A DNA stretch of 64,000 bases from Propionispora vibrioides (GTDB taxonomy: Bacteria > Bacillota > Negativicutes > Propionisporales > Propionisporaceae). How positions within the stretch are numbered: position 1 is the first letter of the stretch; each line of letters starts with the position of its first letter. The DNA lies in the NCBI RefSeq assembly GCF_900110485.1, contig NZ_FODY01000006.1, positions 62,001-126,000 on the forward strand, written 5' to 3'. Under the pieces are notes generated by a model. That model ran no database searches. It saw only the letters and a list, made by a program, of their open reading frames with translations, and was not told where the DNA came from. Of this stretch, positions 1-64,000 are shown piece by piece. The translations under genes and the position numbers were made by a program.

Positions 1-2
1 GC

Positions 3-2419
<2,417 letters not shown>

Positions 2420-2428
2420 TTATATCAC

Positions 2429-4651
2429 TTACACTTTATAAATCGGTGCAAATTTGGTCATTAGCTGTTTAATTCCCTGATTAGGAAAGGCAATTTTCAA
2501 TTCCTGTCCCTCACCGCTGCCGCGTACCTCCACAACAGTGCCAATCCCCCATTTGCCATGCTGAACTTTGTCGCCGGCCTGCCAATTAGCTGCCGTCTGC
2601 TGTCCGCCGGTCTGAGGTAAAGGCTGCCGCACCATCGGGGGAGCAGCGGCAGGCATAGCCGTTCGCTGCACACCAAAACTGCCTTGCCGGGCATACCCAC
2701 TGTCGTACCGTTCCATTTTGCGCTGTTGCCGCTCCAGCATCTGGGGCGGAATTTCCAGTAAAAACCGCGACGGAGGATACATGGTGGTCCTTCCGTAAAT
2801 GGTACGCATCCGCGCATTGGATAAATATAACTTTCTCCTGGCCCGGGTTATTCCCACATAGCAAATGCGCCGTTCCTCTTCGATTTCACTTTCATTCATC
2901 AAGGTCCGGGCATGAGGAAAGATCCCTTCCTCCATACCACACAGGAATACAACCGGAAACTCCAGTCCCTTGGCTGAATGCAACGTCATCAGAGTTACCC
3001 TTGCCTCCTCCAGCTCCGCCGTATCAATATCGGAAACCAGTGAAACATGGCTTAAGAAGTTTTCCAGTGTATTATCCTCTTCGCCGGCAGCAAATTCTTT
3101 GGCTACCGACAGCAGTTCCCGCAAGTTCTCCAGTCGGGCTTCGTCCTGCGGCGTATGTTCCTTTTCCAGTTCGGCAATATATCCGGTCTCATCCATGACC
3201 TTTTCGATCAATTGAACTACCGGCAATTGACCGGCTGCCGCCATAAGGTTAAAGATCAGCTCCGCCAGGTTCTCCAGCGGGCGCTTGGCCCGGGCGGTCA
3301 GATCAGGCACCAGATCGGGATTGCTGATCACATCAAACAGACTCATCCCGTGCTGTACGGCGTAGTCATTAAGACGGGCAATGCTGGTTTCACCAATGCC
3401 GCGGCGGGGTACATTGATAATCCTGAGCAGGCTGATTGTATCGGCAGGATTAAAAATAACCTTCAAATAGGCCAGCATATCTTTAATCTCTTTACGGTCA
3501 TAAAATTTCAGACCGCCGACCATGGTGTACGCAATACCGGCTTTCATAAAGGCCTCTTCCACGACCCGCGACTGCGCATTGGTCCGGTAGAGCACGGCCA
3601 TATCCCCATAAGAGACATGCTGTGCGGTATTCAATGTCATCATAGTATCTGCAATAAATTGAGCTTCATCACGTTCATCGTGGGCCAAATAATAGGAAAT
3701 TGAATCCCCCTTCGGATTATCTGTCCACAGCGACTTGGGTTTGCGCTCCGTATTGTTTTCAATAACCGCATTGGCGGCATCAAGAATCGTTTGCGTTGAC
3801 CGGTAGTTCTGCTCCAGTTTGATAGTGACGGCCTCCGGATAATCCTGCTCAAAATCCATAATATTGCGGATATCGGCGCCCCGCCAAGCATAAATACTTT
3901 GGTCTGCATCACCAACTACGCAGATATTCCGGTGCTTTTCAGCCAGGAAGCGAGCCAGCAAATACTGGGCACGGTTTGTATCCTGATATTCGTCAATCAT
4001 GATGTACTGGAATTTCTGCTGATATTTTTCCCGGACTTCCTCGTTTTGCTCCAAGAGCTGCACCGACAGCATCAGTAAATCATCAAAATCCACAGCGTTA
4101 TTGTTAAGCAGCTTCTGCTGGTATAATTCGTATACTTCAGCTACTTTCTGCGCATAGAAGGTATCAGCTTCTTTGGCAAATTTCCGGGCATCAATCAGCC
4201 CGTTTTTCGCATTGGAAATTGCCGACTGAATCGCCCCCGGCGTATACTGTTTTTCATCCAGATTCAGTTCTTTCAGGCACATCTTAACCAGCGCCTGTGT
4301 ATCGCCGCTGTCATAAATAACAAAATTCTTCTTGTATCTTACCAGGTTCTCGATTTCCATGCGCAGAAACCGGGCACAAAAGGCGTGAAAGGTGCTCAGC
4401 CAGATATCGCGGGCCGTACTGCCTACCATGTTGTACACCCGTTCTTTCATTTCAGCTGCCGCCTTATTGGTAAAGGTAATCGCCAGAATGTTCCAGGGTG
4501 CCACCCCCTGCTGCAGTAAATAGGCAATCCGGCAGGTTAATACCTTGGTTTTTCCCGATCCGGCGCCGGCCATGATCAGCAGCGGACCGCTAACATGTGT
4601 TGCGGCCGAAGCCTGCGCGGGATTAAGTTGATCAATAATATGGTTCGTCAT
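2429..4651 (-). CDS. pcrA: ATP-dependent DNA helicase PcrA/UvrD
   Basis: Superfamily 1A 3'-to-5' DNA helicase for nucleotide excision repair, rolling-circle replication and removal of recombinase filaments. Seen: Walker A AGAGSGKT around residues 29-36, the DEYQDTNR motif II, GDADQSIYAWRGA motif III, QNYRST motif IV, TLHSAKGLEFPVVF motif V and VGITRARRKLYL motif VI. The C-terminal end carries the KVQHGKWGIGTVVEV tail typical of PcrA. The start is the ATG 5 bases after GGAGG; an in-frame GTG four codons upstream contains part of that site and is rejected. About 740 residues, usual for PcrA. First gene of a pcrA-ligA unit. Confidence 0.96.
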   Translation of the reverse strand: MTNHIIDQLNPAQASAATHVSGPLLIMAGAGSGKTKVLTCRIAYLLQQGVAPWNILAITFTNKAAAEMKERVYNMVGSTARDIWLSTFHAFCARFLRMEIENLVRYKKNFVIYDSGDTQALVKMCLKELNLDEKQYTPGAIQSAISNAKNGLIDARKFAKEADTFYAQKVAEVYELYQQKLLNNNAVDFDDLLMLSVQLLEQNEEVREKYQQKFQYIMIDEYQDTNRAQYLLARFLAEKHRNICVVGDADQSIYAWRGADIRNIMDFEQDYPEAVTIKLEQNYRSTQTILDAANAVIENNTERKPKSLWTDNPKGDSISYYLAHDERDEAQFIADTMMTLNTAQHVSYGDMAVLYRTNAQSRVVEEAFMKAGIAYTMVGGLKFYDRKEIKDMLAYLKVIFNPADTISLLRIINVPRRGIGETSIARLNDYAVQHGMSLFDVISNPDLVPDLTARAKRPLENLAELIFNLMAAAGQLPVVQLIEKVMDETGYIAELEKEHTPQDEARLENLRELLSVAKEFAAGEEDNTLENFLSHVSLVSDIDTAELEEARVTLMTLHSAKGLEFPVVFLCGMEEGIFPHARTLMNESEIEEERRICYVGITRARRKLYLSNARMRTIYGRTTMYPPSRFLLEIPPQMLERQQRKMERYDSGYARQGSFGVQRTAMPAAAPPMVRQPLPQTGGQQTAANWQAGDKVQHGKWGIGTVVEVRGSGEGQELKIAFPNQGIKQLMTKFAPIYKV

Positions 4652-4745
4652 GTATTCCTCCACTATGCAGTTCCTTAGACTTAATTTAAGTTCTCCATCT
4701 TGGGCCTATTCCCTTTTTACCGAAAAAAATCCTCAGCTTGGTTAG

Positions 4746-4924
4746 AGCATGTCTTCAAACTGTTCGGAATGATCCCTGACAGCGCTTTCTTGCCATACTT
4801 TGTTAAACCTTTTTTTAAAATAGAGCTATTCCTGCAAAATTTAGCGTGCTCTTTAACTTATACCTCGTCTGGCGCAGAAATTACTACTCGCCATTGACCA
4901 TTCACTAATTGTGAAGACACACCC
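4746..4924. repeat. Dispersed palindromic repeat, family C, copy 1
   Basis: Intergenic element with inverted ends built on TGTCTTCA (left, about 4750) and TGAAGACA (right, about 4912). Its left arm (GGAATGATCC, then CAGCGCTTTCTTGCCA) matches, in reverse complement, the arm of the copy at 21414-21506. A further half-end (GGGCATGTCTTCAAA) lies at 5000-5014 against the pyrophosphatase stop codon. It fills most of the 360-base gap between the pyrophosphatase gene and pcrA; no gene is seen there. Confidence 0.6.
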
Positions 4925-4935
4925 TACAAAAATTA

Positions 4936-4967
4936 CGCTGGATAAATGTTTTTCCATTTATCCAGCG
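4936..4967 (-). terminator. Rho-independent terminator of the pyrophosphatase gene
   Basis: Perfect 13-bp stem CGCTGGATAAATG with a 6-base loop. On the minus strand it is followed by TAATTTTTG. It lies about 50 bases downstream of the pyrophosphatase stop. Confidence 0.8.
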
Positions 4968-5014
4968 CATAAGCCTGTCTATGTTTGCAGCAATACTCAG
5001 GGCATGTCTTCAAA

Positions 5015-6652
5015 TTACAAAAACTTTTCCCTGGCCGCCTCCGACAACGGCGGAATAATTTGTTTTTTCCGGGACATGACGCCCGGCAGGTAAAGTAGTT
5101 CCTCGCCCTCGCCACTGCCGAAAGCTTCCGCAATCAGTACACTCTGCTTACCGCTATATAACAGATAAGTTCCTTCTTTAATAATATCGGTGATCATGAA
5201 CAACACAATGTCATAATGCCCCCGGTGGCACATGCTTTCCATATCCTCTTCAATCTGTTCCCTGGCTCCCAGAATTTCTTCCGGGTCAAGCACCGACAAC
5301 TGAGCTACAGCCACGCGGTATTCACCGATCTGGAATTCCTTTACATCATAACGCAGCAACTCCGAAACCGTCATATCGCCCAGCCTGGTACCGGCCCGCA
5401 GCACGGCCATGCCAAACTCCTCCAGATTAAGTCCGGCCAACACAGCCAATTTCTCCGCTGTATCCCGGTCTTTCGGCGTGGCGGTCGGTGATTTAAACAA
5501 CATAGTGTCAGAAATAATGGCTGCCATTAAAAGTCCGGCAATCTTCGGAGGAATTTCAACGTCACGATGCCACAGCATGTTGGCAACAATAGTAGCCGTG
5601 CAGCCCACCGGTTCATGACGGATAAAAATCGGTTCACTTGTCCGCAGCCCGCCAAGACGGTGATGGTCAATAATTTCAATAATTTTAGCTTCCTCGATTC
5701 CCTCCACCGCTTGACTCTGTTCATTATGATCGACTAGAATGACTTTCTCCTTAGTCTTGTTAAGCAGATGATCTCTGGTAATATAGCCAATCAGCTTTCC
5801 ATGATCCAGCACGGGATAACTTCGGTAATTGGTGCTGGCCATGACCTTTTTCACATCGCTTAACAGGTCGTCGGACCGGAAGGATATGATTTTCTTCTGC
5901 ATAATCATCCGAACCGGTATACTCTGGTTGATCAACCGGGCGCAAGTGTATGTATCATAGGGCGAACGGATAATAATGACGCCCTGCTTGTTGGCTGCGT
6001 CGATTACTTCTTCTTCCACCGCCCGCTCACTGGTCACAATCAGGCAGGCAACCCCTTTTTGGATGCACGCCATTTGGGCGTCAAAATTATTGGATACCAG
6101 CATAATATCGCCCGGACAGGCAATATTCAAGATGGTAAAAATCCTGGCTGCTGCAATGCGGACTTCGCCTTCCACCTTGCGTTCCAAATTCTTACCGCAA
6201 ATGACTTCCCCGTCAAGTGCTCGCTGTACACCATAGAAATCAACTTCGCCTTGTGCCAAATCTTGCATTTCCACTTCTTCGAAATACCGGTTAGCCAGAT
6301 CACCGGCAGAAACTACACCCACCAGTTTCTGCTCATCGTCAATAACGGCAATTGATTTCAGTTTGTTTTGCTTCATACTATTACCCAGTTCACGCAGCGT
6401 TGCTTTGGGGTGAATCGAAACACTGTTATAGCTCATTACATCTTTTACCCGTGGGTATAGATCGCTGATCAGCTTAGGCGGTTCCACGCCGAGCGTCTCC
6501 AGGACAAACTTGGTTTCCGTATTGATTTTTCCGGCCCTTGCCGCAATAACATCGGCTCCTAAAGCTTCCTTTAGAAATGCATAGCCAATCGCCGAGCATA
6601 TGGAATCGGTATCCGGATTGCGGTGCCCTATTATATAAATTGGTTTAGACAA
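5015..6652 (-). CDS. Manganese-dependent inorganic pyrophosphatase (family II) with CBS-DRTGG-CBS insert
   Basis: Hydrolyses cytosolic pyrophosphate to phosphate. The DHH-family catalytic domain is split: HRNPDTDS at residues 10-17, VDHNE at 307-311 and IDHHR at 328-332, with a C-terminal DHHA2 domain and the SRKKQ substrate-binding signature near the end. Between them sit CBS domain 1 (about 66-125), a DRTGG domain (about 150-245) and CBS domain 2 (about 248-300). In studied family II enzymes this insert binds adenine nucleotides and tunes activity, so regulation by AMP/ADP/ATP or diadenosine polyphosphates is inferred. At 545 residues it matches the regulated subfamily. Translation starts at TTG after GAGGTGA. 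Transcribed alone, divergently from the radical SAM operon. Confidence 0.95.
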   Translation of the reverse strand: MSKPIYIIGHRNPDTDSICSAIGYAFLKEALGADVIAARAGKINTETKFVLETLGVEPPKLISDLYPRVKDVMSYNSVSIHPKATLRELGNSMKQNKLKSIAVIDDEQKLVGVVSAGDLANRYFEEVEMQDLAQGEVDFYGVQRALDGEVICGKNLERKVEGEVRIAAARIFTILNIACPGDIMLVSNNFDAQMACIQKGVACLIVTSERAVEEEVIDAANKQGVIIIRSPYDTYTCARLINQSIPVRMIMQKKIISFRSDDLLSDVKKVMASTNYRSYPVLDHGKLIGYITRDHLLNKTKEKVILVDHNEQSQAVEGIEEAKIIEIIDHHRLGGLRTSEPIFIRHEPVGCTATIVANMLWHRDVEIPPKIAGLLMAAIISDTMLFKSPTATPKDRDTAEKLAVLAGLNLEEFGMAVLRAGTRLGDMTVSELLRYDVKEFQIGEYRVAVAQLSVLDPEEILGAREQIEEDMESMCHRGHYDIVLFMITDIIKEGTYLLYSGKQSVLIAEAFGSGEGEELLYLPGVMSRKKQIIPPLSEAAREKFL

Positions 6653-6757
6653 GCTATCACCTCATTCTATTTTTCTTTGCTATTATTTGACGTAGTTTTG
6701 CGCTTTTCCTATAAAAAATTTGTATTGTCCATAAAAATGCAGAATCTTTTTAGATTC

Positions 6758-6787
6758 AGTATACCCTGTGTCAATCAGGAAAAGCAA
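6758..6787 (-). promoter_or_regulatory. Putative sigma-A promoter of the pyrophosphatase gene
   Basis: On the minus strand TTGCTT, 18 bases, TATACT. The -10 is good and the -35 fair. It lies about 105 bases before the TTG start and back to back with the promoter of the radical SAM operon. Confidence 0.45.
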
Positions 6788-6789
6788 TA

Positions 6790-6819
6790 GCAAACAAACG
6801 TTTGCCAAACACTTGTTCG
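6790..6819 (+). promoter_or_regulatory. Two adjacent LexA-like dyads over the radical SAM promoter
   Basis: Two near-identical inverted repeats lie 15-16 bases apart: GCAAAC-AAAC-GTTTGC at 6790-6805 and CAAAC-ACTT-GTTCG at 6806-6819. Both follow the CRAAC-N4-GTTYG plan of the Gram-positive LexA box (consensus CGAAC-N4-GTTCG), each with mismatches. They cover the -35 region and the spacer, which fits repression. LexA binding is an inference. Confidence 0.4.
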
Positions 6820-6830
6820 TGTTGTATACT
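6802..6830 (+). promoter_or_regulatory. Sigma-A promoter of the radical SAM/DNA metabolism operon
   Basis: TTGCCA, 17 bases, TATACT: five of six matches in each hexamer with ideal spacing. It lies about 70 bases before the ATG. Confidence 0.65.
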
Positions 6831-6898
6831 AAGTATATCAGGCTACCAGCCGGCAACAGTACCGGCTTTAACCAGACCACAGAACAAAAGGTGAGAAC

Positions 6899-8110
6899 AT
6901 GGAAAATAAATTAAAGCTTTTAGGCGAAAGTGCCAAATATGATGTGTGCGCTTCCACCTCGTCCCAGAACAACCGGTTTAAAAACACCGCTATAGGACGC
7001 AGTCTGCCTAGCGGTGTCTGTCACTCGTTTACTCCGGACGGACGATGTATTTCCCTGTTCAAAGTATTATTAACCAATTATTGCGAGAAAGATTGCGCCT
7101 ACTGCCCCAACCGGACAGCCCGCGATATTCCCCGAACCGCCTTCCGGGCGGAGGAACTGGCCGGTTTATTTATGGATTTCTATCGCCGTAACTATGTGGA
7201 AGGCCTGTTCTTGAGTTCCGGTATCCTTCATTCGACCTCACGCACGATGGGCGAAATAATCAAGGTTGCCGAACTGCTGCGCAATCATTATCGCTTTGGC
7301 GGTTACATTCATCTTAAAATACTGCCCGGTTCCAGCGAAAGTGAAATCCAGGCCGCCGCTGCGGTTGCCAATCGGATCTCCCTCAATATGGAAGCCCCGA
7401 CAGCAGTCCATCTGGCCCGACTCAGCCACAGCAAACAATTTGACGCTGAACTGTTGTCAGGCATGTCCGCCATCAGCAAGCAAATAACAGCAACAAAAGG
7501 AGTAACCCATTCCACTCAATACATCGTAGGTGCTGCTGGTGAATCTGACCGGGATATTATAGGTTCTGTCAACCGGCTCTACCGTGATTATCGACTGCAG
7601 CGGGCTTACTTCAGCGCCTTCCAACCCGTAAGCGGTACACCGCTGGCCGATATTGCACCGGCTCCTTTATTGCGCGAAAACCGACTGTACCAATCGGATT
7701 TTCTGCTGCGTTTTTATAACTTTACCTTAGATGATCTGGTCTTTGAAAATGACGGCAACTTCGATCTGCAGATGGACCCCAAACTCGCTTATGCCCTGCA
7801 CCATCCGGACCTGTTTCCGCTGGAAATTAACAAGGCCTCGTACCACAATCTGCTGAAAATTCCCGGCATTGGCCCCAAGTCAGCCGCTACCATCACCAAA
7901 GTACGCCGGGAGCATCGTTTTGCCGACCCAACAGAATTGAAGCATGCCGGTATTGTCCTAAAACGGGCTCTGCCATTTATCACTGTCAATGGCCGTTATT
8001 TCGGCAGTTTTACCATGCTTAGCCGGCCCCGCAAGGCGGTCTACGAACAACTTAATCTCTGGGGGGATTCCCGTGATCTTTTGCTCACCGACACCGGCTT
8101 CCATCATTAA
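6899..8110 (+). CDS. Putative DNA modification/repair radical SAM protein with C-terminal helix-hairpin-helix
   Basis: Radical SAM enzyme; the iron-sulfur cluster motif CEKDCAYC gives C62, C66 and C69. The extended N-terminus (SQNNRFKNTAIG, CHSFTPDGRC) and the C-terminal helix-hairpin-helix at about 315-345 (KIPGIGPKSAATI) match the family described as 'putative DNA modification/repair radical SAM protein', which is always paired with the family of the next gene. Substrate and reaction are unknown; the DNA link rests on the HhH domain and on the partner family, some of whose relatives resemble uracil-DNA glycosylases. ATG follows AAGGTGAG. The downstream gene starts inside its 3' end, so the pair is translationally coupled. 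Confidence 0.85.
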   Translation: MENKLKLLGESAKYDVCASTSSQNNRFKNTAIGRSLPSGVCHSFTPDGRCISLFKVLLTNYCEKDCAYCPNRTARDIPRTAFRAEELAGLFMDFYRRNYVEGLFLSSGILHSTSRTMGEIIKVAELLRNHYRFGGYIHLKILPGSSESEIQAAAAVANRISLNMEAPTAVHLARLSHSKQFDAELLSGMSAISKQITATKGVTHSTQYIVGAAGESDRDIIGSVNRLYRDYRLQRAYFSAFQPVSGTPLADIAPAPLLRENRLYQSDFLLRFYNFTLDDLVFENDGNFDLQMDPKLAYALHHPDLFPLEINKASYHNLLKIPGIGPKSAATITKVRREHRFADPTELKHAGIVLKRALPFITVNGRYFGSFTMLSRPRKAVYEQLNLWGDSRDLLLTDTGFHH

Positions 8111-8915
8111 GGCTGCATTGCTGGCAAAACTACATAACGACCTTCCCTGTATCAAAGGGGAAGAAACCTGTCTTGGTTTATTTGCCCTTACCGAAAGTCA
8201 TGATGCCAACCGTTTTTCACTGCGTGATTTAATCGAACAACTGCAGTTGTCCTGCGGCCTTCAGGCCGATTGGCTTGCTACAGACTCCGTGCGAACCTTG
8301 CTTCGCCATATCAATGCCAATTTACGTTACGGCGCAGCCGACCGGTCGGCCGTGATCTTTGCCGCCGTGGAACAGGCACTTGTTTACGGGCCGGCCTATA
8401 CTTTATGCGGCATTGGCGATATCAGCCGGATTTTCGTCCTGCGCACCCGCGCCGTTGCCCATGAAATACATCGGATGACCGGCTTTATCCGTTTTTCTCC
8501 CGGTGAGAATAACCGGACCTTAATCGCCGTACCTCAATTATTCCATCAAACAGCCGATTTAATTCTTGAAAGACTAGCCGCCCGCTATCCCGGTCACAAA
8601 CTGGTTTTCCTCCTCGACGATCGAGCTCTCGTACTGGAAAATAAGGCAATCACCTGCGAGTCGGTTGACCACTATCAGCCCTATGTGGCCCAGGACAATT
8701 TTAAAGAACTGTGGGAGACTTACTACCGTTCTCAATATATCACGACCCGCAAAAATATCAAATTAGCCAGCCGGGTCATTCCTAAGAAATACTGGTCCTG
8801 GCTGGCTGAGGGAAAAATTCTTGCCCAGGAAGCCGGTGAGTCTGCTAAGACAGCAGTTCCGATGCAAAAACCAGACGGATTCCCTTGGCCTCCAGCTCCG
8901 GAATCATTTCCTTAA
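8073..8915 (+). CDS. TIGR03915-type (DUF4130) probable DNA metabolism protein
   Basis: Partner protein of the preceding radical SAM enzyme. I chose the GTG at 8073 because it follows GGGGGGA at good spacing and gives a protein of about 280 residues; a longer reading from 7989 would run far into the radical SAM gene. Family-like segments are FKELWETYYRSQYITTRKN and the aromatic end PKKYWSWLAEG. The N-terminal part (MIFCSPTPASIIKAALLAKL) fits the usual short strand-helix beginning only loosely. Function is unknown; it is thought to act with the radical SAM protein on nucleic acid. It overlaps the upstream gene by 38 bases and the convergent deacetylase gene by 71 bases. Confidence 0.75.
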   Translation: MIFCSPTPASIIKAALLAKLHNDLPCIKGEETCLGLFALTESHDANRFSLRDLIEQLQLSCGLQADWLATDSVRTLLRHINANLRYGAADRSAVIFAAVEQALVYGPAYTLCGIGDISRIFVLRTRAVAHEIHRMTGFIRFSPGENNRTLIAVPQLFHQTADLILERLAARYPGHKLVFLLDDRALVLENKAITCESVDHYQPYVAQDNFKELWETYYRSQYITTRKNIKLASRVIPKKYWSWLAEGKILAQEAGESAKTAVPMQKPDGFPWPPAPESFP

Positions 8916-10050
8916 TTGCGGTGGCCGTATGAAGGCGGGCATGACCGATCACAGTAACCGCGCCATAACGCAGTGCCATATTGGCCGCCGTACGAATTTG
9001 CTGTTTTATGGCATCCACTTCATTGTTGTTATCCAGGAAAAGATCATTAGAAGTGGTTCTTATCCCCAGGGGACCGGCTACGTCTATCGCCACCGACTTA
9101 CTAGTTGTCCGGCTATCCAAAAAGAATAGACCATGTTCTTTGACCACACCCAAAACCTGGCTCATCACCCGCTTATCAGCCGTCGCTCTGGAACCCTGAT
9201 GATTGTTTACACCGATAATTCCCGGTATGGAACGGATTGCCTGATCAGCCGTATTCCGTATTTCCTCATCACTCATCTGTACGGTAATTGTGGTGGCCTC
9301 AGATTGTTCACTGGCCGCCAGCGGTTCCATCGGCAGATGCAAAATCAATTGCCGGTCTGACCGGCTGCCTGCTTGTGCCGCTTCATTGCTATACATCCGA
9401 TAAGGCAAAATGGCAAAAGTCAACGGACGGTCAATGGTTGCATAGGCCGTGATCGGCTCCCGGGCGTAACCAAAATCATCAACAACGATCGCCATCCGCG
9501 CCCTGGTCGGTTTTGGCTGTGGTTCAGTTGCTTTAACCTGCGGTTTTGGCATATTAACCAAATAAAGCTGATCGGTAATGCAGGTAATTGTTTCGTTATC
9601 CACCTTGCTTTGCAAACCAATATCCAAACGAGTAGCCTCATATCCTTGATATTGGTCGGCCTTTCGTTCAATGATTTTAGCCGGAATGCTTTGTACCGCC
9701 TCTGCCAAGGCCGTCTCCAGCTTTTTCGCCGTCGCTTCGTCGGCAACTTTAACCAGGGCCTTACGCTGTGACCAGCTAACAGCTCCTTCGGTTCCCTGCA
9801 GCTTTGTCCGCTGCTCGCCTTCCTGCTCGGCCTCAGCCTGCAGACCCGCGGCGGCAAGGGCATTGTTCACGGCCACGTGAATCTTATGGGCAGTTGCCGA
9901 AAAGTCCACTGTACCGCCAGCTCCTGACCTTTTTATTTCATAGGACTTATCTTGCTGCCGCTGGTGACTATTCTGGAAATAAAGAAACCCGGCAAGGCAA
10001 ATGAAGCATAAAATTCCGCCGATCCATACTATACGTGTCCTGCGTCTCAT
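8845..10050 (-). CDS. Divergent polysaccharide deacetylase family protein (YibQ/DUF610)
   Basis: An N-terminal signal anchor (about residues 8-25, after RRR) puts the rest outside the cytoplasmic membrane. Residues about 60-165 form a low-complexity stalk-like domain. The C-terminal 220 residues are the divergent deacetylase fold: RMAIVVDDFGYAREP, HLPMEP, GVNNHQGSRAT, FFLDSRTTSKSVA and VIGHAR. The family is related to NodB carbohydrate esterases but its substrate is not established. The start follows AAGGAG. It ends within the last 71 bases of the convergent gene and no hairpin is seen between them. Confidence 0.85.
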   Translation of the reverse strand: MRRRTRIVWIGGILCFICLAGFLYFQNSHQRQQDKSYEIKRSGAGGTVDFSATAHKIHVAVNNALAAAGLQAEAEQEGEQRTKLQGTEGAVSWSQRKALVKVADEATAKKLETALAEAVQSIPAKIIERKADQYQGYEATRLDIGLQSKVDNETITCITDQLYLVNMPKPQVKATEPQPKPTRARMAIVVDDFGYAREPITAYATIDRPLTFAILPYRMYSNEAAQAGSRSDRQLILHLPMEPLAASEQSEATTITVQMSDEEIRNTADQAIRSIPGIIGVNNHQGSRATADKRVMSQVLGVVKEHGLFFLDSRTTSKSVAIDVAGPLGIRTTSNDLFLDNNNEVDAIKQQIRTAANMALRYGAVTVIGHARLHTATAIKEMIPELEAKGIRLVFASELLS

Positions 10051-10299
10051 CTCTAACGACTCCTTCTGCGCAATTGTCTATGTCGCCTACGCGTCAAAGC
10101 TGCCACCTGATTTCTTATTAGGTTTCCCTGCCAGTAAAATAAATCCTGCTTAAAAGCAAGGGGAAGCTTCCTGTTTTTGTGAAGAATGCCGCAAACTTTC
10201 CGCCTAGAACGCTGCGTACCTCGTCAGCCTTAAGATATTAGTAGCTGATCTATCGTATAGTATGAGAAATTTTGTATCTTTTGTTCCACGCAAAAAGAA

Positions 10300-10328
10300 A
10301 GAAGTCATTGCAAAATGCAATGACTTCT
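10300..10328 (-). terminator. Rho-independent terminator of ptsHI
   Basis: 13-bp perfect stem AGAAGTCATTGCA with a 3-base loop, followed on the minus strand by TTCTTTTTG, 17 bases after the ptsI stop. The remaining 240 bases up to the deacetylase start hold no gene I can support. Confidence 0.9.
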
Positions 10329-10344
10329 CTGTTTGCATAGATAA

Positions 10345-12066
10345 TTATTTATGTTTTACCGTGAATTTCTTGCGGAGATAATCTCTTACTTCATCGGCAT
10401 CGTTCATAGCCAGGACTTCGTCAAGAATTTGCTTGCACTGTTCCGACGAAAGCTTCCGGACAATTTCTTTAACACGTGGTATAGCCGGAGCGCTCATACT
10501 CAATTCATCCATACCCATAGCTACCAGTAAAGCGGTTGCCAGCGGGTCGCCAGCCATTTCGCCGCACATGCCGGCCCAAATACCATGATCATGGGCTGCC
10601 TTAATGGTGTTGGCAATCAGTTTTAATACTGCTGGATGGAATTGATTGTACAGCGGACTTACCTGCACATTGCCGCGGTCAACAGCCAGGGTGTATTGAA
10701 CCAAATCATTGGTGCCAATACTGAAGAAGTCGCATTCCTTAGCCAGCAAATCGGCCGTAACAGCCGCCGCGGGGGTTTCAATCATAATGCCCACCGGCAC
10801 GTTGTCGGCAAACTCTTTACCTTCTTTTCTCAGCTCTTCTTTGGCCTGTTCAAGAAACGCTTTTGCCTTGCGAATTTCACCGATACCGATAACCATCGGC
10901 AGCATAATGGCAATCTGGCCATATACAGCAGCCCGCAATAAAGCTTTTAACTGCGGAATAAATACGTCAGGACGCTGCAGGCTGATACGCAATGCCCGGT
11001 AACCCAGGAACGGGTTTTCTTCCTCTTCTACCTGAAGATAGGGCAGCGGTTTGTCGCCACCGATATCCATGGTACGAATAACGCAAATGTGCTCGCCGCA
11101 TTTTTCAGCAACTTGTTTATATGCGTTAAATTGTTCTTCTTCGGTCGGAATGTTTTCACGGCCCATGAACAAGAACTCGGTACGGAATAAGCCGATCCCT
11201 TCACAACCAAATTTCAAGGAGTTATCCATATCGGCCGGACCGCCAATGTTAGCCGCCAACTGCACTTTGACACCATCGGTCGTAACTGCCGGAAGCTTAA
11301 CATTTTCAAGGTCACGACGCCGTTGTTCCTGCTGTTCTTCCAGCATAGTTTTATATTCGGACAGGCGCTCCTGATCAGGCGAAAGAATAACCTCACCGGA
11401 ATAGCCGTCAAGAATAATCTGTTCACCATCGGTGATATCACCAAGGAATTCAGCCAAACCTACCACGGTGACTAAGCCGCGGGACTTGGCGATAATAACC
11501 GCATGAGAGGTCGTACTGCCTGTGCCTAGAATAACCCCTTGCACTTTCTCAATCGGAATGTCGGCCATGACGGACGGTTCGATTTCGGCGGCACATAAAA
11601 TAATCGGTTCATCACCGAACTCTACGCCTTTAATCCCGAGAATGTGCCGGACAACCCGCTTGCTGACATCACGGACATCGGCTGCCCGTTCTTTAAAGTA
11701 CTCGTTATTCATCGACTCAAACATCGATGCGTATTCTTCTCCGGAAGCCAGCATCGCGCGCGGCGCTGACATGGATTTCTCAATCCGGTCAAAAATACTG
11801 GTTTCAAACACAGGATCATTCAATATTTGAATATGTGCTTCCATAATAGCAGCCTGGTTTTCCTCGTCGGCTTTATGCGCTTTATCAACAATCTTTTGTA
11901 TTTCTTCTGTTGCAATTACTATGGAAGCTTTTAGTTTTTCAATTTCTTCAGCAGGCGTACCTGCATTATAGCTGTCAAGATAAGCTGTCAAATCCGTTGT
12001 TAAAATTTTTACTTGACCTACTGCAACGCCCGTTACTACACCTTTACCATGTAAAACTTTAGCCAC
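10345..12066 (-). CDS. ptsI: Phosphoenolpyruvate-protein phosphotransferase, enzyme I of the PTS
   Basis: Transfers phosphate from PEP to HPr in the cytoplasm. Seen: the phosphohistidine motif in GSTTSHAVIIAKSRG, the PEP-binding GIGLFRTEFLFM, the RTMDIGGDKPLPY segment and the C-terminal GMCGEMAGDP. At 573 residues it is full length. It follows ptsH by 46 bases and ends at a strong terminator, so ptsHI is a two-gene unit. No sugar-specific enzyme II is in the window, so HPr may serve distant permeases or a regulatory role. Confidence 0.97.
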   Translation of the reverse strand: MAKVLHGKGVVTGVAVGQVKILTTDLTAYLDSYNAGTPAEEIEKLKASIVIATEEIQKIVDKAHKADEENQAAIMEAHIQILNDPVFETSIFDRIEKSMSAPRAMLASGEEYASMFESMNNEYFKERAADVRDVSKRVVRHILGIKGVEFGDEPIILCAAEIEPSVMADIPIEKVQGVILGTGSTTSHAVIIAKSRGLVTVVGLAEFLGDITDGEQIILDGYSGEVILSPDQERLSEYKTMLEEQQEQRRRDLENVKLPAVTTDGVKVQLAANIGGPADMDNSLKFGCEGIGLFRTEFLFMGRENIPTEEEQFNAYKQVAEKCGEHICVIRTMDIGGDKPLPYLQVEEEENPFLGYRALRISLQRPDVFIPQLKALLRAAVYGQIAIMLPMVIGIGEIRKAKAFLEQAKEELRKEGKEFADNVPVGIMIETPAAAVTADLLAKECDFFSIGTNDLVQYTLAVDRGNVQVSPLYNQFHPAVLKLIANTIKAAHDHGIWAGMCGEMAGDPLATALLVAMGMDELSMSAPAIPRVKEIVRKLSSEQCKQILDEVLAMNDADEVRDYLRKKFTVKHK

Positions 12067-12112
12067 AACCAGACCTGCCTTTCAAACATTAATTTAACAT
12101 TCCCAAAGATGA

Positions 12113-12376
12113 TTATTCGCCGAAATTGCTGTCAACCAATTTTTTCAATGCAGCCAGACATTCCTTTTCATCCGGACCGTCTACCGATACATTGATCGTA
12201 GTTCCCTTGGTTACGCCCATAGCCATTACAGACAGAATGCTTTTGCCATCGGCAGTTTTGCTGTTTGCTTCGATTTTCACTTTGCTTTTGAAGCTGGAGG
12301 AAGTTTTTACGAATTGAGCAGCCGGTCTTGCATGCAATCCTGCAGGGTTGTTAATTGTCATTTTTGCTTGTACCAT
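12113..12376 (-). CDS. ptsH: Phosphocarrier protein HPr
   Basis: Cytosolic phosphocarrier between enzyme I and PTS targets. The second ATG, 10 bases after GGAG, is chosen over an ATG three codons upstream. It puts the catalytic histidine exactly at position 15 (AGLHARPA) and the regulatory serine at 46 (GKS), the canonical HPr numbering. The 87 residues are usual for HPr. Ser46 implies an HPr kinase somewhere in the genome. A near-consensus sigma-54 promoter lies about 100 bases upstream, which is unusual for ptsHI in Firmicutes. Confidence 0.95.
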   Translation of the reverse strand: MVQAKMTINNPAGLHARPAAQFVKTSSSFKSKVKIEANSKTADGKSILSVMAMGVTKGTTINVSVDGPDEKECLAALKKLVDSNFGE

Positions 12377-12477
12377 AATGATCATTCTCCTTTTATCTTT
12401 TCATTTATTATTAGCGATAAGCATACGGGGAGAATCCTTGGTTACACTTTCCCCAATTCATCACCTCAATATTCATA

Positions 12478-12493
12478 TGCAAAAACCATGCCA
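12478..12493 (-). promoter_or_regulatory. Sigma-54 (-24/-12) promoter upstream of ptsH
   Basis: On the minus strand TGGCATGGTTTTTGCA. It matches TGGCAC-N5-TTGCA at every fixed position but one, and the GG and GC are 12 bases apart as required. The predicted start of transcription, near 12466, leaves a leader of about 90 bases. No comparable sigma-A promoter is obvious between it and the HPr start. Confidence 0.7.
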
Positions 12494-12547
12494 ATCGCAC
12501 GACCCCAGTTCCCACAAAGGTTTTACTGACAGCGAACCATCATCTTG

Positions 12548-12590
12548 GTAAAAAGTATCAACTCTTTTTTTCTTTGTTGATACTTTTTAC
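12548..12590. promoter_or_regulatory. 15-bp inverted repeat: possible enhancer site for the sigma-54 activator, or weak terminator
   Basis: Perfect arms GTAAAAAGTATCAAC and GTTGATACTTTTTAC with a 13-base centre, beginning 4 bases after the activator's stop codon. The centre is about 100 bases upstream of the predicted ptsH start, the normal range for an activator's upstream binding site. As a terminator it is weak: few G-C pairs and no T-run beyond the stem. It could serve as both. Confidence 0.5.
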
Positions 12591-12594
12591 TAGG

Positions 12595-14649
12595 TTACCC
12601 CTTTTTCTCCCAAAGAATATTCTTTTCAATCCCATATTTTTGGGCTTTAGCGGCTACCGTTTTGTGAGTAAGCCCCAGCGCCTTAGCAGCGGCATTGTAA
12701 CTTCCATACTTTCTTAAGGCCATTTGAATAATCTGCTTCTCGTATTCCTCCCAGGGAAGTATACTTTCCTGGGAAAAAGCATGGTCGATCAAAGTTGTGG
12801 CTGATGAAACATTTTCCCGCAAATAGATAGGAAGGTCACGGCTTTCTATATATTTGCCATCGGTTAAGGTTATGGCTCGTTCAATGATATTTTCCAGTTC
12901 CCGTACGTTGCCTGGCCATCGATACTGTAGCAACACCTCCAGTGCATCCTGTCTAATTCCTTTTATTTCTTTGTTGATTTCACCATTTATTTTATCAATA
13001 AAATGTTCAATCAACATAGGAATATCTTCCTTACGCTCCCGCAGCGACGGCAAAAGAATGGGTATGACGTTCAGGCGGTAATATAAATCTTCCCGGAACT
13101 CACCAGCAGCCACCATCTCCTCCAAATTCCGGTTGGTCGCCGCAATAATCCTGACATCCACCTTAAAGATATCTTCGCCACCCACCCGGCCAATTTCCTT
13201 CTCCTGAATGACACGCAGCAGCTTGGCCTGCATGTTTTTTTCCATTTCCCCGATTTCATCCAAAAAGATAGTGCCTTTATGGGCCAGTTCAAACTTCCCA
13301 AGTTTCTTTTTTATGGCACCGGTAAAAGCGCCCCGTTCATGACCAAACAGTTCGCTTTCCAGCAAAGTGGCCGGTATGGCCGCGCAATTCACCCGGATAA
13401 ACGGTCCACCGGCCCTGATGCTGGCGCAGTGAATGCCCTCCGCCACCAGTTCCTTCCCTGTGCCGCTTTCCCCGCGGATCAACACCGTGGCCAGCCCTTC
13501 AGACGCTTTGGCAGCAACCGCCAGGGCATCGAGAGCCTTGCCGCTACGACCAATAAATTTGGCAAAAGCACGGGCCGGTCTTTTAATACGCCATAGTTCC
13601 TGTTCCAGATATTCAGCTCTGGCTGAAACGCGGTTTAATTTTTCCACCAGACCCTGCACCTCGGAAACATCTTTAACAATCGAAACGGCGCCGTCCACTT
13701 CGCCGTCCACGACAATGGGATTTACATTAGCCACAATGGTGACGCCATTGTGTTTGGTACTAATGCTGCCCAATACCTGTTCCCCCGTATTAAGCACCTT
13801 GTTACGGGCGCCCTTGGGCGATATAATCTCAATGCTGTGATTGACAAGATCTTCTCTCGCTTCACCGACAATTCGCAAGTAGGACGGATTTACATAGGTA
13901 ATATAGCCGTCTTTATCCAATACGCAGATACCGTCATGCACCGACTCCAGGACCAACTGCAGCTTTTCCTTTAACTGCTTGACTTCCCGCAGCTCTCCCG
14001 CCGTTTTTTCCATCGCCGAAATATCCTCAAAAATGGCGACTACACCCTTTGATTGACCGTTGACGATAATCGGGCTGCGGTTGGTCACAATAATGGAATT
14101 GCCGATCAATTGGCGACAGCCCAACTCAGGTTCCATCTTTTTATTGACAATATGCATCCGGGAACCGGGTATGATCTCACAAACCGAATTGCCGATTGCC
14201 TCCACTGCGGCAATTCCCATGATTTTTTCAGCCGCCGGGTTAAAAATAGTAATAATATCGTTTTCATCGGTAACCACCAGACCATTGGCCATGCAGCTAA
14301 ATACCTGTTCTGCCGTAAAGGTATTTTCATGGATCAGGTTGTCCACCTGCGTAAACGTGCGAAAATCGGCAATCTGAAAATCGCTCTCCAGAAAACCGAC
14401 CATTTCATTCACCGCCGCCTCAGCCAAAGCCCCCTCGCCGGATACTTGAACAACATCGCCTACCTTAATCCGCAGCGATACAATCAGCATTAGACTGCTG
14501 GCTGTCACCTTCTCCCGGCCCGGGCAGTGCAAATATAACGGTACGTTATATTTGTTCTTTATTTCATAGGATTTTTGCACAACCATCGCGGCAACTCTGG
14601 CATGGAGCCCGCTTTTATGCTTAATAACAGCTTTTTTTATAATATACAA
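12595..14649 (-). CDS. Sigma-54-dependent transcriptional activator with N-terminal HPr domain and two PAS domains
   Basis: Domains in order: HPr-like (about 1-92, active-site-like H16 in [10 protein letters not shown], serines at 51-52 near the HPr Ser46 position), PAS 1 (about 112-215), PAS 2 (about 228-335), a short coiled segment, AAA+ sigma-54 interaction domain (about 365-600) with Walker A GESGTGKE at 393-400, the GAFTGA loop at 440-445 and Walker [10 protein letters not shown], and a Fis-type HTH at about 640-680. GAFTGA shows a true sigma-54 activator. The retained histidine suggests phosphorylation by enzyme I or HPr as the input; that is inference. It lies directly upstream of ptsHI on the same strand. 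The PAS ligand is unknown. Confidence 0.9.
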
Positions 14650-14836
14650 ACTTCCACCTCCGTCTCCATTCTTATTATCAGCCTATTTTGCAAAAATATC
14701 GTCGATAATAAGCTGTGTGGAAACAGGTCATTTTCCAGCTAAATAATTGTGTTATAGCCACCATGAGCTATATATCTTCGACGGCTGCGCTCAATTTCCT
14801 CTCACAGGGCCGCTCTATCCATCAAAAAGAAAATAA

Positions 14837-14860
14837 GTGCAGCTTCTGTCGAAGCCGCAC
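14837..14860 (-). terminator. Rho-independent terminator of the his operon
   Basis: Stem GTGCGGCTTC/GAAGCTGCAC with one mismatch and a 4-base loop, followed on the minus strand by TTATTTTCTTTTTG. It lies just after the hisIE stop. Confidence 0.85.
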
Positions 14861-14871
14861 CCAAAGGCCTG

Positions 14872-15525
14872 TTATTTTCTTCTTTTTTGCAGTTCCGCCA
14901 ATAATTCACTGGGGCCAATATTATGATAGCCCAGCAGCACCAGACAATGGTACCACAAGTCGGCCATTTCGTACAGAATTTCCTCTTTACTGTTATTTTT
15001 GGAAGCAATAATGGTTTCCGCACTCTCTTCGCCGACTTTTTTCAGGATTTTATCCTGCCCTTTAGTGAAAAGATAGTTGGTGTACGAGCCTTCTTTCGGA
15101 TTTTCTTTCCGGTCCATAATAACCCCGTACAACTCATGCAAAACAGTGGAAACCGATTGTCCGTATACCTTGCTTGTATCAACCAGCGCTTTCACCTCTG
15201 TCGTGCCGCCCAGCTTCCGGCTAAAGCAGGAATAGGTTCCTTCATGACAGGCGACACCTGTTTGTTCCGCCTTAACCAGCAATGTATCAGCATCACAGTC
15301 ATAATAAATATCCTTAACAGTTTGAATATGCCCCGAGGTTTCCCCTTTTTGCCACAAACGGTTCCGGCTGCGGCTGTAAAACCAGGTGACACCGGTGGTC
15401 AGCGTTTTTTCAAGCGCTTCCTGATTCATATAGGCCAGCATCAGAACCTCATTAGTGGCTACATCCTGAATAATGGCCGGCACCAGTCCCTGCTCATTAA
15501 AACGAATCATTGTAATGTCGATCAT
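14872..15525 (-). CDS. hisIE: Bifunctional phosphoribosyl-AMP cyclohydrolase / phosphoribosyl-ATP pyrophosphatase
   Basis: Catalyses steps 2 and 3 of histidine synthesis. Residues about 1-115 are HisI ([38 protein letters not shown], with zinc ligand cysteines in DCDAD and HEGTYSCF). Residues about 120-215 are HisE (GKEESAE-like [15 protein letters not shown] and EMADLWYH). The 217-residue fusion is common. Its start overlaps the hisF stop by 4 bases. Last gene of the operon. Confidence 0.96.
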
Positions 15526-16280
15526 AATCGTACCTCCACGCCTCTGGATTTCAAATATTCCTTCACCTGACGTACAGTAAACTGTCCATAGTGAAAAACG
15601 GAAGCAGCCAGCACCGCATCGGCCCGGCCGGCGGTAAGAACCTCATAAAAATGCTCCAGCTCTCCGGCACCGCCGGAAGCGATGACAGGCACATCAACGG
15701 CCAATGACACCGCTCTGGTCAGGGCAATATCATAGCCATCCTTGGTTCCGTCTTTATCCATGCTGGTCAACAGAATTTCTCCGGCTCCCAGTGCGACTGC
15801 CTGTTTAACCCATTCCAAAGCATCAATCCCGGTCGGCGTACGCCCGCCGTTAATAAATACTTCCCAGGCATCCGGTCCGGTCTGTCTGGCATCCACCGCC
15901 AGCACAATGCACTGGCTGCCGAAACGTTTTGCTCCTTCTTCAATCAAACCGGGATTTTTAATGGCCGCCGTGTTGAGAGATACTTTGTCGGCGCCGGCCT
16001 TCAGCATTCGTCGAATGTCTTCTACCGTTCTGATGCCGCCACCCACAGTAAAGGGAATGAATACCTGCGACGCCGTATTCTCAACGACCTGCACCATGGT
16101 GTTACGTTCCTCGTGGGAAGCAGTAATGTCCAGAAATACCAATTCATCGGCTATTTCCTTATCATAAATGCCGGCCAATTCCACCGGGTCACCGGCATCG
16201 CGCAATTGCACAAAATTGGTTCCTTTAACCACCCGGCCGTCCTTCACATCCAGACAGGGAATGATTCTCTTTGTATACAT
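15522..16280 (-). CDS. hisF: Imidazole glycerol phosphate synthase cyclase subunit HisF
   Basis: TIM-barrel subunit that uses ammonia from HisH to form imidazole glycerol phosphate and AICAR. The N-terminal [16 protein letters not shown] carries the catalytic aspartate, and [15 protein letters not shown] is the C-terminal phosphate-binding loop. 252 residues, usual length. AICAR produced here feeds the purine pathway encoded further along the window. Separated from hisA by 4 bases. Confidence 0.97.
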
Positions 16281-16284
16281 GCGT

Positions 16285-17013
16285 TCACTCTCCCCGCGCG
16301 ACTTTTAGCGCTTCCGTCAAGCTTAGCTTGCCTGTGTAAATAGCCTTGCCGACGATAACGCCTTCCACACCCGCCGCCTCAGCTTCTTTTACGGCAATAA
16401 TATCCGCCAGACCGCTTACACCACCGGAAGCAATGACCGGAATCGCCGCCGCCTTAGCCAGCGAGCAGGTCGACGGAACATTCACCCCGGCCAGCGTACC
16501 GTCACGGGATATATCGGTATAGATGATCCGTGCCACACCAACGGCGGCCATTCGCTTCGCCAGTTCCTCCGCCTGGATGCCGCCGGTAACACCCCAGCCT
16601 TCTACAGCTACCTGTCCGTCCCGCGCGTCAATACCAACAACGACACGGTCGCCATATAGCCGGCAGGCTTCTTTTACCAGGTCCGGCTGCCGGACGGCAA
16701 TGGAACCCAAAATTACCCTGGCCACACCTTTATCAAAAAGAGTCTCCATATAATCAAGCGTACGAATACCGCCGCCTAATTGCACCGGAATATCCACCGC
16801 CTTGACAATCGCCGCAACAAGGTCCAGGTTTACGGCTTTTCCTTCCAAAGCGCCGTCCAAATCCACCACATGCAAATACTCCGCTCCTTCACGCAACCAA
16901 CGCAGCGCCATATCAACCGGCTGATCGGCAAACACCGTTTCCTGGTCAAACCGCCCCTCTGTCAAACGCACACATTTTCCACCACGAATATCAATCGCCG
17001 GAAAAATAAGCAT
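16285..17013 (-). CDS. hisA: Phosphoribosylformimino-AICAR ribotide isomerase HisA
   Basis: TIM-barrel Amadori isomerase of the fourth step of histidine synthesis. [14 protein letters not shown] holds the catalytic aspartate; [14 protein letters not shown] and [15 protein letters not shown] form the second half-barrel motifs. I start at the second ATG (MLIFPAID), 8 bases behind AGGAG; the ATG two codons earlier is only 2 bases from it. 242 residues. Confidence 0.96.
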
Positions 17014-17037
17014 AAACATCTCTCCTTCTATTCCGGT

Positions 17038-17646
17038 TCAACCTCTATAGGCAACAAAATTTTGCAATATGCTAAGTCCGGTACGGCTGGACTTTTCCGG
17101 ATGGAACTGAACGGCTTGCACATTACCGCGGCCCACGGCGGCAGTCACCGGACCACCGTATTCAGTCACGGCGGTAATTAGTTCCGGGTCCTCCGGTACA
17201 GCCTGAAAGCTGTGAACAAAATAAGTATAGGAAACCTCGTCAAGGCCAGAAAATAAAAAGCTTGGCGTACGGTACTCCAGACTGTTCCAGCCCATTTGCG
17301 GAATTTTCATGCCCGGAGCCTGTATCTTGCGGACCATACCCGGAAAAATCCCCAGGCCGGCAACGCCGGGATTTTCTTCACTGCCCTGAAACAATACCTG
17401 AAGGCCCAGGCAAATTCCCAGCAGCGGTCTGCCGCTGGCGACCACTGAACGAATCACCTCAACCATGCCACGTTGCTGCAAATTGTGCATACAGTCGCCA
17501 AAAGCCCCTACGCCAGGCAGTACGACCTTATCTGCCGCCGCAATAACCCGGGGATCACCGGACACGGTGACGGGCGCGCCCAACTTAACGAATGCTTTTT
17601 CCACACTAAAGAGATTTCCCATTCCGTAATCTATGATTGCGATCAT
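17038..17646 (-). CDS. hisH: Imidazole glycerol phosphate synthase glutamine amidotransferase subunit HisH
   Basis: Class I glutaminase partner of HisF. The nucleophilic cysteine is in GICLGLQVLF and the His-Glu pair is in AVQFHPEKS; LPGVGAFGDCM is the family oxyanion-side motif. 202 residues. Start after GAGGAGG. Confidence 0.96.
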   Translation of the reverse strand: MIAIIDYGMGNLFSVEKAFVKLGAPVTVSGDPRVIAAADKVVLPGVGAFGDCMHNLQQRGMVEVIRSVVASGRPLLGICLGLQVLFQGSEENPGVAGLGIFPGMVRKIQAPGMKIPQMGWNSLEYRTPSFLFSGLDEVSYTYFVHSFQAVPEDPELITAVTEYGGPVTAAVGRGNVQAVQFHPEKSSRTGLSILQNFVAYRG

Positions 17647-17660
17647 CTTCGCGCCTCCTC

Positions 17661-18248
17661 TTATAGCATCCCTTTGGTGGACATAACTCCTACAATCCGT
17701 TCATCCTTCCGGGTTGCCTCATCCAAAGCCCGTCCCAGAGCCTTAAACACAGCTTCTACCATATGATGAGCGTTCTTGCCATACAAAATCCTTACATGCA
17801 AGGTTAAGCCTGCGTGCACCGCCAACGCCCGCAGGAATTCTTCCAGCAGTTCGCTGTCAAATTCACCGATTTTAACCGACGGCAGCTCTCCTTCAAAGAC
17901 CAGGTAAGGCCTGCCGCTAATATCCAGCGAAACCATAGCCAACGCCTCATCCATAGGAACAAACACCGTTCCATAACGCTTGATACCGGCTTTGTCCCCT
18001 AAGGCCTTGAGTAAAGCCTGCCCTAATACAATACCGGCATCTTCTACCGAATGATGTCCGTCCACATACAAATCTCCCTGCATGCGGACCGTTAGATCAA
18101 ATAAACCGTGCCTAGCCCATAATGTCAGCATATGATCGAAAAAGCCAATGCCTGTGGCAATATCGGTTATACCTGAACCGTCAAGCTGGACACTGACGGT
18201 AATATCGGTTTCCATTGTTTTACGTGATACGGTTGCTGCACGCTGCAT
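17661..18248 (-). CDS. hisB: Imidazoleglycerol-phosphate dehydratase HisB
   Basis: Manganese enzyme of step 6 of histidine synthesis. The two metal-ligand motifs [11 protein letters not shown] and [13 protein letters not shown] are present, with GFFDHML between. At 195 residues it is the monofunctional form without a histidinol phosphatase domain, so that phosphatase must be encoded outside this operon. Confidence 0.96.
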
Positions 18249-18275
18249 CTATCCATTCCTCCCAACTGCCTTGTC

Positions 18276-19613
18276 TTATGATCGAATCTGAATCGCCCGG
18301 GCATGGGCAGTCAGCCCCTCGGCCTCAGCCAGCCGGATAATGTCCGCGCTGACCGCCGCCAGCGCTTCCGGTGTGTAGGAAATAATACTGGTTTTTTTCA
18401 TAAAGGTTTCCACATTAAGCACCGAATAGAAGCGAGCTGTTCCGCCGGTTGGCAATACATGGTTAGGTCCGGCAAAGTAATCACCCAGCGGCTCTGGTGA
18501 ATAGGGGCCCAAAAACACCGCGCCAGCGTGCCGCACATAGGGCAACAGTCGGAAAGGTTCGGCCGTGATGATCTCCAGATGCTCCGGTGCCGATAGATTA
18601 GCCAGTTCCATCGCTGCCTGCAGCGTATCGGTTACAACAATCAGGCCGTTTCGTTCCAACGCCAGTGCCGCAATCTCCTTGCGCAGCAACAGTGCCAACT
18701 GCTGTTCGACCGCCTGCCGCACTTTATCGGCCAGTTCACGGCTATCGGTAATAACAATGCTGGAGGCCAGCACATCATGCTCGGCCTGGCTGAGCATATC
18801 CGCCGCAATATACCGCGGTTCAGCCGTTTGATCGGCAACAATCAGAATTTCACTGGGACCGGCCAGCATATCAATATCGCAATAGCCATAAACAGCTTTC
18901 TTCGCCAAGGTCACAAAAATATTGCCCGGACCGGTAATCTTATCCACCTTGGGTATTGTATCCGTACCAAAAGCCAAAGCCGCAACAGCCTGCGCCCCGC
19001 CGGCTTTAAAAATCCGGGTGACACCGGCTTCCCGGGCGGCTATCAAATACAGGGGATTTATACTGCCATCCCGGGCAGGCGGCACAACCATGATAATTTC
19101 TTTGACTCCGGCCACCGCCGCCGGTACGGCATTCATAACCACCGAAGATGGGTAGGCCGCCGTGCCGCCGGGAACGTACATCCCGACCCGTTCCAGCGGG
19201 ATACATTTCTGGCCAAGCATCGAGCCGTATTCGCGGGTGGTCAGCCAGGTTTTCGGCAACTGCTCGGCATGAAAGGATTGAACATTTTGTATGGCCTTGC
19301 GCAGAGAATTCAGAGTATCGGCATCCACTTGACGATAAGCTGCATCAACTTCCGACTCCTTGATTTCCAGGTCCTGCGCCTCCAGCCTGACTCCATCAAT
19401 TTTTTCCGTATAAGCAAGCAGTGCTTTGTCGCCTTCCGCCCGGACATCACCGACAATTCGTTCCACCACCTGGGCAGCAGTCAACTCTTCACCAAAAGCG
19501 GCAGCAATCCGCGCCTTAGCTTTTTCACCCAATTCCACCGTATCAAAGGCAGGCTTTTTTAACAATGCCTCCAGTTCTACCTCAGTCATCTCGCTGGCAA
19601 ATACAGTTTTCAC
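18276..19613 (-). CDS. hisD: Histidinol dehydrogenase HisD
   Basis: Zinc-dependent NAD enzyme that oxidises histidinol to histidine in the last two steps. Seen: VPGGTAAYPSSVVMNAVPA, GGAQAVAALAFGT, KITGPGNIFVTLAKK, DMLAGPSEILI and the histidine motif SQAEHD, plus SAPEHLEI. 445 residues, slightly longer than the usual 425-435. It starts in a 4-base overlap with the hisG stop. Confidence 0.97.
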   Translation of the reverse strand: MKTVFASEMTEVELEALLKKPAFDTVELGEKAKARIAAAFGEELTAAQVVERIVGDVRAEGDKALLAYTEKIDGVRLEAQDLEIKESEVDAAYRQVDADTLNSLRKAIQNVQSFHAEQLPKTWLTTREYGSMLGQKCIPLERVGMYVPGGTAAYPSSVVMNAVPAAVAGVKEIIMVVPPARDGSINPLYLIAAREAGVTRIFKAGGAQAVAALAFGTDTIPKVDKITGPGNIFVTLAKKAVYGYCDIDMLAGPSEILIVADQTAEPRYIAADMLSQAEHDVLASSIVITDSRELADKVRQAVEQQLALLLRKEIAALALERNGLIVVTDTLQAAMELANLSAPEHLEIITAEPFRLLPYVRHAGAVFLGPYSPEPLGDYFAGPNHVLPTGGTARFYSVLNVETFMKKTSIISYTPEALAAVSADIIRLAEAEGLTAHARAIQIRS

Positions 19614-20275
19614 TTCACGCCACCTCTCGTGACCAGTTCCTGCAAATCTTTGGTCAATTGATTAATGCGGTCAAATTTCATCTTAAAGCTGACCCGGTTG
19701 GCGATAAAACGCGCCGTTGCCGGTTCAATCTGCGCCACTTCGATCAACTGATTCTCCTTTAGCGTACGGCCGGTTTCTACAATATCGACAATCATTTCCG
19801 CCAGTCCGACCATCGGCGCCAACTCAATGGAGCCATTTAATTTAATAATTTCCACCTGAATTCCCATACTATGAAAAAAGCGTTCCGCAATATTGGGATA
19901 TTTCGTCGCCACTCGCATATGGGCATAATCACTGAATTTTTCCTGTTTTAACGCCTGCGGCACAGCCACCATAAGACGGCAATAGCCAAACTTCAAATCA
20001 ACTAGTTCATATACATGCTTTGCTTCTTCGAGCAGGACATCTTTCCCGATAATTCCGATATCAGCGGCGCCATATTCCACATAAGTCGGTAAATCAGCCG
20101 TTTTGGTAATGATAAACTTTATTTTTTTAGCTTCATTTACGATGACAAGTTTACGCGAATTTTCACTCAAACCCTCCGCCGTATAACCCAACTCAGCCAG
20201 CAAATTAGCCGAAGGCTCGAACAGCTTTCCCTTGGGCAAGGCAATCGTTAGATATTCCATATCACTGGACGTCAT
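19610..20275 (-). CDS. hisG: ATP phosphoribosyltransferase catalytic subunit HisG, short form
   Basis: First enzyme of histidine synthesis. LTIALPKGKLFEP and the PRPP loop region VDIVETGRTLKEN are clear. At 221 residues it lacks the C-terminal regulatory domain, so it needs HisZ, which lies 2 kb away at 22047-23228. ATG follows GGAGG by 8 bases. It opens hisGDBHAF-hisIE, six genes overlapping or closely spaced behind it. Confidence 0.96.
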   Translation of the reverse strand: MTSSDMEYLTIALPKGKLFEPSANLLAELGYTAEGLSENSRKLVIVNEAKKIKFIITKTADLPTYVEYGAADIGIIGKDVLLEEAKHVYELVDLKFGYCRLMVAVPQALKQEKFSDYAHMRVATKYPNIAERFFHSMGIQVEIIKLNGSIELAPMVGLAEMIVDIVETGRTLKENQLIEVAQIEPATARFIANRVSFKMKFDRINQLTKDLQELVTRGGVK

Positions 20276-20324
20276 ATGCAGTCCCTCCAGATACTTTAGT
20301 TATTTAAAGCATTAATATGATAAT

Positions 20325-20353
20325 ATGCTATCACATTAGTTTTATCCCGTCAA
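20325..20353 (-). promoter_or_regulatory. Putative sigma-A promoter of the his operon
   Basis: Minus strand TTGACG, 17 bases, TAGCAT, about 50 bases before hisG. The -35 is five of six, the -10 four of six. AGCAT...ATGCT arms just downstream could be a repressor site for the TrpR-like protein at 23270-23575; that link is speculative. Confidence 0.5.
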
Positions 20354-20469
20354 TAAAAAACTGCCGGTGAAATCAATTTGTTTTGCCGGCGACAAATGCA
20401 CAGTAGGATTTTGCCAAACCAAACTAGAAGTGTTTTTATATTAAAAATCAGACACAGGGGGTCTTCATT

Positions 20470-21417
20470 GTGCCATTTAACATTTTAGTCTTAAACCAGC
20501 TAAAAGAAAATCATATGGCAGCCATCCAGGATGCCGCGCCAGGCAGTTCAATCATCACCGCCGACCTGTCCACAGCCGGCCAACATATCGCCAATACAGA
20601 CATTCTGGTAGCCTGGGGCAACCAGGATATTCGCCAGCTCTACACCGCCGCACCGCAGCTTCGCTGGGTTCACGCCCTGAGTGCCGGCGTGGAGGACTGG
20701 CTATTTCCCGAATTGGTCAACAGTTCTACCTTGCTAACCAACTCCAAGGGAATTCACGGCATCCCCATATCCGAGCATGTCCTGGCCCTCATGCTCGCTT
20801 TTACCCGCGGACTCAATCTGCTGATACCGCAACAACACCATAAGCAATGGAAACGGGTGCGGGTCGACGAAATACACGAAAAAACAATCGGCATTGTCGG
20901 ACTTGGCAATATCGGGCGGGAAATTGCCAAAAAGGCCAAAGCACTGGGCATGCACGTAGTGGCAACCAAGCGGGAAGCAACCACAGAACTATTTGTCGAT
21001 GCGCTGTACACACCCGATTACCTGACAAAAATGCTGAGCATCTGCGATTTTGTTGTCATGTCGCTACCCTTAACGGAAGAAACCAACGGAATGTTCAATC
21101 TGGACTATTTCTCGGCCATGAAACGGACAGCTTATTTCATTAACATTGCCCGTGGCGGTGTCATTGTCGAAGCAGACCTGATTACCGCTCTGGAACAGCA
21201 GCTAATCCAAGGTGCCGGTCTGGATGTTTTTGCCCAGGAACCGCTGCCAGACACTTCGCCGCTTTGGAACATGCCTAATGTCATCATCACGCCCCATCTG
21301 GCCGGTTTATCTCCCAGCTACCTGGATCGCGCCATTCAGTTGTTTGCCGATGATTTAACACGGTTTATCGATAATGATCAAATTCTTAATATAGTGGATA
21401 AACAAAAGGGGTACTAA
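20470..21417 (+). CDS. D-2-hydroxyacid dehydrogenase (NAD-dependent)
   Basis: Cytosolic 2-ketoacid/2-hydroxyacid oxidoreductase family. The Rossmann motif GIVGLGNIGREIAKKAKALG is at about residue 139 onward. The catalytic Arg is in NIARGGVIVE, the Glu in DVFAQEPLP and the His in TPHLAG. 315 residues. Substrate cannot be read from sequence. GTG start behind a G-rich site. It is the only plus-strand gene among the his genes, between hisG and hisZ; its TAA falls inside the target copy of a short repeat. Confidence 0.88.
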   Translation: MPFNILVLNQLKENHMAAIQDAAPGSSIITADLSTAGQHIANTDILVAWGNQDIRQLYTAAPQLRWVHALSAGVEDWLFPELVNSSTLLTNSKGIHGIPISEHVLALMLAFTRGLNLLIPQQHHKQWKRVRVDEIHEKTIGIVGLGNIGREIAKKAKALGMHVVATKREATTELFVDALYTPDYLTKMLSICDFVVMSLPLTEETNGMFNLDYFSAMKRTAYFINIARGGVIVEADLITALEQQLIQGAGLDVFAQEPLPDTSPLWNMPNVIITPHLAGLSPSYLDRAIQLFADDLTRFIDNDQILNIVDKQKGY

Positions 21418-21506
21418 GGCGTGTTTGCAGGCTAACGGAATGATCCATGGCACAGAAAGCGCCGTCAGGGAGCGTTTCGGATAGTTTGCAAGCAAACACG
21501 CCCTAA
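21414..21506. repeat. MITE-like palindromic repeat, family C, copy 2, on two stop codons
   Basis: 93 bases with 11-bp ends GGCGTGTTTGC/GCAAACACGCC inside direct copies of CTAA at 21414-21417 and 21503-21506. The left CTAA carries the TAA of the dehydrogenase, the right one carries the TAG (minus) of the HD gene. The interior matches the copy at 4746-4924. It can fold as one long hairpin and may end transcription from both sides. Confidence 0.7.
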
Positions 21507-22027
21507 TTCATATTATCGGCCTTTCGGAGAAGACAAAGCTCCGGTGGATCATCCTTGGCCGGAGCTTTATGATGTCGCCTTATGATTTCGATAATTTCGG
21601 GCTCGGTCCCGACCTGACTCAGTAACGCAGCTCCCCGCTCGGCATGATTAAAATAGATATAAAAGGCATGCCGCAAATTGGCAGGAAACGTTCCTCGTCC
21701 TTGCCTGCCCCAGGCTTCAGCCCAGGCGGGAGCACAGGCATGAGCCAGCACCGCCATAATTTTACCGGCTGTATTGATATCACCACGCCGCTTCCCCACA
21801 TCGTGCAGCAAAGCGCAGCGAATCAACCGGTGTATGTCAATCGCCAGCCGGCCGGAAAAACTAAGCGCCGTATAGGTTACATTCAGTGCATGCCGCTGTT
21901 CGGCCATGCTCATGCCCCAAAATAATTCCTGCTCACCGGGTCGCAAATAACGGTTTGCAAATTCTTCCTCATGTCTGTTTATGCTGGCGGTAAGAGCCGA
22001 AATCACTTGTTTCACCCGTGAAAACAT
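21503..22027 (-). CDS. HD domain phosphohydrolase-like protein
   Basis: The HD metal-binding pattern is present: AEQRHALNVTY, LIRCALLHDVGKRRG and a later HAERGAALL, with a final IIEIIRRHHK. 174 residues with little outside the domain. Substrate unknown; HD proteins act on nucleotides or phosphate esters. It follows hisZ by 19 bases on the same strand and is probably co-transcribed. Whether it could supply the missing histidinol-phosphatase cannot be said from sequence. Its stop lies in a repeat target copy. Confidence 0.8.
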   Translation of the reverse strand: MFSRVKQVISALTASINRHEEEFANRYLRPGEQELFWGMSMAEQRHALNVTYTALSFSGRLAIDIHRLIRCALLHDVGKRRGDINTAGKIMAVLAHACAPAWAEAWGRQGRGTFPANLRHAFYIYFNHAERGAALLSQVGTEPEIIEIIRRHHKAPAKDDPPELCLLRKADNMN

Positions 22028-22046
22028 GACAGTCTGCTCCCTTAGG

Positions 22047-23228
22047 CTAAATATAGATAAGTTCTTTACAGCTTTTAGCTTTTTGGCTGGCAGCAGCTTC
22101 CTGACGTGACTGCGGGAATAGGGCCAGTTCGACGGACTGCCCCTGCATTCTTAATTCAGAAGCCTTTTGAATAGCCTCCGTCAGTTTGCCGGTTTCCCAG
22201 CCCACATACCACTCACGAAAATCAGCGTCCAGTGAAATACCCTGCCGTTCCAATGCCAGCAATACCCGCTCTATTCCTAAGGCAAAGCCGGTGGATGGGC
22301 AGTCAACACCGAAGGAAGACACCATATTATCGTAGCGTCCGCCACCGCATAGCGGAAATCCCAGTCCGGGCGTATAGCCTTCAAATACCATGCCGGTATA
22401 GTATTCAAAATCCCGGATGATCCCTAAATCAAAATTGACATACTGCTCCACACCGTACCCTTTCAGCAGGCAGTAAATATCGGACAGGTTGTCTAGAGCG
22501 GCCCGGCTGACCGGATTCTTAACCATCGCGTAGGCTTGGTCCAGCAATTCTTCTTTGCCGTACAACAGCGGAATCTGCCGCAGCAAAGCCTGAACGTCAG
22601 AGCTTAGTCCGCTGGCCGTCAGAATTTCTCCCAGGCCGACCACATTACGATTTACCATACATTGCTTGACCTTTTGGCGCTGTTCGGCGGTCAGGCGGCT
22701 TTCTTCCATGATTCCGTTGATAAATTCCACCTGGCCAATATTAACCTGAAAGGTTTGCAAACCGGGATCCTTCATTGCCTGTACAGCCAAAGCAATAATT
22801 TCTGCGTCGGCCGCCGGTCCCGGAACGCCCAGCAGTTCTACTCCGGCCTGATAGAATTCACATTGCCGTCCGGCCTGCGCCTGCTCATAGCGAAATACAT
22901 TGGTTAAATAGAATAAGCGGAGCGGCAAACTGTTTTCTTTAAGCCGGGTAGATGCCACCCTGGCAATGGGAGTAGTCATATCCGGGCGTAGCGCCAGAAT
23001 GTGATTCTTTTTATCAAAAAACTTGAACATATTCTGCGTCATCTGCTCGTCACTGCCGGCAGACAAAGTTTCCAGATATTCAAAAGTGGGTGTGACCACC
23101 TCATCATAGCCCCACTTGGCAAATAATCCGGCCAGCGAACCTTCCACAATCCGTTTATATTTTGCTTCCCGCGGCAAAAAATCTCTGGTGCCGTAAGGAA
23201 TTTGCGGTACAAATTCATTTGTCTTCAT
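22047..23228 (-). CDS. hisZ: ATP phosphoribosyltransferase regulatory subunit HisZ
   Basis: Histidyl-tRNA synthetase paralogue that pairs with short HisG and confers histidine feedback. Class II synthetase motifs: GTRDFLPREA, motif 2-like FYLTNVFRYEQAQAGRQCEFYQAG, and GLGFPLCGGGRYDNM. The anticodon-binding domain of a true HisRS is missing. 393 residues. It lies outside the hisG operon, 41 bases after the yerC-like gene, with which it likely forms an operon. Confidence 0.95.
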   Translation of the reverse strand: MKTNEFVPQIPYGTRDFLPREAKYKRIVEGSLAGLFAKWGYDEVVTPTFEYLETLSAGSDEQMTQNMFKFFDKKNHILALRPDMTTPIARVASTRLKENSLPLRLFYLTNVFRYEQAQAGRQCEFYQAGVELLGVPGPAADAEIIALAVQAMKDPGLQTFQVNIGQVEFINGIMEESRLTAEQRQKVKQCMVNRNVVGLGEILTASGLSSDVQALLRQIPLLYGKEELLDQAYAMVKNPVSRAALDNLSDIYCLLKGYGVEQYVNFDLGIIRDFEYYTGMVFEGYTPGLGFPLCGGGRYDNMVSSFGVDCPSTGFALGIERVLLALERQGISLDADFREWYVGWETGKLTEAIQKASELRMQGQSVELALFPQSRQEAAASQKAKSCKELIYI

Positions 23229-23269
23229 TAAATGGTTACACTCCGTTTCAACATAAATTCAATAAAAAC

Positions 23270-23575
23270 TTACTCTTTTCCCTTTTCGTCAAGCCGCGAA
23301 AGAACAATGCCATATCCGTCGGCGCCGTAATTCAGGCAGCGTTTCACGCGGCTGATGGTTGCCGTACTGGCGCCTGTTCTTGCCACAATATCATCATAGG
23401 TCGACCCCAACTGCAACATCCGGGCAACCTCCAAGCGCTGCGCTAGAGACTTAAGTTCCCCAATGGTGGAAACATCTTCAAAAAACTGATAACACTCCTC
23501 TTCATCCTGCAACAGTAAAATAGCCTGAAACAGTTGATCAATCAACGGATCCTTTAGTTTAGGATTCACCGGCAT
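23270..23575 (-). CDS. YerC/YecD-type TrpR family DNA-binding protein, possible his regulator
   Basis: About 101 residues with a TrpR-like HTH: LKSLAQRLEVARMLQLGSTY then DDIVARTGASTATISRVKR. The ATG 11 bases after AAGGAG is chosen; an upstream GTG overlaps that site. YerC-type proteins have been proposed as histidine-gene repressors in Firmicutes (HisR), and its position before hisZ agrees with this; the role here is inferred. Confidence 0.85.
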   Translation of the reverse strand: MPVNPKLKDPLIDQLFQAILLLQDEEECYQFFEDVSTIGELKSLAQRLEVARMLQLGSTYDDIVARTGASTATISRVKRCLNYGADGYGIVLSRLDEKGKE

Positions 23576-23729
23576 GGCTAGTGTCACTCCTTATTTTTCC
23601 ATACTGTATATCAATATATTATATATTCGTGCAGCTAAATAGATTTCCTTCTTTATTCCTTTTTTTCTTTACTCTGTGAAAACTTTATTAAAATGTCCGT
23701 TTAAGAAAGATATTATCCAAACAATCTTC

Positions 23730-23758
23730 TTGACACATACAAAAAACCATGATAGGAT
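23730..23758 (+). promoter_or_regulatory. Sigma-A promoter of the met operon
   Basis: TTGACA, 17 bases, TAGGAT. Transcription would start near 23765, just before the riboswitch. The 120 bases between this and the yerC start show nothing else. Confidence 0.65.
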
Positions 23759-23778
23759 TTAAAAAATGAATGATATTA

Positions 23779-23886
23779 TTTATCATCTAGAGTTGGCTGA
23801 GGGACTGGCCCAATGAAGCCGCGGCAACCATCCGGAAGGAACGGTGCCAATTCCTACAGGATTTTATCCTGGCAGATGAGAGAAGC
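23779..23886 (+). promoter_or_regulatory. SAM-I (S-box) riboswitch aptamer
   Basis: Characteristic core: AGAGTTGGCTGAGGGACTGG, CCCAATGAAGCC, CGGCAACCA, GGTGCCAATTCC and the closing CAGATGAGAG. P1 pairs TATCATCT with AGATGAGA. Binds S-adenosylmethionine and shuts off the downstream methionine transporter through the terminator at 23902. Confidence 0.95.
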
Positions 23887-23901
23887 CCAAGAGTATGTGC
23901 T

Positions 23902-23933
23902 GGTCTCTTCGCTGCGAAGAGATCTTTTTATTT
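23902..23933 (+). terminator. Riboswitch-controlled terminator before metN
   Basis: 10-bp stem GGTCTCTTCG/CGAAGAGATC, 3-base loop, then TTTTTATTT. Expression platform of the SAM-I riboswitch. Confidence 0.9.
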
Positions 23934-23954
23934 GCGCGAAAGGAAGGAGCCCCA

Positions 23955-25013
23955 TTGATTAGTTTAAACGGGATTGAAAAAGTATACCACAGTCAGTCCG
24001 GCCAAATTCATGCTTTACGAGGCATTAACCTGGAAGTCAAGGCTGGTGAAATTTTCGGAGTAATCGGTAAAAGCGGCGCCGGCAAAAGTACGCTGATCCG
24101 CTGCATCAACCGTCTAGAGCAGCCTACGGCCGGAACAGTGATCGTCGACGGTCAGGACATCACAAAGCTAACGGAAAACGAACTCAGGGAATCACGAAAA
24201 AAAATCGGCATGATTTTTCAGCATTTTAATTTACTCTCCTCCCGCACGGTTTTTGACAACATCGCTTTCCCCCTTGAATTGGCCGGCTACGCCAAACAGG
24301 ATATTGAGGATACGGTAGTCCGTCTCTTAAAATTGGTCGGGTTATCGGACAAACGCGATCAATACCCTTCACAGTTAAGCGGCGGTCAAAAACAACGGGT
24401 AGGTATCGCCCGGGCTTTGGCCAACCGCCCCAAGGTATTACTTTGCGACGAGGCCACTTCGGCCCTTGACCCGCAAACTACCAAGTCCATTTTGGAATTA
24501 TTAAAGGACATTAACCGGGAGCTTAAATTAACCATCGTCCTCATAACCCACGAAATGCATGTTATCAAAGAAATCTGCGACCAGGTGGCAGTTATGGAAA
24601 ATGGTTTGATTATCGAGCAAGGACCTATTTTGGATATCTTTACCCAGCCCCAGGCAGCCATTACCCAGGAATTTATCGGCACCATCATGAATCACGATTT
24701 GCCGGATCATTTTAAAGATATGCCCCTTTCGCGGACACCGCTTCCCGACAGTAAACTGTTGCTGCGTCTTTCGTTTATTGGCGATGCTGCCGGCGAGCCA
24801 ATCATTGCCGGGATGATCCGGCGCTTTGATATCGATGTAAGCATTCTTTACGGAAATATGGATCATATCAGAAATGTCTCCTTCGGTACATTAATTGTTG
24901 AATTATCAGGCAACCAGGATGCTATCCATAGGGCGCTTGAATATACCAAGGCACACGAAGTGGGAAGCGAGGTGATCGGCTATGTCCCAAGACATGCTTA
25001 TGCTGCTGTTTGA
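23955..25013 (+). CDS. metN: Methionine ABC transporter ATP-binding protein MetN
   Basis: ATPase of the D/L-methionine importer. Walker A GKSGAGKST, LSGGQKQRVGIARAL signature, Walker B VLLCDEATSALD, H-loop THEMHV, and a C-terminal NIL domain (about 275-345), which in E. coli MetN binds methionine for transinhibition. I start at TTG 23955, 6 bases after AAGGAAGGAG, giving 352 residues. An in-frame ATG further left lies inside the riboswitch terminator and is not used. It overlaps metI by 32 bases. Confidence 0.95.
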   Translation: MISLNGIEKVYHSQSGQIHALRGINLEVKAGEIFGVIGKSGAGKSTLIRCINRLEQPTAGTVIVDGQDITKLTENELRESRKKIGMIFQHFNLLSSRTVFDNIAFPLELAGYAKQDIEDTVVRLLKLVGLSDKRDQYPSQLSGGQKQRVGIARALANRPKVLLCDEATSALDPQTTKSILELLKDINRELKLTIVLITHEMHVIKEICDQVAVMENGLIIEQGPILDIFTQPQAAITQEFIGTIMNHDLPDHFKDMPLSRTPLPDSKLLLRLSFIGDAAGEPIIAGMIRRFDIDVSILYGNMDHIRNVSFGTLIVELSGNQDAIHRALEYTKAHEVGSEVIGYVPRHAYAAV

Positions 25014-25635
25014 AGCCCTGCTTGACACAACCTATATGGTTGCTGTTTCCACATTGATTTCCACCCTGCTCGGTATACCGCTTGGTGTTATCCTGGTTGT
25101 TACCGATAAGCGAGGCATCCTGGAAAGTCTGTACATCAACCGTGTTTTAGGCAGTATTGTAAACGCAGCCCGTTCTACTCCCTTTATCATTTTAATGGTG
25201 GCCATCATTCCCTTAACCCGCTTATTAACAGGCACCTCTATCGGCACCAATGCAGCTATCGTTCCATTAAGTCTGGCGGCCATTCCCTTTGTCGGCCGGG
25301 TTGTGGAGTCGGCTCTGAAAGAGGTTGATTACGGGGTGGTTGAAGCCGCGCAGGCCATGGGAGCCTCTCCATTTGAAATCATCCGCAAAGTATTGATACC
25401 GGAATCGCTTCCTTCTATTATATTAGGGATCACCTTAACCATCATCAACTTGATCGGTTACTCGGCCATGGCCGGTGCGATCGGCGGCGGCGGTCTGGGC
25501 GATTTGGCAATCCGCTATGGTTATCAGCGGTTCCGCGCCGATATTATGCTGGCCACGGTAGCCATTCTAATTGCTCAGGTCCAAATCGTTCAATCCTGCG
25601 GTGACTATCTGGCCCGCAGAGTAAACAAAAGGTAA
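24982..25635 (+). CDS. metI: Methionine ABC transporter permease MetI
   Basis: Inner-membrane permease with five predicted membrane segments. The EAA loop is VVEAAQAMGASPFEIIRKVL and the family ending GGGGLGDLAIRYGYQRF is clear. 217 residues. It begins inside metN. Confidence 0.95.
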   Translation: MSQDMLMLLFEALLDTTYMVAVSTLISTLLGIPLGVILVVTDKRGILESLYINRVLGSIVNAARSTPFIILMVAIIPLTRLLTGTSIGTNAAIVPLSLAAIPFVGRVVESALKEVDYGVVEAAQAMGASPFEIIRKVLIPESLPSIILGITLTIINLIGYSAMAGAIGGGGLGDLAIRYGYQRFRADIMLATVAILIAQVQIVQSCGDYLARRVNKR

Positions 25636-25692
25636 GTGCTATTCGTTTTCCAAGCAAGACCATATATCTATTATTTTTTAGGAGGATTCATT

Positions 25693-26514
25693 ATGAAAAA
25701 ACTGGTTTTACTCATGGTTTCCCTATTAGCATTGACGGTTCTTTTCGCTGGCTGCGGCAGTAATGATAAAAAAGAACCCAATGCCACTGCTGCCAAAACG
25801 GTGTTAAAGGTAGCAGCTACCCCCGTACCGCATGCTGAAATTCTGCAGGTGGTTAAACCCATACTGGCAAAAGAAGGCATCGACCTTCAAATTGTGGAAA
25901 TGAACGACTATGTCCGTCCGAACATTGCCGTTGCCGAGAAAGAACTGGACGCCAATTTCTTTCAACATACGCCTTATCTGAACAAATTTGCCGCAGAGCA
26001 TAATTTGCAATTAAGCAATATTGCCGGCGTACATATTGAACCGATGGGCATCTACTCCAAAAAAGTAAAAGCGCTGACCGAAGTTGCCGCTGGCTCGCAG
26101 GTAGCGATTCCCAACGACCCCACCAATGGTGGCCGGGCACTGGTTTTATTGGAAAAAGCCGGTCTGCTGAAACTGAAACAGGGAGTCGGCATTAACGCAA
26201 CTGTAGGCGATATTGTTGAAAATCCTAAAAATCTAAAAGTAACCGAGCTGGAAGCGCCTCAACTGCCCCGCGCTTTGGACGATGTAGCCATTGCCGTCAT
26301 CAATACCAACTATGCTTTGGAAGCAAAGCTGGTGCCGACCAAAGACGCTCTGTTTATTGAACAGAATGACTCGCCGTTTGTCAACATTTTAGTAGTTCGC
26401 AAAGGTGATGAGAATCGTCCGGAAATTCAGAAACTGGCCAAAGCCTTAACGTCTGATGAAGTGAAGAAATTCATCAACGACAAATATCAGGGAGCTGTTG
26501 TTCCCGCCTTCTAG
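25693..26514 (+). CDS. metQ: Methionine-binding lipoprotein MetQ
   Basis: Substrate-binding lipoprotein of the NlpA/MetQ family. The start at ATG 25693 follows GGAGG and gives a signal peptide with lipobox LFAGC, acylated cysteine 21. The mature part shows KVAATPVPHAEIL, ELDANFFQHTPYLN and VAIPNDPTNGGRAL. 273 residues. Last gene of metNIQ. Confidence 0.95.
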   Translation: MKKLVLLMVSLLALTVLFAGCGSNDKKEPNATAAKTVLKVAATPVPHAEILQVVKPILAKEGIDLQIVEMNDYVRPNIAVAEKELDANFFQHTPYLNKFAAEHNLQLSNIAGVHIEPMGIYSKKVKALTEVAAGSQVAIPNDPTNGGRALVLLEKAGLLKLKQGVGINATVGDIVENPKNLKVTELEAPQLPRALDDVAIAVINTNYALEAKLVPTKDALFIEQNDSPFVNILVVRKGDENRPEIQKLAKALTSDEVKKFINDKYQGAVVPAF

Positions 26515-26539
26515 GACTTGTTAAACCGTATACGTAAAA

Positions 26540-26573
26540 GACAACCCGGAGAAATTCTCCGGGTTGTCTTTTT
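26540..26573 (+). terminator. Rho-independent terminator of metNIQ
   Basis: Stem GACAACCCGGAGA with a 3-base loop, then TTTTTG, 25 bases after metQ. Confidence 0.92.
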
Positions 26574-26591
26574 GCTTAGCCCCAGGAAACG

Positions 26592-26635
26592 AAGAGGGAA
26601 AGTCTCCGCCAACAAGACGGAGCACTTTCCCTCTT
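26592..26635 (-). terminator. Hairpin terminating the RND operon
   Basis: Long stem AGAGGGAAAGT plus CTCCG with one bulged base and a 9-base loop, 15 bases beyond the RND stop. Followed on the minus strand by TCGTTT; it could also stop plus-strand read-through. Confidence 0.75.
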
Positions 26636-26649
26636 TCTTATCCCGCTCT

Positions 26650-29600
26650 TTATAAGGTTTTCGGACGCTTCCGCCGGAATAGCCGCAAAAAAAGATTCCG
26701 CAGCGAAGCAAGAAAAGAGTGTTTTTCAAAAAACAGAAAAATGATGGGAATGCCGATTAAGGTGAAGAAAGTTGAGGAAGCCAGACCACCAATAACTACC
26801 CAGGCCATACTGACCCGTGTCTCCGCGCCGGCGGTTACGGCCAGAGCGGTGGGCAGCATCCCGGTAATCATCGTCAGCGTAGTCATAAAGATTGGCTTTA
26901 AACGGGTCTTGCCGGCTTCAATAATGGCATCCTGTGCTTTCATACCCCGTTCCATCAACGTCAGCGTATAATCTAAGAGCAACGTACCGTTTTTGGCTAC
27001 CACGCCATCCATAACCAGAATACCGATCAAGGAGTATAAATTAATGGTATTGCGGGTAATTGCCAAAAAGAGTAGCGATCCGATCAAGCCAAAGGGCAGT
27101 GAAAACATACGGATAAAGGATGTAGACAGCGATTCGTACAATGTGGAAAGCAGCATATATACCAAAATGAGCGATAATCCCAGGGCCTGCGCCATTTCAC
27201 CAAAGGTGGTGTTCATATTGTCCGCCTGCCCGGTGAAACGGTAGGTTACATTAGTTCCCAAATCCTCCGGCTTTATGTTTTTGCTGATATCGTTTAGCAC
27301 TTCCTGCAACGGACGATCTGTGACATTAGCCGCTATGTTAATTGATTCCTGTTTATCTACCCGTCGCAGCATGACCGGACCAACGCCATCCTGCAGGCGA
27401 GCCACATCGCTCAGCTTCACTAAACCGTTGCCGGCTTTTACCGGTATGGAACTTATATCGGAAGCCTTAAAACCTTCGCTATATTTAAGGCGTACATAAA
27501 TATCCGTATCCTGTCCATCATTAGTCGGATCATTGGCATAATAACCGGCTAACGTTCCGGCCACCGCGCCGGAAAATACATTGTTGACTTCATTAACCGT
27601 AGTATTAAAGAATTTCAGCCGTTCCCGGTCCACCGTCAGCCTTAGTTCAGGCATGCCTTCGCTATAGGAGCTACGGACATCCTTAACGCCAGGTACCTTG
27701 GCAATAATATCCTGTATCCGGTAGGAGGCTTTGATAATATTATCTAAATTAGCTCCCCGGATTTCAATCTGCACCGGTGAATTATTGGGGCCGCCGCCCC
27801 CGGTACCGGTACCGCCGGAGACACCGGCGACAGAGGACTGTGTTTCACTAACCTGTGCCGAGGCTTGCGGGAAGTTTTCCTTGAGAAAACGGCGTACTTG
27901 CTCGGTCACCTGCCAAACGCTTAAACTTCGCTCTTTCCGGTCAACCATTTGCACACTGACACTGCCGTAATTGCCGGCAGGAGTGCCTACACTGGATAGG
28001 TAATAGCTAACTTCCGGAATGGTCGTGAGGTATTCTTCTATTTTTCTTACTTCCCCGTTTGTCTGATCGATGTTTTGTCCTACGGGAAACTGAATAAAAA
28101 TCCGGAAACTGCCTTCATCGGTTTTAGGCATATATTCAGAACCGATCACGCCCAAAGGAACGAGAGAAACTGCAGCGATAAAACAAACGGTAATAGCACT
28201 GATGATTTTAACCGGATTGATCAGACTCCACCGCAATATTCTTTCATATTTTTCAATGGCTCCCTGCTCCAAGCGGTTCATAAAATCCCAAAGCCGTCCC
28301 TGCGGTTCCTTGAGACCATTCTTAAAGAATTTTGAGGCCAGCATGGGAGTTAAGGTAAATGACACCATGAGTGAACACAGGGTAGCAAAGACAATGGTCA
28401 GACCAAACTGCCGGAAAAACTGCCCGGTCATGCCGGTCATAAAAGCGACCGGCATAAACACAACTACGTCGCACAATGTAATCGCCAGGGCCGCCATGCC
28501 AATCTCATTCCGCCCATCTTCCGCCGCCGTCTTGGCATCCTTGCCCATTTTCAAATGGCGATGGATATTCTCCAGCACGACGATCGAATCATCGACCAAG
28601 GTACCGATACATAACGACATGCCCATCAGTGACATCATGTTGAAAGTAAAGCCGGCCATATACATAACAAAAAAGGTAGAGATCAAAGACGTGGGAATAG
28701 CGATTAAAACAGCAATCGATGAACGCCAGCCCCGCAGGAAAAGATACAGCACCAGTCCAGTCGTAATCAGCCCTTCAATCAGCGCCTCCAGCGTATTATG
28801 CAGGGAATCCTCGACATATTGAGCGGCATCGGTAATGACCACAAACTGATAATCCGGGTACTCGGCCCGCAGACTTTCCAGCTGCGCCTTAGCCGCCTTG
28901 GCCGTATCCACCAGATTGGCATCGCTATTTTTGTAAACTGTCATAGATACAACATCCTGTCCGTTAGTCCGGGCATAGCGGGTAACCCGCTGGTCCTGCT
29001 CCCTAACTGTGGCAAGATCGGTCAACGGAATATTAACACCGTTCGTATTGGTAACATGAATACCGCCTAATTCCTCTGGCGAAGCATATTGAGCAAGCAG
29101 GCGTACATTGGTTTCCTTTTTATCGTCAAACACTGAACCGGCCGGCGTCAGGACATTTTCCTGCTGAATCCGGCTCACAATGGAGCTTAAGGAAATGTTG
29201 TAGTAAGACAGCTTATCCTTGTCCACCTCCACGGCCACTTCCTTATCCCGCCCGCCAAACAGCGATACATCGGATACACCGCTAGCCCTTTGCAAACGCT
29301 CGGAAAATACATCGTTAGCCAGGGTATATACTTCCGACAGGGGTTTGCCGGAAACAATGGACACCTCCAAAATCGGCGAGGCATTAATATCCCGTTTGAT
29401 AACCGATGGCGTTTTCACACCGGTCGGCAATTTGCTTATAGCCGCATTGACATATTGTGTGGCATCAACGGCTGCCGTATCTACATTGGCCCAGAACTCA
29501 AATTCCAGGGTAATTTGGGCTCTTTCCGGTCTGGCAACCGAAGTGATATGCTTTAAATTGGCCAAAGAAGACAGTGAATTTTCCAGGGGTTTTATGACGT

Positions 29601-29784
29601 CCTGCTCCACCTGTTCGGTCCCGGCCCCCGGGTAGTCAACCGTTACCGTGACATAGGGAATATTGACGGCCGGCAACAGTTCTACCCCAATCCGGTAAAA
29701 GCTGAATAAACCTAACACGACAAACAGCATGACAATCATCGAAATGCCGATAGGTTTTTGGATGGAAAAACGAGTTATATTCAC
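26650..29784 (-). CDS. RND efflux transporter permease (AcrB/HAE1 family)
   Basis: Proton-driven trimeric exporter of the inner membrane. 1044 residues with one N-terminal and eleven further membrane segments and two large periplasmic loops. Typical stretches: FSIQKPIGISMIVMLFVVLG, VDYPGAGTEQVEQDV, and TM4 with SLCIGTLVDDSIVVLENIHR, which carries the proton-relay aspartates. The start overlaps the adaptor stop by 4 bases. A glycine-rich GGTGTGGGGPNN stretch lies in the second loop. Such pumps need an outer membrane channel; none is encoded here. Cargo unknown. Confidence 0.93.
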   Translation of the reverse strand: MNITRFSIQKPIGISMIVMLFVVLGLFSFYRIGVELLPAVNIPYVTVTVDYPGAGTEQVEQDVIKPLENSLSSLANLKHITSVARPERAQITLEFEFWANVDTAAVDATQYVNAAISKLPTGVKTPSVIKRDINASPILEVSIVSGKPLSEVYTLANDVFSERLQRASGVSDVSLFGGRDKEVAVEVDKDKLSYYNISLSSIVSRIQQENVLTPAGSVFDDKKETNVRLLAQYASPEELGGIHVTNTNGVNIPLTDLATVREQDQRVTRYARTNGQDVVSMTVYKNSDANLVDTAKAAKAQLESLRAEYPDYQFVVITDAAQYVEDSLHNTLEALIEGLITTGLVLYLFLRGWRSSIAVLIAIPTSLISTFFVMYMAGFTFNMMSLMGMSLCIGTLVDDSIVVLENIHRHLKMGKDAKTAAEDGRNEIGMAALAITLCDVVVFMPVAFMTGMTGQFFRQFGLTIVFATLCSLMVSFTLTPMLASKFFKNGLKEPQGRLWDFMNRLEQGAIEKYERILRWSLINPVKIISAITVCFIAAVSLVPLGVIGSEYMPKTDEGSFRIFIQFPVGQNIDQTNGEVRKIEEYLTTIPEVSYYLSSVGTPAGNYGSVSVQMVDRKERSLSVWQVTEQVRRFLKENFPQASAQVSETQSSVAGVSGGTGTGGGGPNNSPVQIEIRGANLDNIIKASYRIQDIIAKVPGVKDVRSSYSEGMPELRLTVDRERLKFFNTTVNEVNNVFSGAVAGTLAGYYANDPTNDGQDTDIYVRLKYSEGFKASDISSIPVKAGNGLVKLSDVARLQDGVGPVMLRRVDKQESINIAANVTDRPLQEVLNDISKNIKPEDLGTNVTYRFTGQADNMNTTFGEMAQALGLSLILVYMLLSTLYESLSTSFIRMFSLPFGLIGSLLFLAITRNTINLYSLIGILVMDGVVAKNGTLLLDYTLTLMERGMKAQDAIIEAGKTRLKPIFMTTLTMITGMLPTALAVTAGAETRVSMAWVVIGGLASSTFFTLIGIPIIFLFFEKHSFLASLRNLFLRLFRRKRPKTL

Positions 29785-31052
29785 GACTGGCCACCTCGGT
29801 TATCTATCGTGACCGGATTGGCCTCAATTTGCAGCCCTGACCGCAGACGCGAAAGATTGCTGACGGCCACCCGCTCACCCTCGTTAAGACCGGCTATGAT
29901 TTCCACATCCGCATCACCGCTTGCGCCGACCGTCACGTCCCGCTCTTCTGCCTTATTTTGTGCATCGATAATAAATACATGGCTTTTGCCATTCTTTTCT
30001 ACAATGGCATCTTTCGGTAAAACCAAGGCCTGCGGCCTCAGTACACTGTTTACAATGGTCCTGGCAAACATGCCGCCTCTAATATCCGTTGTCGGATTGT
30101 TAAGCTCAATGCGCAGGGAAAACACCAGATTAGTGCTGTCGCTGGCCGGACTGATATAAATAATGGTGCCCGGCACTTCCTTGCTTAAGGCTTCTAAACT
30201 CACGTTAACCGGCATACCCAAAGTGAAGGCCGGCAAATCCCGCTCGGAAACTTGGCAGTCGACATAGATCTTGCTGTTATCAACGATAGTTAACAGTTTT
30301 TGTCCGGCTGAAACAATGGCTCCAACCTCGGCTTGACGATAACCGACAATGCCGGAAAATGGTGCCCGCAGGAGAAGATCGTTTCTTTGTTTTTCGGCAG
30401 CGCTTACACTGCTTTTAGCCTTTGACGCAGCCGCCTGAGCCGACTCCACCGTGGCCGGTACAGAATTGGCATTCATCTGATTGACCAAGGCATCCAACGA
30501 AGCCTTAGCGTCCAGCATTTGCTGTTCGGCGCTCTCCAGCGTATCTTTAGCAATGCCGCCGGCTTCGTAGAGAGTTTTATAGCGCTGATAACTGGCCATG
30601 GTCCGGTCATAGTCAGCCTTGGCCTTATTATAATTTGCCTGATAGGCCACTCCGCTGTTTACCGCATCCGCCATGGCCTGCTGATAAGCCGCCCGGTTCT
30701 GGGCCACGGCCAATTCGGCATCACCGGTATCCTGTTCAATCAGCACCTGCCCCGGAACGACCGACTGTCCCAATTCAGCATTTACCGCGACCAGCTTTCC
30801 TTGATATTTTGCGGCAATATCCACTTGAGCCTTGGGTACGGTCTGACCGGTCAAGGCTATGCGCTTTATCAAATCAGTCTTCCCTACAGTTACTACATCC
30901 ACGGTTGTCTGTGCCACACCATTACCGGCCCGCCCGGCGGAAGAACTGTGCATGACCCGGAAATAAAGAACCAAGCCCAGACACAGTATGATAACCGCTC
31001 CGGTAGTCAGCAGAAATCTTCCCCGTTTATCGCCTTTTATGAATTGTCGCAT
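29781..31052 (-). CDS. RND efflux periplasmic adaptor (membrane fusion protein)
   Basis: N-terminal anchor (about 10-30), split lipoyl domain (VAAKYQGKLVAVNAELGQSV and LLRAPFSGIVGYRQAEVGAIV), a long alpha-hairpin between (about 100-200, rich in A, K, Q), then beta-barrel and membrane-proximal domains. The ATG (MRQFIKGD) follows AAGGGG by 7 bases; a TTG seven codons earlier is weaker. About 423 residues. Coupled to the pump gene. Confidence 0.92.
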   Translation of the reverse strand: MRQFIKGDKRGRFLLTTGAVIILCLGLVLYFRVMHSSSAGRAGNGVAQTTVDVVTVGKTDLIKRIALTGQTVPKAQVDIAAKYQGKLVAVNAELGQSVVPGQVLIEQDTGDAELAVAQNRAAYQQAMADAVNSGVAYQANYNKAKADYDRTMASYQRYKTLYEAGGIAKDTLESAEQQMLDAKASLDALVNQMNANSVPATVESAQAAASKAKSSVSAAEKQRNDLLLRAPFSGIVGYRQAEVGAIVSAGQKLLTIVDNSKIYVDCQVSERDLPAFTLGMPVNVSLEALSKEVPGTIIYISPASDSTNLVFSLRIELNNPTTDIRGGMFARTIVNSVLRPQALVLPKDAIVEKNGKSHVFIIDAQNKAEERDVTVGASGDADVEIIAGLNEGERVAVSNLSRLRSGLQIEANPVTIDNRGGQS

Positions 31053-31093
31053 GCTGCTTCCCCTTCTTTCCAATATCCCTGAAATTCACCAAT

Positions 31094-31240
31094 GGTCCGT
31101 TAACTTTGAAAGTACAAATTAAATTTACGGAAACTTTTTCGTGAGGCAAGGCGCAATTGTCGAAAATAAACGAGTCGACGCTAACGAAGCCTTGTGAAAA
31201 AAGATCCGTGAAGAAATTGTGGTTTCAGAGTTGACGGACC
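31094..31240. repeat. MITE-like palindromic repeat, family A, copy 1
   Basis: Outer arms GGTCCGTTAACTTTGAAA and its near complement (16 of 18) enclose an inner stem with GTGAGGCAAGGCG and GACGCTAACGAAGCC, the core shared with the other family A copies. It occupies the middle of the 460-base gap before the adaptor gene; no gene is seen in the rest of that gap. Confidence 0.55.
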
Positions 31241-31433
31241 ACTCGCTTCCCTACTGCTTTTTTGCCGGCAAAGGACAAAAATGCAGTACAGCTAATGATT
31301 GGACCAAATGCCTTCATTATATTCCACAGCTATGACAAAACTGTGACAGCCTCCCATTTTCTGCAAAAGACTGCAATCTTAACACTAATCCTGTCCCACC
31401 TGTTCAATCGTCCTCCAGCCACCCTTCTTTTAT

Positions 31434-31474
31434 CCAAAAAAGGCTTGAGTTTATGTTGGAATAAACTCAAGCCT
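31434..31474 (-). terminator. Rho-independent terminator of the PEPCK-like gene
   Basis: 14-bp perfect stem AGGCTTGAGTTTAT, 6-base loop, then TTTTTTTGG on the minus strand, about 40 bases after the stop. Confidence 0.92.
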
Positions 31475-31515
31475 AAGGGTAAAAAAACTAGCTGAAACAC
31501 CAAATCATGGGTAGT

Positions 31516-33291
31516 TTATTTTTTTCGCGGCGGTAGGCTTTGAATCATAGCAAGTAAGCCTTTCGCCGATTCTTCCGGTCCCTTTTGTTCCCAGCCTTTA
31601 ATACTTAAGCGAGTGCGCATCTGCCCCACAAACACATCTTTGGCAAAAAATTGATCAAAATATCTTTGGGCAATAGCCTCATGGGTTTCCCGGTACTGCG
31701 GCGGTCCAAACACATTAGCAAAATACGTATGCACCAATCCGCTCGAAGTTGTCGTCCCCTTGCTCATAACGGCGCCTGAACGGAATACATTAATGGCTTC
31801 GGCCGCCGACGTAAACCGCTCAATGACCGGATGGTCCTCATCAATTTCCTCAAAGTTATTGCAATATAGCACAAAATCAATCTTATGCCCTTTAATTACA
31901 TTCTCATAGGAAGTAACCGGCAGGATGGTTCTGGCATTTTTTTGGCTCGGATTCATAATAATAGCCCGGTCAAGCTGGCCGAACGCATAGCCCGGGTTCA
32001 GATCATCCAGCCGCACGTAAGCGCCGATTTCCGTACCATAGGCAAGAATATCGCCGTCTTCACCAATAGCCAGCGACCCCATATCATCGGCAACAACCAC
32101 AATATCCTGAATAAACTCCTGACCTAATACCCGGAAGGCCTCCAGTGTTTCCGATTTGCCGGCGCCGGTATCTCCCATGACCAGAATATTAGCCTGTTTA
32201 TCACCCTTTAACACAATCCTGAACATAGCGCCATGGAAAGGCATCTTGCCAGCCCGCATCATGCGGATATTATGCAACGTTAACACCATCTTTTTCAAAT
32301 AGCCGAAATAACCGAACTGATCCCGGTTGGGAATGGCCGCAACAAACATATCATTCTCTTCATCGTCATAAAATACAGTCGGCAGCGGTGCCAATTCGTC
32401 AATGGCATTGCCGGGAACACCACACAAATAAACAGCGTCCGGTTTTTTAGCCAAGTCAGCGTCATTGGCCAATTCAAAGAGATTACACATGGAGAATCCC
32501 AAATCATAAAATTGTTCATGGAAATAAACATGAATCAACAAGGGCCCGACTTTAGCCGGGAAACAAAGCCATTCGTCAGGCTCAATGGTAACAAGATCCA
32601 ATGGATTTTTATATACCCGTTCAAATTTCCCGGTCCGTTTATTCATCGGCGGATCGAGTACTAACGGGGGATTCAATAGAATTTGACGGATAACGGCAAT
32701 CTTATCCAGCTTCTTATACAACTCACCGGTATAGGGAATGGCTTTGCGCTTGCCAATGGCAGCCAGTTGTGCCCCGGCTTTAACCTGGCGGAATATGTTG
32801 GGATGCTTGCCGGCAACATTGTCCTGCAAATCCCGGTATACTTTACGTACCAAATTGGTAAGCTTCTCAACCGTCGCATTAAAGGTCCGGTAAGGACGTT
32901 TATCAATATCATCATTTTCGGAAGTGCATACAACGAATCTGTCAAAATTGCGCCAGTAATTATACAGGTATTGGATAAATTCATTGAGCAGCATCGGGTT
33001 TTTAGCAAACTGCTCCGAACCCTTAACCACATGCGTCACCAGATCAATTTGCATTTTGGTCGCGTAAACTAATGTATCGATAAGAACCTGAACATCCTCA
33101 TCGGTAATATTGTTTTTATCAGCGAAAATATCCAGCAAAATAGAATTTCGCTTTTCCAGATCACGGATAGCTAGTTTTAAAACCCGGCTAAATAAATCAC
33201 TGGACAACATTTCTTCGCCAGTATCACAAATTCTGTCATTCACTTTAATAATTACTTTTTTTTCCAATATCTTACTAGAAATAACATTCAT
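31516..33291 (-). CDS. P-loop protein related to PEP carboxykinase and HPr kinase, function unknown
   Basis: 591 residues from the ATG behind AAGGAG. The N-terminal 340 residues match nothing I know. Then come PFHGAMF, a P-loop VMGDTGAGKSE (about 371-381) and VVVADDMGS. These follow the HprK order His-Gly, GxSGxGKSE, xVADD. The C-terminal part resembles ATP-dependent PEPCK: NARTILPVTSYENV, then SGAVMSKGTTTSSGLVHTYF and NVFGPPQYRE, where PEPCK has its SGYTAKxAGTE and FSxCFG motifs. I see no convincing oxaloacetate/PEP site, so a kinase-like or regulatory ATPase is as likely as a carboxykinase. Single gene with its own promoter and terminator, between an RND operon and a TetR gene. Confidence 0.7.
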   Translation of the reverse strand: MNVISSKILEKKVIIKVNDRICDTGEEMLSSDLFSRVLKLAIRDLEKRNSILLDIFADKNNITDEDVQVLIDTLVYATKMQIDLVTHVVKGSEQFAKNPMLLNEFIQYLYNYWRNFDRFVVCTSENDDIDKRPYRTFNATVEKLTNLVRKVYRDLQDNVAGKHPNIFRQVKAGAQLAAIGKRKAIPYTGELYKKLDKIAVIRQILLNPPLVLDPPMNKRTGKFERVYKNPLDLVTIEPDEWLCFPAKVGPLLIHVYFHEQFYDLGFSMCNLFELANDADLAKKPDAVYLCGVPGNAIDELAPLPTVFYDDEENDMFVAAIPNRDQFGYFGYLKKMVLTLHNIRMMRAGKMPFHGAMFRIVLKGDKQANILVMGDTGAGKSETLEAFRVLGQEFIQDIVVVADDMGSLAIGEDGDILAYGTEIGAYVRLDDLNPGYAFGQLDRAIIMNPSQKNARTILPVTSYENVIKGHKIDFVLYCNNFEEIDEDHPVIERFTSAAEAINVFRSGAVMSKGTTTSSGLVHTYFANVFGPPQYRETHEAIAQRYFDQFFAKDVFVGQMRTRLSIKGWEQKGPEESAKGLLAMIQSLPPRKK

Positions 33292-33370
33292 CCATACATC
33301 ACTCCTTTTGGTCTTCAGCCTTATCAAATTCCTGCATATTGTAGAGTCAAGCATACATCCCTATCTTTCC

Positions 33371-33399
33371 AGTGTAGCATATTTTACAATAGTTCTCAA
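33371..33399 (-). promoter_or_regulatory. Sigma-A promoter of the PEPCK-like gene
   Basis: Minus strand TTGAGA, 17 bases, TACACT, about 80 bases before the ATG. The -35 overlaps AGTTCTCAA, whose inverse TTGAGAACT recurs at 33495-33503. Nothing else is seen in the 320-base gap except the TetR terminator. Confidence 0.5.
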
Positions 33400-33523
33400 T
33401 AAGTGAGGTATAAATATACAGTATTATAAAGGACGCTATTCCAGCATAGTTTATGCATCGACAACGTTCGGCATTCAACATAGCCGGCCTTTCCTTGAGA
33501 ACTACTGATTAGGCAAAAGGAAA

Positions 33524-33539
33524 TCCAGCCAAGGCTGGA
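33524..33539 (-). terminator. Probable terminator of the TetR gene
   Basis: Small 7-bp stem TCCAGCC/GGCTGGA, then TTTCCTTTT on the minus strand. Confidence 0.55.
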
Positions 33540-33611
33540 CTGTTTAATAAGCTTGATAAATGCGCTTCCCTTCCGGCAGACATAGCTGAGGGCAATCACC
33601 CTTGGACTGCG

Positions 33612-34238
33612 TCACTGTTTAGCCACTCCATATAAGAACATATCGGCAATCATTTGGGCGCAAGCCTCCACATCACCAGCCATTTTTTGAAAAGCTAGCA
33701 TGACAATCACGCTAAATAGACCATGGGCACATTTAACGACATCACATTCCCTAAATACACCCTTGCTGACCCCTTCCGCCAGGACCTTTTCCAGCATGCC
33801 GATTGTGTCATGAAAACCCTGGTGATATTTCTCCCGCTGTTCCTGCGTAAAACTCGAAGTCTCGTCATCATGGCCAAAGCCGCGGACTTCATGCATCATG
33901 ACCCGCCATAGATCGGCATTAACAATATAAAATTCAAGAAACACCTTGATCATTGCTTTGATTTTTTCCATCGGCGGCTCTTGGGAAACAACAATTTCCT
34001 CCAGAGCTCGGTCAAAAGGTATACTCCGTTCTTTGATCAGGGTATAAAAAAGCTGTTCTTTATTTACAAAATAATTGTATACCGTGCCTTTGCCGGTATC
34101 TGCCAAAGCAATAATTTCATCTACAGTTGCCCGGTGGTAGCCGTTGCGTGAAAATACAATATAAGCGGCTTCCAGAATTTGCTGCCGCTTGCTTCGCGAA
34201 TCCGAACTTAAGGCGAGCCCATCTCGATTATAACTCAT
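33612..34238 (-). CDS. TetR/AcrR family transcriptional regulator
   Basis: N-terminal HTH RQQILEAAYIVFSRNGYHRA TVDEIIALADTGKGTVYNYF (residues about 17-60), then an all-helical ligand domain. The ATG 5 bases after GGAGG gives 208 residues; the frame continues upstream without a better start. It may control the RND pump operon, as TetR proteins often do, but the PEPCK-like gene lies between them. No operator was identified. Confidence 0.9.
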   Translation of the reverse strand: MSYNRDGLALSSDSRSKRQQILEAAYIVFSRNGYHRATVDEIIALADTGKGTVYNYFVNKEQLFYTLIKERSIPFDRALEEIVVSQEPPMEKIKAMIKVFLEFYIVNADLWRVMMHEVRGFGHDDETSSFTQEQREKYHQGFHDTIGMLEKVLAEGVSKGVFRECDVVKCAHGLFSVIVMLAFQKMAGDVEACAQMIADMFLYGVAKQ

Positions 34239-34348
34239 AGTAGCCTCCATGCTATCTGTCAGGTAAGGTATGACCCTGCGGCCGATTGTTCCATTGGTAA
34301 GATACATTCTACAAATTTTGCTTATTTCCTTTTTACCGTCAGGCATAA

Positions 34349-34380
34349 GTAAGACTCCGGGAAGAAAACCGGAGTCTTAC
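34349..34380. other. 12-bp perfect inverted repeat
   Basis: Arms GTAAGACTCCGG/CCGGAGTCTTAC with an 8-base loop, between purD and the TetR gene. No T-run follows on the minus strand (TTATGCC), so it may be a weak terminator for the pur operon or a structured leader. Confidence 0.45.
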
Positions 34381-34406
34381 CAAACTGTACCGCCTACCTG
34401 ACAAAA

Positions 34407-34572
34407 CTAGGGAACCGTTGATTTGATGAGCCTGCCAGCCTGGCGAGAGATTTTTTCGGCTGGCAGGGAAGCAAAAGTACAGGAATAGCGGTTCCTATTT
34501 CAAGGTTTTGCTGACGCAGCCAGGCGGAAAAAAATCAGGCTGCGCAGGGTGAATAAGGCAGTAGTTCCCTAG
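34407..34572 (+). repeat. MITE-like palindromic repeat, family B, copy 1, on the purD stop
   Basis: 166 bases with CTAGGGAAC at the left and GTTCCCTAG at the right end. Inside lie a 10-bp hairpin (CCTGCCAGCC/GGCTGGCAGG) and a second one around GCAGCC/GGCTGC. The right-hand CTAG contains the purD stop codon. Homologous copies are at 44101-44261, 56152-56316 and a fragment at 58151. Confidence 0.7.
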
Positions 34573-35837
34573 CGATTCATTGCCCGATAGGCAATGTCCT
34601 TACGATATTGGACGTCTTTAAAATCAATATGTTTCACAGCGGCATAGGCTTTTTGCACCGCCGCCGGAATGGTCTCGGCAGTTGCCGTAACCCCCAGAAC
34701 CCGGCCACCGCCGGTTACAACGGTATCACCTCGCAGCGCCGTTCCGGCGTGAAACACACAAATCCCCTCCTCGGCGGCGGCCTGCAGTCCCCGAATAGGC
34801 TCTCCCTTAGCATAATCTCCCGGATAGCCACCGGCAGCCATAACCACGCAAACTGCGGCCTGATTCAGCCAGTTAATCTCACACTGTGCCAATCTTCCTT
34901 CCACACAGGCTTCCATAATATCCACCAGATCGCTGGCCAAAAGCGGCAAAACCACCTGGGTTTCGGGATCGCCAAAGCGGGCATTGAACTCAATCACCTT
35001 CGACCCCGTTTCGGTAATCATCAGTCCCGCGTACAAACAGCCGCAATATAGCCGCCCTTCCTGGCGCATAGCATCCACGGCAGGTTGTAAAATATCTCTG
35101 ACAATATCCGCCTGCAGCGCAGCCGTAACCACCGGTGCCGGTGCATAAGCTCCCATACCTCCGGTATTGGGGCCCTGATCACCATCAAAAATCCGTTTGT
35201 GATCCTGAGCCGCCAGCATCGGCACAACTGTCGTGCCATCAGTAAAAGCCAGCAACGATGCTTCCTCACCCTGCAGGAATTCCTCAATAACCACCTGACT
35301 GCCTGCCGCGCCAAAGGTGTGGTCCCGCATAATGGAATCCACGGCCCGCAGGGCTTCTTCCTCTGTCATGGCCACAATCACACCCTTACCGGCAGCCAGC
35401 CCGTCGGCTTTCACCACAATGGGTGCCTTATGCTCCCGGATATAGGCAGTTGCCTGATCGGGATCACTAAAAACGGCATAGCGGGCGGTAGGAATCCCGT
35501 ATTTTTGCATTAGCCCTTTAGCAAATGCCTTGGAGCCTTCCAATTCCGCAGCAGCCTGCGAGGGGCCAAAAACCTTCAGTCCCCGGCCGGTAAAATAATC
35601 TACAATTCCATTGGCCAAAGGAGCTTCCGGTCCTACAACGGTAAGAGAAATCCCCTTTTCCCCGGCAAATTTGGCCAGCGCTTCATTATTTCCAATTCCG
35701 ATATCCACACATTCTGCCAGTTGGGCTATTCCCGGATTTCCGGGAATGGCATAAATTTTTTCAACCCGCGGACTCATCGCCAATTTCCAAACCAAGGCAT
35801 GTTCACGACCGCCGTTTCCAATAACCAAAATTCGCAC
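34569..35837 (-). CDS. purD: Phosphoribosylamine-glycine ligase PurD
   Basis: ATP-grasp enzyme of step 2 of purine synthesis. RILVIGNGGREHAL at the start, APIVVKADGLAAGKGVIVA in the ATP-grasp core, DHKRIFDGDQGPNTGGMGAYAPAP, and EFNARFGDPETQ. GTG start after GAGAGGTGA, 422 residues. Last gene of the pur operon; its stop lies in a repeat's target copy. Confidence 0.96.
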   Translation of the reverse strand: MRILVIGNGGREHALVWKLAMSPRVEKIYAIPGNPGIAQLAECVDIGIGNNEALAKFAGEKGISLTVVGPEAPLANGIVDYFTGRGLKVFGPSQAAAELEGSKAFAKGLMQKYGIPTARYAVFSDPDQATAYIREHKAPIVVKADGLAAGKGVIVAMTEEEALRAVDSIMRDHTFGAAGSQVVIEEFLQGEEASLLAFTDGTTVVPMLAAQDHKRIFDGDQGPNTGGMGAYAPAPVVTAALQADIVRDILQPAVDAMRQEGRLYCGCLYAGLMITETGSKVIEFNARFGDPETQVVLPLLASDLVDIMEACVEGRLAQCEINWLNQAAVCVVMAAGGYPGDYAKGEPIRGLQAAAEEGICVFHAGTALRGDTVVTGGGRVLGVTATAETIPAAVQKAYAAVKHIDFKDVQYRKDIAYRAMNR

Positions 35838-35897
35838 AATGTCACCTCTCAAACTCGCTAGATCGTACTGACCGTGTGGCTGCGCCAAGCAGCCGGC

Positions 35898-37439
35898 TTA
35901 ATGTTTAAAGTGCCGCATACCCGTAAAGATCATAGCGATGCCCTGTTCATCGGCGGCCTGAATGGATTCGGCGTCCTTCACCGATCCACCGGGCTGTATA
36001 ATCGCGGTAATTCCGGCGGCCACGGCGGTATCCACCGTATCCCGGAAAGGGAAAAATGCGTCAGAGGCCAAAACAGCGCCTCTGGCCTTTTCACCGGCCT
36101 GGTCCAGAGCAATCGCAGCCGCACCGACACGGTTCATCTGTCCGGCACCGACCCCCAGGGTCTGATTGTTCGCCGCCACTACAATAGCATTGGATTTCAC
36201 ATGCTTCACCACACGCCAGGCCAGCATTAACTGCTCCCATTCAGCCTGGGTCGGCGGACGTTTAGTCACAACTTTCATATCTTCAATTTCCGCATCCCTG
36301 GTATCCCTGTCCTGCAGCAAAATACCACCGGATACCTTTTTAATGTCAAATTCCGCCACATCTGCGTCAACCGCTTCGGCCGTCAACAGCCGTATATTCT
36401 GTTTCTTGGTGAGAATGGTCAGTGCTTCCGGCGTAAAGGAAGGAGCAATGACAGCTTCAATAAAAATTTTGCTGATCTCTCCTGCCGTTATCGCATCCAC
36501 CTCACGGTTTAAACCGACAATGCCGCCAAACGCGGAAACCGGATCGGACTCATAGGCTTTTTCATAGGCTTCGGCCAGGGTCTTGCCAACCCCCGTACCG
36601 CAGGGATTGGTATGCTTGATGATAGCAGCAGCCGGCTGTTCAAACTCCCCGACAATTCCATAAGCCGCTTCCACATCAACAATGTTATTGAAGGAAAGTT
36701 CCTTGCCATGAAGCTGTTTCGCATTGGCAATACCAAATCCGTCACCGTACTTTTCCCGGTAAAAAGCAGCCTGTTGATGAGGATTTTCCCCGTAACGCAA
36801 TTCCTGAACTTTCTCGTACACGGCATGCATGGTTTCCGGAAATTGCCCGTTATCCAACTGTTTGCCCAAATACTGGGCAATGCAGGCGTCGTATTCCGCC
36901 GTATGATGGTACGCCTCCTGGGCCAATGCCATGCGGAATTCAGCACTGATTTCCTGCTTGGCCGCCAATTGGTCGATAATTTCAGTGTACCGCTCAGGAT
37001 TCACCACAACGGCTACATACTGGAAATTTTTTGCCGCAGCCCGGATCATGGCCGGTCCGCCAATATCAATGTTCTCAATAGCATCTCCCAGCGTCACATC
37101 CGGCTTGGCTATGGTCTGACGGAACGGATAAAGGTTGACCACAACCATGTCAATCCCTTTAATATTGTGCCGCTCCATGGCTGCGGTATGCTCCGGATTA
37201 TCCCGCAGGGCCAGGATGCCGCCATGGATATAGGGGTTCAAGGTTTTTACCCTGCCGTCCATGATCTCGGGGAAACCAGTTACATCACTTACATAGGTTA
37301 CCGGAATACCAGCTTCCCGCAAGGTCTTCATGGTCCCCCCTGTCGAAATGATCTCAACCCCATAGTTTGCGAGCCGACGCGCAAACTCTACAATACCGGC
37401 TTTATCCGAAACGCTGATAAGCGCTCTTTTAATTTTCAT
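35898..37439 (-). CDS. purH: Bifunctional AICAR formyltransferase / IMP cyclohydrolase PurH
   Basis: Last two steps to IMP. The N-terminal IMP cyclohydrolase domain starts KRALISVSDKAGIVEFA and has EIMDGRVKTLNPYIHGG; the transformylase domain has RYGENPHQQAAFY, KHTNPCGTG and SDAFFPFRDTVD. The ATG behind GAGGG is chosen, giving 513 residues. It overlaps the purN stop by 11 bases. Confidence 0.96.
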   Translation of the reverse strand: MKIKRALISVSDKAGIVEFARRLANYGVEIISTGGTMKTLREAGIPVTYVSDVTGFPEIMDGRVKTLNPYIHGGILALRDNPEHTAAMERHNIKGIDMVVVNLYPFRQTIAKPDVTLGDAIENIDIGGPAMIRAAAKNFQYVAVVVNPERYTEIIDQLAAKQEISAEFRMALAQEAYHHTAEYDACIAQYLGKQLDNGQFPETMHAVYEKVQELRYGENPHQQAAFYREKYGDGFGIANAKQLHGKELSFNNIVDVEAAYGIVGEFEQPAAAIIKHTNPCGTGVGKTLAEAYEKAYESDPVSAFGGIVGLNREVDAITAGEISKIFIEAVIAPSFTPEALTILTKKQNIRLLTAEAVDADVAEFDIKKVSGGILLQDRDTRDAEIEDMKVVTKRPPTQAEWEQLMLAWRVVKHVKSNAIVVAANNQTLGVGAGQMNRVGAAAIALDQAGEKARGAVLASDAFFPFRDTVDTAVAAGITAIIQPGGSVKDAESIQAADEQGIAMIFTGMRHFKH

Positions 37440-38064
37440 GAGTACCCTCACCTTTTTCCAAAATGGTAACCCGGCGGCCTTCCACTTTTAGCCGGCCTTC
37501 GCAATACAGACCAATGGCCCGCGGGTACAGCACATGCTCCACATGCAGAATGCGTTCCGCCAACGTCTCCGGCGTATCCCCTTCTTCCAGCGGCACGGCT
37601 TCCTGTAAAATAATCGGCCCCGAATCCATTCCTTCATCAATAAAATGTACGGTGCAACCGGAAACCTTCACTGCATGATTAACGGCCTGTTCCTGCGCGT
37701 TCCGTCCGGGAAAGGCCGGCAGCAGCGAAGGATGGATATTCATTACCCGACCGGAGAGCCGGTTGACAAAATAAGGACTTAAAATGCGCATGAAACCGGC
37801 GAGCACCACCAGTTCTGCCTGATGAACATTGAGTTCATCGGCAATGGCCGTTTCCCACGCTTCCTTGCTTTCATATTGCTTTCTTTCGATACAAACCACC
37901 GGCACATCCCATTCAATAGACCGCTTGATCACATTGGCATCCGGATTATCACTGATGACAACGCCGATTTTAGCAGACAACCGTCCGGCGTCTATCGCAT
38001 CCAGGATAGCCTGTAAGTTACTGCCACGCCCTGATGCTAAGACTCCCAGCACCATTTTACTCAC
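37429..38064 (-). CDS. purN: Phosphoribosylglycinamide formyltransferase PurN
   Basis: 10-formyl-THF-dependent GAR transformylase. LGVLASGRGSNLQAIL, AGFMRILSPYFV, NIHPSLLPAFPG and GCTVHFIDEGMDSGPII are the family motifs, with catalytic Asn, His and Asp. Start at GTG 8 bases after GGAGG, 8 bases inside purM. 211 residues. Confidence 0.95.
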   Translation of the reverse strand: MSKMVLGVLASGRGSNLQAILDAIDAGRLSAKIGVVISDNPDANVIKRSIEWDVPVVCIERKQYESKEAWETAIADELNVHQAELVVLAGFMRILSPYFVNRLSGRVMNIHPSLLPAFPGRNAQEQAVNHAVKVSGCTVHFIDEGMDSGPIILQEAVPLEEGDTPETLAERILHVEHVLYPRAIGLYCEGRLKVEGRRVTILEKGEGTHEN

Positions 38065-39145
38065 CAAACACTCCTCCTTTGAGCACCACATTCCGGGATC
38101 CTTCCGTAATTTTCCCGATCACATAGGAAGTCTCACCGCGGGCCGCTAGATCTTCCTGTATCGGATTTACCTGCTCCGGCGGTACAACCAGGATCATGCC
38201 GATCCCCATATTGAAGGTCCGGTACATTTCAGGCCAGGCCACATGTCCCCATTCTTGCAATAGCTTGAAGATCATAGGCTGAGGCCAGGTTGTGGTATCC
38301 ACCTCTACAGCGCAGTGTTCCGGTAAAATCCGTGGAATATTGTCATAAAATCCGCCACCGGTAATATGAACCATACCTAATATAGGAAAATTATCCAAGA
38401 GTGGCAGACATGCTTTAGGATACAATGTCGTCGGTGTCAGCAACTCTTCACCAAGGGTTTTGCCAAGTTCCGGCACATAATCTTTAACAGACAGTTTTTT
38501 CACATCAAAGCAAATTTTTCTGACCAGCGAATATCCATTGGAATGGAGGCCACTGGAGGGAAGTCCAATAAGCACATCGCCGGGAGCAATGTTTTCACCG
38601 GTGATGATGCGGGATTTGTCCACCACCCCGACGGCAAAACCGGCAATATCATATTCGCCTTGGCTATAAAAGCCGGCCATTTCGGCGGTCTCACCACCAA
38701 TCAAGGCACAACCGGACTCCCGGCAGGCTCTGGCAACGCCGCCAACAATATCAGCCACTTTCTCCGGCTCCAATTTCCCTACTGCCAGATAATCCAGAAA
38801 AAATAACGGTTCGGCGCCTTGTACCAGAATATCGTTTACACACATGGCCACAGCATCCTGACCAATCGTATCATGTTTATCCGTCATAAAAGCCAGACAC
38901 AGTTTGGTCCCTACTCCATCCGTACCCGATACTAAAACAGGTTCTTTATATTTTGCCACCTGCAGGCCGAACAAACCGCCAAAACCACCAATATCACCTA
39001 ATACTTCCGGCCGATAGGTCGATTTAACCTGCCGCTTGATTAAATCAACGGCCCGGTTGCCGGCATCAATATCGACACCGGCCTCCCGGTACGTCAACTC
39101 CTGGTTTAACTTGGCCTTGGAAACCGAATTTTCTTTTATACTCAC
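38057..39145 (-). CDS. purM: Phosphoribosylformylglycinamidine cyclo-ligase PurM
   Basis: AIR synthetase, step 5. TYREAGVDIDAGNRAVDLIK, GTDGVGTKL, GAEPLFFLDYLAVGKLEP and HITGGGFYDNIPR are characteristic. GTG start after GAGGG. 362 residues, slightly longer than usual (about 340-350) because of an N-terminal extension. Confidence 0.96.
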   Translation of the reverse strand: MSIKENSVSKAKLNQELTYREAGVDIDAGNRAVDLIKRQVKSTYRPEVLGDIGGFGGLFGLQVAKYKEPVLVSGTDGVGTKLCLAFMTDKHDTIGQDAVAMCVNDILVQGAEPLFFLDYLAVGKLEPEKVADIVGGVARACRESGCALIGGETAEMAGFYSQGEYDIAGFAVGVVDKSRIITGENIAPGDVLIGLPSSGLHSNGYSLVRKICFDVKKLSVKDYVPELGKTLGEELLTPTTLYPKACLPLLDNFPILGMVHITGGGFYDNIPRILPEHCAVEVDTTTWPQPMIFKLLQEWGHVAWPEMYRTFNMGIGMILVVPPEQVNPIQEDLAARGETSYVIGKITEGSRNVVLKGGVFGE

Positions 39146-39190
39146 ATTGATCCCTCACATGTCTTAGTATACCTACCTAAAAACGTCACA

Positions 39191-40633
39191 TCAGCGGGCG
39201 CGCACACGTTGCTCAAAGACAAATTTGTTGCTGCCGCAATGGCTTTCACAGGGAGTGCTGGCCGGATACTTGCTGTTAAAGCAGGCATAGCACATATTGT
39301 CATACTTAATGTTGGCAACAGACCCATACAACCCTTCCAGGGATAGATAATGCAGCGAATCGGCACCAATATAGTCCCTGATTTCCTCCACTTGTTTGGT
39401 CGCCGCAATCAGCTCCTTACGCACCGCGGTATCGATACCGTAGTAGCAGGGATAAGCAATCGGCGGCGAGCTGATACACATATGAACGGCCGTGGCTCCT
39501 GCTTCTTTTAACATATGAACGATTTTCCCGCTGGTAGTACCTCGGACAATCGAATCATCCACCATGATAATCGATTTGCCTTCAACCACCGACCGTACCG
39601 CATTCAGTTTAATCCTGACTCCTAAATCACGCTTTTTCTGCTCCGGCTGAATGAAAGTACGTCCGATATAGCGGTTTTTCATAAGACCTTCGGCAAACGG
39701 AATGCCCGCTTCCCGACTGAAGCCCAAGGCTGCCGTCGTTCCCGAGTCGGGTACGGATATAACAATATCCGCTTTGTAGCCGCTTTCCCGGGCTAGTTGC
39801 CGGCCCATTTCCCAACGGGCCTGATATACGCTCTGTCCGTCGATAATGCTATCGGGACGGGCAAAATAAATATATTCAAATATACATAAGGCCTGTGCAT
39901 CATTTTCAGCAAACCCGTAGGAATGCAAGCCTGCCTCATCGACCACCACCATCTCACCGGGAGCAACATCACGGATTAATTCGGCTCCCACTGTATCCAA
40001 AGCACAGGATTCCGAAGCAATAACCCAGCCGTCGGCGGTTTTGCCGATACATAAGGGGCGAAAGCCATGGGGATCCCGCACACCGATTAACTTGTCTTCG
40101 GTCATGACCACCAGACAGTAGGCTCCTTCGATCTTGGTCAGACTTTCCATCATTTTTTCTTCAATAGTAGGTTTTCGCGAACGGGCAATCAAATTTACGA
40201 TGACTTCACTGTCAATCGAAGTTTGAAAAACACTGCCCGTTTCCTCCAAAGTACAGCGCAGCTCCTGCGCATTGGTCAAATTGCCGTTATGAGCCATGGC
40301 AATATGACCACCCGAATAAGTTACCATAAGGGGCTGCGTGTTAATCAGTAGACTGGAACCGGTTGTCGAATACCGGACGTGACCGATGGCAATTCGCTGG
40401 CCTTCCATATGCGGCAACTGGTGACGGAATACTTCACTCACCAAACCCATGCCCCGGTGGACATCCATCCAGGCACCGTCGGTTATCGCAATCCCGGCAC
40501 TTTCCTGGCCCCGGTGCTGCAACGCGTATAAACCCCAATAAGTGCTTAACGATACATTATCCTCACGCGAGTATATTCCGAAAATACCGCACTCCTCGCG
40601 GGGTTTATCCATTTCCAGTGCCTCATAACTCAT
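39191..40633 (-). CDS. purF: Amidophosphoribosyltransferase PurF
   Basis: Committed step of purine synthesis. A 14-residue propeptide precedes the nucleophile C15 ([10 protein letters not shown]), as in the iron-sulfur Bacillus type. The PRPP loop is [12 protein letters not shown]. Cysteines for a 4Fe-4S cluster appear in the C-terminal segment [11 protein letters not shown] and PCESHCGSN. 480 residues. Overlaps the purC stop by 4 bases. Confidence 0.96.
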
Positions 40634-41340
40634 AAAACTTCTCCTGTAAGACGCTGTAATACTTCTTGGTACGCTTCCTCCACGTTGCCAAGGTCACGAC
40701 GGAATCTGTCCTTATCCATTTTTTGACCTGTCTCGGTATCCCAAAAACGACAGGTATCGGGCGAAATTTCATCACCTAAAATGACTTCCCCGTTGTGAAC
40801 ACCAAATTCCAATTTAAAGTCGATCAGCTCCAGTTTTTTATCTTTCAAATAGGTAGATAAAATGGAGTTTATTTGCAGTGCATATTCCGACATAGTTTTG
40901 ACCTGCTCTTTAGTGGCCAGTCCCATTGCTTCAATATGGTATTCATTGATCAACGGATCGCCCAGTTCGTCATTCTTGTAATACAGTTCCAATACGGTGG
41001 AGGGCAGCTTCGTGCCTTCTTCCCAGCCGATTCGTTTAGCCAAACTACCGGCAGCAATATTGCGGACAACAACTTCCACCTGAAGGATTTTCAATTCCTT
41101 TACCAACATTTCACGGTCGCTGATCATCCGGATGAAATGATGAGGAATCCCCTTTTCACCCAAAAGTTTGAAAAAGAAGCTGGAAATTTTATTGTTTAAA
41201 ACTCCCTTGTCGGCAATGGTGCCTTTTTTCAGACCATTAAAGGCCGTAGCATCGTCTTTGAAATAAACAATATATTCACCGGGATTATCGGCAGCAAAGA
41301 TTTGCTTTGCCTTTCCTTCATATAATGGTTGCTTTTCCAT
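40630..41340 (-). CDS. purC: SAICAR synthase PurC
   Basis: Step 7 of purine synthesis. [27 protein letters not shown] and [20 protein letters not shown] are typical. 236 residues. Placed directly between purE and purF. Confidence 0.96.
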
Positions 41341-41372
41341 TGATTACCCCTCCTGATTATATATAATACAAA

Positions 41373-41858
41373 TTATTGTTTTGCCAATAACTTAGCAGCC
41401 TTTTTCTCCACCTCAACTGCCATGGTTTCACGGTGGCGCCGTAAAGCTTCTTCAATGGTCGCCTCACTGACCCCCAAAATTTGCGCCGCAAAAATAGCTG
41501 CGTTTTTAGCACCGTTGATCGCCATAGTAGCTACCGGAATGCCTGACGGCATCTGTACAATGCTGTATAACGCATCGACCCCGTTGAGCGGCGTGCTGTT
41601 GATCGGCACACCAATCACCGGCAAGGTTGTATAACTGGCTACCACGCCCGGCAGATGAGCCGCCGCACCGGCTGCGGCGATAATGACTTTTACACCCCGT
41701 TCCCGGGCAGTCGCAGCAAAGGTGTGAACCTTATCCGGCGTCCGGTGAGCCGAAGCCACCATAACTTCCGTAGCAATACCAAATTCCTCCAAGGTTTTTA
41801 CCGCTGTTTCCAGAATGGGCCAATCGGAATCGCTGCCCATAATAATAGCTGCTTTCAT
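41373..41858 (-). CDS. purE: N5-carboxyaminoimidazole ribonucleotide mutase PurE
   Basis: Class I Pur[23 protein letters not shown] and [14 protein letters not shown]. 161 residues. First gene of purECFMNHD. Class I PurE normally needs PurK, which is not in the operon. Confidence 0.96.
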
Positions 41859-41997
41859 TATATCCCTCCTGCTCTTTTATCCGCTTACGGCCTATCTCAC
41901 GACTGTCATTCTCTGCCTAGTATTTCTACAATAAATGAGACTTATTTCCGTCGGCTGGCCCTTAAGCGAAATATATGGCCTATCTATTCCATTAGTA

Positions 41998-42036
41998 TTA
42001 AACCCAGACATCAGAACTTCTGATGTCTGGGTTTAT
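41998..42036 (-). terminator. Terminator between the purine permease and purE
   Basis: Nearly perfect palindrome with 16-base arms AACCCAGACATCAGAA and short loop, 15 bases after the permease stop. T-runs are modest on either side. Confidence 0.75.
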
Positions 42037-42050
42037 TTGTTTCCCGGCAA

Positions 42051-43421
42051 CTACTCGGCAAGGAATACAAACCGTGCTACAACCAGCACTGCCAAGACGT
42101 ATATAATCCAGTGAACCTCGCGCCCCCGGCCGGTAATCAGCTTAACCAGCGGATATACAACAAGCCCGGCGGAAACACCGTTGGCAATACTGTACGTGAA
42201 AGGCATCATAACAATCGTGAGGAAAGCCGGTAAGGCTTCCGTAAAATCACCAAAATCAATGTGACGGACAGACTCCATCATCAGTGCGCCAACAATAATC
42301 AGCGCCGGTGCCGTTGCTGCGTCAGGAATCAGCCCGGCCAAAGGACTGAAAAATAAGGCCGCGAAAAATAGCAAACCGCAAACAACAGCCGTCAACCCGC
42401 TCCGGCCGCCGGCACCAACACCAGCTGCGCTCTCCACATAGGCGGTAATCGTGCTAGTGCCCAGTAAAGCCCCCAGACTGACACCGGTTGCATCAACCAG
42501 CATGGCTTTGCCGATGCCAGGGAAATTACCGTTTTTATCCATCAGGCCGGCTTTTGTTGCCGTACCAACCAGTGTTCCCATAGTGTCAAACAATTCAACA
42601 AAGGTAAACGTGAAGATAATAGTCAACAGTCCCATATGGACAGCACCCATAATGTCCAGCGCGAAAAATGCGTTCTGACTAAAATCAGGAACCGCAACCG
42701 GGCTGAAGCCAGCCGGAATCTTAACAACGCCCATAACAACACCCAAGATGGTTGTTACTAAAATACCGATCAACATGGACCCTTTAATATTGCGCGCTAT
42801 GAGAACCCCAATAAACAAAAGACCAAACACAGCCAATAGAACTTCTTTGTCGGCCAGTTTTCCCATCTCAATGATGGTCTCAAAACTCAGCGGAGTGCCA
42901 TTGCCATGAGCAGCTACCAGTTTTTCCAAAGTCGGCGGAATGAGCGACAGACGAATAGACATCAAACCGGAAAGCTTCAGGCCAATAATTGTAATGAACA
43001 AGCCTATCCCGACGCTGATCGCGTGCTTTAGCGAGGCTGGCATGCCTTCCACCAAAAGCTGACGCACTTTCGTAACGGTTAACAATATAAAAATAAGACC
43101 GGAAATAAACACGGCACCCAGTGCCACCTGCCAGGAAACACCCATACCAATAACAACAGTGAAGGCGTAGAACGCATTCAGACCCATCCCCGGGGCCAGG
43201 GCAATCGGATAGTTAACAAAAAGTCCCATCATGATGGTAACAGCACCGGCACCAATAGCGGTAGCCAAGAGTACCGCATTCTTGTCCATCCCTGCCGAAC
43301 CAAGAATACTTGGATTTACAAATAATATGTACGCCATAGTCATAAACGTGGTGATACCGGCCATAACTTCCGTGTTTACATCGGTTTTGCGTGCTTTCAA
43401 CGCAAATAATTTTTCTAACAT
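42051..43421 (-). CDS. NCS2 family purine permease (AzgA/PbuG type)
   Basis: Inner-membrane purine:proton symporter with about 12-14 membrane segments. Typical: MAGITTFMTMAYILFVNPSI, APGMGLNAFYAFTVV, the FTFVELFDTMGTLVG motif and STITAYVESAAGVGAGGRSG. 456 residues. It is preceded by a guanine riboswitch, so guanine or hypoxanthine is the likely cargo. Confidence 0.93.
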   Translation of the reverse strand: MLEKLFALKARKTDVNTEVMAGITTFMTMAYILFVNPSILGSAGMDKNAVLLATAIGAGAVTIMMGLFVNYPIALAPGMGLNAFYAFTVVIGMGVSWQVALGAVFISGLIFILLTVTKVRQLLVEGMPASLKHAISVGIGLFITIIGLKLSGLMSIRLSLIPPTLEKLVAAHGNGTPLSFETIIEMGKLADKEVLLAVFGLLFIGVLIARNIKGSMLIGILVTTILGVVMGVVKIPAGFSPVAVPDFSQNAFFALDIMGAVHMGLLTIIFTFTFVELFDTMGTLVGTATKAGLMDKNGNFPGIGKAMLVDATGVSLGALLGTSTITAYVESAAGVGAGGRSGLTAVVCGLLFFAALFFSPLAGLIPDAATAPALIIVGALMMESVRHIDFGDFTEALPAFLTIVMMPFTYSIANGVSAGLVVYPLVKLITGRGREVHWIIYVLAVLVVARFVFLAE

Positions 43422-43463
43422 TTTATCGCTCCTTAAAAAATAAAAATACCTGTTTTTGTGCTG

Positions 43464-43620
43464 CAGTATCTTGCGTTACTTAAAACATAGGGTAAGCTTG
43501 CAAGGATTTTTTCGTCCCACAAGGCGGAGGAGCCGCACATATCGGACATATGTAAGGCGACGACAAAGGGATCGAAAAAAACTGCAAGATGATCCATGTG
43601 TTTAGTGATGCAAGGTACTA
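43464..43620. repeat. MITE-like palindromic repeat, family A, copy 2
   Basis: About 157 bases. Imperfect outer arms (CAGTATCTTGCGTTACT against TAGTACCTTGCATCACT) enclose an inner stem with ATTTTTTCG, CACAAGGCGGAGGA and GGCGACGACAAAGGG. It lies in the leader between the riboswitch terminator and the permease start. Confidence 0.6.
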
Positions 43621-43649
43621 AAGTGTATACTTTATCCACCTCCAAAAAT

Positions 43650-43698
43650 AAAAAAGAACGGAGAAGTTTCACATCGTTCCTGAGCGAAACTCCTCCGT
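43650..43698 (-). terminator. Riboswitch-controlled terminator before the purine permease
   Basis: 13-bp arms ACGGAGGAGTTTC/GAAACTTCTCCGT (one mismatch) with a 15-base loop, then TCTTTTTTATTTTTGG on the minus strand. Confidence 0.88.
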
Positions 43699-43806
43699 CC
43701 GGGCTTTTATCCCATCGGTGTAACGCAACACTGCGCCTATGTCGCTCGGTCCTGCCACAACAACAAAAGAGACCTCTCCCTGTTATGCGGAACCCTAGAC
43801 ATACTT

Positions 43807-43879
43807 TCACTCGTAGTCAGGTAATTTACGGTTGCCTGGTAGATACTTTTGAGCCTTATCCTCAAATTTATACGAGCAC
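43807..43879 (-). promoter_or_regulatory. Guanine-class purine riboswitch
   Basis: Minus strand: GCTCGTATAAATTTGAGGAT, AAGGCTCAAAAG, TATCTACCAGGCAACCG and TAAATTACCTGACTACGAG. P1, P2 and P3 with their loops are complete. The cytosine in CCTGACTACG occupies the ligand-pairing position and predicts guanine or hypoxanthine rather than adenine. Ligand should promote the terminator at 43650. Confidence 0.94.
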
Positions 43880-43896
43880 TATTCGTTTACGCTATT

Positions 43897-43926
43897 ATTT
43901 TAACAGTTGGTGTCAAAGCATGTCAA
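43897..43926 (-). promoter_or_regulatory. Sigma-A promoter of the riboswitch-permease unit
   Basis: Minus strand TTGACA, 18 bases, TAAAAT, ending about 20 bases before the aptamer. The stretch 43930-44100 beyond it shows nothing I can name. Confidence 0.65.
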
Positions 43927-44100
43927 CAAAAAATATGAACTATAAAAGTTATCTAGTTGTCAACGTTCGGATTTTACCGTCTTACCGCCTATAAGAACAA
44001 CCTTATTCAACCACTAAAAAACAAAAAAGGTAAAGCCTGCTTGACGCTAAGACGTACGGTCTTAGTCTGATATAACAAACCGCTTCTTATTCACGTCAAT

Positions 44101-44261
44101 CCAGGAAACCGCTGATTTAGTGAGCCTGTCGGCATGACGAAAGATTTTTCGTCCGGCAAGGAAATAAAACTTTGAAATAGCTCAACTACTTCAAAGTTTT
44201 ACTGGCGCAGCCAAGCTAAAAAAGACAGGACACGCAGTATGAACTAACCAGGGGATTCTGG
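44101..44261 (+). repeat. MITE-like palindromic repeat, family B, copy 2
   Basis: Aligns along its whole length with copy 1: GGAAACCGCTGATTTAGTGA, GAGCCTGTCGGC, AAAGATTTTTCG, CAAAGTTTTACTGGCGCAGCC. Ends are degenerate (CCAGGAAACC / CCCCTGG). Between the riboswitch promoter and cydC. Confidence 0.6.
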
Positions 44262-44324
44262 CAAAACCGAAACATAAACGACCGGATCACGAGGCAAGTC
44301 CGCCAGAAGGACCTACTCTTTATC

Positions 44325-46052
44325 CTACTCAAAAGGCAAACGGTCCTGTTGCAGGCACCACATTTGCCAAAACATACCCTGCTGTGCCAGCAGTTCCCGC
44401 AAAGTACCCCGCTCTACCATTTCGCCCTGATGAACAACCAGTATTTCCTCCATCATTTCAAGGCCGGTCAACTGATGGGTAATCCATAAAGAGCTGCGCT
44501 CCCGCAGGGTCTCTTGAAGTCCTGCCAGCACCCGGCTGGCTGTCAGCGTATCCAAATGGGCGAAAGGTTCATCCAGCAGCAACACCGGTGCCTCCTTCAG
44601 CAGCGCCCGCGCAATGCCAATCCGCTGCCGTTGTCCGCCCGACAACGCTTGTCCATGCTGCCCTACCGGCGTATCAACACCTTGCGGCAGCGAATCAATT
44701 AATTCGTCAAGAGCAGCCTGAGAAATAACAGCTTCCAGTTCAGCCTGACTTGCTGTCGGTTTAGCCAGCAGGATATTTTCTTTTATACTGGCGTGAAATA
44801 AATAAACCTGCTGCGGCACAACGCTAAAAATTTCCCGCACGGCTTCCGGGCTAAAATAAGTACTGTCTTTCCCGTCGAACGTGATGCTGCCCTTGTCACA
44901 GTAGCCAAACTGCAGCAGCGCAGCTATTAAACTGCTTTTCCCTGCCCCGCTTGGCCCCACCACGGCAACCGGCCGCCCCGGACGCAATGAGAAAGAAATA
45001 TTTTTCAGCACCGGTGAAGCGTCCTTGCTGTAACGGAACTCAACCCGCTCTAAAGTCACGGTTCCGTTGAGCCTATCTTCATGCCGCGCCCTTCCCTGGC
45101 TGACGGCAGATTCCGGTAAGGAAAAAAGGCGTTTGGCCGCCGCGGCACTTTCCGGCAGATAGCGGCTGGCCGCCGTCAAAGGAAGAACCGCCTCAAAACC
45201 GCTTTGGACAGCAAAAACCAGAACAGCCAGATACACTCCCGGCAATTGTCCTGTTTCAACCAGCCGGACTGCCAGGTAAAGGATACACCAGACACTGCCA
45301 TGCAGCGTAAACAGGCCAATAGCCTCGCTGGTTGCCTGTCCCCAGGCAATGCGGGCCTGCAAAGTTGTCAGCCGCTTGCCGGTACGGATCATTTGGCCCG
45401 TCAGCTTTTCACCGTATTGGAAGGCGGCCAGCTCAGTCATACCGGCAATTCCGTCTACAATATGCCCGTTTAGGCTGGCCCTGGTCCGCAGCAATTGACC
45501 GGCATTGCCAAGTTGCCAATAATACATCCCGGCCGGACATAAAACACCACAGATAAAAAAGGCAGCCAGCAGAACATAGAGAAAAGCGGTATCAAGCTCA
45601 GCAAACAGGCGCAAAGCCGCCAATAAGATTATACCGGCAACAGCTGGGGGCGCCAGCAGCCGCAAATAGAAATCTCTCATCGTTTCCACATCCTGCATAA
45701 GCAGGGTTAACAGTTCCCCGTTATTTCGCTGTACCTCAGCCGGTAATAACGGTTCAATTCTGGCATATACCCAGGTCCGCAACATCCCCATTAGCGAGAA
45801 AGTGGCCGAATGCGCCGTATACCTTTCCAAATAACGCAATAAAGCACGGGCTATACCAAAAAAACGTACGCCCACAATAGCGGTCGACAAGGCCGCCAAC
45901 GGCGGATGCAGCGCCGCAAGCGAGATCAGATAGGCTGCCAGGGCCAACAAACCGACATTGCCGGCCACAGCCAGACAGCCCAGTAAAACAGCTAACAACA
46001 TCATCGGTCCTGCCGGCTTTATATAAGTAAGTATTTTCCATAAAAATTTCAT
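44325..46052 (-). CDS. cydC: Heterodimeric ABC exporter subunit CydC (cytochrome bd assembly)
   Basis: With CydD exports thiols (cysteine/glutathione in E. coli) needed for cytochrome bd assembly. Six membrane segments in residues 1-310, then an ATPase: VGPSGAGKSSL, LSGGQRQRIGIARAL, VLLLDEPFAHLD, ITHQ. 575 residues. ATGA overlap with cydD. Last gene of cydABDC; no clear terminator follows, only a palindromic repeat. Confidence 0.93.
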   Translation of the reverse strand: MKFLWKILTYIKPAGPMMLLAVLLGCLAVAGNVGLLALAAYLISLAALHPPLAALSTAIVGVRFFGIARALLRYLERYTAHSATFSLMGMLRTWVYARIEPLLPAEVQRNNGELLTLLMQDVETMRDFYLRLLAPPAVAGIILLAALRLFAELDTAFLYVLLAAFFICGVLCPAGMYYWQLGNAGQLLRTRASLNGHIVDGIAGMTELAAFQYGEKLTGQMIRTGKRLTTLQARIAWGQATSEAIGLFTLHGSVWCILYLAVRLVETGQLPGVYLAVLVFAVQSGFEAVLPLTAASRYLPESAAAAKRLFSLPESAVSQGRARHEDRLNGTVTLERVEFRYSKDASPVLKNISFSLRPGRPVAVVGPSGAGKSSLIAALLQFGYCDKGSITFDGKDSTYFSPEAVREIFSVVPQQVYLFHASIKENILLAKPTASQAELEAVISQAALDELIDSLPQGVDTPVGQHGQALSGGQRQRIGIARALLKEAPVLLLDEPFAHLDTLTASRVLAGLQETLRERSSLWITHQLTGLEMMEEILVVHQGEMVERGTLRELLAQQGMFWQMWCLQQDRLPFE

Positions 46053-47776
46053 AGACTTCCCTGGAATCCGTTCAGCATAGTATAATAAGCTCCCTTTTGT
46101 TCGATGAGTTCGTGATGGGTTCCACTTTCCTGCACCTGGCCATCGGCAAGAACCACAATTTGATCGGCAGAACGAACCGTCGAAAGACGGTGCGCTATAA
46201 TAAGAACCGCTTTATCCTGCATCAACCGGTCGACACTCTCGTCCAGCAATTTCTCATTATAAGGATCCAGACCGGTAGTTGCTTCATCCAGGATCAAGAG
46301 TGGAGCATTCTTCAGGAAAGCCCTGGCAAGCGCGATTCGTTTCGCTTCGCCGCCGCTCAAAGCTTGCCCGCCGTCCCCCAATACCGTATCATAACCAGCA
46401 GGCAAAGCCTGAATAAACTCATGGGCTCCGGCAGCCTGCGCCGCTGCTATAACAGCCGCCAGCGGCGCCGTTTCATCGCCCATACGAATATTATCGACCA
46501 CAGAGCAGCAAAAAAGATGCGGCGTTTGCGGCACCAGGGCGATTTGTTTTTGCCATTCCAGCAGGCTGAAGTCCTGCAGCGTAACACCGTTAACCCGGAT
46601 CTCCCCCTCCTGGGGCGTCAGAAAACCGAGCAATAGATTTACCAAGGTGCTTTTTCCCGCACCGCTGGGTCCGATCAGCGCCGTTCTCTCACCGGGCTTC
46701 AAATTAAAGAACACTTGTTTTAAGGCCGCTTTATCCCGGCCGGGATAGCAAAAACTTACTGCTTCTACTGCCACCGTACAGCCTGTTTCCCCGGCAAAAG
46801 TCCGGTCACCAAACTTTGCCGGCGTGAAGTCCCTGTTTAGCAAACCATAAATGCGTTCAGCCGTTGAAACTCCGGACAGGCCGGCGTGAAACTGACTGCC
46901 AAGCTGCCGCAGCGGCAGGAAAAAATCAGGTGTCAACAGCAGGACGAACAGAGCCTCTTTAAAATAAATCTGAGAATATAACAGCCTAAGGCCAATGCCG
47001 ACAGCGACCAGAGCCGTGCTGATCGTCGCTACCAGTTCCAGAACCAACGCCGAGAGAAACGCAATCTTCAACACACTCAGCGTTGCAGCACTAAACCCCT
47101 GACTCATGGCGGCAATCACCTTGATTTGCTCCCTGCTGCGGCCAAACAGCTTCAATGTCGTCAGACCTTCGAGCACATCAAAAAAATGACCGCTGACCCG
47201 CGACAGATATTCCCACTGCTGTTTTGATTTCTTTTCCGCCAGTTTGCCAATCAATATCATAAATACAGGTATCAGCGGCGCCGTAATAAGCAGAATGACC
47301 ATGGTAATTTTATCCCGCAGGAAAACACTGCCTAGAATAGTTAAGGGAATCAGTGCCGTTACGCATACCTGTGGTAAATACCTGGCAAAATAGGGCTCTA
47401 TATTCTCAATGCCCTCCAGAAGAAGATTAGTCAGCTCCCCTGTTTGCTCAGACGCACCGGCAACAGGTCCCATGCGCAATATTTTGTCAAGCAGCCGTTG
47501 GCGCAAGTCCCGTTTAATCTCAAAAGCCAGTTGATGTCCTGCCAGTTCCAAAAACCAGCCGCTAAGCACCCGTCCGCCGGCAATAACCAGTAAAATCGAC
47601 AGCCAGTCCCTCACATCCTGCAGCCTCAGCCCTTCCAAAAACACCCCGCTAATAATCCGGGACAAATAATCGGCCTGCAGGACCGCACAAACCCCGGCCG
47701 CCAGACCCAGAAGAATAATCAGTAAAAACCATCGCGTATGCTGCTGCGCTTCCCGCAGCAACCGTTTATCAATCAT
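46049..47776 (-). CDS. cydD: Heterodimeric ABC exporter subunit CydD
   Basis: Partner of CydC. Membrane domain about 1-310, ATPase with IGPSGAGKSTLVNLLLGF, LSGGEAKRIALARAF and LLILDEATTGLD. The ATG 6 bases after GGAGG is chosen (575 residues); a TTG two codons upstream overlaps the site. Confidence 0.93.
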   Translation of the reverse strand: MIDKRLLREAQQHTRWFLLIILLGLAAGVCAVLQADYLSRIISGVFLEGLRLQDVRDWLSILLVIAGGRVLSGWFLELAGHQLAFEIKRDLRQRLLDKILRMGPVAGASEQTGELTNLLLEGIENIEPYFARYLPQVCVTALIPLTILGSVFLRDKITMVILLITAPLIPVFMILIGKLAEKKSKQQWEYLSRVSGHFFDVLEGLTTLKLFGRSREQIKVIAAMSQGFSAATLSVLKIAFLSALVLELVATISTALVAVGIGLRLLYSQIYFKEALFVLLLTPDFFLPLRQLGSQFHAGLSGVSTAERIYGLLNRDFTPAKFGDRTFAGETGCTVAVEAVSFCYPGRDKAALKQVFFNLKPGERTALIGPSGAGKSTLVNLLLGFLTPQEGEIRVNGVTLQDFSLLEWQKQIALVPQTPHLFCCSVVDNIRMGDETAPLAAVIAAAQAAGAHEFIQALPAGYDTVLGDGGQALSGGEAKRIALARAFLKNAPLLILDEATTGLDPYNEKLLDESVDRLMQDKAVLIIAHRLSTVRSADQIVVLADGQVQESGTHHELIEQKGAYYTMLNGFQGSL

Positions 47777-47800
47777 GGTCAACCTCCAAAACCTGCACGA

Positions 47801-47846
47801 TAAAACAGGCTATACTCCGGTTAATCCGGCAATATAGCCTGTTTTA
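47801..47846 (-). other. 14-bp perfect hairpin between cydB and cydD
   Basis: Arms TAAAACAGGCTATA/TATAGCCTGTTTTA with a second small palindrome (CCGG..CCGG) in the loop, 19 bases after cydB and 25 bases before cydD. It could be an attenuating terminator or a processing and stability hairpin that makes oxidase subunits more abundant than the exporter. Confidence 0.7.
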
Positions 47847-47864
47847 CGTTGACAAAAGATATGC

Positions 47865-48869
47865 CTAATATTCTAAGCTTTTAGCCGTTACCCGCTTTCT
47901 AAATACCCAGTAGGTCCAGGCCTGATAAACCAGCACAACCGGCACCAGTAAGAGAGCCGCCACGGTCATAATTTTCAACGTATAGATGCTAGATGACGAA
48001 TTATGGATAGTCAGACTCCAGGCCGGATTTAAACTGGAAACCATAAAACGAGGGAATAACCCGGCAAAAAAGGCGATAGTAGTTAGTATAATCGACAGGC
48101 TGCTTGTTGCAAATGCCCAGCCGTACTTACGCTGCCAGGCAAGAATATAACCCAGGACAAAAATAATTGCGGCTCCCCAAAAAGCGGCTGCTGCCAGCGA
48201 ACTGGCAAACAAATCGGTTTTCGCGTAACTCAAGCCCAATAGTCCCAGAAAGACTACCGCCGCCGCTGCGCCGCTGCTCAGCGCGGTCTGACGGATTCGC
48301 TCCACCAGCTTGGTATCCACCTTCAAAGCAAGGTATAAGGCGCCATGAAACAAGAATACCAGCAGAAAGGTTAGTCCACCGGTCAAAGTGTACGGACTGA
48401 GTAGATCGAAAAAGTTTCCCACATAATGCATCTTCTCATCAATTGGAACACCCTGAATCAAATTGGCGACCGCCACACCCCATAACAAGGCCGGTACGGC
48501 ACTGCCAATAAAAATCATCCAGTCCCAGGTGGCACGCCAGGTTCTGTTTTCATCCTTGCTGCGAAATTCAAAAGCCACACCACGCACAATCAGCGCCATA
48601 AGCAGTAAAAACAGAGCCATATAGAACCCGCTAAACAAGGTGGCATATACATGGGGGAAAGCGGCGAACAAGGCCCCACCCGCCGTAATCATCCAAACTT
48701 CATTACCGTCCCAAACAGGACCAATAGTATTGATGATAATTCGTCGTTCCGTATCATCCTTCCCTAGAAAAGGCAGCAACATACCTACGCCATAATCAAA
48801 CCCTTCCAGAAAGAAAAAGCCGGAAAATAACACGGTGATCAGAATGAACCACAGTACATTCAGCTCCAT
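47865..48869 (-). CDS. cydB: Cytochrome bd quinol oxidase subunit II
   Basis: Membrane subunit of the oxygen-reducing quinol oxidase, about nine membrane segments. Starts MELNVLWFILITVLFSGFFF, then LEGFDYGVGMLLPFL and GPVWDGNEVWMITAGGALFA. 334 residues. Overlaps the cydA stop by 10 bases. Confidence 0.95.
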   Translation of the reverse strand: MELNVLWFILITVLFSGFFFLEGFDYGVGMLLPFLGKDDTERRIIINTIGPVWDGNEVWMITAGGALFAAFPHVYATLFSGFYMALFLLLMALIVRGVAFEFRSKDENRTWRATWDWMIFIGSAVPALLWGVAVANLIQGVPIDEKMHYVGNFFDLLSPYTLTGGLTFLLVFLFHGALYLALKVDTKLVERIRQTALSSGAAAAVVFLGLLGLSYAKTDLFASSLAAAAFWGAAIIFVLGYILAWQRKYGWAFATSSLSIILTTIAFFAGLFPRFMVSSLNPAWSLTIHNSSSSIYTLKIMTVAALLLVPVVLVYQAWTYWVFRKRVTAKSLEY

Positions 48870-50245
48870 AATGTCGCCTCCTTTGCCGTTCCCGCTCTGA
48901 CCGGCTGCTCCTTCTCCGGCCCTTTTAACACAAACTTACGGGCCAGATATATTGCGGCAATAGCCAGCACGCCATATACCAAAGTAAAACCGGTCAGCGA
49001 TATCCAAAGCTCGGTAGCCGTCACATTAGGCGAAACAGCCTGACTCACCTTCTGCAAACCGTAAACAATCCAGGGTTGACGTCCGCCTTCTGTGACAAAC
49101 CAGCCGGTGGAATTGGCCAGATACGGCACCGGCAGGCTCCAAAGTACCGCCTTTAATAAGTACGCCGACGATTCCAGACGTTTCAAATACCAAGCCAAAA
49201 CACTAACTACCGCCAATAGCAACATCCACATGCCTGATACGATCATGATACGGAAACACCAAAAGAGCTGTGTCACAGCCGGTATGTAATTGCCCGGCCC
49301 GTATTTATCCGTATAAAGCTGCTGCAACTCCTTGATTCCCTTTACTTCTCCCGTAAAAGAATCATGAGCTAAAACGGTTAGTGCGTAAGGCACCGCAAGT
49401 TCGGCTGGATTTTCCTGATTCTTTTCATCAATGACGGCAGCTATGGCAAAGGGAGCTGGATCAGCAGACTCCCAGAGGGCTTCCATCGAAGCCAGCTTCA
49501 TCGGCTGTACCTTGGCAACATATTGTGTCTGCAGATGCCCTGTGCCCATAACCAGAAAGCCACAGAGCAAGGTACAGATTACCCCGATTTTATAAGAAGA
49601 ACGGAAAAAGTCCAAATGTGTTTTTTTCAGCAAATGGTAGGCGCTGATTGCCATAACGAAAATCCCTGCCGTTACCAGTCCGGCCAGAACCGTATGGGGA
49701 AACTGATTCCATACATAAGGATTTTTAATTAAAGCCATAAAGTCCGTCATTTCGGCCCGGCCATTTTTAAGGGCATATCCAGCCGGCGACTGCATGAAAG
49801 AATTAGCCGTTAATATCCAGAAAGCCGACAAGTTGCTGGATAGCGCGACAATCCAAATACAGAGTGCATGGAGCTTCTTGGACAACCGGTCCCAGCCGAA
49901 AATCCAGATTCCCAGGAAGGTGGATTCCAGGAAAAAGGCGGTTAACGCTTCCAGTGCTAAGGGTGCGCCAAAAATATCCCCCATGAACCGAGAGTATTCC
50001 GACCAATTCATGCCAAAATGAAATTCCTGAACAATACCGGTGACGACACCTACAGAGAAGTTGACAAGAAATAATTTGCCCCAAAACTTAGCCATTTGTT
50101 TGTAAACGGGATTATTGGTCCGTACATAGGCTGTCTCCATCAATGCCACCAGAATGGACAAACCCAGTGTAAGAGGTACAAACAAAAAATGATACACCGT
50201 AGTAATACCAAACTGCCAGCGTGCTAAAAACACTTCACCCATCAT
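48860..50245 (-). CDS. cydA: Cytochrome bd quinol oxidase subunit I
   Basis: Carries hemes b558, b595 and d. H19 region RWQFGITTVYHFLFVPLTLG, the conserved HFGMNWSEYSRFMGDIFG, axial His in MAISAYHLLKK, and GGRQPWIVYG. 461 residues, with the short Q-loop of Firmicute enzymes. Two adjacent ATGs follow AAGGAGG; the second is equally possible. Allows microaerobic respiration or oxygen scavenging. Confidence 0.95.
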   Translation of the reverse strand: MMGEVFLARWQFGITTVYHFLFVPLTLGLSILVALMETAYVRTNNPVYKQMAKFWGKLFLVNFSVGVVTGIVQEFHFGMNWSEYSRFMGDIFGAPLALEALTAFFLESTFLGIWIFGWDRLSKKLHALCIWIVALSSNLSAFWILTANSFMQSPAGYALKNGRAEMTDFMALIKNPYVWNQFPHTVLAGLVTAGIFVMAISAYHLLKKTHLDFFRSSYKIGVICTLLCGFLVMGTGHLQTQYVAKVQPMKLASMEALWESADPAPFAIAAVIDEKNQENPAELAVPYALTVLAHDSFTGEVKGIKELQQLYTDKYGPGNYIPAVTQLFWCFRIMIVSGMWMLLLAVVSVLAWYLKRLESSAYLLKAVLWSLPVPYLANSTGWFVTEGGRQPWIVYGLQKVSQAVSPNVTATELWISLTGFTLVYGVLAIAAIYLARKFVLKGPEKEQPVRAGTAKEATLWS

Positions 50246-50273
50246 TCAACCTCCTTGTACTGTTAATACTTTT

Positions 50274-50302
50274 ACTCTAATCTCCTTTGAAAGATTTGTC
50301 AA
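50274..50302 (-). promoter_or_regulatory. Sigma-A promoter of cydABDC
   Basis: Minus strand TTGACA, 17 bases, TAGAGT, about 30 bases before cydA. An AT-rich palindrome (AATAATTATT) lies just upstream at about 50315. No Rex or Fnr site was recognised. Confidence 0.6.
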
Positions 50303-50413
50303 TTATTTTCCACTAATAATTATTATCGAACAAAACAACGACTCTGCCAAAAAGTACCTGCCACATTTCATAGATTTCGTTGCATCCAGCTATATTATGC
50401 TTATTTCTACAAA

Positions 50414-50440
50414 GCCTGCCATATTCCTTGCGTGGCAGGC
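50414..50440. other. 8-bp inverted repeat upstream of cyd
   Basis: Arms GCCTGCCA/TGGCAGGC with an 11-base centre, about 110 bases upstream of the cyd promoter. It could be an operator. No gene is seen in 50303-50526. Confidence 0.35.
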
Positions 50441-50526
50441 GGAAGGGCAATACAAAAGAGATTGCCCGTCAGTTCTTTGATTATTCTCCTAAAACACTAC
50501 ATTTCTGGTACGTCCAACAAAAAAAT

Positions 50527-50563
50527 AACCCTGCAAAGCCTTGATGCAAGGCTTCACAGGGTT
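50527..50563 (-). terminator. Bidirectional terminator of guaA
   Basis: Stem AACCCTG plus AAGCCTT with a 2-base internal mismatch. Followed by ATTTTTTTG on the minus strand and by TTCTTTTTTT on the plus strand, 9 bases after the guaA stop. Confidence 0.9.
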
Positions 50564-50571
50564 TTCTTTTT

Positions 50572-52107
50572 TTATTCCCACTCAATTGTGGAAGGCGGTT
50601 TGGAGGTTATGTCGTACACAACCCGGTTGACACCTTTCACTTCGTTAACAATCCGGCGGGAAATGGCATCCAGCACTTCGTACGGTAACCGTACCCAGTC
50701 GGCGGTCATACCGTCCTCGCTGGATACGATCCGCAGCCCTACCGTATAGGCATAGGTGCGTTCATCACCCATGACTCCAACGCTTTTCATGGCCGGTAAA
50801 ATAGCAAAGGATTGCCATACCTTACGGTATAAATCGGCCTTTTTGATCTCCTGATGCACAATGGCATCAGCTTCTCTTAAGATATCCAGACGTTCTTCGG
50901 TGATTTCACCGATAATCCGGATAGCCAGTCCCGGTCCCGGGAAAGGCTGACGCCAAACGATATCTTCCGGCAGTTCCAGCTCTCTGGCCAAAGCCCGCAC
51001 TTCGTCCTTGAACAGATCACGCAACGGCTCGACAAGGGCAAACTGCATGTCTTCCGGCAAACCACCCACATTGTGATGGCTTTTAATCACCGCTGCCGTA
51101 GCCGTACCGCTTTCCACAACGTCCGGATATAAAGTGCCCTGTACCAGGAAGTCAATTTCGCCTAATTTTTCAGCTTCCGCTTCAAAAACCCGGATAAATT
51201 CTTCACCGATGATTTTACGTTTCTGTTCGGGATCAGTAACCCCTTCCACCCGTTTCATAAAGCGGTCCACCACATTGGCATAGACCAGATTCATGTGGAA
51301 ACCGTCGCGGAAGGTCTTCACTACCTGTTCCGGCTCTCCCTTGCGCAAGAAACCATGGTTTACAAATACACAGGTGAGCTGATCGCCAATGGCGCGGTGA
51401 ACAAGTACAGCCGCTACCGACGAATCAATGCCGCCGCTCAAAGCACACAAAACGCGCTTATTGCCAACCTGCGCCTTAATGGCCTGAATAGCCTGGTCCA
51501 CAAAGGACCCCATATTCCAGTCGCCCTTACAGCCGCAAATAGTGAACAGGAAGCTTTTTAGCATCTTCATGCCTTCCGGCGTATGTACCACTTCCGGATG
51601 GAATTGCACACCATAAATGCGCTTTTGTTCATCAGCCATAGCCGCCACCGGCGTGCTCTTGGTATGGGCAGTTACGCTAAAACCGGCCGGGGCCGCTTCA
51701 ATGTAGTCGCCATGGCTCATCCACACCTGCGTTTCCTTATCTGTTTCACTGAAAATACCCTGGTTCAAGTCGACATACAGCTTAGTATTGCCATATTCTC
51801 TGGTATCAGCGTGAGAGACCTTGCCTCCCAGCGTATGAGCCGTAAATTGCATCCCATAGCAGATTCCTAAAACAGGAATACCCATTTCGAATACTTTCGT
51901 GTCACAGACAGGAGCCTGCTCACTATAGACACTGGAAGGGCCTCCGGAGAAAACAATCCCCTTTGCATTCATGGCAGCCAATTTTTCAATAGGCGTATTA
52001 AAAGGCACGATCTCGCAATATACGCCGCATTCGCGAACCCGGCGGGCAATCAGCTGGCTGTATTGGCCGCCAAAATCCATAATTATTACCAATTCACTAT
52101 GTTTCAT
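50572..52107 (-). CDS. guaA: GMP synthase (glutamine-hydrolysing) GuaA
   Basis: Converts XMP to GMP. The class I amidotransferase domain has the nucleophile in GICYGMQ and VQFHPEV; the ATP pyrophosphatase domain has [14 protein letters not shown]; the dimerisation domain ends KPPSTIEWE. 511 residues, normal. Single gene between a repeat and a terminator. No guanine aptamer is seen upstream. Confidence 0.97.
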
Positions 52108-52143
52108 AAATGTAACAATCCCTCCTACTCAATATAGTAAGCA

Positions 52144-52278
52144 GTTTATATTTCACCAAATGACTTATCTGAATTTCCATCTGCTACGTTGTCGTCAATT
52201 GGCGTAGCACCGCTACGCCTCATTCCTCCGCCTTGCAGACTGAAAATTCATCCGGTGTACTTTAACTGAAAGATAAAC
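52144..52278. repeat. MITE-like palindromic repeat, family A, copy 3
   Basis: Imperfect outer arms (AGTTTATATTTCA against AGTTTATCTTTCA in complement) enclose the family core: on the minus strand CTGCAAGGCGGAGGA, a GCGTAG/CTACGC centre, then TTGACGACAACGTAGCAG. It fills the gap between the MTAP-like gene and guaA. Confidence 0.6.
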
Positions 52279-52315
52279 TTGTCACTACACTTAGAGCGTA
52301 CTATATCATATCCGC

Positions 52316-53140
52316 CTACTTATTGTAAATAGTTTTTAACAAGGTTTCCTTCCTTAATTCGCTGCAGCCACAAGTCCCCTCCACCGGCATTTGACGAATG
52401 GTATCAATAAGTATCCGGCCAATCAGCGGTGCATCATCATAAAAAATATCGCCTAATTGCTGATGAGACCAATCCTTGACCACACCTTCACCGTAGTTGA
52501 CAACGAAATACAGCCCGGCATAGCAGGCCCCGATTTCCCGAGCCAGATATACTTCCGGACACAGGCTCTGCCCTACAATATCGGCATGTCCCTGCAGCAT
52601 GGCAATTTCCGCCGGACTTTCAAAATGACGCCCGTCGGTCACGGCATACACACCGCGCTGAAAAATACGTCCCTGGTAGTGCTGCCTCGTGTGTTCCAAC
52701 AATTGCGAACGGATTTCGGAGCATAGGGAGTCACGCATAATCAGCAAATACCGTCCCTCCAGCCCGACATCCTTGCGCACTGACATGTCAATATAATCGT
52801 GAGGAATAACGAAATCACGGGGATCGAGCAGGTGGTTAACCGAACCGACTCCTCCTTCGGAAATAATCCGTTTGACCCCCGCTTCCCTGAATACCCAGAA
52901 AATTTGCCGGGAGGCGTCGGCCCGGCTGACGCCTCTGCGCCAGCCGTGCATTTTGCAGGTAAGCACCTGTTTATCATCCACACGAAACAGCCGGAATGCC
53001 GGACTTACTCCATAAGGAGTTTCAAACTCCAGATTATCGTCCAATATTGTAATGCCGTCCTCTTGCATGCCGGCCGGGAAATCACTGGACAAAGTCCCGG
53101 AACCGCCAATAATTGCAAAGCTTGCTTTTACCATATTCAT
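52316..53140 (-). CDS. MTAP/PNP family nucleoside phosphorylase in a menaquinone operon
   Basis: Family 2 purine nucleoside phosphorylase fold: FAIIGGSGTLSSDFP (phosphate loop), MHGWRRGVSRADASRQIFWV, SEGGVGSVNHLLDPRDFVIP and YFVVNYGEGV. About 274 residues. Its ATG overlaps the mqnC stop (ATGA), so it is translated with the menaquinone genes. Known MTAPs phosphorolyse methylthioadenosine. Here the neighbours suggest removal of the base from futalosine or aminofutalosine, the job of MqnB, which is not seen in the window. The substrate motif GWRRGVSRAD differs from the NHRRxxPHRV-like stretch of classical MTAP. The specific substrate is inference. Confidence 0.8.
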   Translation of the reverse strand: MNMVKASFAIIGGSGTLSSDFPAGMQEDGITILDDNLEFETPYGVSPAFRLFRVDDKQVLTCKMHGWRRGVSRADASRQIFWVFREAGVKRIISEGGVGSVNHLLDPRDFVIPHDYIDMSVRKDVGLEGRYLLIMRDSLCSEIRSQLLEHTRQHYQGRIFQRGVYAVTDGRHFESPAEIAMLQGHADIVGQSLCPEVYLAREIGACYAGLYFVVNYGEGVVKDWSHQQLGDIFYDDAPLIGRILIDTIRQMPVEGTCGCSELRKETLLKTIYNK

Positions 53141-54183
53141 AGTTTCACCTCGGAAAAATGTTTTATGATATGATAGGCCGTATCACGCTGCGCCGGCTGT
53201 TTGCCGGCCGCCCGGATCAAACCGGTCATTTTGTCGATAGACATTTGATAAGCCGTACCGGCGGCCCTGACCACATTCTCCTCCAGCATGATACTGCCCA
53301 GATCGTCCGCACCAAACGCCAGGGTTAACTGCCCGACCCGTTCGCCCTGGGTCACCCAGGAACCCTGTATGTGACGGATATTGTCCATATACAATCTGGC
53401 AATTGCCAGCGTACGCAAATATTCCCAGGCTGAAATTTTTTCACCGCCCAGCTTCGTGTTGCCCGGCTGATAGGACCACATAATAAAGGCCCGGAAGCCG
53501 CCTGTCTTTTCTTGTAAATTGCGAATCCTATCCATATGTTCTATTCGCTGGGCATAGGTTTCTCCCATGCCGATCACCATCGTTGCCGTCGTTTTCAGCC
53601 CAACCGCATGGGCCTCTTCCATTACCTGCAGCCATTCGCCGGCGCTGATTTTTTTCGGGCTAACCCTTTGCCGCACTTCATCGACAAGGATTTCCGCTCC
53701 GCCGCCCGGCAAGGAATCCAATCCCGACGCCTGCAAACGTTTTAAGGTTTCATTGAGAGATAAGCCTTCTTTTCTGGCGACATACAGCACCTCGGTAGGC
53801 GTAAAGGAATGAATGGTGATACTGTACCGCTTTTTGATTTCCTGCAAGAGACCGGTATAATAGTCGAGGCCCAAGGCAGGATTAAGACCGCCTTGCAGCA
53901 TGATTTGCGTACCGCCGGCCTCTATGGTCTCACTTATTTTATCAAGAATCACCGTGGTCGGCAGCAAATAGGCCTCCTGGTGACCGGGTTGCCGGTAAAA
54001 AGCACAAAAATGACATTCACTGGCACAAACATTCGTATAATTAATATTCCTGTCTACAATGAAAGTAACTACATTATCGGGATGCAATTCTTTTCGTCTG
54101 GCATCAGCCGCCAGACCTAATGCCAGAATATCTTCCTTTTCCAATAAAGCTTGTCCCTGTTTTGCCGTCAATCGGTCCGTCAT
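53137..54183 (-). CDS. mqnC: Cyclic dehypoxanthine futalosine synthase MqnC
   Basis: Radical SAM enzyme of the futalosine pathway. Cluster motif CASECHFCAF, FIVDRNINYTNVC before it, QGGLNPALGLDYY and SLPGGGAEILVDEVR. 348 residues. Overlaps the mqnA stop by 4 bases and the phosphorylase start by 4 bases. Confidence 0.94.
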   Translation of the reverse strand: MTDRLTAKQGQALLEKEDILALGLAADARRKELHPDNVVTFIVDRNINYTNVCASECHFCAFYRQPGHQEAYLLPTTVILDKISETIEAGGTQIMLQGGLNPALGLDYYTGLLQEIKKRYSITIHSFTPTEVLYVARKEGLSLNETLKRLQASGLDSLPGGGAEILVDEVRQRVSPKKISAGEWLQVMEEAHAVGLKTTATMVIGMGETYAQRIEHMDRIRNLQEKTGGFRAFIMWSYQPGNTKLGGEKISAWEYLRTLAIARLYMDNIRHIQGSWVTQGERVGQLTLAFGADDLGSIMLEENVVRAAGTAYQMSIDKMTGLIRAAGKQPAQRDTAYHIIKHFSEVKL

Positions 54184-55019
54184 GGCCGTACCTCCGCCAT
54201 TCTCAGTTCCGGCACAGCCGGCAGCAGGTCAAGTGCCTGGGCACGCCGGTAATAGGTGAGCAAAGCCTCCTCGTGCTGCGGCGTAAAGTCATAGTTCAAT
54301 AGCTTTAGATAATCGGAGATTTGCCGCGCCCTGAACGGAGCGTGCCGTTCCCTGGCCGCAGCAGCTTCCTCAACATGCGTTAAGCCGTAAGCGAAGGCAC
54401 CGGTTACCTGTTCATAAGCATATTGCACAAGCGTTGGATTTTCCTGGGCAAACTTACGGTTAACGACCCATACGGCATACACCATGGAAAGATTCGTCAA
54501 CTTGCGCCACTCTGCTCCCATATCATAATAATAATAGCCGTCCTGCCGGTTCAGGTAGGCATGCAGCGCATCATCGCCGATAAACAGTACCGCGTCGGCC
54601 GTATCCAGTACTCCTTCCGCCAAAGAAAGTGCACTGACAGCATATTGCGGGCATAGATGATAAGCTTGCTCAAGCACAATTTTTAGCTGCACATGGGAGG
54701 TAGCCGATTTGGAAGTCAAAGCGATATGAGCGCCATCCAATTCTTCGATTGGGCGCTTGGCTACCAAAAGAATGCTTTGCAAGGCACCGGCCGCGCTAAT
54801 AGACACGTTGGGCAGCAAGAAAAATTGATCAGCATGCAAGGCATACATAATGGAAGAAACCGGGCTAATATCCAGCTGACCGGCCACAATAGCCTGATTC
54901 AAGGCCGAAGGAACCTGGGGATAAATGTCCATGCCCCGGGCAAAGCCGCCCTGTGTCAGTCCATAATCCAACGGTAAGCAGTTAATAAAATTAATGTGTC
55001 CAAGTTTAGGTTTTAGCAT
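54180..55019 (-). CDS. mqnA: Chorismate dehydratase MqnA
   Basis: Turns chorismate into 3-enolpyruvylbenzoate, the first futalosine step. LGHINFINCLPLDYGL, DISPVSSIMYA, ALTSKSATSHVQLK and FIGDDALHAY are family motifs. I start at MLKPKLGHIN, which matches other MqnA proteins; ATGs up to seven codons earlier lie nearer the ribosome site. About 279 residues. It starts inside the 3' end of mqnE. Confidence 0.93.
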   Translation of the reverse strand: MLKPKLGHINFINCLPLDYGLTQGGFARGMDIYPQVPSALNQAIVAGQLDISPVSSIMYALHADQFFLLPNVSISAAGALQSILLVAKRPIEELDGAHIALTSKSATSHVQLKIVLEQAYHLCPQYAVSALSLAEGVLDTADAVLFIGDDALHAYLNRQDGYYYYDMGAEWRKLTNLSMVYAVWVVNRKFAQENPTLVQYAYEQVTGAFAYGLTHVEEAAAARERHAPFRARQISDYLKLLNYDFTPQHEEALLTYYRRAQALDLLPAVPELRMAEVRP

Positions 55020-56124
55020 GATCAGAGCCATCCTCTCCATATACCTTTACAGGATGGTAAAAGGTATCCCTCTCGACCGGAACATAGCCGGTTTCCCGTA
55101 TCAGTGTAATTAATTCCTGTTTGGTTATTCCCTTGCGGGTAGTCGCTCCGGCAGCATGGATGATTTTCTCCTCTTGAACGGTACCGTCCAGATCATCCAC
55201 TCCAAAATGCAGCGCCAGTTGGGCAACCGGCAGGCTAAGCATCATCCAGAAGGCTTTGATATGATCAAAATTATCCAATACCAATCTGGCCATGGCAATC
55301 AGTTTTAAATCTTCCCAGCAGCTCACCCTTCTTGCCTTGCCGCTCAATCCCGTATTCTCGGGATGAAAGGGAAAAGCAACAAAGGCCTGAAACCCGCCGG
55401 TCTCGTCCTGTATATCGCGCAGCGTCAGCAAATGCCTGATTCTTTGCTCTGCGGTTTCAATATGTCCGTATAACATAGTGGCATTCGTCGGGATATTCTG
55501 GCGGTGCGCTTCCTTGATGACGCCAATCCACTCTTGCGTAGTTGCCTTAGCGGGGCAAATGACCTGTCGCACGGCATCATCCAAAATTTCCGCCCCCCCG
55601 CCGGGCAGCGAATCCAGACCAGCCGCTTTTAACCGGGCAAGCACAGCCTTCACGGGTAAGCCGCTAATTTTACTGAAATGAATGATTTCCACCGGAGTAA
55701 ACGCTTTTAGATGAATATGCGGCAACGTCAGTTTGACTGCGGTTATCACATCCAAATAATAACTGAACGGAGTTTCCGGATGCAGCGCGCTTACCATGTG
55801 TACCTCGGTCAGATCAGGATTTTCCCGTCCAGCAGTTTCCACCAGCCGCACGACCTCGGCAATATCCATCAAATAAGCATCGGCACTATTTTTCAGACGG
55901 GCAAATGCGCACAACGGACATTGCGATACACAAACATTAGTCAGATTTACATGCCTGTTTACATTAAAAAACACTTGGCGACCTGATCGTGATTCTTTCA
56001 CCGACCGGGCCAGGTTAGCCAAATGCAGTAGATCTCCTTGCTGGTATAAAGCCATCGCTTCCTCAAAGTCCAGCCGCTTGCCAGAGATGATGTTAGCCGA
56101 AGCCGCTCTTAGCAGCGAGTTCAT
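55006..56124 (-). CDS. mqnE: Aminofutalosine synthase MqnE
   Basis: Radical SAM enzyme joining enolpyruvylbenzoate to the adenosyl group of SAM to make aminofutalosine. Cluster motif CVSQCPLCAF, FNVNRHVNLTNVC, AFTPVEIIHFSKI and SLPGGGAEILDDAVR. 372 residues. First gene of mqnE-mqnA-mqnC-phosphorylase. MqnD and the later menaquinone genes are not in the window. Confidence 0.94.
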   Translation of the reverse strand: MNSLLRAASANIISGKRLDFEEAMALYQQGDLLHLANLARSVKESRSGRQVFFNVNRHVNLTNVCVSQCPLCAFARLKNSADAYLMDIAEVVRLVETAGRENPDLTEVHMVSALHPETPFSYYLDVITAVKLTLPHIHLKAFTPVEIIHFSKISGLPVKAVLARLKAAGLDSLPGGGAEILDDAVRQVICPAKATTQEWIGVIKEAHRQNIPTNATMLYGHIETAEQRIRHLLTLRDIQDETGGFQAFVAFPFHPENTGLSGKARRVSCWEDLKLIAMARLVLDNFDHIKAFWMMLSLPVAQLALHFGVDDLDGTVQEEKIIHAAGATTRKGITKQELITLIRETGYVPVERDTFYHPVKVYGEDGSDHAKT

Positions 56125-56151
56125 ATAGTTGCACCTTCATTTCTGTGTTCC

Positions 56152-56316
56152 CTTGAAAACCATTGACTTATCCACGACCTACATCACGAATCCTTTCGTC
56201 GGGCTGCGTCAGAAAAATCTCAGAAGAGCGCTCCTTTTCCTGCGCTTCTATCCTTTTGCCAAGCGAAAAAGTCTCTCTCCCGTGCCAATGCGGTCACTAA
56301 GTCAACGGTTTCCTTG
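56152..56316 (-). repeat. MITE-like palindromic repeat, family B, copy 3
   Basis: Flanked by CTTG at both ends, with inverted ends AAAACCATTGACTTA and (complement) GAAACCGTTGACTTA. Read on the minus strand it follows copies 1 and 2: AGTGACCGCATTGG, GAGACTTTTTCGCTTGGCA, TTTTTCTGACGCAGCCCG. It covers most of the gap upstream of mqnE. Confidence 0.65.
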
Positions 56317-56417
56317 TAATTTCCAACAATACTTTTTCAGATTATGCAACTCTTTTATTTCGCCGAAGATGGCTCATTTCCTTCTAAGCTATAAAATTTG
56401 CACAGGGACAACACAAA

Positions 56418-56438
56418 GCGGGCAGTTCCACTGCCCGC
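56418..56438 (-). terminator. Terminator of the PdaB-like gene
   Basis: 9-bp perfect stem GCGGGCAGT with a 3-base loop, followed on the minus strand by TTTGTGTTGT, 14 bases after the stop. Confidence 0.75.
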
Positions 56439-56451
56439 ATCAACACTTGCA

Positions 56452-57192
56452 TCAATGCTTCAAAATCCCCTGCCCGGCATAGTTTTGCAGTAAATCGCCG
56501 ACCGTCACAAAAGTGTAACCTTCCGCCTTTATCTTTTCCAGTAAAATAGGCAAGGCATCTGCCGTTTGCACCGGTGTATCGGAGGCATGCATCAGAATGA
56601 TAGCACCCGGTTTAAGCCGTTTCATGACCCGTTCCACAATAACATCTCTTCCCGGATTTTTCCAGTCCAGCGAATCAACATTCCAGATAATCGTTTTATA
56701 GCCCAGTTCATCGGTAGTCTTTAATGAACTTTGGGAATAGTGCCCGTTAGGCGGACGCAACAGTACCGGTTCCACCCCGGTAACTTCTTTAATCTGAGCA
56801 TGCGCTTTTTGAATATCCTCACGCACCCAGTCGGCGCTCCTATCACCATAGTTTTCATGTCGATAGCCGTGACTGCCTACCTCATGGCCGTCCGTAACGA
56901 TGCGCTTTGCTACGTCCGGATACTTTGTCGCCCAGGGTCCCATAATGAAGAAAGTCGCCTTTACATTATATTGTTTCAGTGTATCCAAAATCGACGGAGT
57001 AAATTTATTGCCCCAGGAATGATCAAAAGTTAGCGCCACAACCTTTTGATCCGTCCTGGTCCCGGCAATGGCAATCGGACCGGTATGAATCAGATCGGCA
57101 ACCTGAATATATACTGTACTAATCGCCAGCAATCCGACTACGCTGTAAAATAAGTGCCGGAATGTTTTAAACCGCCGCAAATCAAAAATCAT
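56452..57192 (-). CDS. Polysaccharide deacetylase (PdaB-like, possibly sporulation-linked)
   Basis: Signal anchor at about 12-32, then a NodB domain: VVALTFDHSWGNKFTP in place of the classical TFDDG, FFIMGPWATKYP, HEVGSHGYRHENYG (metal His motif), LLRPPNGHYSQ and ILMHASDTPVQT. TFDHSWG resembles the FDISWG of sporulation deacetylase PdaB. 246 residues. It would remove acetyl groups from cell-wall or cortex glycan outside the membrane. PdaB assignment moderate. Confidence 0.85.
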   Translation of the reverse strand: MIFDLRRFKTFRHLFYSVVGLLAISTVYIQVADLIHTGPIAIAGTRTDQKVVALTFDHSWGNKFTPSILDTLKQYNVKATFFIMGPWATKYPDVAKRIVTDGHEVGSHGYRHENYGDRSADWVREDIQKAHAQIKEVTGVEPVLLRPPNGHYSQSSLKTTDELGYKTIIWNVDSLDWKNPGRDVIVERVMKRLKPGAIILMHASDTPVQTADALPILLEKIKAEGYTFVTVGDLLQNYAGQGILKH

Positions 57193-57373
57193 CTTTTCGC
57201 CCCCTTATCCGCAAGAACCTCGCCCAATAGTACTTATGCAGCAGAGCTCTCCAATATGCCCGACAGAGTAAAAAGATCAATTCATGATCGCCACCCCTTC
57301 CTATACCTGCATAAAACTCTATACCCTAAGGACACCATACTATAAAGTACTGATTAGAAAGGAACGAACCACG

Positions 57374-57856
57374 ATGGAACTTGTAACACTTTTGTTTTAC
57401 CCGGTATATTTGCTTGTAACCTTTTCCTTCACTTTGATTTTTATTCCGAAAAAAGATTACAAAGAATATTTTATTTACGGTTTTCTATTTGGGGCACTTG
57501 GCGATGTGCTTATTGTAAGTCTGTTTCAGAACGTTCTTCAAATTATGTGGTTTAAGAATATGGGGCTGTTTGCCGCTTGGGACCAAAATTTTCTTTCTCC
57601 GGCGAGCTGGCTTACTACCGTCATGTTATTTCTTTACTTTTTTCCCCAGAAAAAAATTTTCCGTTATCCATATATTTTTACTTTTTCCTGCGCCAGCGTT
57701 GGCTATGGGCTTTTAGTAAGGAATGCAGATTTATTTGATTTCCGGCCTTGGCTTTACCCCTATGTTTCGTTTTTCGTATTTTTCCTTTGGTGGTTGTGTA
57801 TCACCTGGATTTTCCTAAAAACAAGCTCTTTTTTCAATACCGAAAAAAAAGGGTAA
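57374..57856 (+). CDS. Small integral membrane protein of unknown function
   Basis: 160 residues from ATG 57374, which follows AAAGGAACG. Four to five hydrophobic segments (LLFYPVYLLVTFSFTLIFI, IYGFLFGALGDVLIVSLF, WLTTVMLFLYFF, and FFVFFLWWLCITWIFL) separated by short basic loops such as PKKDYKEY and PQKKIFRY. No catalytic motif seen. Similar short multi-pass proteins occur in spore-formers but I cannot name the family. Confidence 0.75.
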   Translation: MELVTLLFYPVYLLVTFSFTLIFIPKKDYKEYFIYGFLFGALGDVLIVSLFQNVLQIMWFKNMGLFAAWDQNFLSPASWLTTVMLFLYFFPQKKIFRYPYIFTFSCASVGYGLLVRNADLFDFRPWLYPYVSFFVFFLWWLCITWIFLKTSSFFNTEKKG

Positions 57857-57877
57857 GACATCCGTTGCCAAACCAAC

Positions 57878-57914
57878 AGAGCCTCACGAAAGCTTTTCGC
57901 TTGCGTGAGGCTCT
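57878..57914. terminator. Inverted repeat, possible bidirectional terminator
   Basis: 11-bp arms AGAGCCTCACG/CGTGAGGCTCT with a 15-base centre, between the membrane protein (plus) and a minus-strand mini-ORF. T-runs are poor on both sides. Confidence 0.55.
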
Positions 57915-57924
57915 ATCATAATGA

Positions 57925-58008
57925 TCAATCCAACCATAAATAATAATATATTTCAATAATAGCGCGAGTCATAGCGCCTAGAATCAAGATAATTTGCCTT
58001 CCCGCCAT
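57925..58008 (-). CDS. Possible 27-residue hydrophobic peptide
   Basis: Starts ATG 7 bases after GGAG (minus strand); begins MAGRQIILILGAM and ends EIYYYLWLD. One hydrophobic stretch and an aromatic, acidic end. Upstream is a possible promoter (TTGCGA, 16 bases, TATTTA, near 58110-58137) and downstream the inverted repeat at 57878, so it could be a small transcription unit. No homologue recalled; it may be chance. Confidence 0.3.
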   Translation of the reverse strand: MAGRQIILILGAMTRAIIEIYYYLWLD

Positions 58009-58150
58009 ACTCACGCTCCGCATTTCACACTCATCACCAATCCAGAAGTAATGATTATATTAATTGCAGTATAAATCTTAATTCTCATAGAAATATCGTA
58101 TAAATATCGCATTTGTAAAATTTCGCAATAAATGTAATCACCGCCAGACC

Positions 58151-58176
58151 TAGGGAACCGCTGATTTATGAGCCTA
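58151..58176 (+). repeat. Fragment of family B repeat
   Basis: CTAGGGAACCGCTGATTTAT followed by GAGCC repeats the left end of copies 1 and 2; homology then stops. The rest of 58010-58165 holds no gene I can name. Confidence 0.6.
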
Positions 58177-58315
58177 CTTCTACATTGTCCAAATTGGCAA
58201 TCAAGGTTACAGACTCACTATAACAAGCCAACACATTATTACAAGAAAAAGAAGCCGCCCACAAATTAATCAATTCATGTATGAGAGCATCCGTTTGATG
58301 ATTCTTTTCTATCAT
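58166..58315 (-). CDS. Possible 49-residue ORF downstream of the LytTR regulator
   Basis: ATG lies 1 base after the stop of the response regulator (TGATATG), so re-initiation is possible; Shine-Dalgarno weak. Begins MIEKNHQTDALIHELINLWA, contains CNNVLACY. The last codons and stop come from the family B repeat fragment, so this may be a truncated gene. Confidence 0.35.
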   Translation of the reverse strand: MIEKNHQTDALIHELINLWAASFSCNNVLACYSESVTLIANLDNVEVGS

Positions 58316-58316
58316 A

Positions 58317-59057
58317 TCAAATCCCAATCTTCATTTTAAATTTCTGTTCTAATAGTATTGCCTTTTCCTTAGTTAGCAGAGCATCCTCTTTTATGCCTCT
58401 AAGCTTGACAATATATGTCCATCTTCCATACATCGCTATTCTGTGAATTTTACTAATTTGAATAATATAAGATTTATGACTGCGTATGAATTGGTTCTCT
58501 GGTAGTTTCGCTTCAATTTCCGAAAGCGTTTCTGTCGTATGGTATTTCCCCTGTTCAGTAATGATCGTGGTGGTTCGATCTTCACGCTGAATCAGTATAA
58601 TATCATTAGGATGAACAATAGCAAGTCCTTCTTTATCCTTAATGAGGATTTCGCATCTTAGCTCTTTTTGAATAGGAGAGTATTCTTGTTCATTCGCCTG
58701 AATACGTTGCATCCTGTTAACTGTTTCTTTTAATCTCGCCATTTTAAAAGGCTTAACAAGATAGTCAAAAGCATATAGTTCAAATGCTTGTGGCATATAT
58801 TTCTCAAATGCTGTTACAAAAACAATCATACATTTGGGGGTTATATCAATAATCCGCTTAGCTGCATCGAAACCGTTTTTTTTCCCCATTTCTACATCTA
58901 GAAAAACAGCATGTGGTCTATGAAGTGTAACCATTTCAACGGCTTGATCGGCATTCTCGGCTTCTCCTACTATAACCACATCTTTCATTGACTGCAGGGC
59001 CTTTTGCAGCAATATGCGCATGCCTTCCTGATCGTCAACAATTATGACATTAAACAA
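58317..59057 (-). CDS. LytTR family response regulator (AgrA/LytR-like)
   Basis: Receiver domain: NVIIVDDQEGM, phosphoacceptor in VFLDVEMGKKNG, FVTAFEKY, and YLVKPFK. The LytTR DNA-binding domain follows (about 145-245: ILIQREDRTTTIITEQGKYH, FIRSHKSYIIQI). I start at TTG after AAAGGGGG (about 246 residues); an ATG 14 codons upstream lies too close to its AAGGA. Partner of the kinase upstream. Target genes unknown. Confidence 0.88.
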   Translation of the reverse strand: MFNVIIVDDQEGMRILLQKALQSMKDVVIVGEAENADQAVEMVTLHRPHAVFLDVEMGKKNGFDAAKRIIDITPKCMIVFVTAFEKYMPQAFELYAFDYLVKPFKMARLKETVNRMQRIQANEQEYSPIQKELRCEILIKDKEGLAIVHPNDIILIQREDRTTTIITEQGKYHTTETLSEIEAKLPENQFIRSHKSYIIQISKIHRIAMYGRWTYIVKLRGIKEDALLTKEKAILLEQKFKMKIGI

Positions 59058-59176
59058 AACGGTGCCCCCTTTCTTTTTAGAACTTATAAGCTTTTTCATA
59101 TCCTTCGTTCTATTTGATTTATATTTTTATTACACTACGTTTTATAATTAATTCAAATCACTGCAAGCATAAATCT

Positions 59177-59899
59177 TCACGTCTTAATTGCCGCTTTAAA
59201 GAGCTTTATGGTAAAGATCATCCCGTACTCAGCACTGGTAGCCCAAACATCCCCATAGTTTTTTAATGCTTTCTTAACAAGAAACAGACCAAGGCCATGT
59301 CCTTCTTGGTTTTTACTTGTTGTGCCTTCTCTAAACGCAGAAGCTATCTCTTCCTCATTTAAGCGCCTGCCAGTATTAGCTACCTCAAAAAAATAGCTGT
59401 GCATATCTTCAAAGATCCTTATCCAGACACATTTATCATCCGCCACCCTGGAAGTCGCTTCAAACGCATTATCAATTAAATTGCTTAAACAGCCGCATAG
59501 CTCCCACTCTTCCATCTCAATTTCAGAAAGGCTAGAACTTGCATTAACATAAAAGCGGATTCGTTTATGCTCTGCTTCATTGCTTTTAGTTTGTAGAAGA
59601 GCATTAATGGCAATCTTTTCTGTTTTGATATTATTATTTAACTGATTAATTTTACCGTAAATCTTATTGAGATAGTGGAATGCTTCCTCATACGCTTGGA
59701 GTTCAATCAAACCATATGTCACTTGCAGATGATTTAAAAAATCATGTCTTTGAGCTCTTAAATCATTATTTAGTAATTCAATATTTCGATAGGCTGTTAT
59801 CTGCTGTTTATTTTGTCGCCATTTGCTAATCAAAAAGATATTTATGACTAACAGCAGCCCATTGACGCAAAGTATAAGAAACACTAAGCCAAATTCCAT
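59177..59899 (-). CDS. Sensor histidine kinase, GHKL type (AgrC/CitS-like)
   Basis: A single N-terminal membrane segment (about 3-25) and little sensor domain. The phospho-accepting helix RAQRHDFLNHLQVTYGLIEL is of the SpoOB/AgrC class. The ATPase has LSNLIDNAFEA (N box), FEVANTGRRL and EGHGLGLFLVKKAL. 240 residues, short for AgrC, which has 5-6 membrane segments. So the signal may be sensed through another protein, perhaps the small membrane protein upstream. Confidence 0.88.
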   Translation of the reverse strand: MEFGLVFLILCVNGLLLVINIFLISKWRQNKQQITAYRNIELLNNDLRAQRHDFLNHLQVTYGLIELQAYEEAFHYLNKIYGKINQLNNNIKTEKIAINALLQTKSNEAEHKRIRFYVNASSSLSEIEMEEWELCGCLSNLIDNAFEATSRVADDKCVWIRIFEDMHSYFFEVANTGRRLNEEEIASAFREGTTSKNQEGHGLGLFLVKKALKNYGDVWATSAEYGMIFTIKLFKAAIKT

Positions 59900-59997
59900 T
59901 ATATTACCTCTTTACGTGTATAATTGATAATAGCATTTTTATCGTTAAGGGCCCCATCTACCAGAAATGAGGAAAGATTGTTTACAACTTGTTCTGG

Positions 59998-60339
59998 CTA
60001 TAAACGCCACATCCATTTTGAATCAATTGTCCCGTTACCGCCATACCAGTTTTGCTTCATGGCTATTATCGCCCAGCCTTCTTTGAGTTTATCTTCTAAA
60101 GCGTATTTAACTCTGAAGAATTTATAGCTTAATTCTGCTTCTTTGTACTCCTGATTAATAGGACAGTTCGTTCTTTTCACCTGTTCAATATTAATAATAT
60201 TTCCACCTAACAATCTAATCTTTTTTTCTATGATACTCATACGCTCATTGTAAACACTTCTAGAAGTTACTATAAGCATCCATGAGGAGATGATAACGCC
60301 ACCTACAAGCGTTAAAAATAATGCTACTTGTAATTCCAT
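59998..60339 (-). CDS. Small single-span membrane protein next to the kinase
   Basis: About 113 residues from the ATG 8 bases after GGGGG. One membrane segment (LQVALFLTLVGGVIISSWML), then a basic, soluble part with ERMSIIEKKIRLLGG and ending GWAIIAMKQNWYGG and WMWRL. Not recognised. Same strand and upstream of the kinase, with about 100 bases between; it may be an accessory sensor. Confidence 0.55.
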   Translation of the reverse strand: MELQVALFLTLVGGVIISSWMLIVTSRSVYNERMSIIEKKIRLLGGNIINIEQVKRTNCPINQEYKEAELSYKFFRVKYALEDKLKEGWAIIAMKQNWYGGNGTIDSKWMWRL

Positions 60340-60459
60340 TTTTAATACCCCCAAACCATATATATTATACTTTTATTAAACCACGCTTTATGATTAATTC
60401 AAGACACTTTGCCTCAAACATACACTTTAATGCTCTAATTGTCATTTTGTAGAAATAGT

Positions 60460-60623
60460 CTAGTGCCTCATCCGGCAAAGTCTGTAGCAGATCACCGGCC
60501 TTTTTACCGTCAGTCTTCGTTGTCGTCGGCTTACATATATCCGATATGCGCGCCTCCTCCGTCTTGCCTGACGGCAAAAATTCTCGACGCCATACTACAT
60601 CTTCCTACCGGATGAGGCACTAG
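60460..60623. repeat. MITE-like palindromic repeat, family A, copy 4, perfect ends
   Basis: 164 bases with perfect 16-bp inverted ends CTAGTGCCTCATCCGG. Inside: TTTTTACCGTCAG paired with CTGACGGCAAAAA. The minus strand carries the family core CAGGCAAGACGGAGGAG, a CATATCGGATATATG centre and CCGACGACAACGAAGACTG. Outermost CTAG on both sides fits a YTAR target copy. It abuts an integrase remnant. A 70-codon minus frame here (60365-60577) is judged not a gene. Confidence 0.75.
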
Positions 60624-60765
60624 CTTGAAAGGGGTTCATGCAATAGCTGGCAGACTTAAGGCCAAGGAAATTTGGGAACGGCTTGGACGTTCTGATGACA
60701 CAACCAGAAAAGTATATCTGCATGTCGCCAAAACAAAAGAAAGAGGCTCCTCAAGAGTTCACTGA
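60622..60765 (+). pseudogene. C-terminal remnant of a tyrosine recombinase/integrase
   Basis: In-frame codons read VHAIAGRLKAKEIWERLGRS, then DDTTRKVYLHVAKTKER, then a stop. This is the end of a phage-type integrase: the His-x-x region, the LGHS-like LGRS and the catalytic tyrosine in KVYLHV. The rest of the gene is missing; it begins at the family A element. Confidence 0.7.
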
Positions 60766-60782
60766 ACTCATGAGGAGCCTCT
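60742..60782 (-). terminator. Rho-independent terminator of groESL
   Basis: 12-bp arms AGAGGCTCCTCA/TGAGGAGCCTCT with an inner GAGTTCA/TGAACTC stem, then TTCTTTTG on the minus strand. It overlaps the end of the integrase remnant. Confidence 0.88.
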
Positions 60783-60858
60783 GATAAAACAAATTTTATG
60801 TGGTCAAGGCACCAATCTGAGCACCTGGCCCCTTAAACTCAAGGGGTCAAAGCACACC

Positions 60859-62508
<1,650 letters not shown>

Positions 62509-62531
62509 TTACCTCCCGTAATTGATTTTTA

Positions 62532-62831
<300 letters not shown>

Positions 62832-62861
62832 TTATCGTGTTTGTCATTTATAATTTACTTG

Positions 62862-62888
62862 TTAGCACTCACTAAGGTTGAGTGCTAA
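62862..62888. promoter_or_regulatory. CIRCE operator (HrcA binding site)
   Basis: TTAGCACTC, 9 bases, GAGTGCTAA: exact consensus. It lies between the promoter and groES and is bound by the HrcA repressor. Confidence 0.98.
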
Positions 62889-62899
62889 TTCCATAAATT

Positions 62900-62928
62900 A
62901 TAATATATAATTTGCACAAAAAAATCAA
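62900..62928 (-). promoter_or_regulatory. Sigma-A promoter of groESL
   Basis: Minus strand TTGATT, 17 bases, TATTAT, just upstream of CIRCE. A second possible -10, TATAAT, lies 3 bases further. Confidence 0.55.
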
Positions 62929-62983
62929 GAGCTTTCTGGGGAAAAATCCACTTTTTTTACAACTTGGGTACAACTTTCCTGTT

Positions 62984-63145
62984 CTAGTACCTTGTCAGCC
63001 TTAAAACACCAGGAGAATGGTAAAGCTATTTTCACGACCCAAGACGAAAGAAGGAGGTATACCGGCAGTATGCTAACTGACGATAACGAAGGTGGCGAAA
63101 AATAGACCGCCAGTATTCACTGGATTAAGACTAACAGGATACTAG
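62984..63145. repeat. MITE-like palindromic repeat, family A, copy 5
   Basis: 162 bases. Inverted ends CTAGTACCTTGTCAGCCTTA and, in complement, CTAGTATCCTGTTAGTCTTA, with CTAG outermost on both sides. Core CCAAGACGAAAG, AAGGAGG and TGACGATAACGAAGG. The stretch 63146-63270 holds a loose ACTCTC/GAGAGT dyad and nothing else recognised. Confidence 0.65.
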
Positions 63146-63274
63146 TATGGCCCCATCTGGAAAATTTATTCAAATTGCAAAAGAAACTCTCAGAGAGCCG
63201 GACCGGACTTCCCCGAGAGTTATATACTGACCGCTAAACCGGCAAACAATGCTCGCAAGGCGGCCTATGAGACA

Positions 63275-63300
63275 AAACCCAGCAGCAGCCTGCCGGGTTT
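63275..63300 (-). terminator. Probable terminator of the ANTAR regulator gene
   Basis: AAACCC/GGGTTT plus GCAG/CTGC with a mismatch, directly after the stop. The T-run is only TTTTG. Confidence 0.5.
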
Positions 63301-63301
63301 A

Positions 63302-63883
63302 CTACCTTTTCTTTGTAACGGACTCTACAATCGCCTCAGCCACTTCCCTTATAGATTTCCGTTTACTCATACTATACTGCTGAATACGGCGGTATGCTTC
63401 ACTTTCATTCAAATTATAGGCATCCATCAGAATGCCCTTGGCCCGGTCTAAAATTTTACGGGTCTCCAGAGAGTTTTTAACGCCTTCCAGTTCCTGTTCC
63501 AATTCGGTAATTTCCCGGAACCGAGAGAGAGCAATTTCCATTGCCGGAAATAAATTTACCTCTTTGACCGGTTTGACCAGATAGGCCAATACACCTGAGT
63601 CTTTTGCCCTTTCCACTATTTCTTTCTGACTAAATGCAGTAAGCAGCAAAACCGGTGAAAGTTTTTCGTTGGAAATAACTTTTGCAGCCGCAATTCCATC
63701 CATCTCCGGCATTTTTATATCCATGATCACCAGATCGGGGCGCAGCTTTCTCACTAATTCCACCGCTTTCACCCCGTCGTTGGCTTCACCGATCACAGTA
63801 TGTCCGGCTTCTTCCAGTATTTCTTTCAAATCCATGCGGATAATTGATTCATTGTCCGCTATCACGATACGCAAAGGTTGCAT
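63302..63883 (-). CDS. ANTAR-domain response regulator (RNA-binding antiterminator)
   Basis: Receiver domain (1-120): RIVIADNESIIRMDLKEIL, phosphoacceptor in LVIMDIKMPEMDG, LLTAFSQ, YLVKPV. The ANTAR domain (about 130-190) has LETRKILDRAKGILMD and NESEAYRRIQQYSMSKRKS, which bind paired RNA hairpins and prevent termination in EutV/NasR/AmiR. The ATG follows GGAGGG; 193 residues. Its RNA targets are not apparent in the window. Confidence 0.92.
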   Translation of the reverse strand: MQPLRIVIADNESIIRMDLKEILEEAGHTVIGEANDGVKAVELVRKLRPDLVIMDIKMPEMDGIAAAKVISNEKLSPVLLLTAFSQKEIVERAKDSGVLAYLVKPVKEVNLFPAMEIALSRFREITELEQELEGVKNSLETRKILDRAKGILMDAYNLNESEAYRRIQQYSMSKRKSIREVAEAIVESVTKKR

Positions 63884-63887
63884 ATGA

Positions 63888-64000
63888 TTATTTCCCTCCT
63901 TCCACTTCGCGGGGTATGGTAATGCACGCATGAGTCCCATTATTGGCGTATAGCTGAAAACTGCCGCCAAGATCGTCTTCTATCAAGGTGCGCACAATCT
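63888..64000 (-). CDS. C-terminal end of a sensor histidine kinase (partial)
   Basis: The minus strand is open from the window edge and reads RTLIEDDLGGSFQLYANNGT then HACITIPREVEGGK and stop. The LxGxF..N.GT.xxIxxP pattern is the end of a HATPase_c domain of the PdtaS/EutW group, the usual partner of ANTAR regulators. The stop is 4 bases before the regulator's start and the Shine-Dalgarno of the regulator lies inside it. Confidence 0.75.
   Translation of the reverse strand, partial: IVRTLIEDDLGGSFQLYANNGTHACITIPREVEGGK

Follow-up and report, generated by a model that had tools for sequence, protein, structure and literature searches.

A PEPCK-fold protein of Propionispora vibrioides with an HprK-type P-loop, probably a divergent PEP carboxykinase

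The stretch of DNA that we analysed (the window, 64,000 nucleotides of Propionispora vibrioides) encodes a 591-residue protein that is homologous to phosphoenolpyruvate carboxykinase (PEPCK): residues 181-588 adopt the PEPCK fold and almost all catalytic residues of that enzyme are conserved. The gene represents a family that has no recognised Pfam home and has been missed by automatic annotation. We consider the protein probably to be a divergent PEP carboxykinase, most likely one that catalyses the PEPCK reaction; oxaloacetate/PEP as the substrate, the nucleotide used and the direction of flux we infer. Its role is probably metabolic rather than the regulation of sugar uptake. PEPCK governs carbon flow between the acids of the TCA cycle and glycolysis, and a widespread clade of such enzymes overlooked by automatic annotation, in genomes that otherwise appear to lack PEPCK, would correct the metabolic models of many anaerobes.

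The gene and its family

The reading frame starts with an ATG at 33291 and ends at 31516 (Table 1). A gene for a TetR-type regulator lies on one side of it and a pair of MFP/RND efflux genes on the other, and the promoter-like site and terminator-like hairpin that enclose it suggest a single-gene unit. No catabolite-control sites above chance were found near the gene. The same gene order, with one additional ORF, was present in the close relative Propionispora sp. 2/2-37, and beyond close relatives the family has no conserved neighbour genes. Neighbours elsewhere included a pabB-like gene in Omnitrophota and, in some Bacillota, a gene for a DUF2294-like small protein, both named by reading their sequences.

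Table 1. Features of the PEPCK-like gene and its product, in positions of the window
Feature	Position	Strand	Basis
CDS, divergent PEPCK-like protein, 591 aa	31516..33291	-	ORF, RBS, homologs
Promoter-like site TTGAGA-17-TACACT, TG before second hexamer	33371..33399	-	consensus match only
Ribosome-binding site AAGGAG	33302..33307	-	ahead of ATG at 33291
N-terminal extension, residues 1-180, mostly helical	32752..33291	-	models, alignment
PEPCK N-terminal-lobe-like region, residues 181-345	32257..32751	-	structure matches; profile from ~residue 271
R219 in N-x-R-x-G-x-F, candidate equivalent of E. coli PEPCK R65	32635..32637	-	invariant; not aligned by MAFFT
Y328-x4-K333-K334 = E. coli PEPCK Y207, K212, K213	32290..32310	-	alignment, motif
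PEPCK C-terminal (P-loop) domain, residues 346-591	31519..32256	-	structure matches, alignment
H353 (in HGA) = E. coli PEPCK H232	32233..32235	-	alignment
P-loop GDTGAGKSE, residues 373-381, kinase-1a, HprK-type ending	32149..32175	-	alignment, motif
D402-D403 (VADD), kinase-2 = E. coli D268, D269	32083..32088	-	alignment
E421-x-G423-x-Y425-x-R427 = E. coli E282-G284-Y286-K288	32011..32031	-	alignment, motif
N452-x-R454 = E. coli N331, R333	31930..31938	-	alignment, motif
SG-x4-KGT, residues 505-513, lid-like loop (PEPCK SGxxxKxxGT)	31753..31779	-	homolog alignment
Intrinsic-terminator-like hairpin, 14 pairs + T-tail	31441..31474	-	consensus match only

The window protein matched no PEPCK or HprK model in Pfam, with PF01293 giving no match at E<=1, and had no significant match among PDB sequences. 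Weak signals towards PEPCK came from the NCBIfam model NF006821, which matched residues 328-432 (20.2 bits, cut-off 369; E 1.9e-4), and from PF01293, which weakly matched 3 of 22 family members (best E 3.9e-4). Direct homologs were easily found: 30 of them, with 38-85% identity to the window protein, came from Bacillota, Omnitrophota, Chloroflexota and Eremiobacterota. The closest is from Propionispora (85%), and those at 54-57% identity belong to two Omnitrophota, one Anaerolineaceae and one Eremiobacterota MAG. A sample of 398 genomes of the host's phylum contributed 24 further carriers, falling into two groups at ~55% and ~42% identity, and all four genomes searched from the host's own order had a homolog. 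No relatives were found among phages and viral contigs. The initial annotation had called the protein an orphan, which is apt for a gene without conserved neighbours or a Pfam family, but not for one with so many homologs.

Two weak matches were rejected: in genome G325 an ORF of 1030 aa that lacks the family motifs, and in G367 an HprK-like protein of ~300 aa. In another genome (G001, L031:1330-1638) a decayed remnant of the 3' end of a family gene lies beside a carA-like gene; the congener G302 retains a full-length homolog, which points to recent gene loss in G001.

Fold and active site

Two AlphaFold models, built from six sequences, were of modest confidence (mean pLDDT 60 and 54). For both, each of the matches listed by Foldseek was a PEPCK, the best having E 2.8e-7 and prob 1.00, as was each of the 50 matches listed by VIA-align, an outcome repeated with the trimmed model. 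VIA-align superposed model residues 181-588 on PEPCK residues 2-471 with Z up to 9.7, the match to 2qf2 having Z 9.7 over 274 residues with an rmsd of 5.6. No HprK chains are contained in the VIA-align matches listed, which is not evidence against HprK likeness. In profile comparisons the family matched ATP-PEPCK with a P of 7e-6 over 101 columns, and HprK over 51 columns only, around the P-loop. GTP-PEPCK (EC 4.1.1.32, PF00821) has the same fold and gave equally strong structural matches (Z 9-10), but its profile match was weak (prob 17%), its Tyr, KK pair and His are spaced otherwise and its P-loop ends in GKTN.

As modelled, the window protein has two domains of PEPCK fold (residues about 181-588), preceded by a helical extension of 180 residues. 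PEPCK and HprK have no such extension, and within the family Y110, W113, R118, Y152, N158, R168, Q169 and G173 are conserved in it. The P-loop domain stops near the equivalent of residue 466-471 in E. coli PEPCK, so that the last ~70 PEPCK residues are missing. The ~340 residues ahead of the P-loop half had been left unassigned in the initial annotation. For residues 1-180 this still holds; structure matches begin at residue 181, and about half of that stretch is therefore the PEPCK N-terminal lobe, including Y328-x4-K333-K334, which the initial annotation had overlooked.

The ORF and all the motifs first picked out from it (HG, GDTGAGKSE, VADD, SG...KGT and FG-P, the last at residues 528-530) are present, and since they are near-invariant across 30 homologs of 38-85% identity we do not regard them as chance. 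Fully invariant over the 30 were H353, the P-loop residues G373, D374, G378, K379, S380 and E381, the pair D402 and D403, and G506, K511, G512, T513, F528 and G529. We then compared the family with ATP-PEPCK (EC 4.1.1.49, PF01293), using MAFFT without supervision to align residues 181-591 from 22 members to E. coli Pck and 13 further ATP-PEPCKs. Eleven catalytic-site residues were identical in 22 of 22 members (Y207, K212, K213, H232, K254, D268, D269, E282, G284, N331 and R333 in E. coli numbering), and four positions carried conservative changes (S250 to Ser or Thr, T255 to Ser, Y286 to Phe or Tyr, K288 to Arg). Columns invariant and identical in both sets numbered 26, against 16 in a reversed control and 8-18 in shuffled ones. 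The trimmed alignment was used because a full-length run, which regained Y207 to T255, N331 and R333, displaced the kinase-2 region.

Further likenesses to ATP-PEPCK are the two-lobe fold itself, the lid-like SG..K.GT, the FG motif and the KK-x18-H spacing, H353 and E. coli H232 both lying 19 residues past the KK pair. That spacing was found in 18 of 23 members (the others have a one-residue insertion), in 14/14 DUF4914 proteins and 13/13 ATP-PEPCKs, and in 0/5 HprK proteins; E-x-G-x-[FY]-x-[KR] and N-x-R-..P occur in every member and in no HprK. The differences are also clear. Besides its N-terminal extension and missing C-terminal residues, the window protein falls under the Pfam and NCBIfam cut-offs (PF01293 / PRK09344), has a P-loop ending in GKSE where ATP-PEPCK has GKTT, and has Arg at the K288 position. 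The RX5TR adenine pocket is not kept, the R449 and T455 positions being gaps in 22/22 members, and the R65 column was left unaligned, with the invariant R219 as the candidate counterpart.

The P-loop cores of HprK and PEPCK belong to the same superfamily fold. HprK (PF07475) resembles the window protein in having the P-loop G(D/E)SGxGKSE followed by ADD, but lacks the KK pair, the Y207 equivalent, E-x-G-x-F-x-R and N-x-R. HprK measures ~310-320 aa, and its N-domain is unrelated. The initial annotation had described a mixture of HprK and PEPCK signatures. It was right about the P-loop, which is GxxGxGKSE in contrast to the GKTT or GKTN of known PEPCKs (GKSE in 23/23 members and 5/5 HprK proteins); the remainder is PEPCK and not a chimera, with Y-x4-KK-x18-H, E-x-G-x-[FY]-x-[KR], N-x-R and both lobes. 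The structure prediction and active-site comparison proposed there as a check yielded the PEPCK fold and PEPCK active-site residues, and confined the HprK likeness to the P-loop ending. A close match to a characterised full-length PEPCK, which it had named as counter-evidence, was not found, although the catalytic residues are conserved. A PEPCK body that carries an HprK-type P-loop would be a natural intermediate and bears on the relationship between PEPCK and HPr kinase.

These residues also bear on whether the protein could be a PEPCK relative that has lost catalysis and plays a structural or regulatory part. The changed nucleotide pocket and the lack of a conserved operon would be in keeping with such a role, but down to 38% identity the members show no change at the P-loop Lys, the kinase-2 Asp pair, the KK pair, H353 or R454, implying selection for catalysis, and we think a dead enzyme very unlikely.

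Predicted reaction and relatives

The reaction that we predict is oxaloacetate + NTP <-> PEP + CO2 + NDP, by the usual PEPCK mechanism. Single-residue roles are transferred here from E. coli PEPCK, for which they are established: the P-loop would hold the nucleotide phosphates, K334, H353 and D403 would hold the active-site metal, and Y328, K333 and R454 would handle the acid and CO2. The enzyme would be distinctive in having a nucleotide pocket of its own kind together with the N-terminal extension. In this host, which has no canonical PEPCK, it could link oxaloacetate with PEP, bypassing pyruvate. Neither PF01293 nor PF00821 matched in the host genome, and two genomes of the same genus had no PF01293 match; a check for separate hprK and pckA genes, suggested at the outset, thus found hprK present and canonical PEPCK absent.

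Across the family the picture is different. Of the four carriers that are not Bacillota, three (G402-G404) had canonical PEPCK as well. Among Bacillota it was present in 13 of 25 carriers (ATP-PEPCK in 12, GTP-PEPCK in one), which is about the background rate in the 398-genome sample (ATP-PEPCK 171/398, GTP-PEPCK 48/398), so there is no pattern of displacement, and we rejected a simple replacement of the canonical enzyme, which those 13 Bacillota carriers possess. A PPDK/PEP-synthase-type domain was found in 32/32 carriers, which means that an alternative source of PEP exists. One genome (G371:C1:303219-321026) has two equal-scoring canonical ATP-PEPCK genes ~16 kb apart as well as a member of the window family.

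Coexistence with canonical PEPCK would be accounted for if the protein were a PEPCK-fold enzyme that applies the same metal and P-loop chemistry to another substrate, such as a 2-oxo or beta-carboxy acid, or acts as a plain small-molecule kinase. The altered P-loop and the K288R change in all members, the R65 equivalent and adenine pocket that were not recovered, and the existence of DUF4914 as a second uncharacterised PEPCK-like family with a GKSE P-loop fit this idea as well. However, every residue that contacts the PEPCK metal or the phosphoryl acceptor is invariant, Y207, K212, K213, H232 and R333 among them, whereas the Tyr, the KK pair and N-x-R are missing from HprK, itself a kinase of this superfamily. 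We regard action on another substrate as possible but rather unlikely. Counting against a PEPCK reaction are the GKSE P-loop, the absent RX5TR, an R65 equivalent that is a candidate only, the modest models and the ubiquity of PPDK/PEP-synthase. Because the PEPCK residues fit, but carriers show no stand-in pattern and genomic context is uninformative, we favour a divergent PEP carboxykinase with fair but limited confidence and take a different substrate as the main rival.

DUF4914 (PF16260) was above the cut-off in 39 of 398 genomes and is also found in Thermotoga maritima. Profile comparison related it both to the window family (prob 95%, 188 columns) and to ATP-PEPCK (prob 80%, 468 columns aligned). 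DUF4914 proteins (loci L118-L131) share KK-x18-H, GKSE, DDM, E-x-G-x-F-x-R and N-x-R with the window family, but lack Y-x4-KK and differ at both termini. PF16260 did not match the window protein, and weakly matched two of its relatives (in G359 with 20.4 bits, under the 25.7 cut-off). Most likely DUF4914 and the window family are sister branches within the PEPCK superfamily, which would give an unnamed Pfam family a place there; no mention of DUF4914 was found in the literature searched. A more speculative suggestion, to which we give little weight, is that the two form a third large branch of the superfamily, with a GKSE P-loop and with members that act on a substrate other than oxaloacetate in a new carboxykinase or kinase reaction in the central metabolism of anaerobes.

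Some members may already be known as PEPCK. A plasmid of Limosilactobacillus fermentum encodes a family member (AYP99509.1; 36.6% identity over 80% of the length, E 5e-92) whose annotation as 'phosphoenolpyruvate carboxykinase' is apparently automatic. L. casei and S. bovis have PCKs that have been set apart from others for an incompletely conserved ATP pocket and a Ser after the P-loop Lys (Aich and Delbaere 2007, PMC2684135). This description fits the window family, with its P-loop K-S-E and missing adenine pocket, and these divergent enzymes, which we compared by description only, may belong to it. Asanuma et al. (2010, J Gen Appl Microbiol 56:121, as given in the reference list of PMC10617382) studied S. 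bovis PCK, and its gene reportedly goes up in a ccpA mutant and when glucose is low (PMC8637274). Published S. bovis pck qPCR primers scored no better against the family than against E. coli PEPCK or shuffles, and were absent from viral contigs. Should S. bovis PCK belong to the family, then the family is already known as PEPCK in the laboratory and its novelty is smaller.

HprK, HPr and the kinase reading

A kinase role on HPr had been offered initially as a testable guess, and the window does encode HPr and a second HPr-like domain. Together with the HprK-type GDTGAGKSE and the order in which ADD follows it, this would suit a serine kinase/phosphorylase whose substrate is HPr or a protein resembling it. 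However, PF07475, which models the C-terminal domain of HprK, did not match the window protein, its HprK profile match is the short one around the P-loop, and residues found in PEPCK and not in HprK are conserved. The host has a normal HprK, encoded by a separate gene on contig C25 (G000:C25:3284-4428) that is the sole PF07475 match in the genome. HprK is absent from 26 of the 32 carrier genomes and HPr from 18 of the 32. An HPr-kinase role is accordingly unlikely, and we rejected it on the carrier distribution and the PEPCK-only residues; as an explanation of the window protein, a kinase/phosphorylase of this kind seems to us extremely improbable.

The second HPr-like domain is the N-terminal part of a 684-aa HPr-PAS-sigma54 regulator (12595-14649, minus strand), in which it is followed by PAS domains, an AAA+ domain of the sigma-54 activator type and an HTH; the gene adjoins ptsH/ptsI-like and his genes. 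The host hprK (L036) in turn adjoins a short HPr-like gene, a 93-aa frame that is possibly Crh-like.
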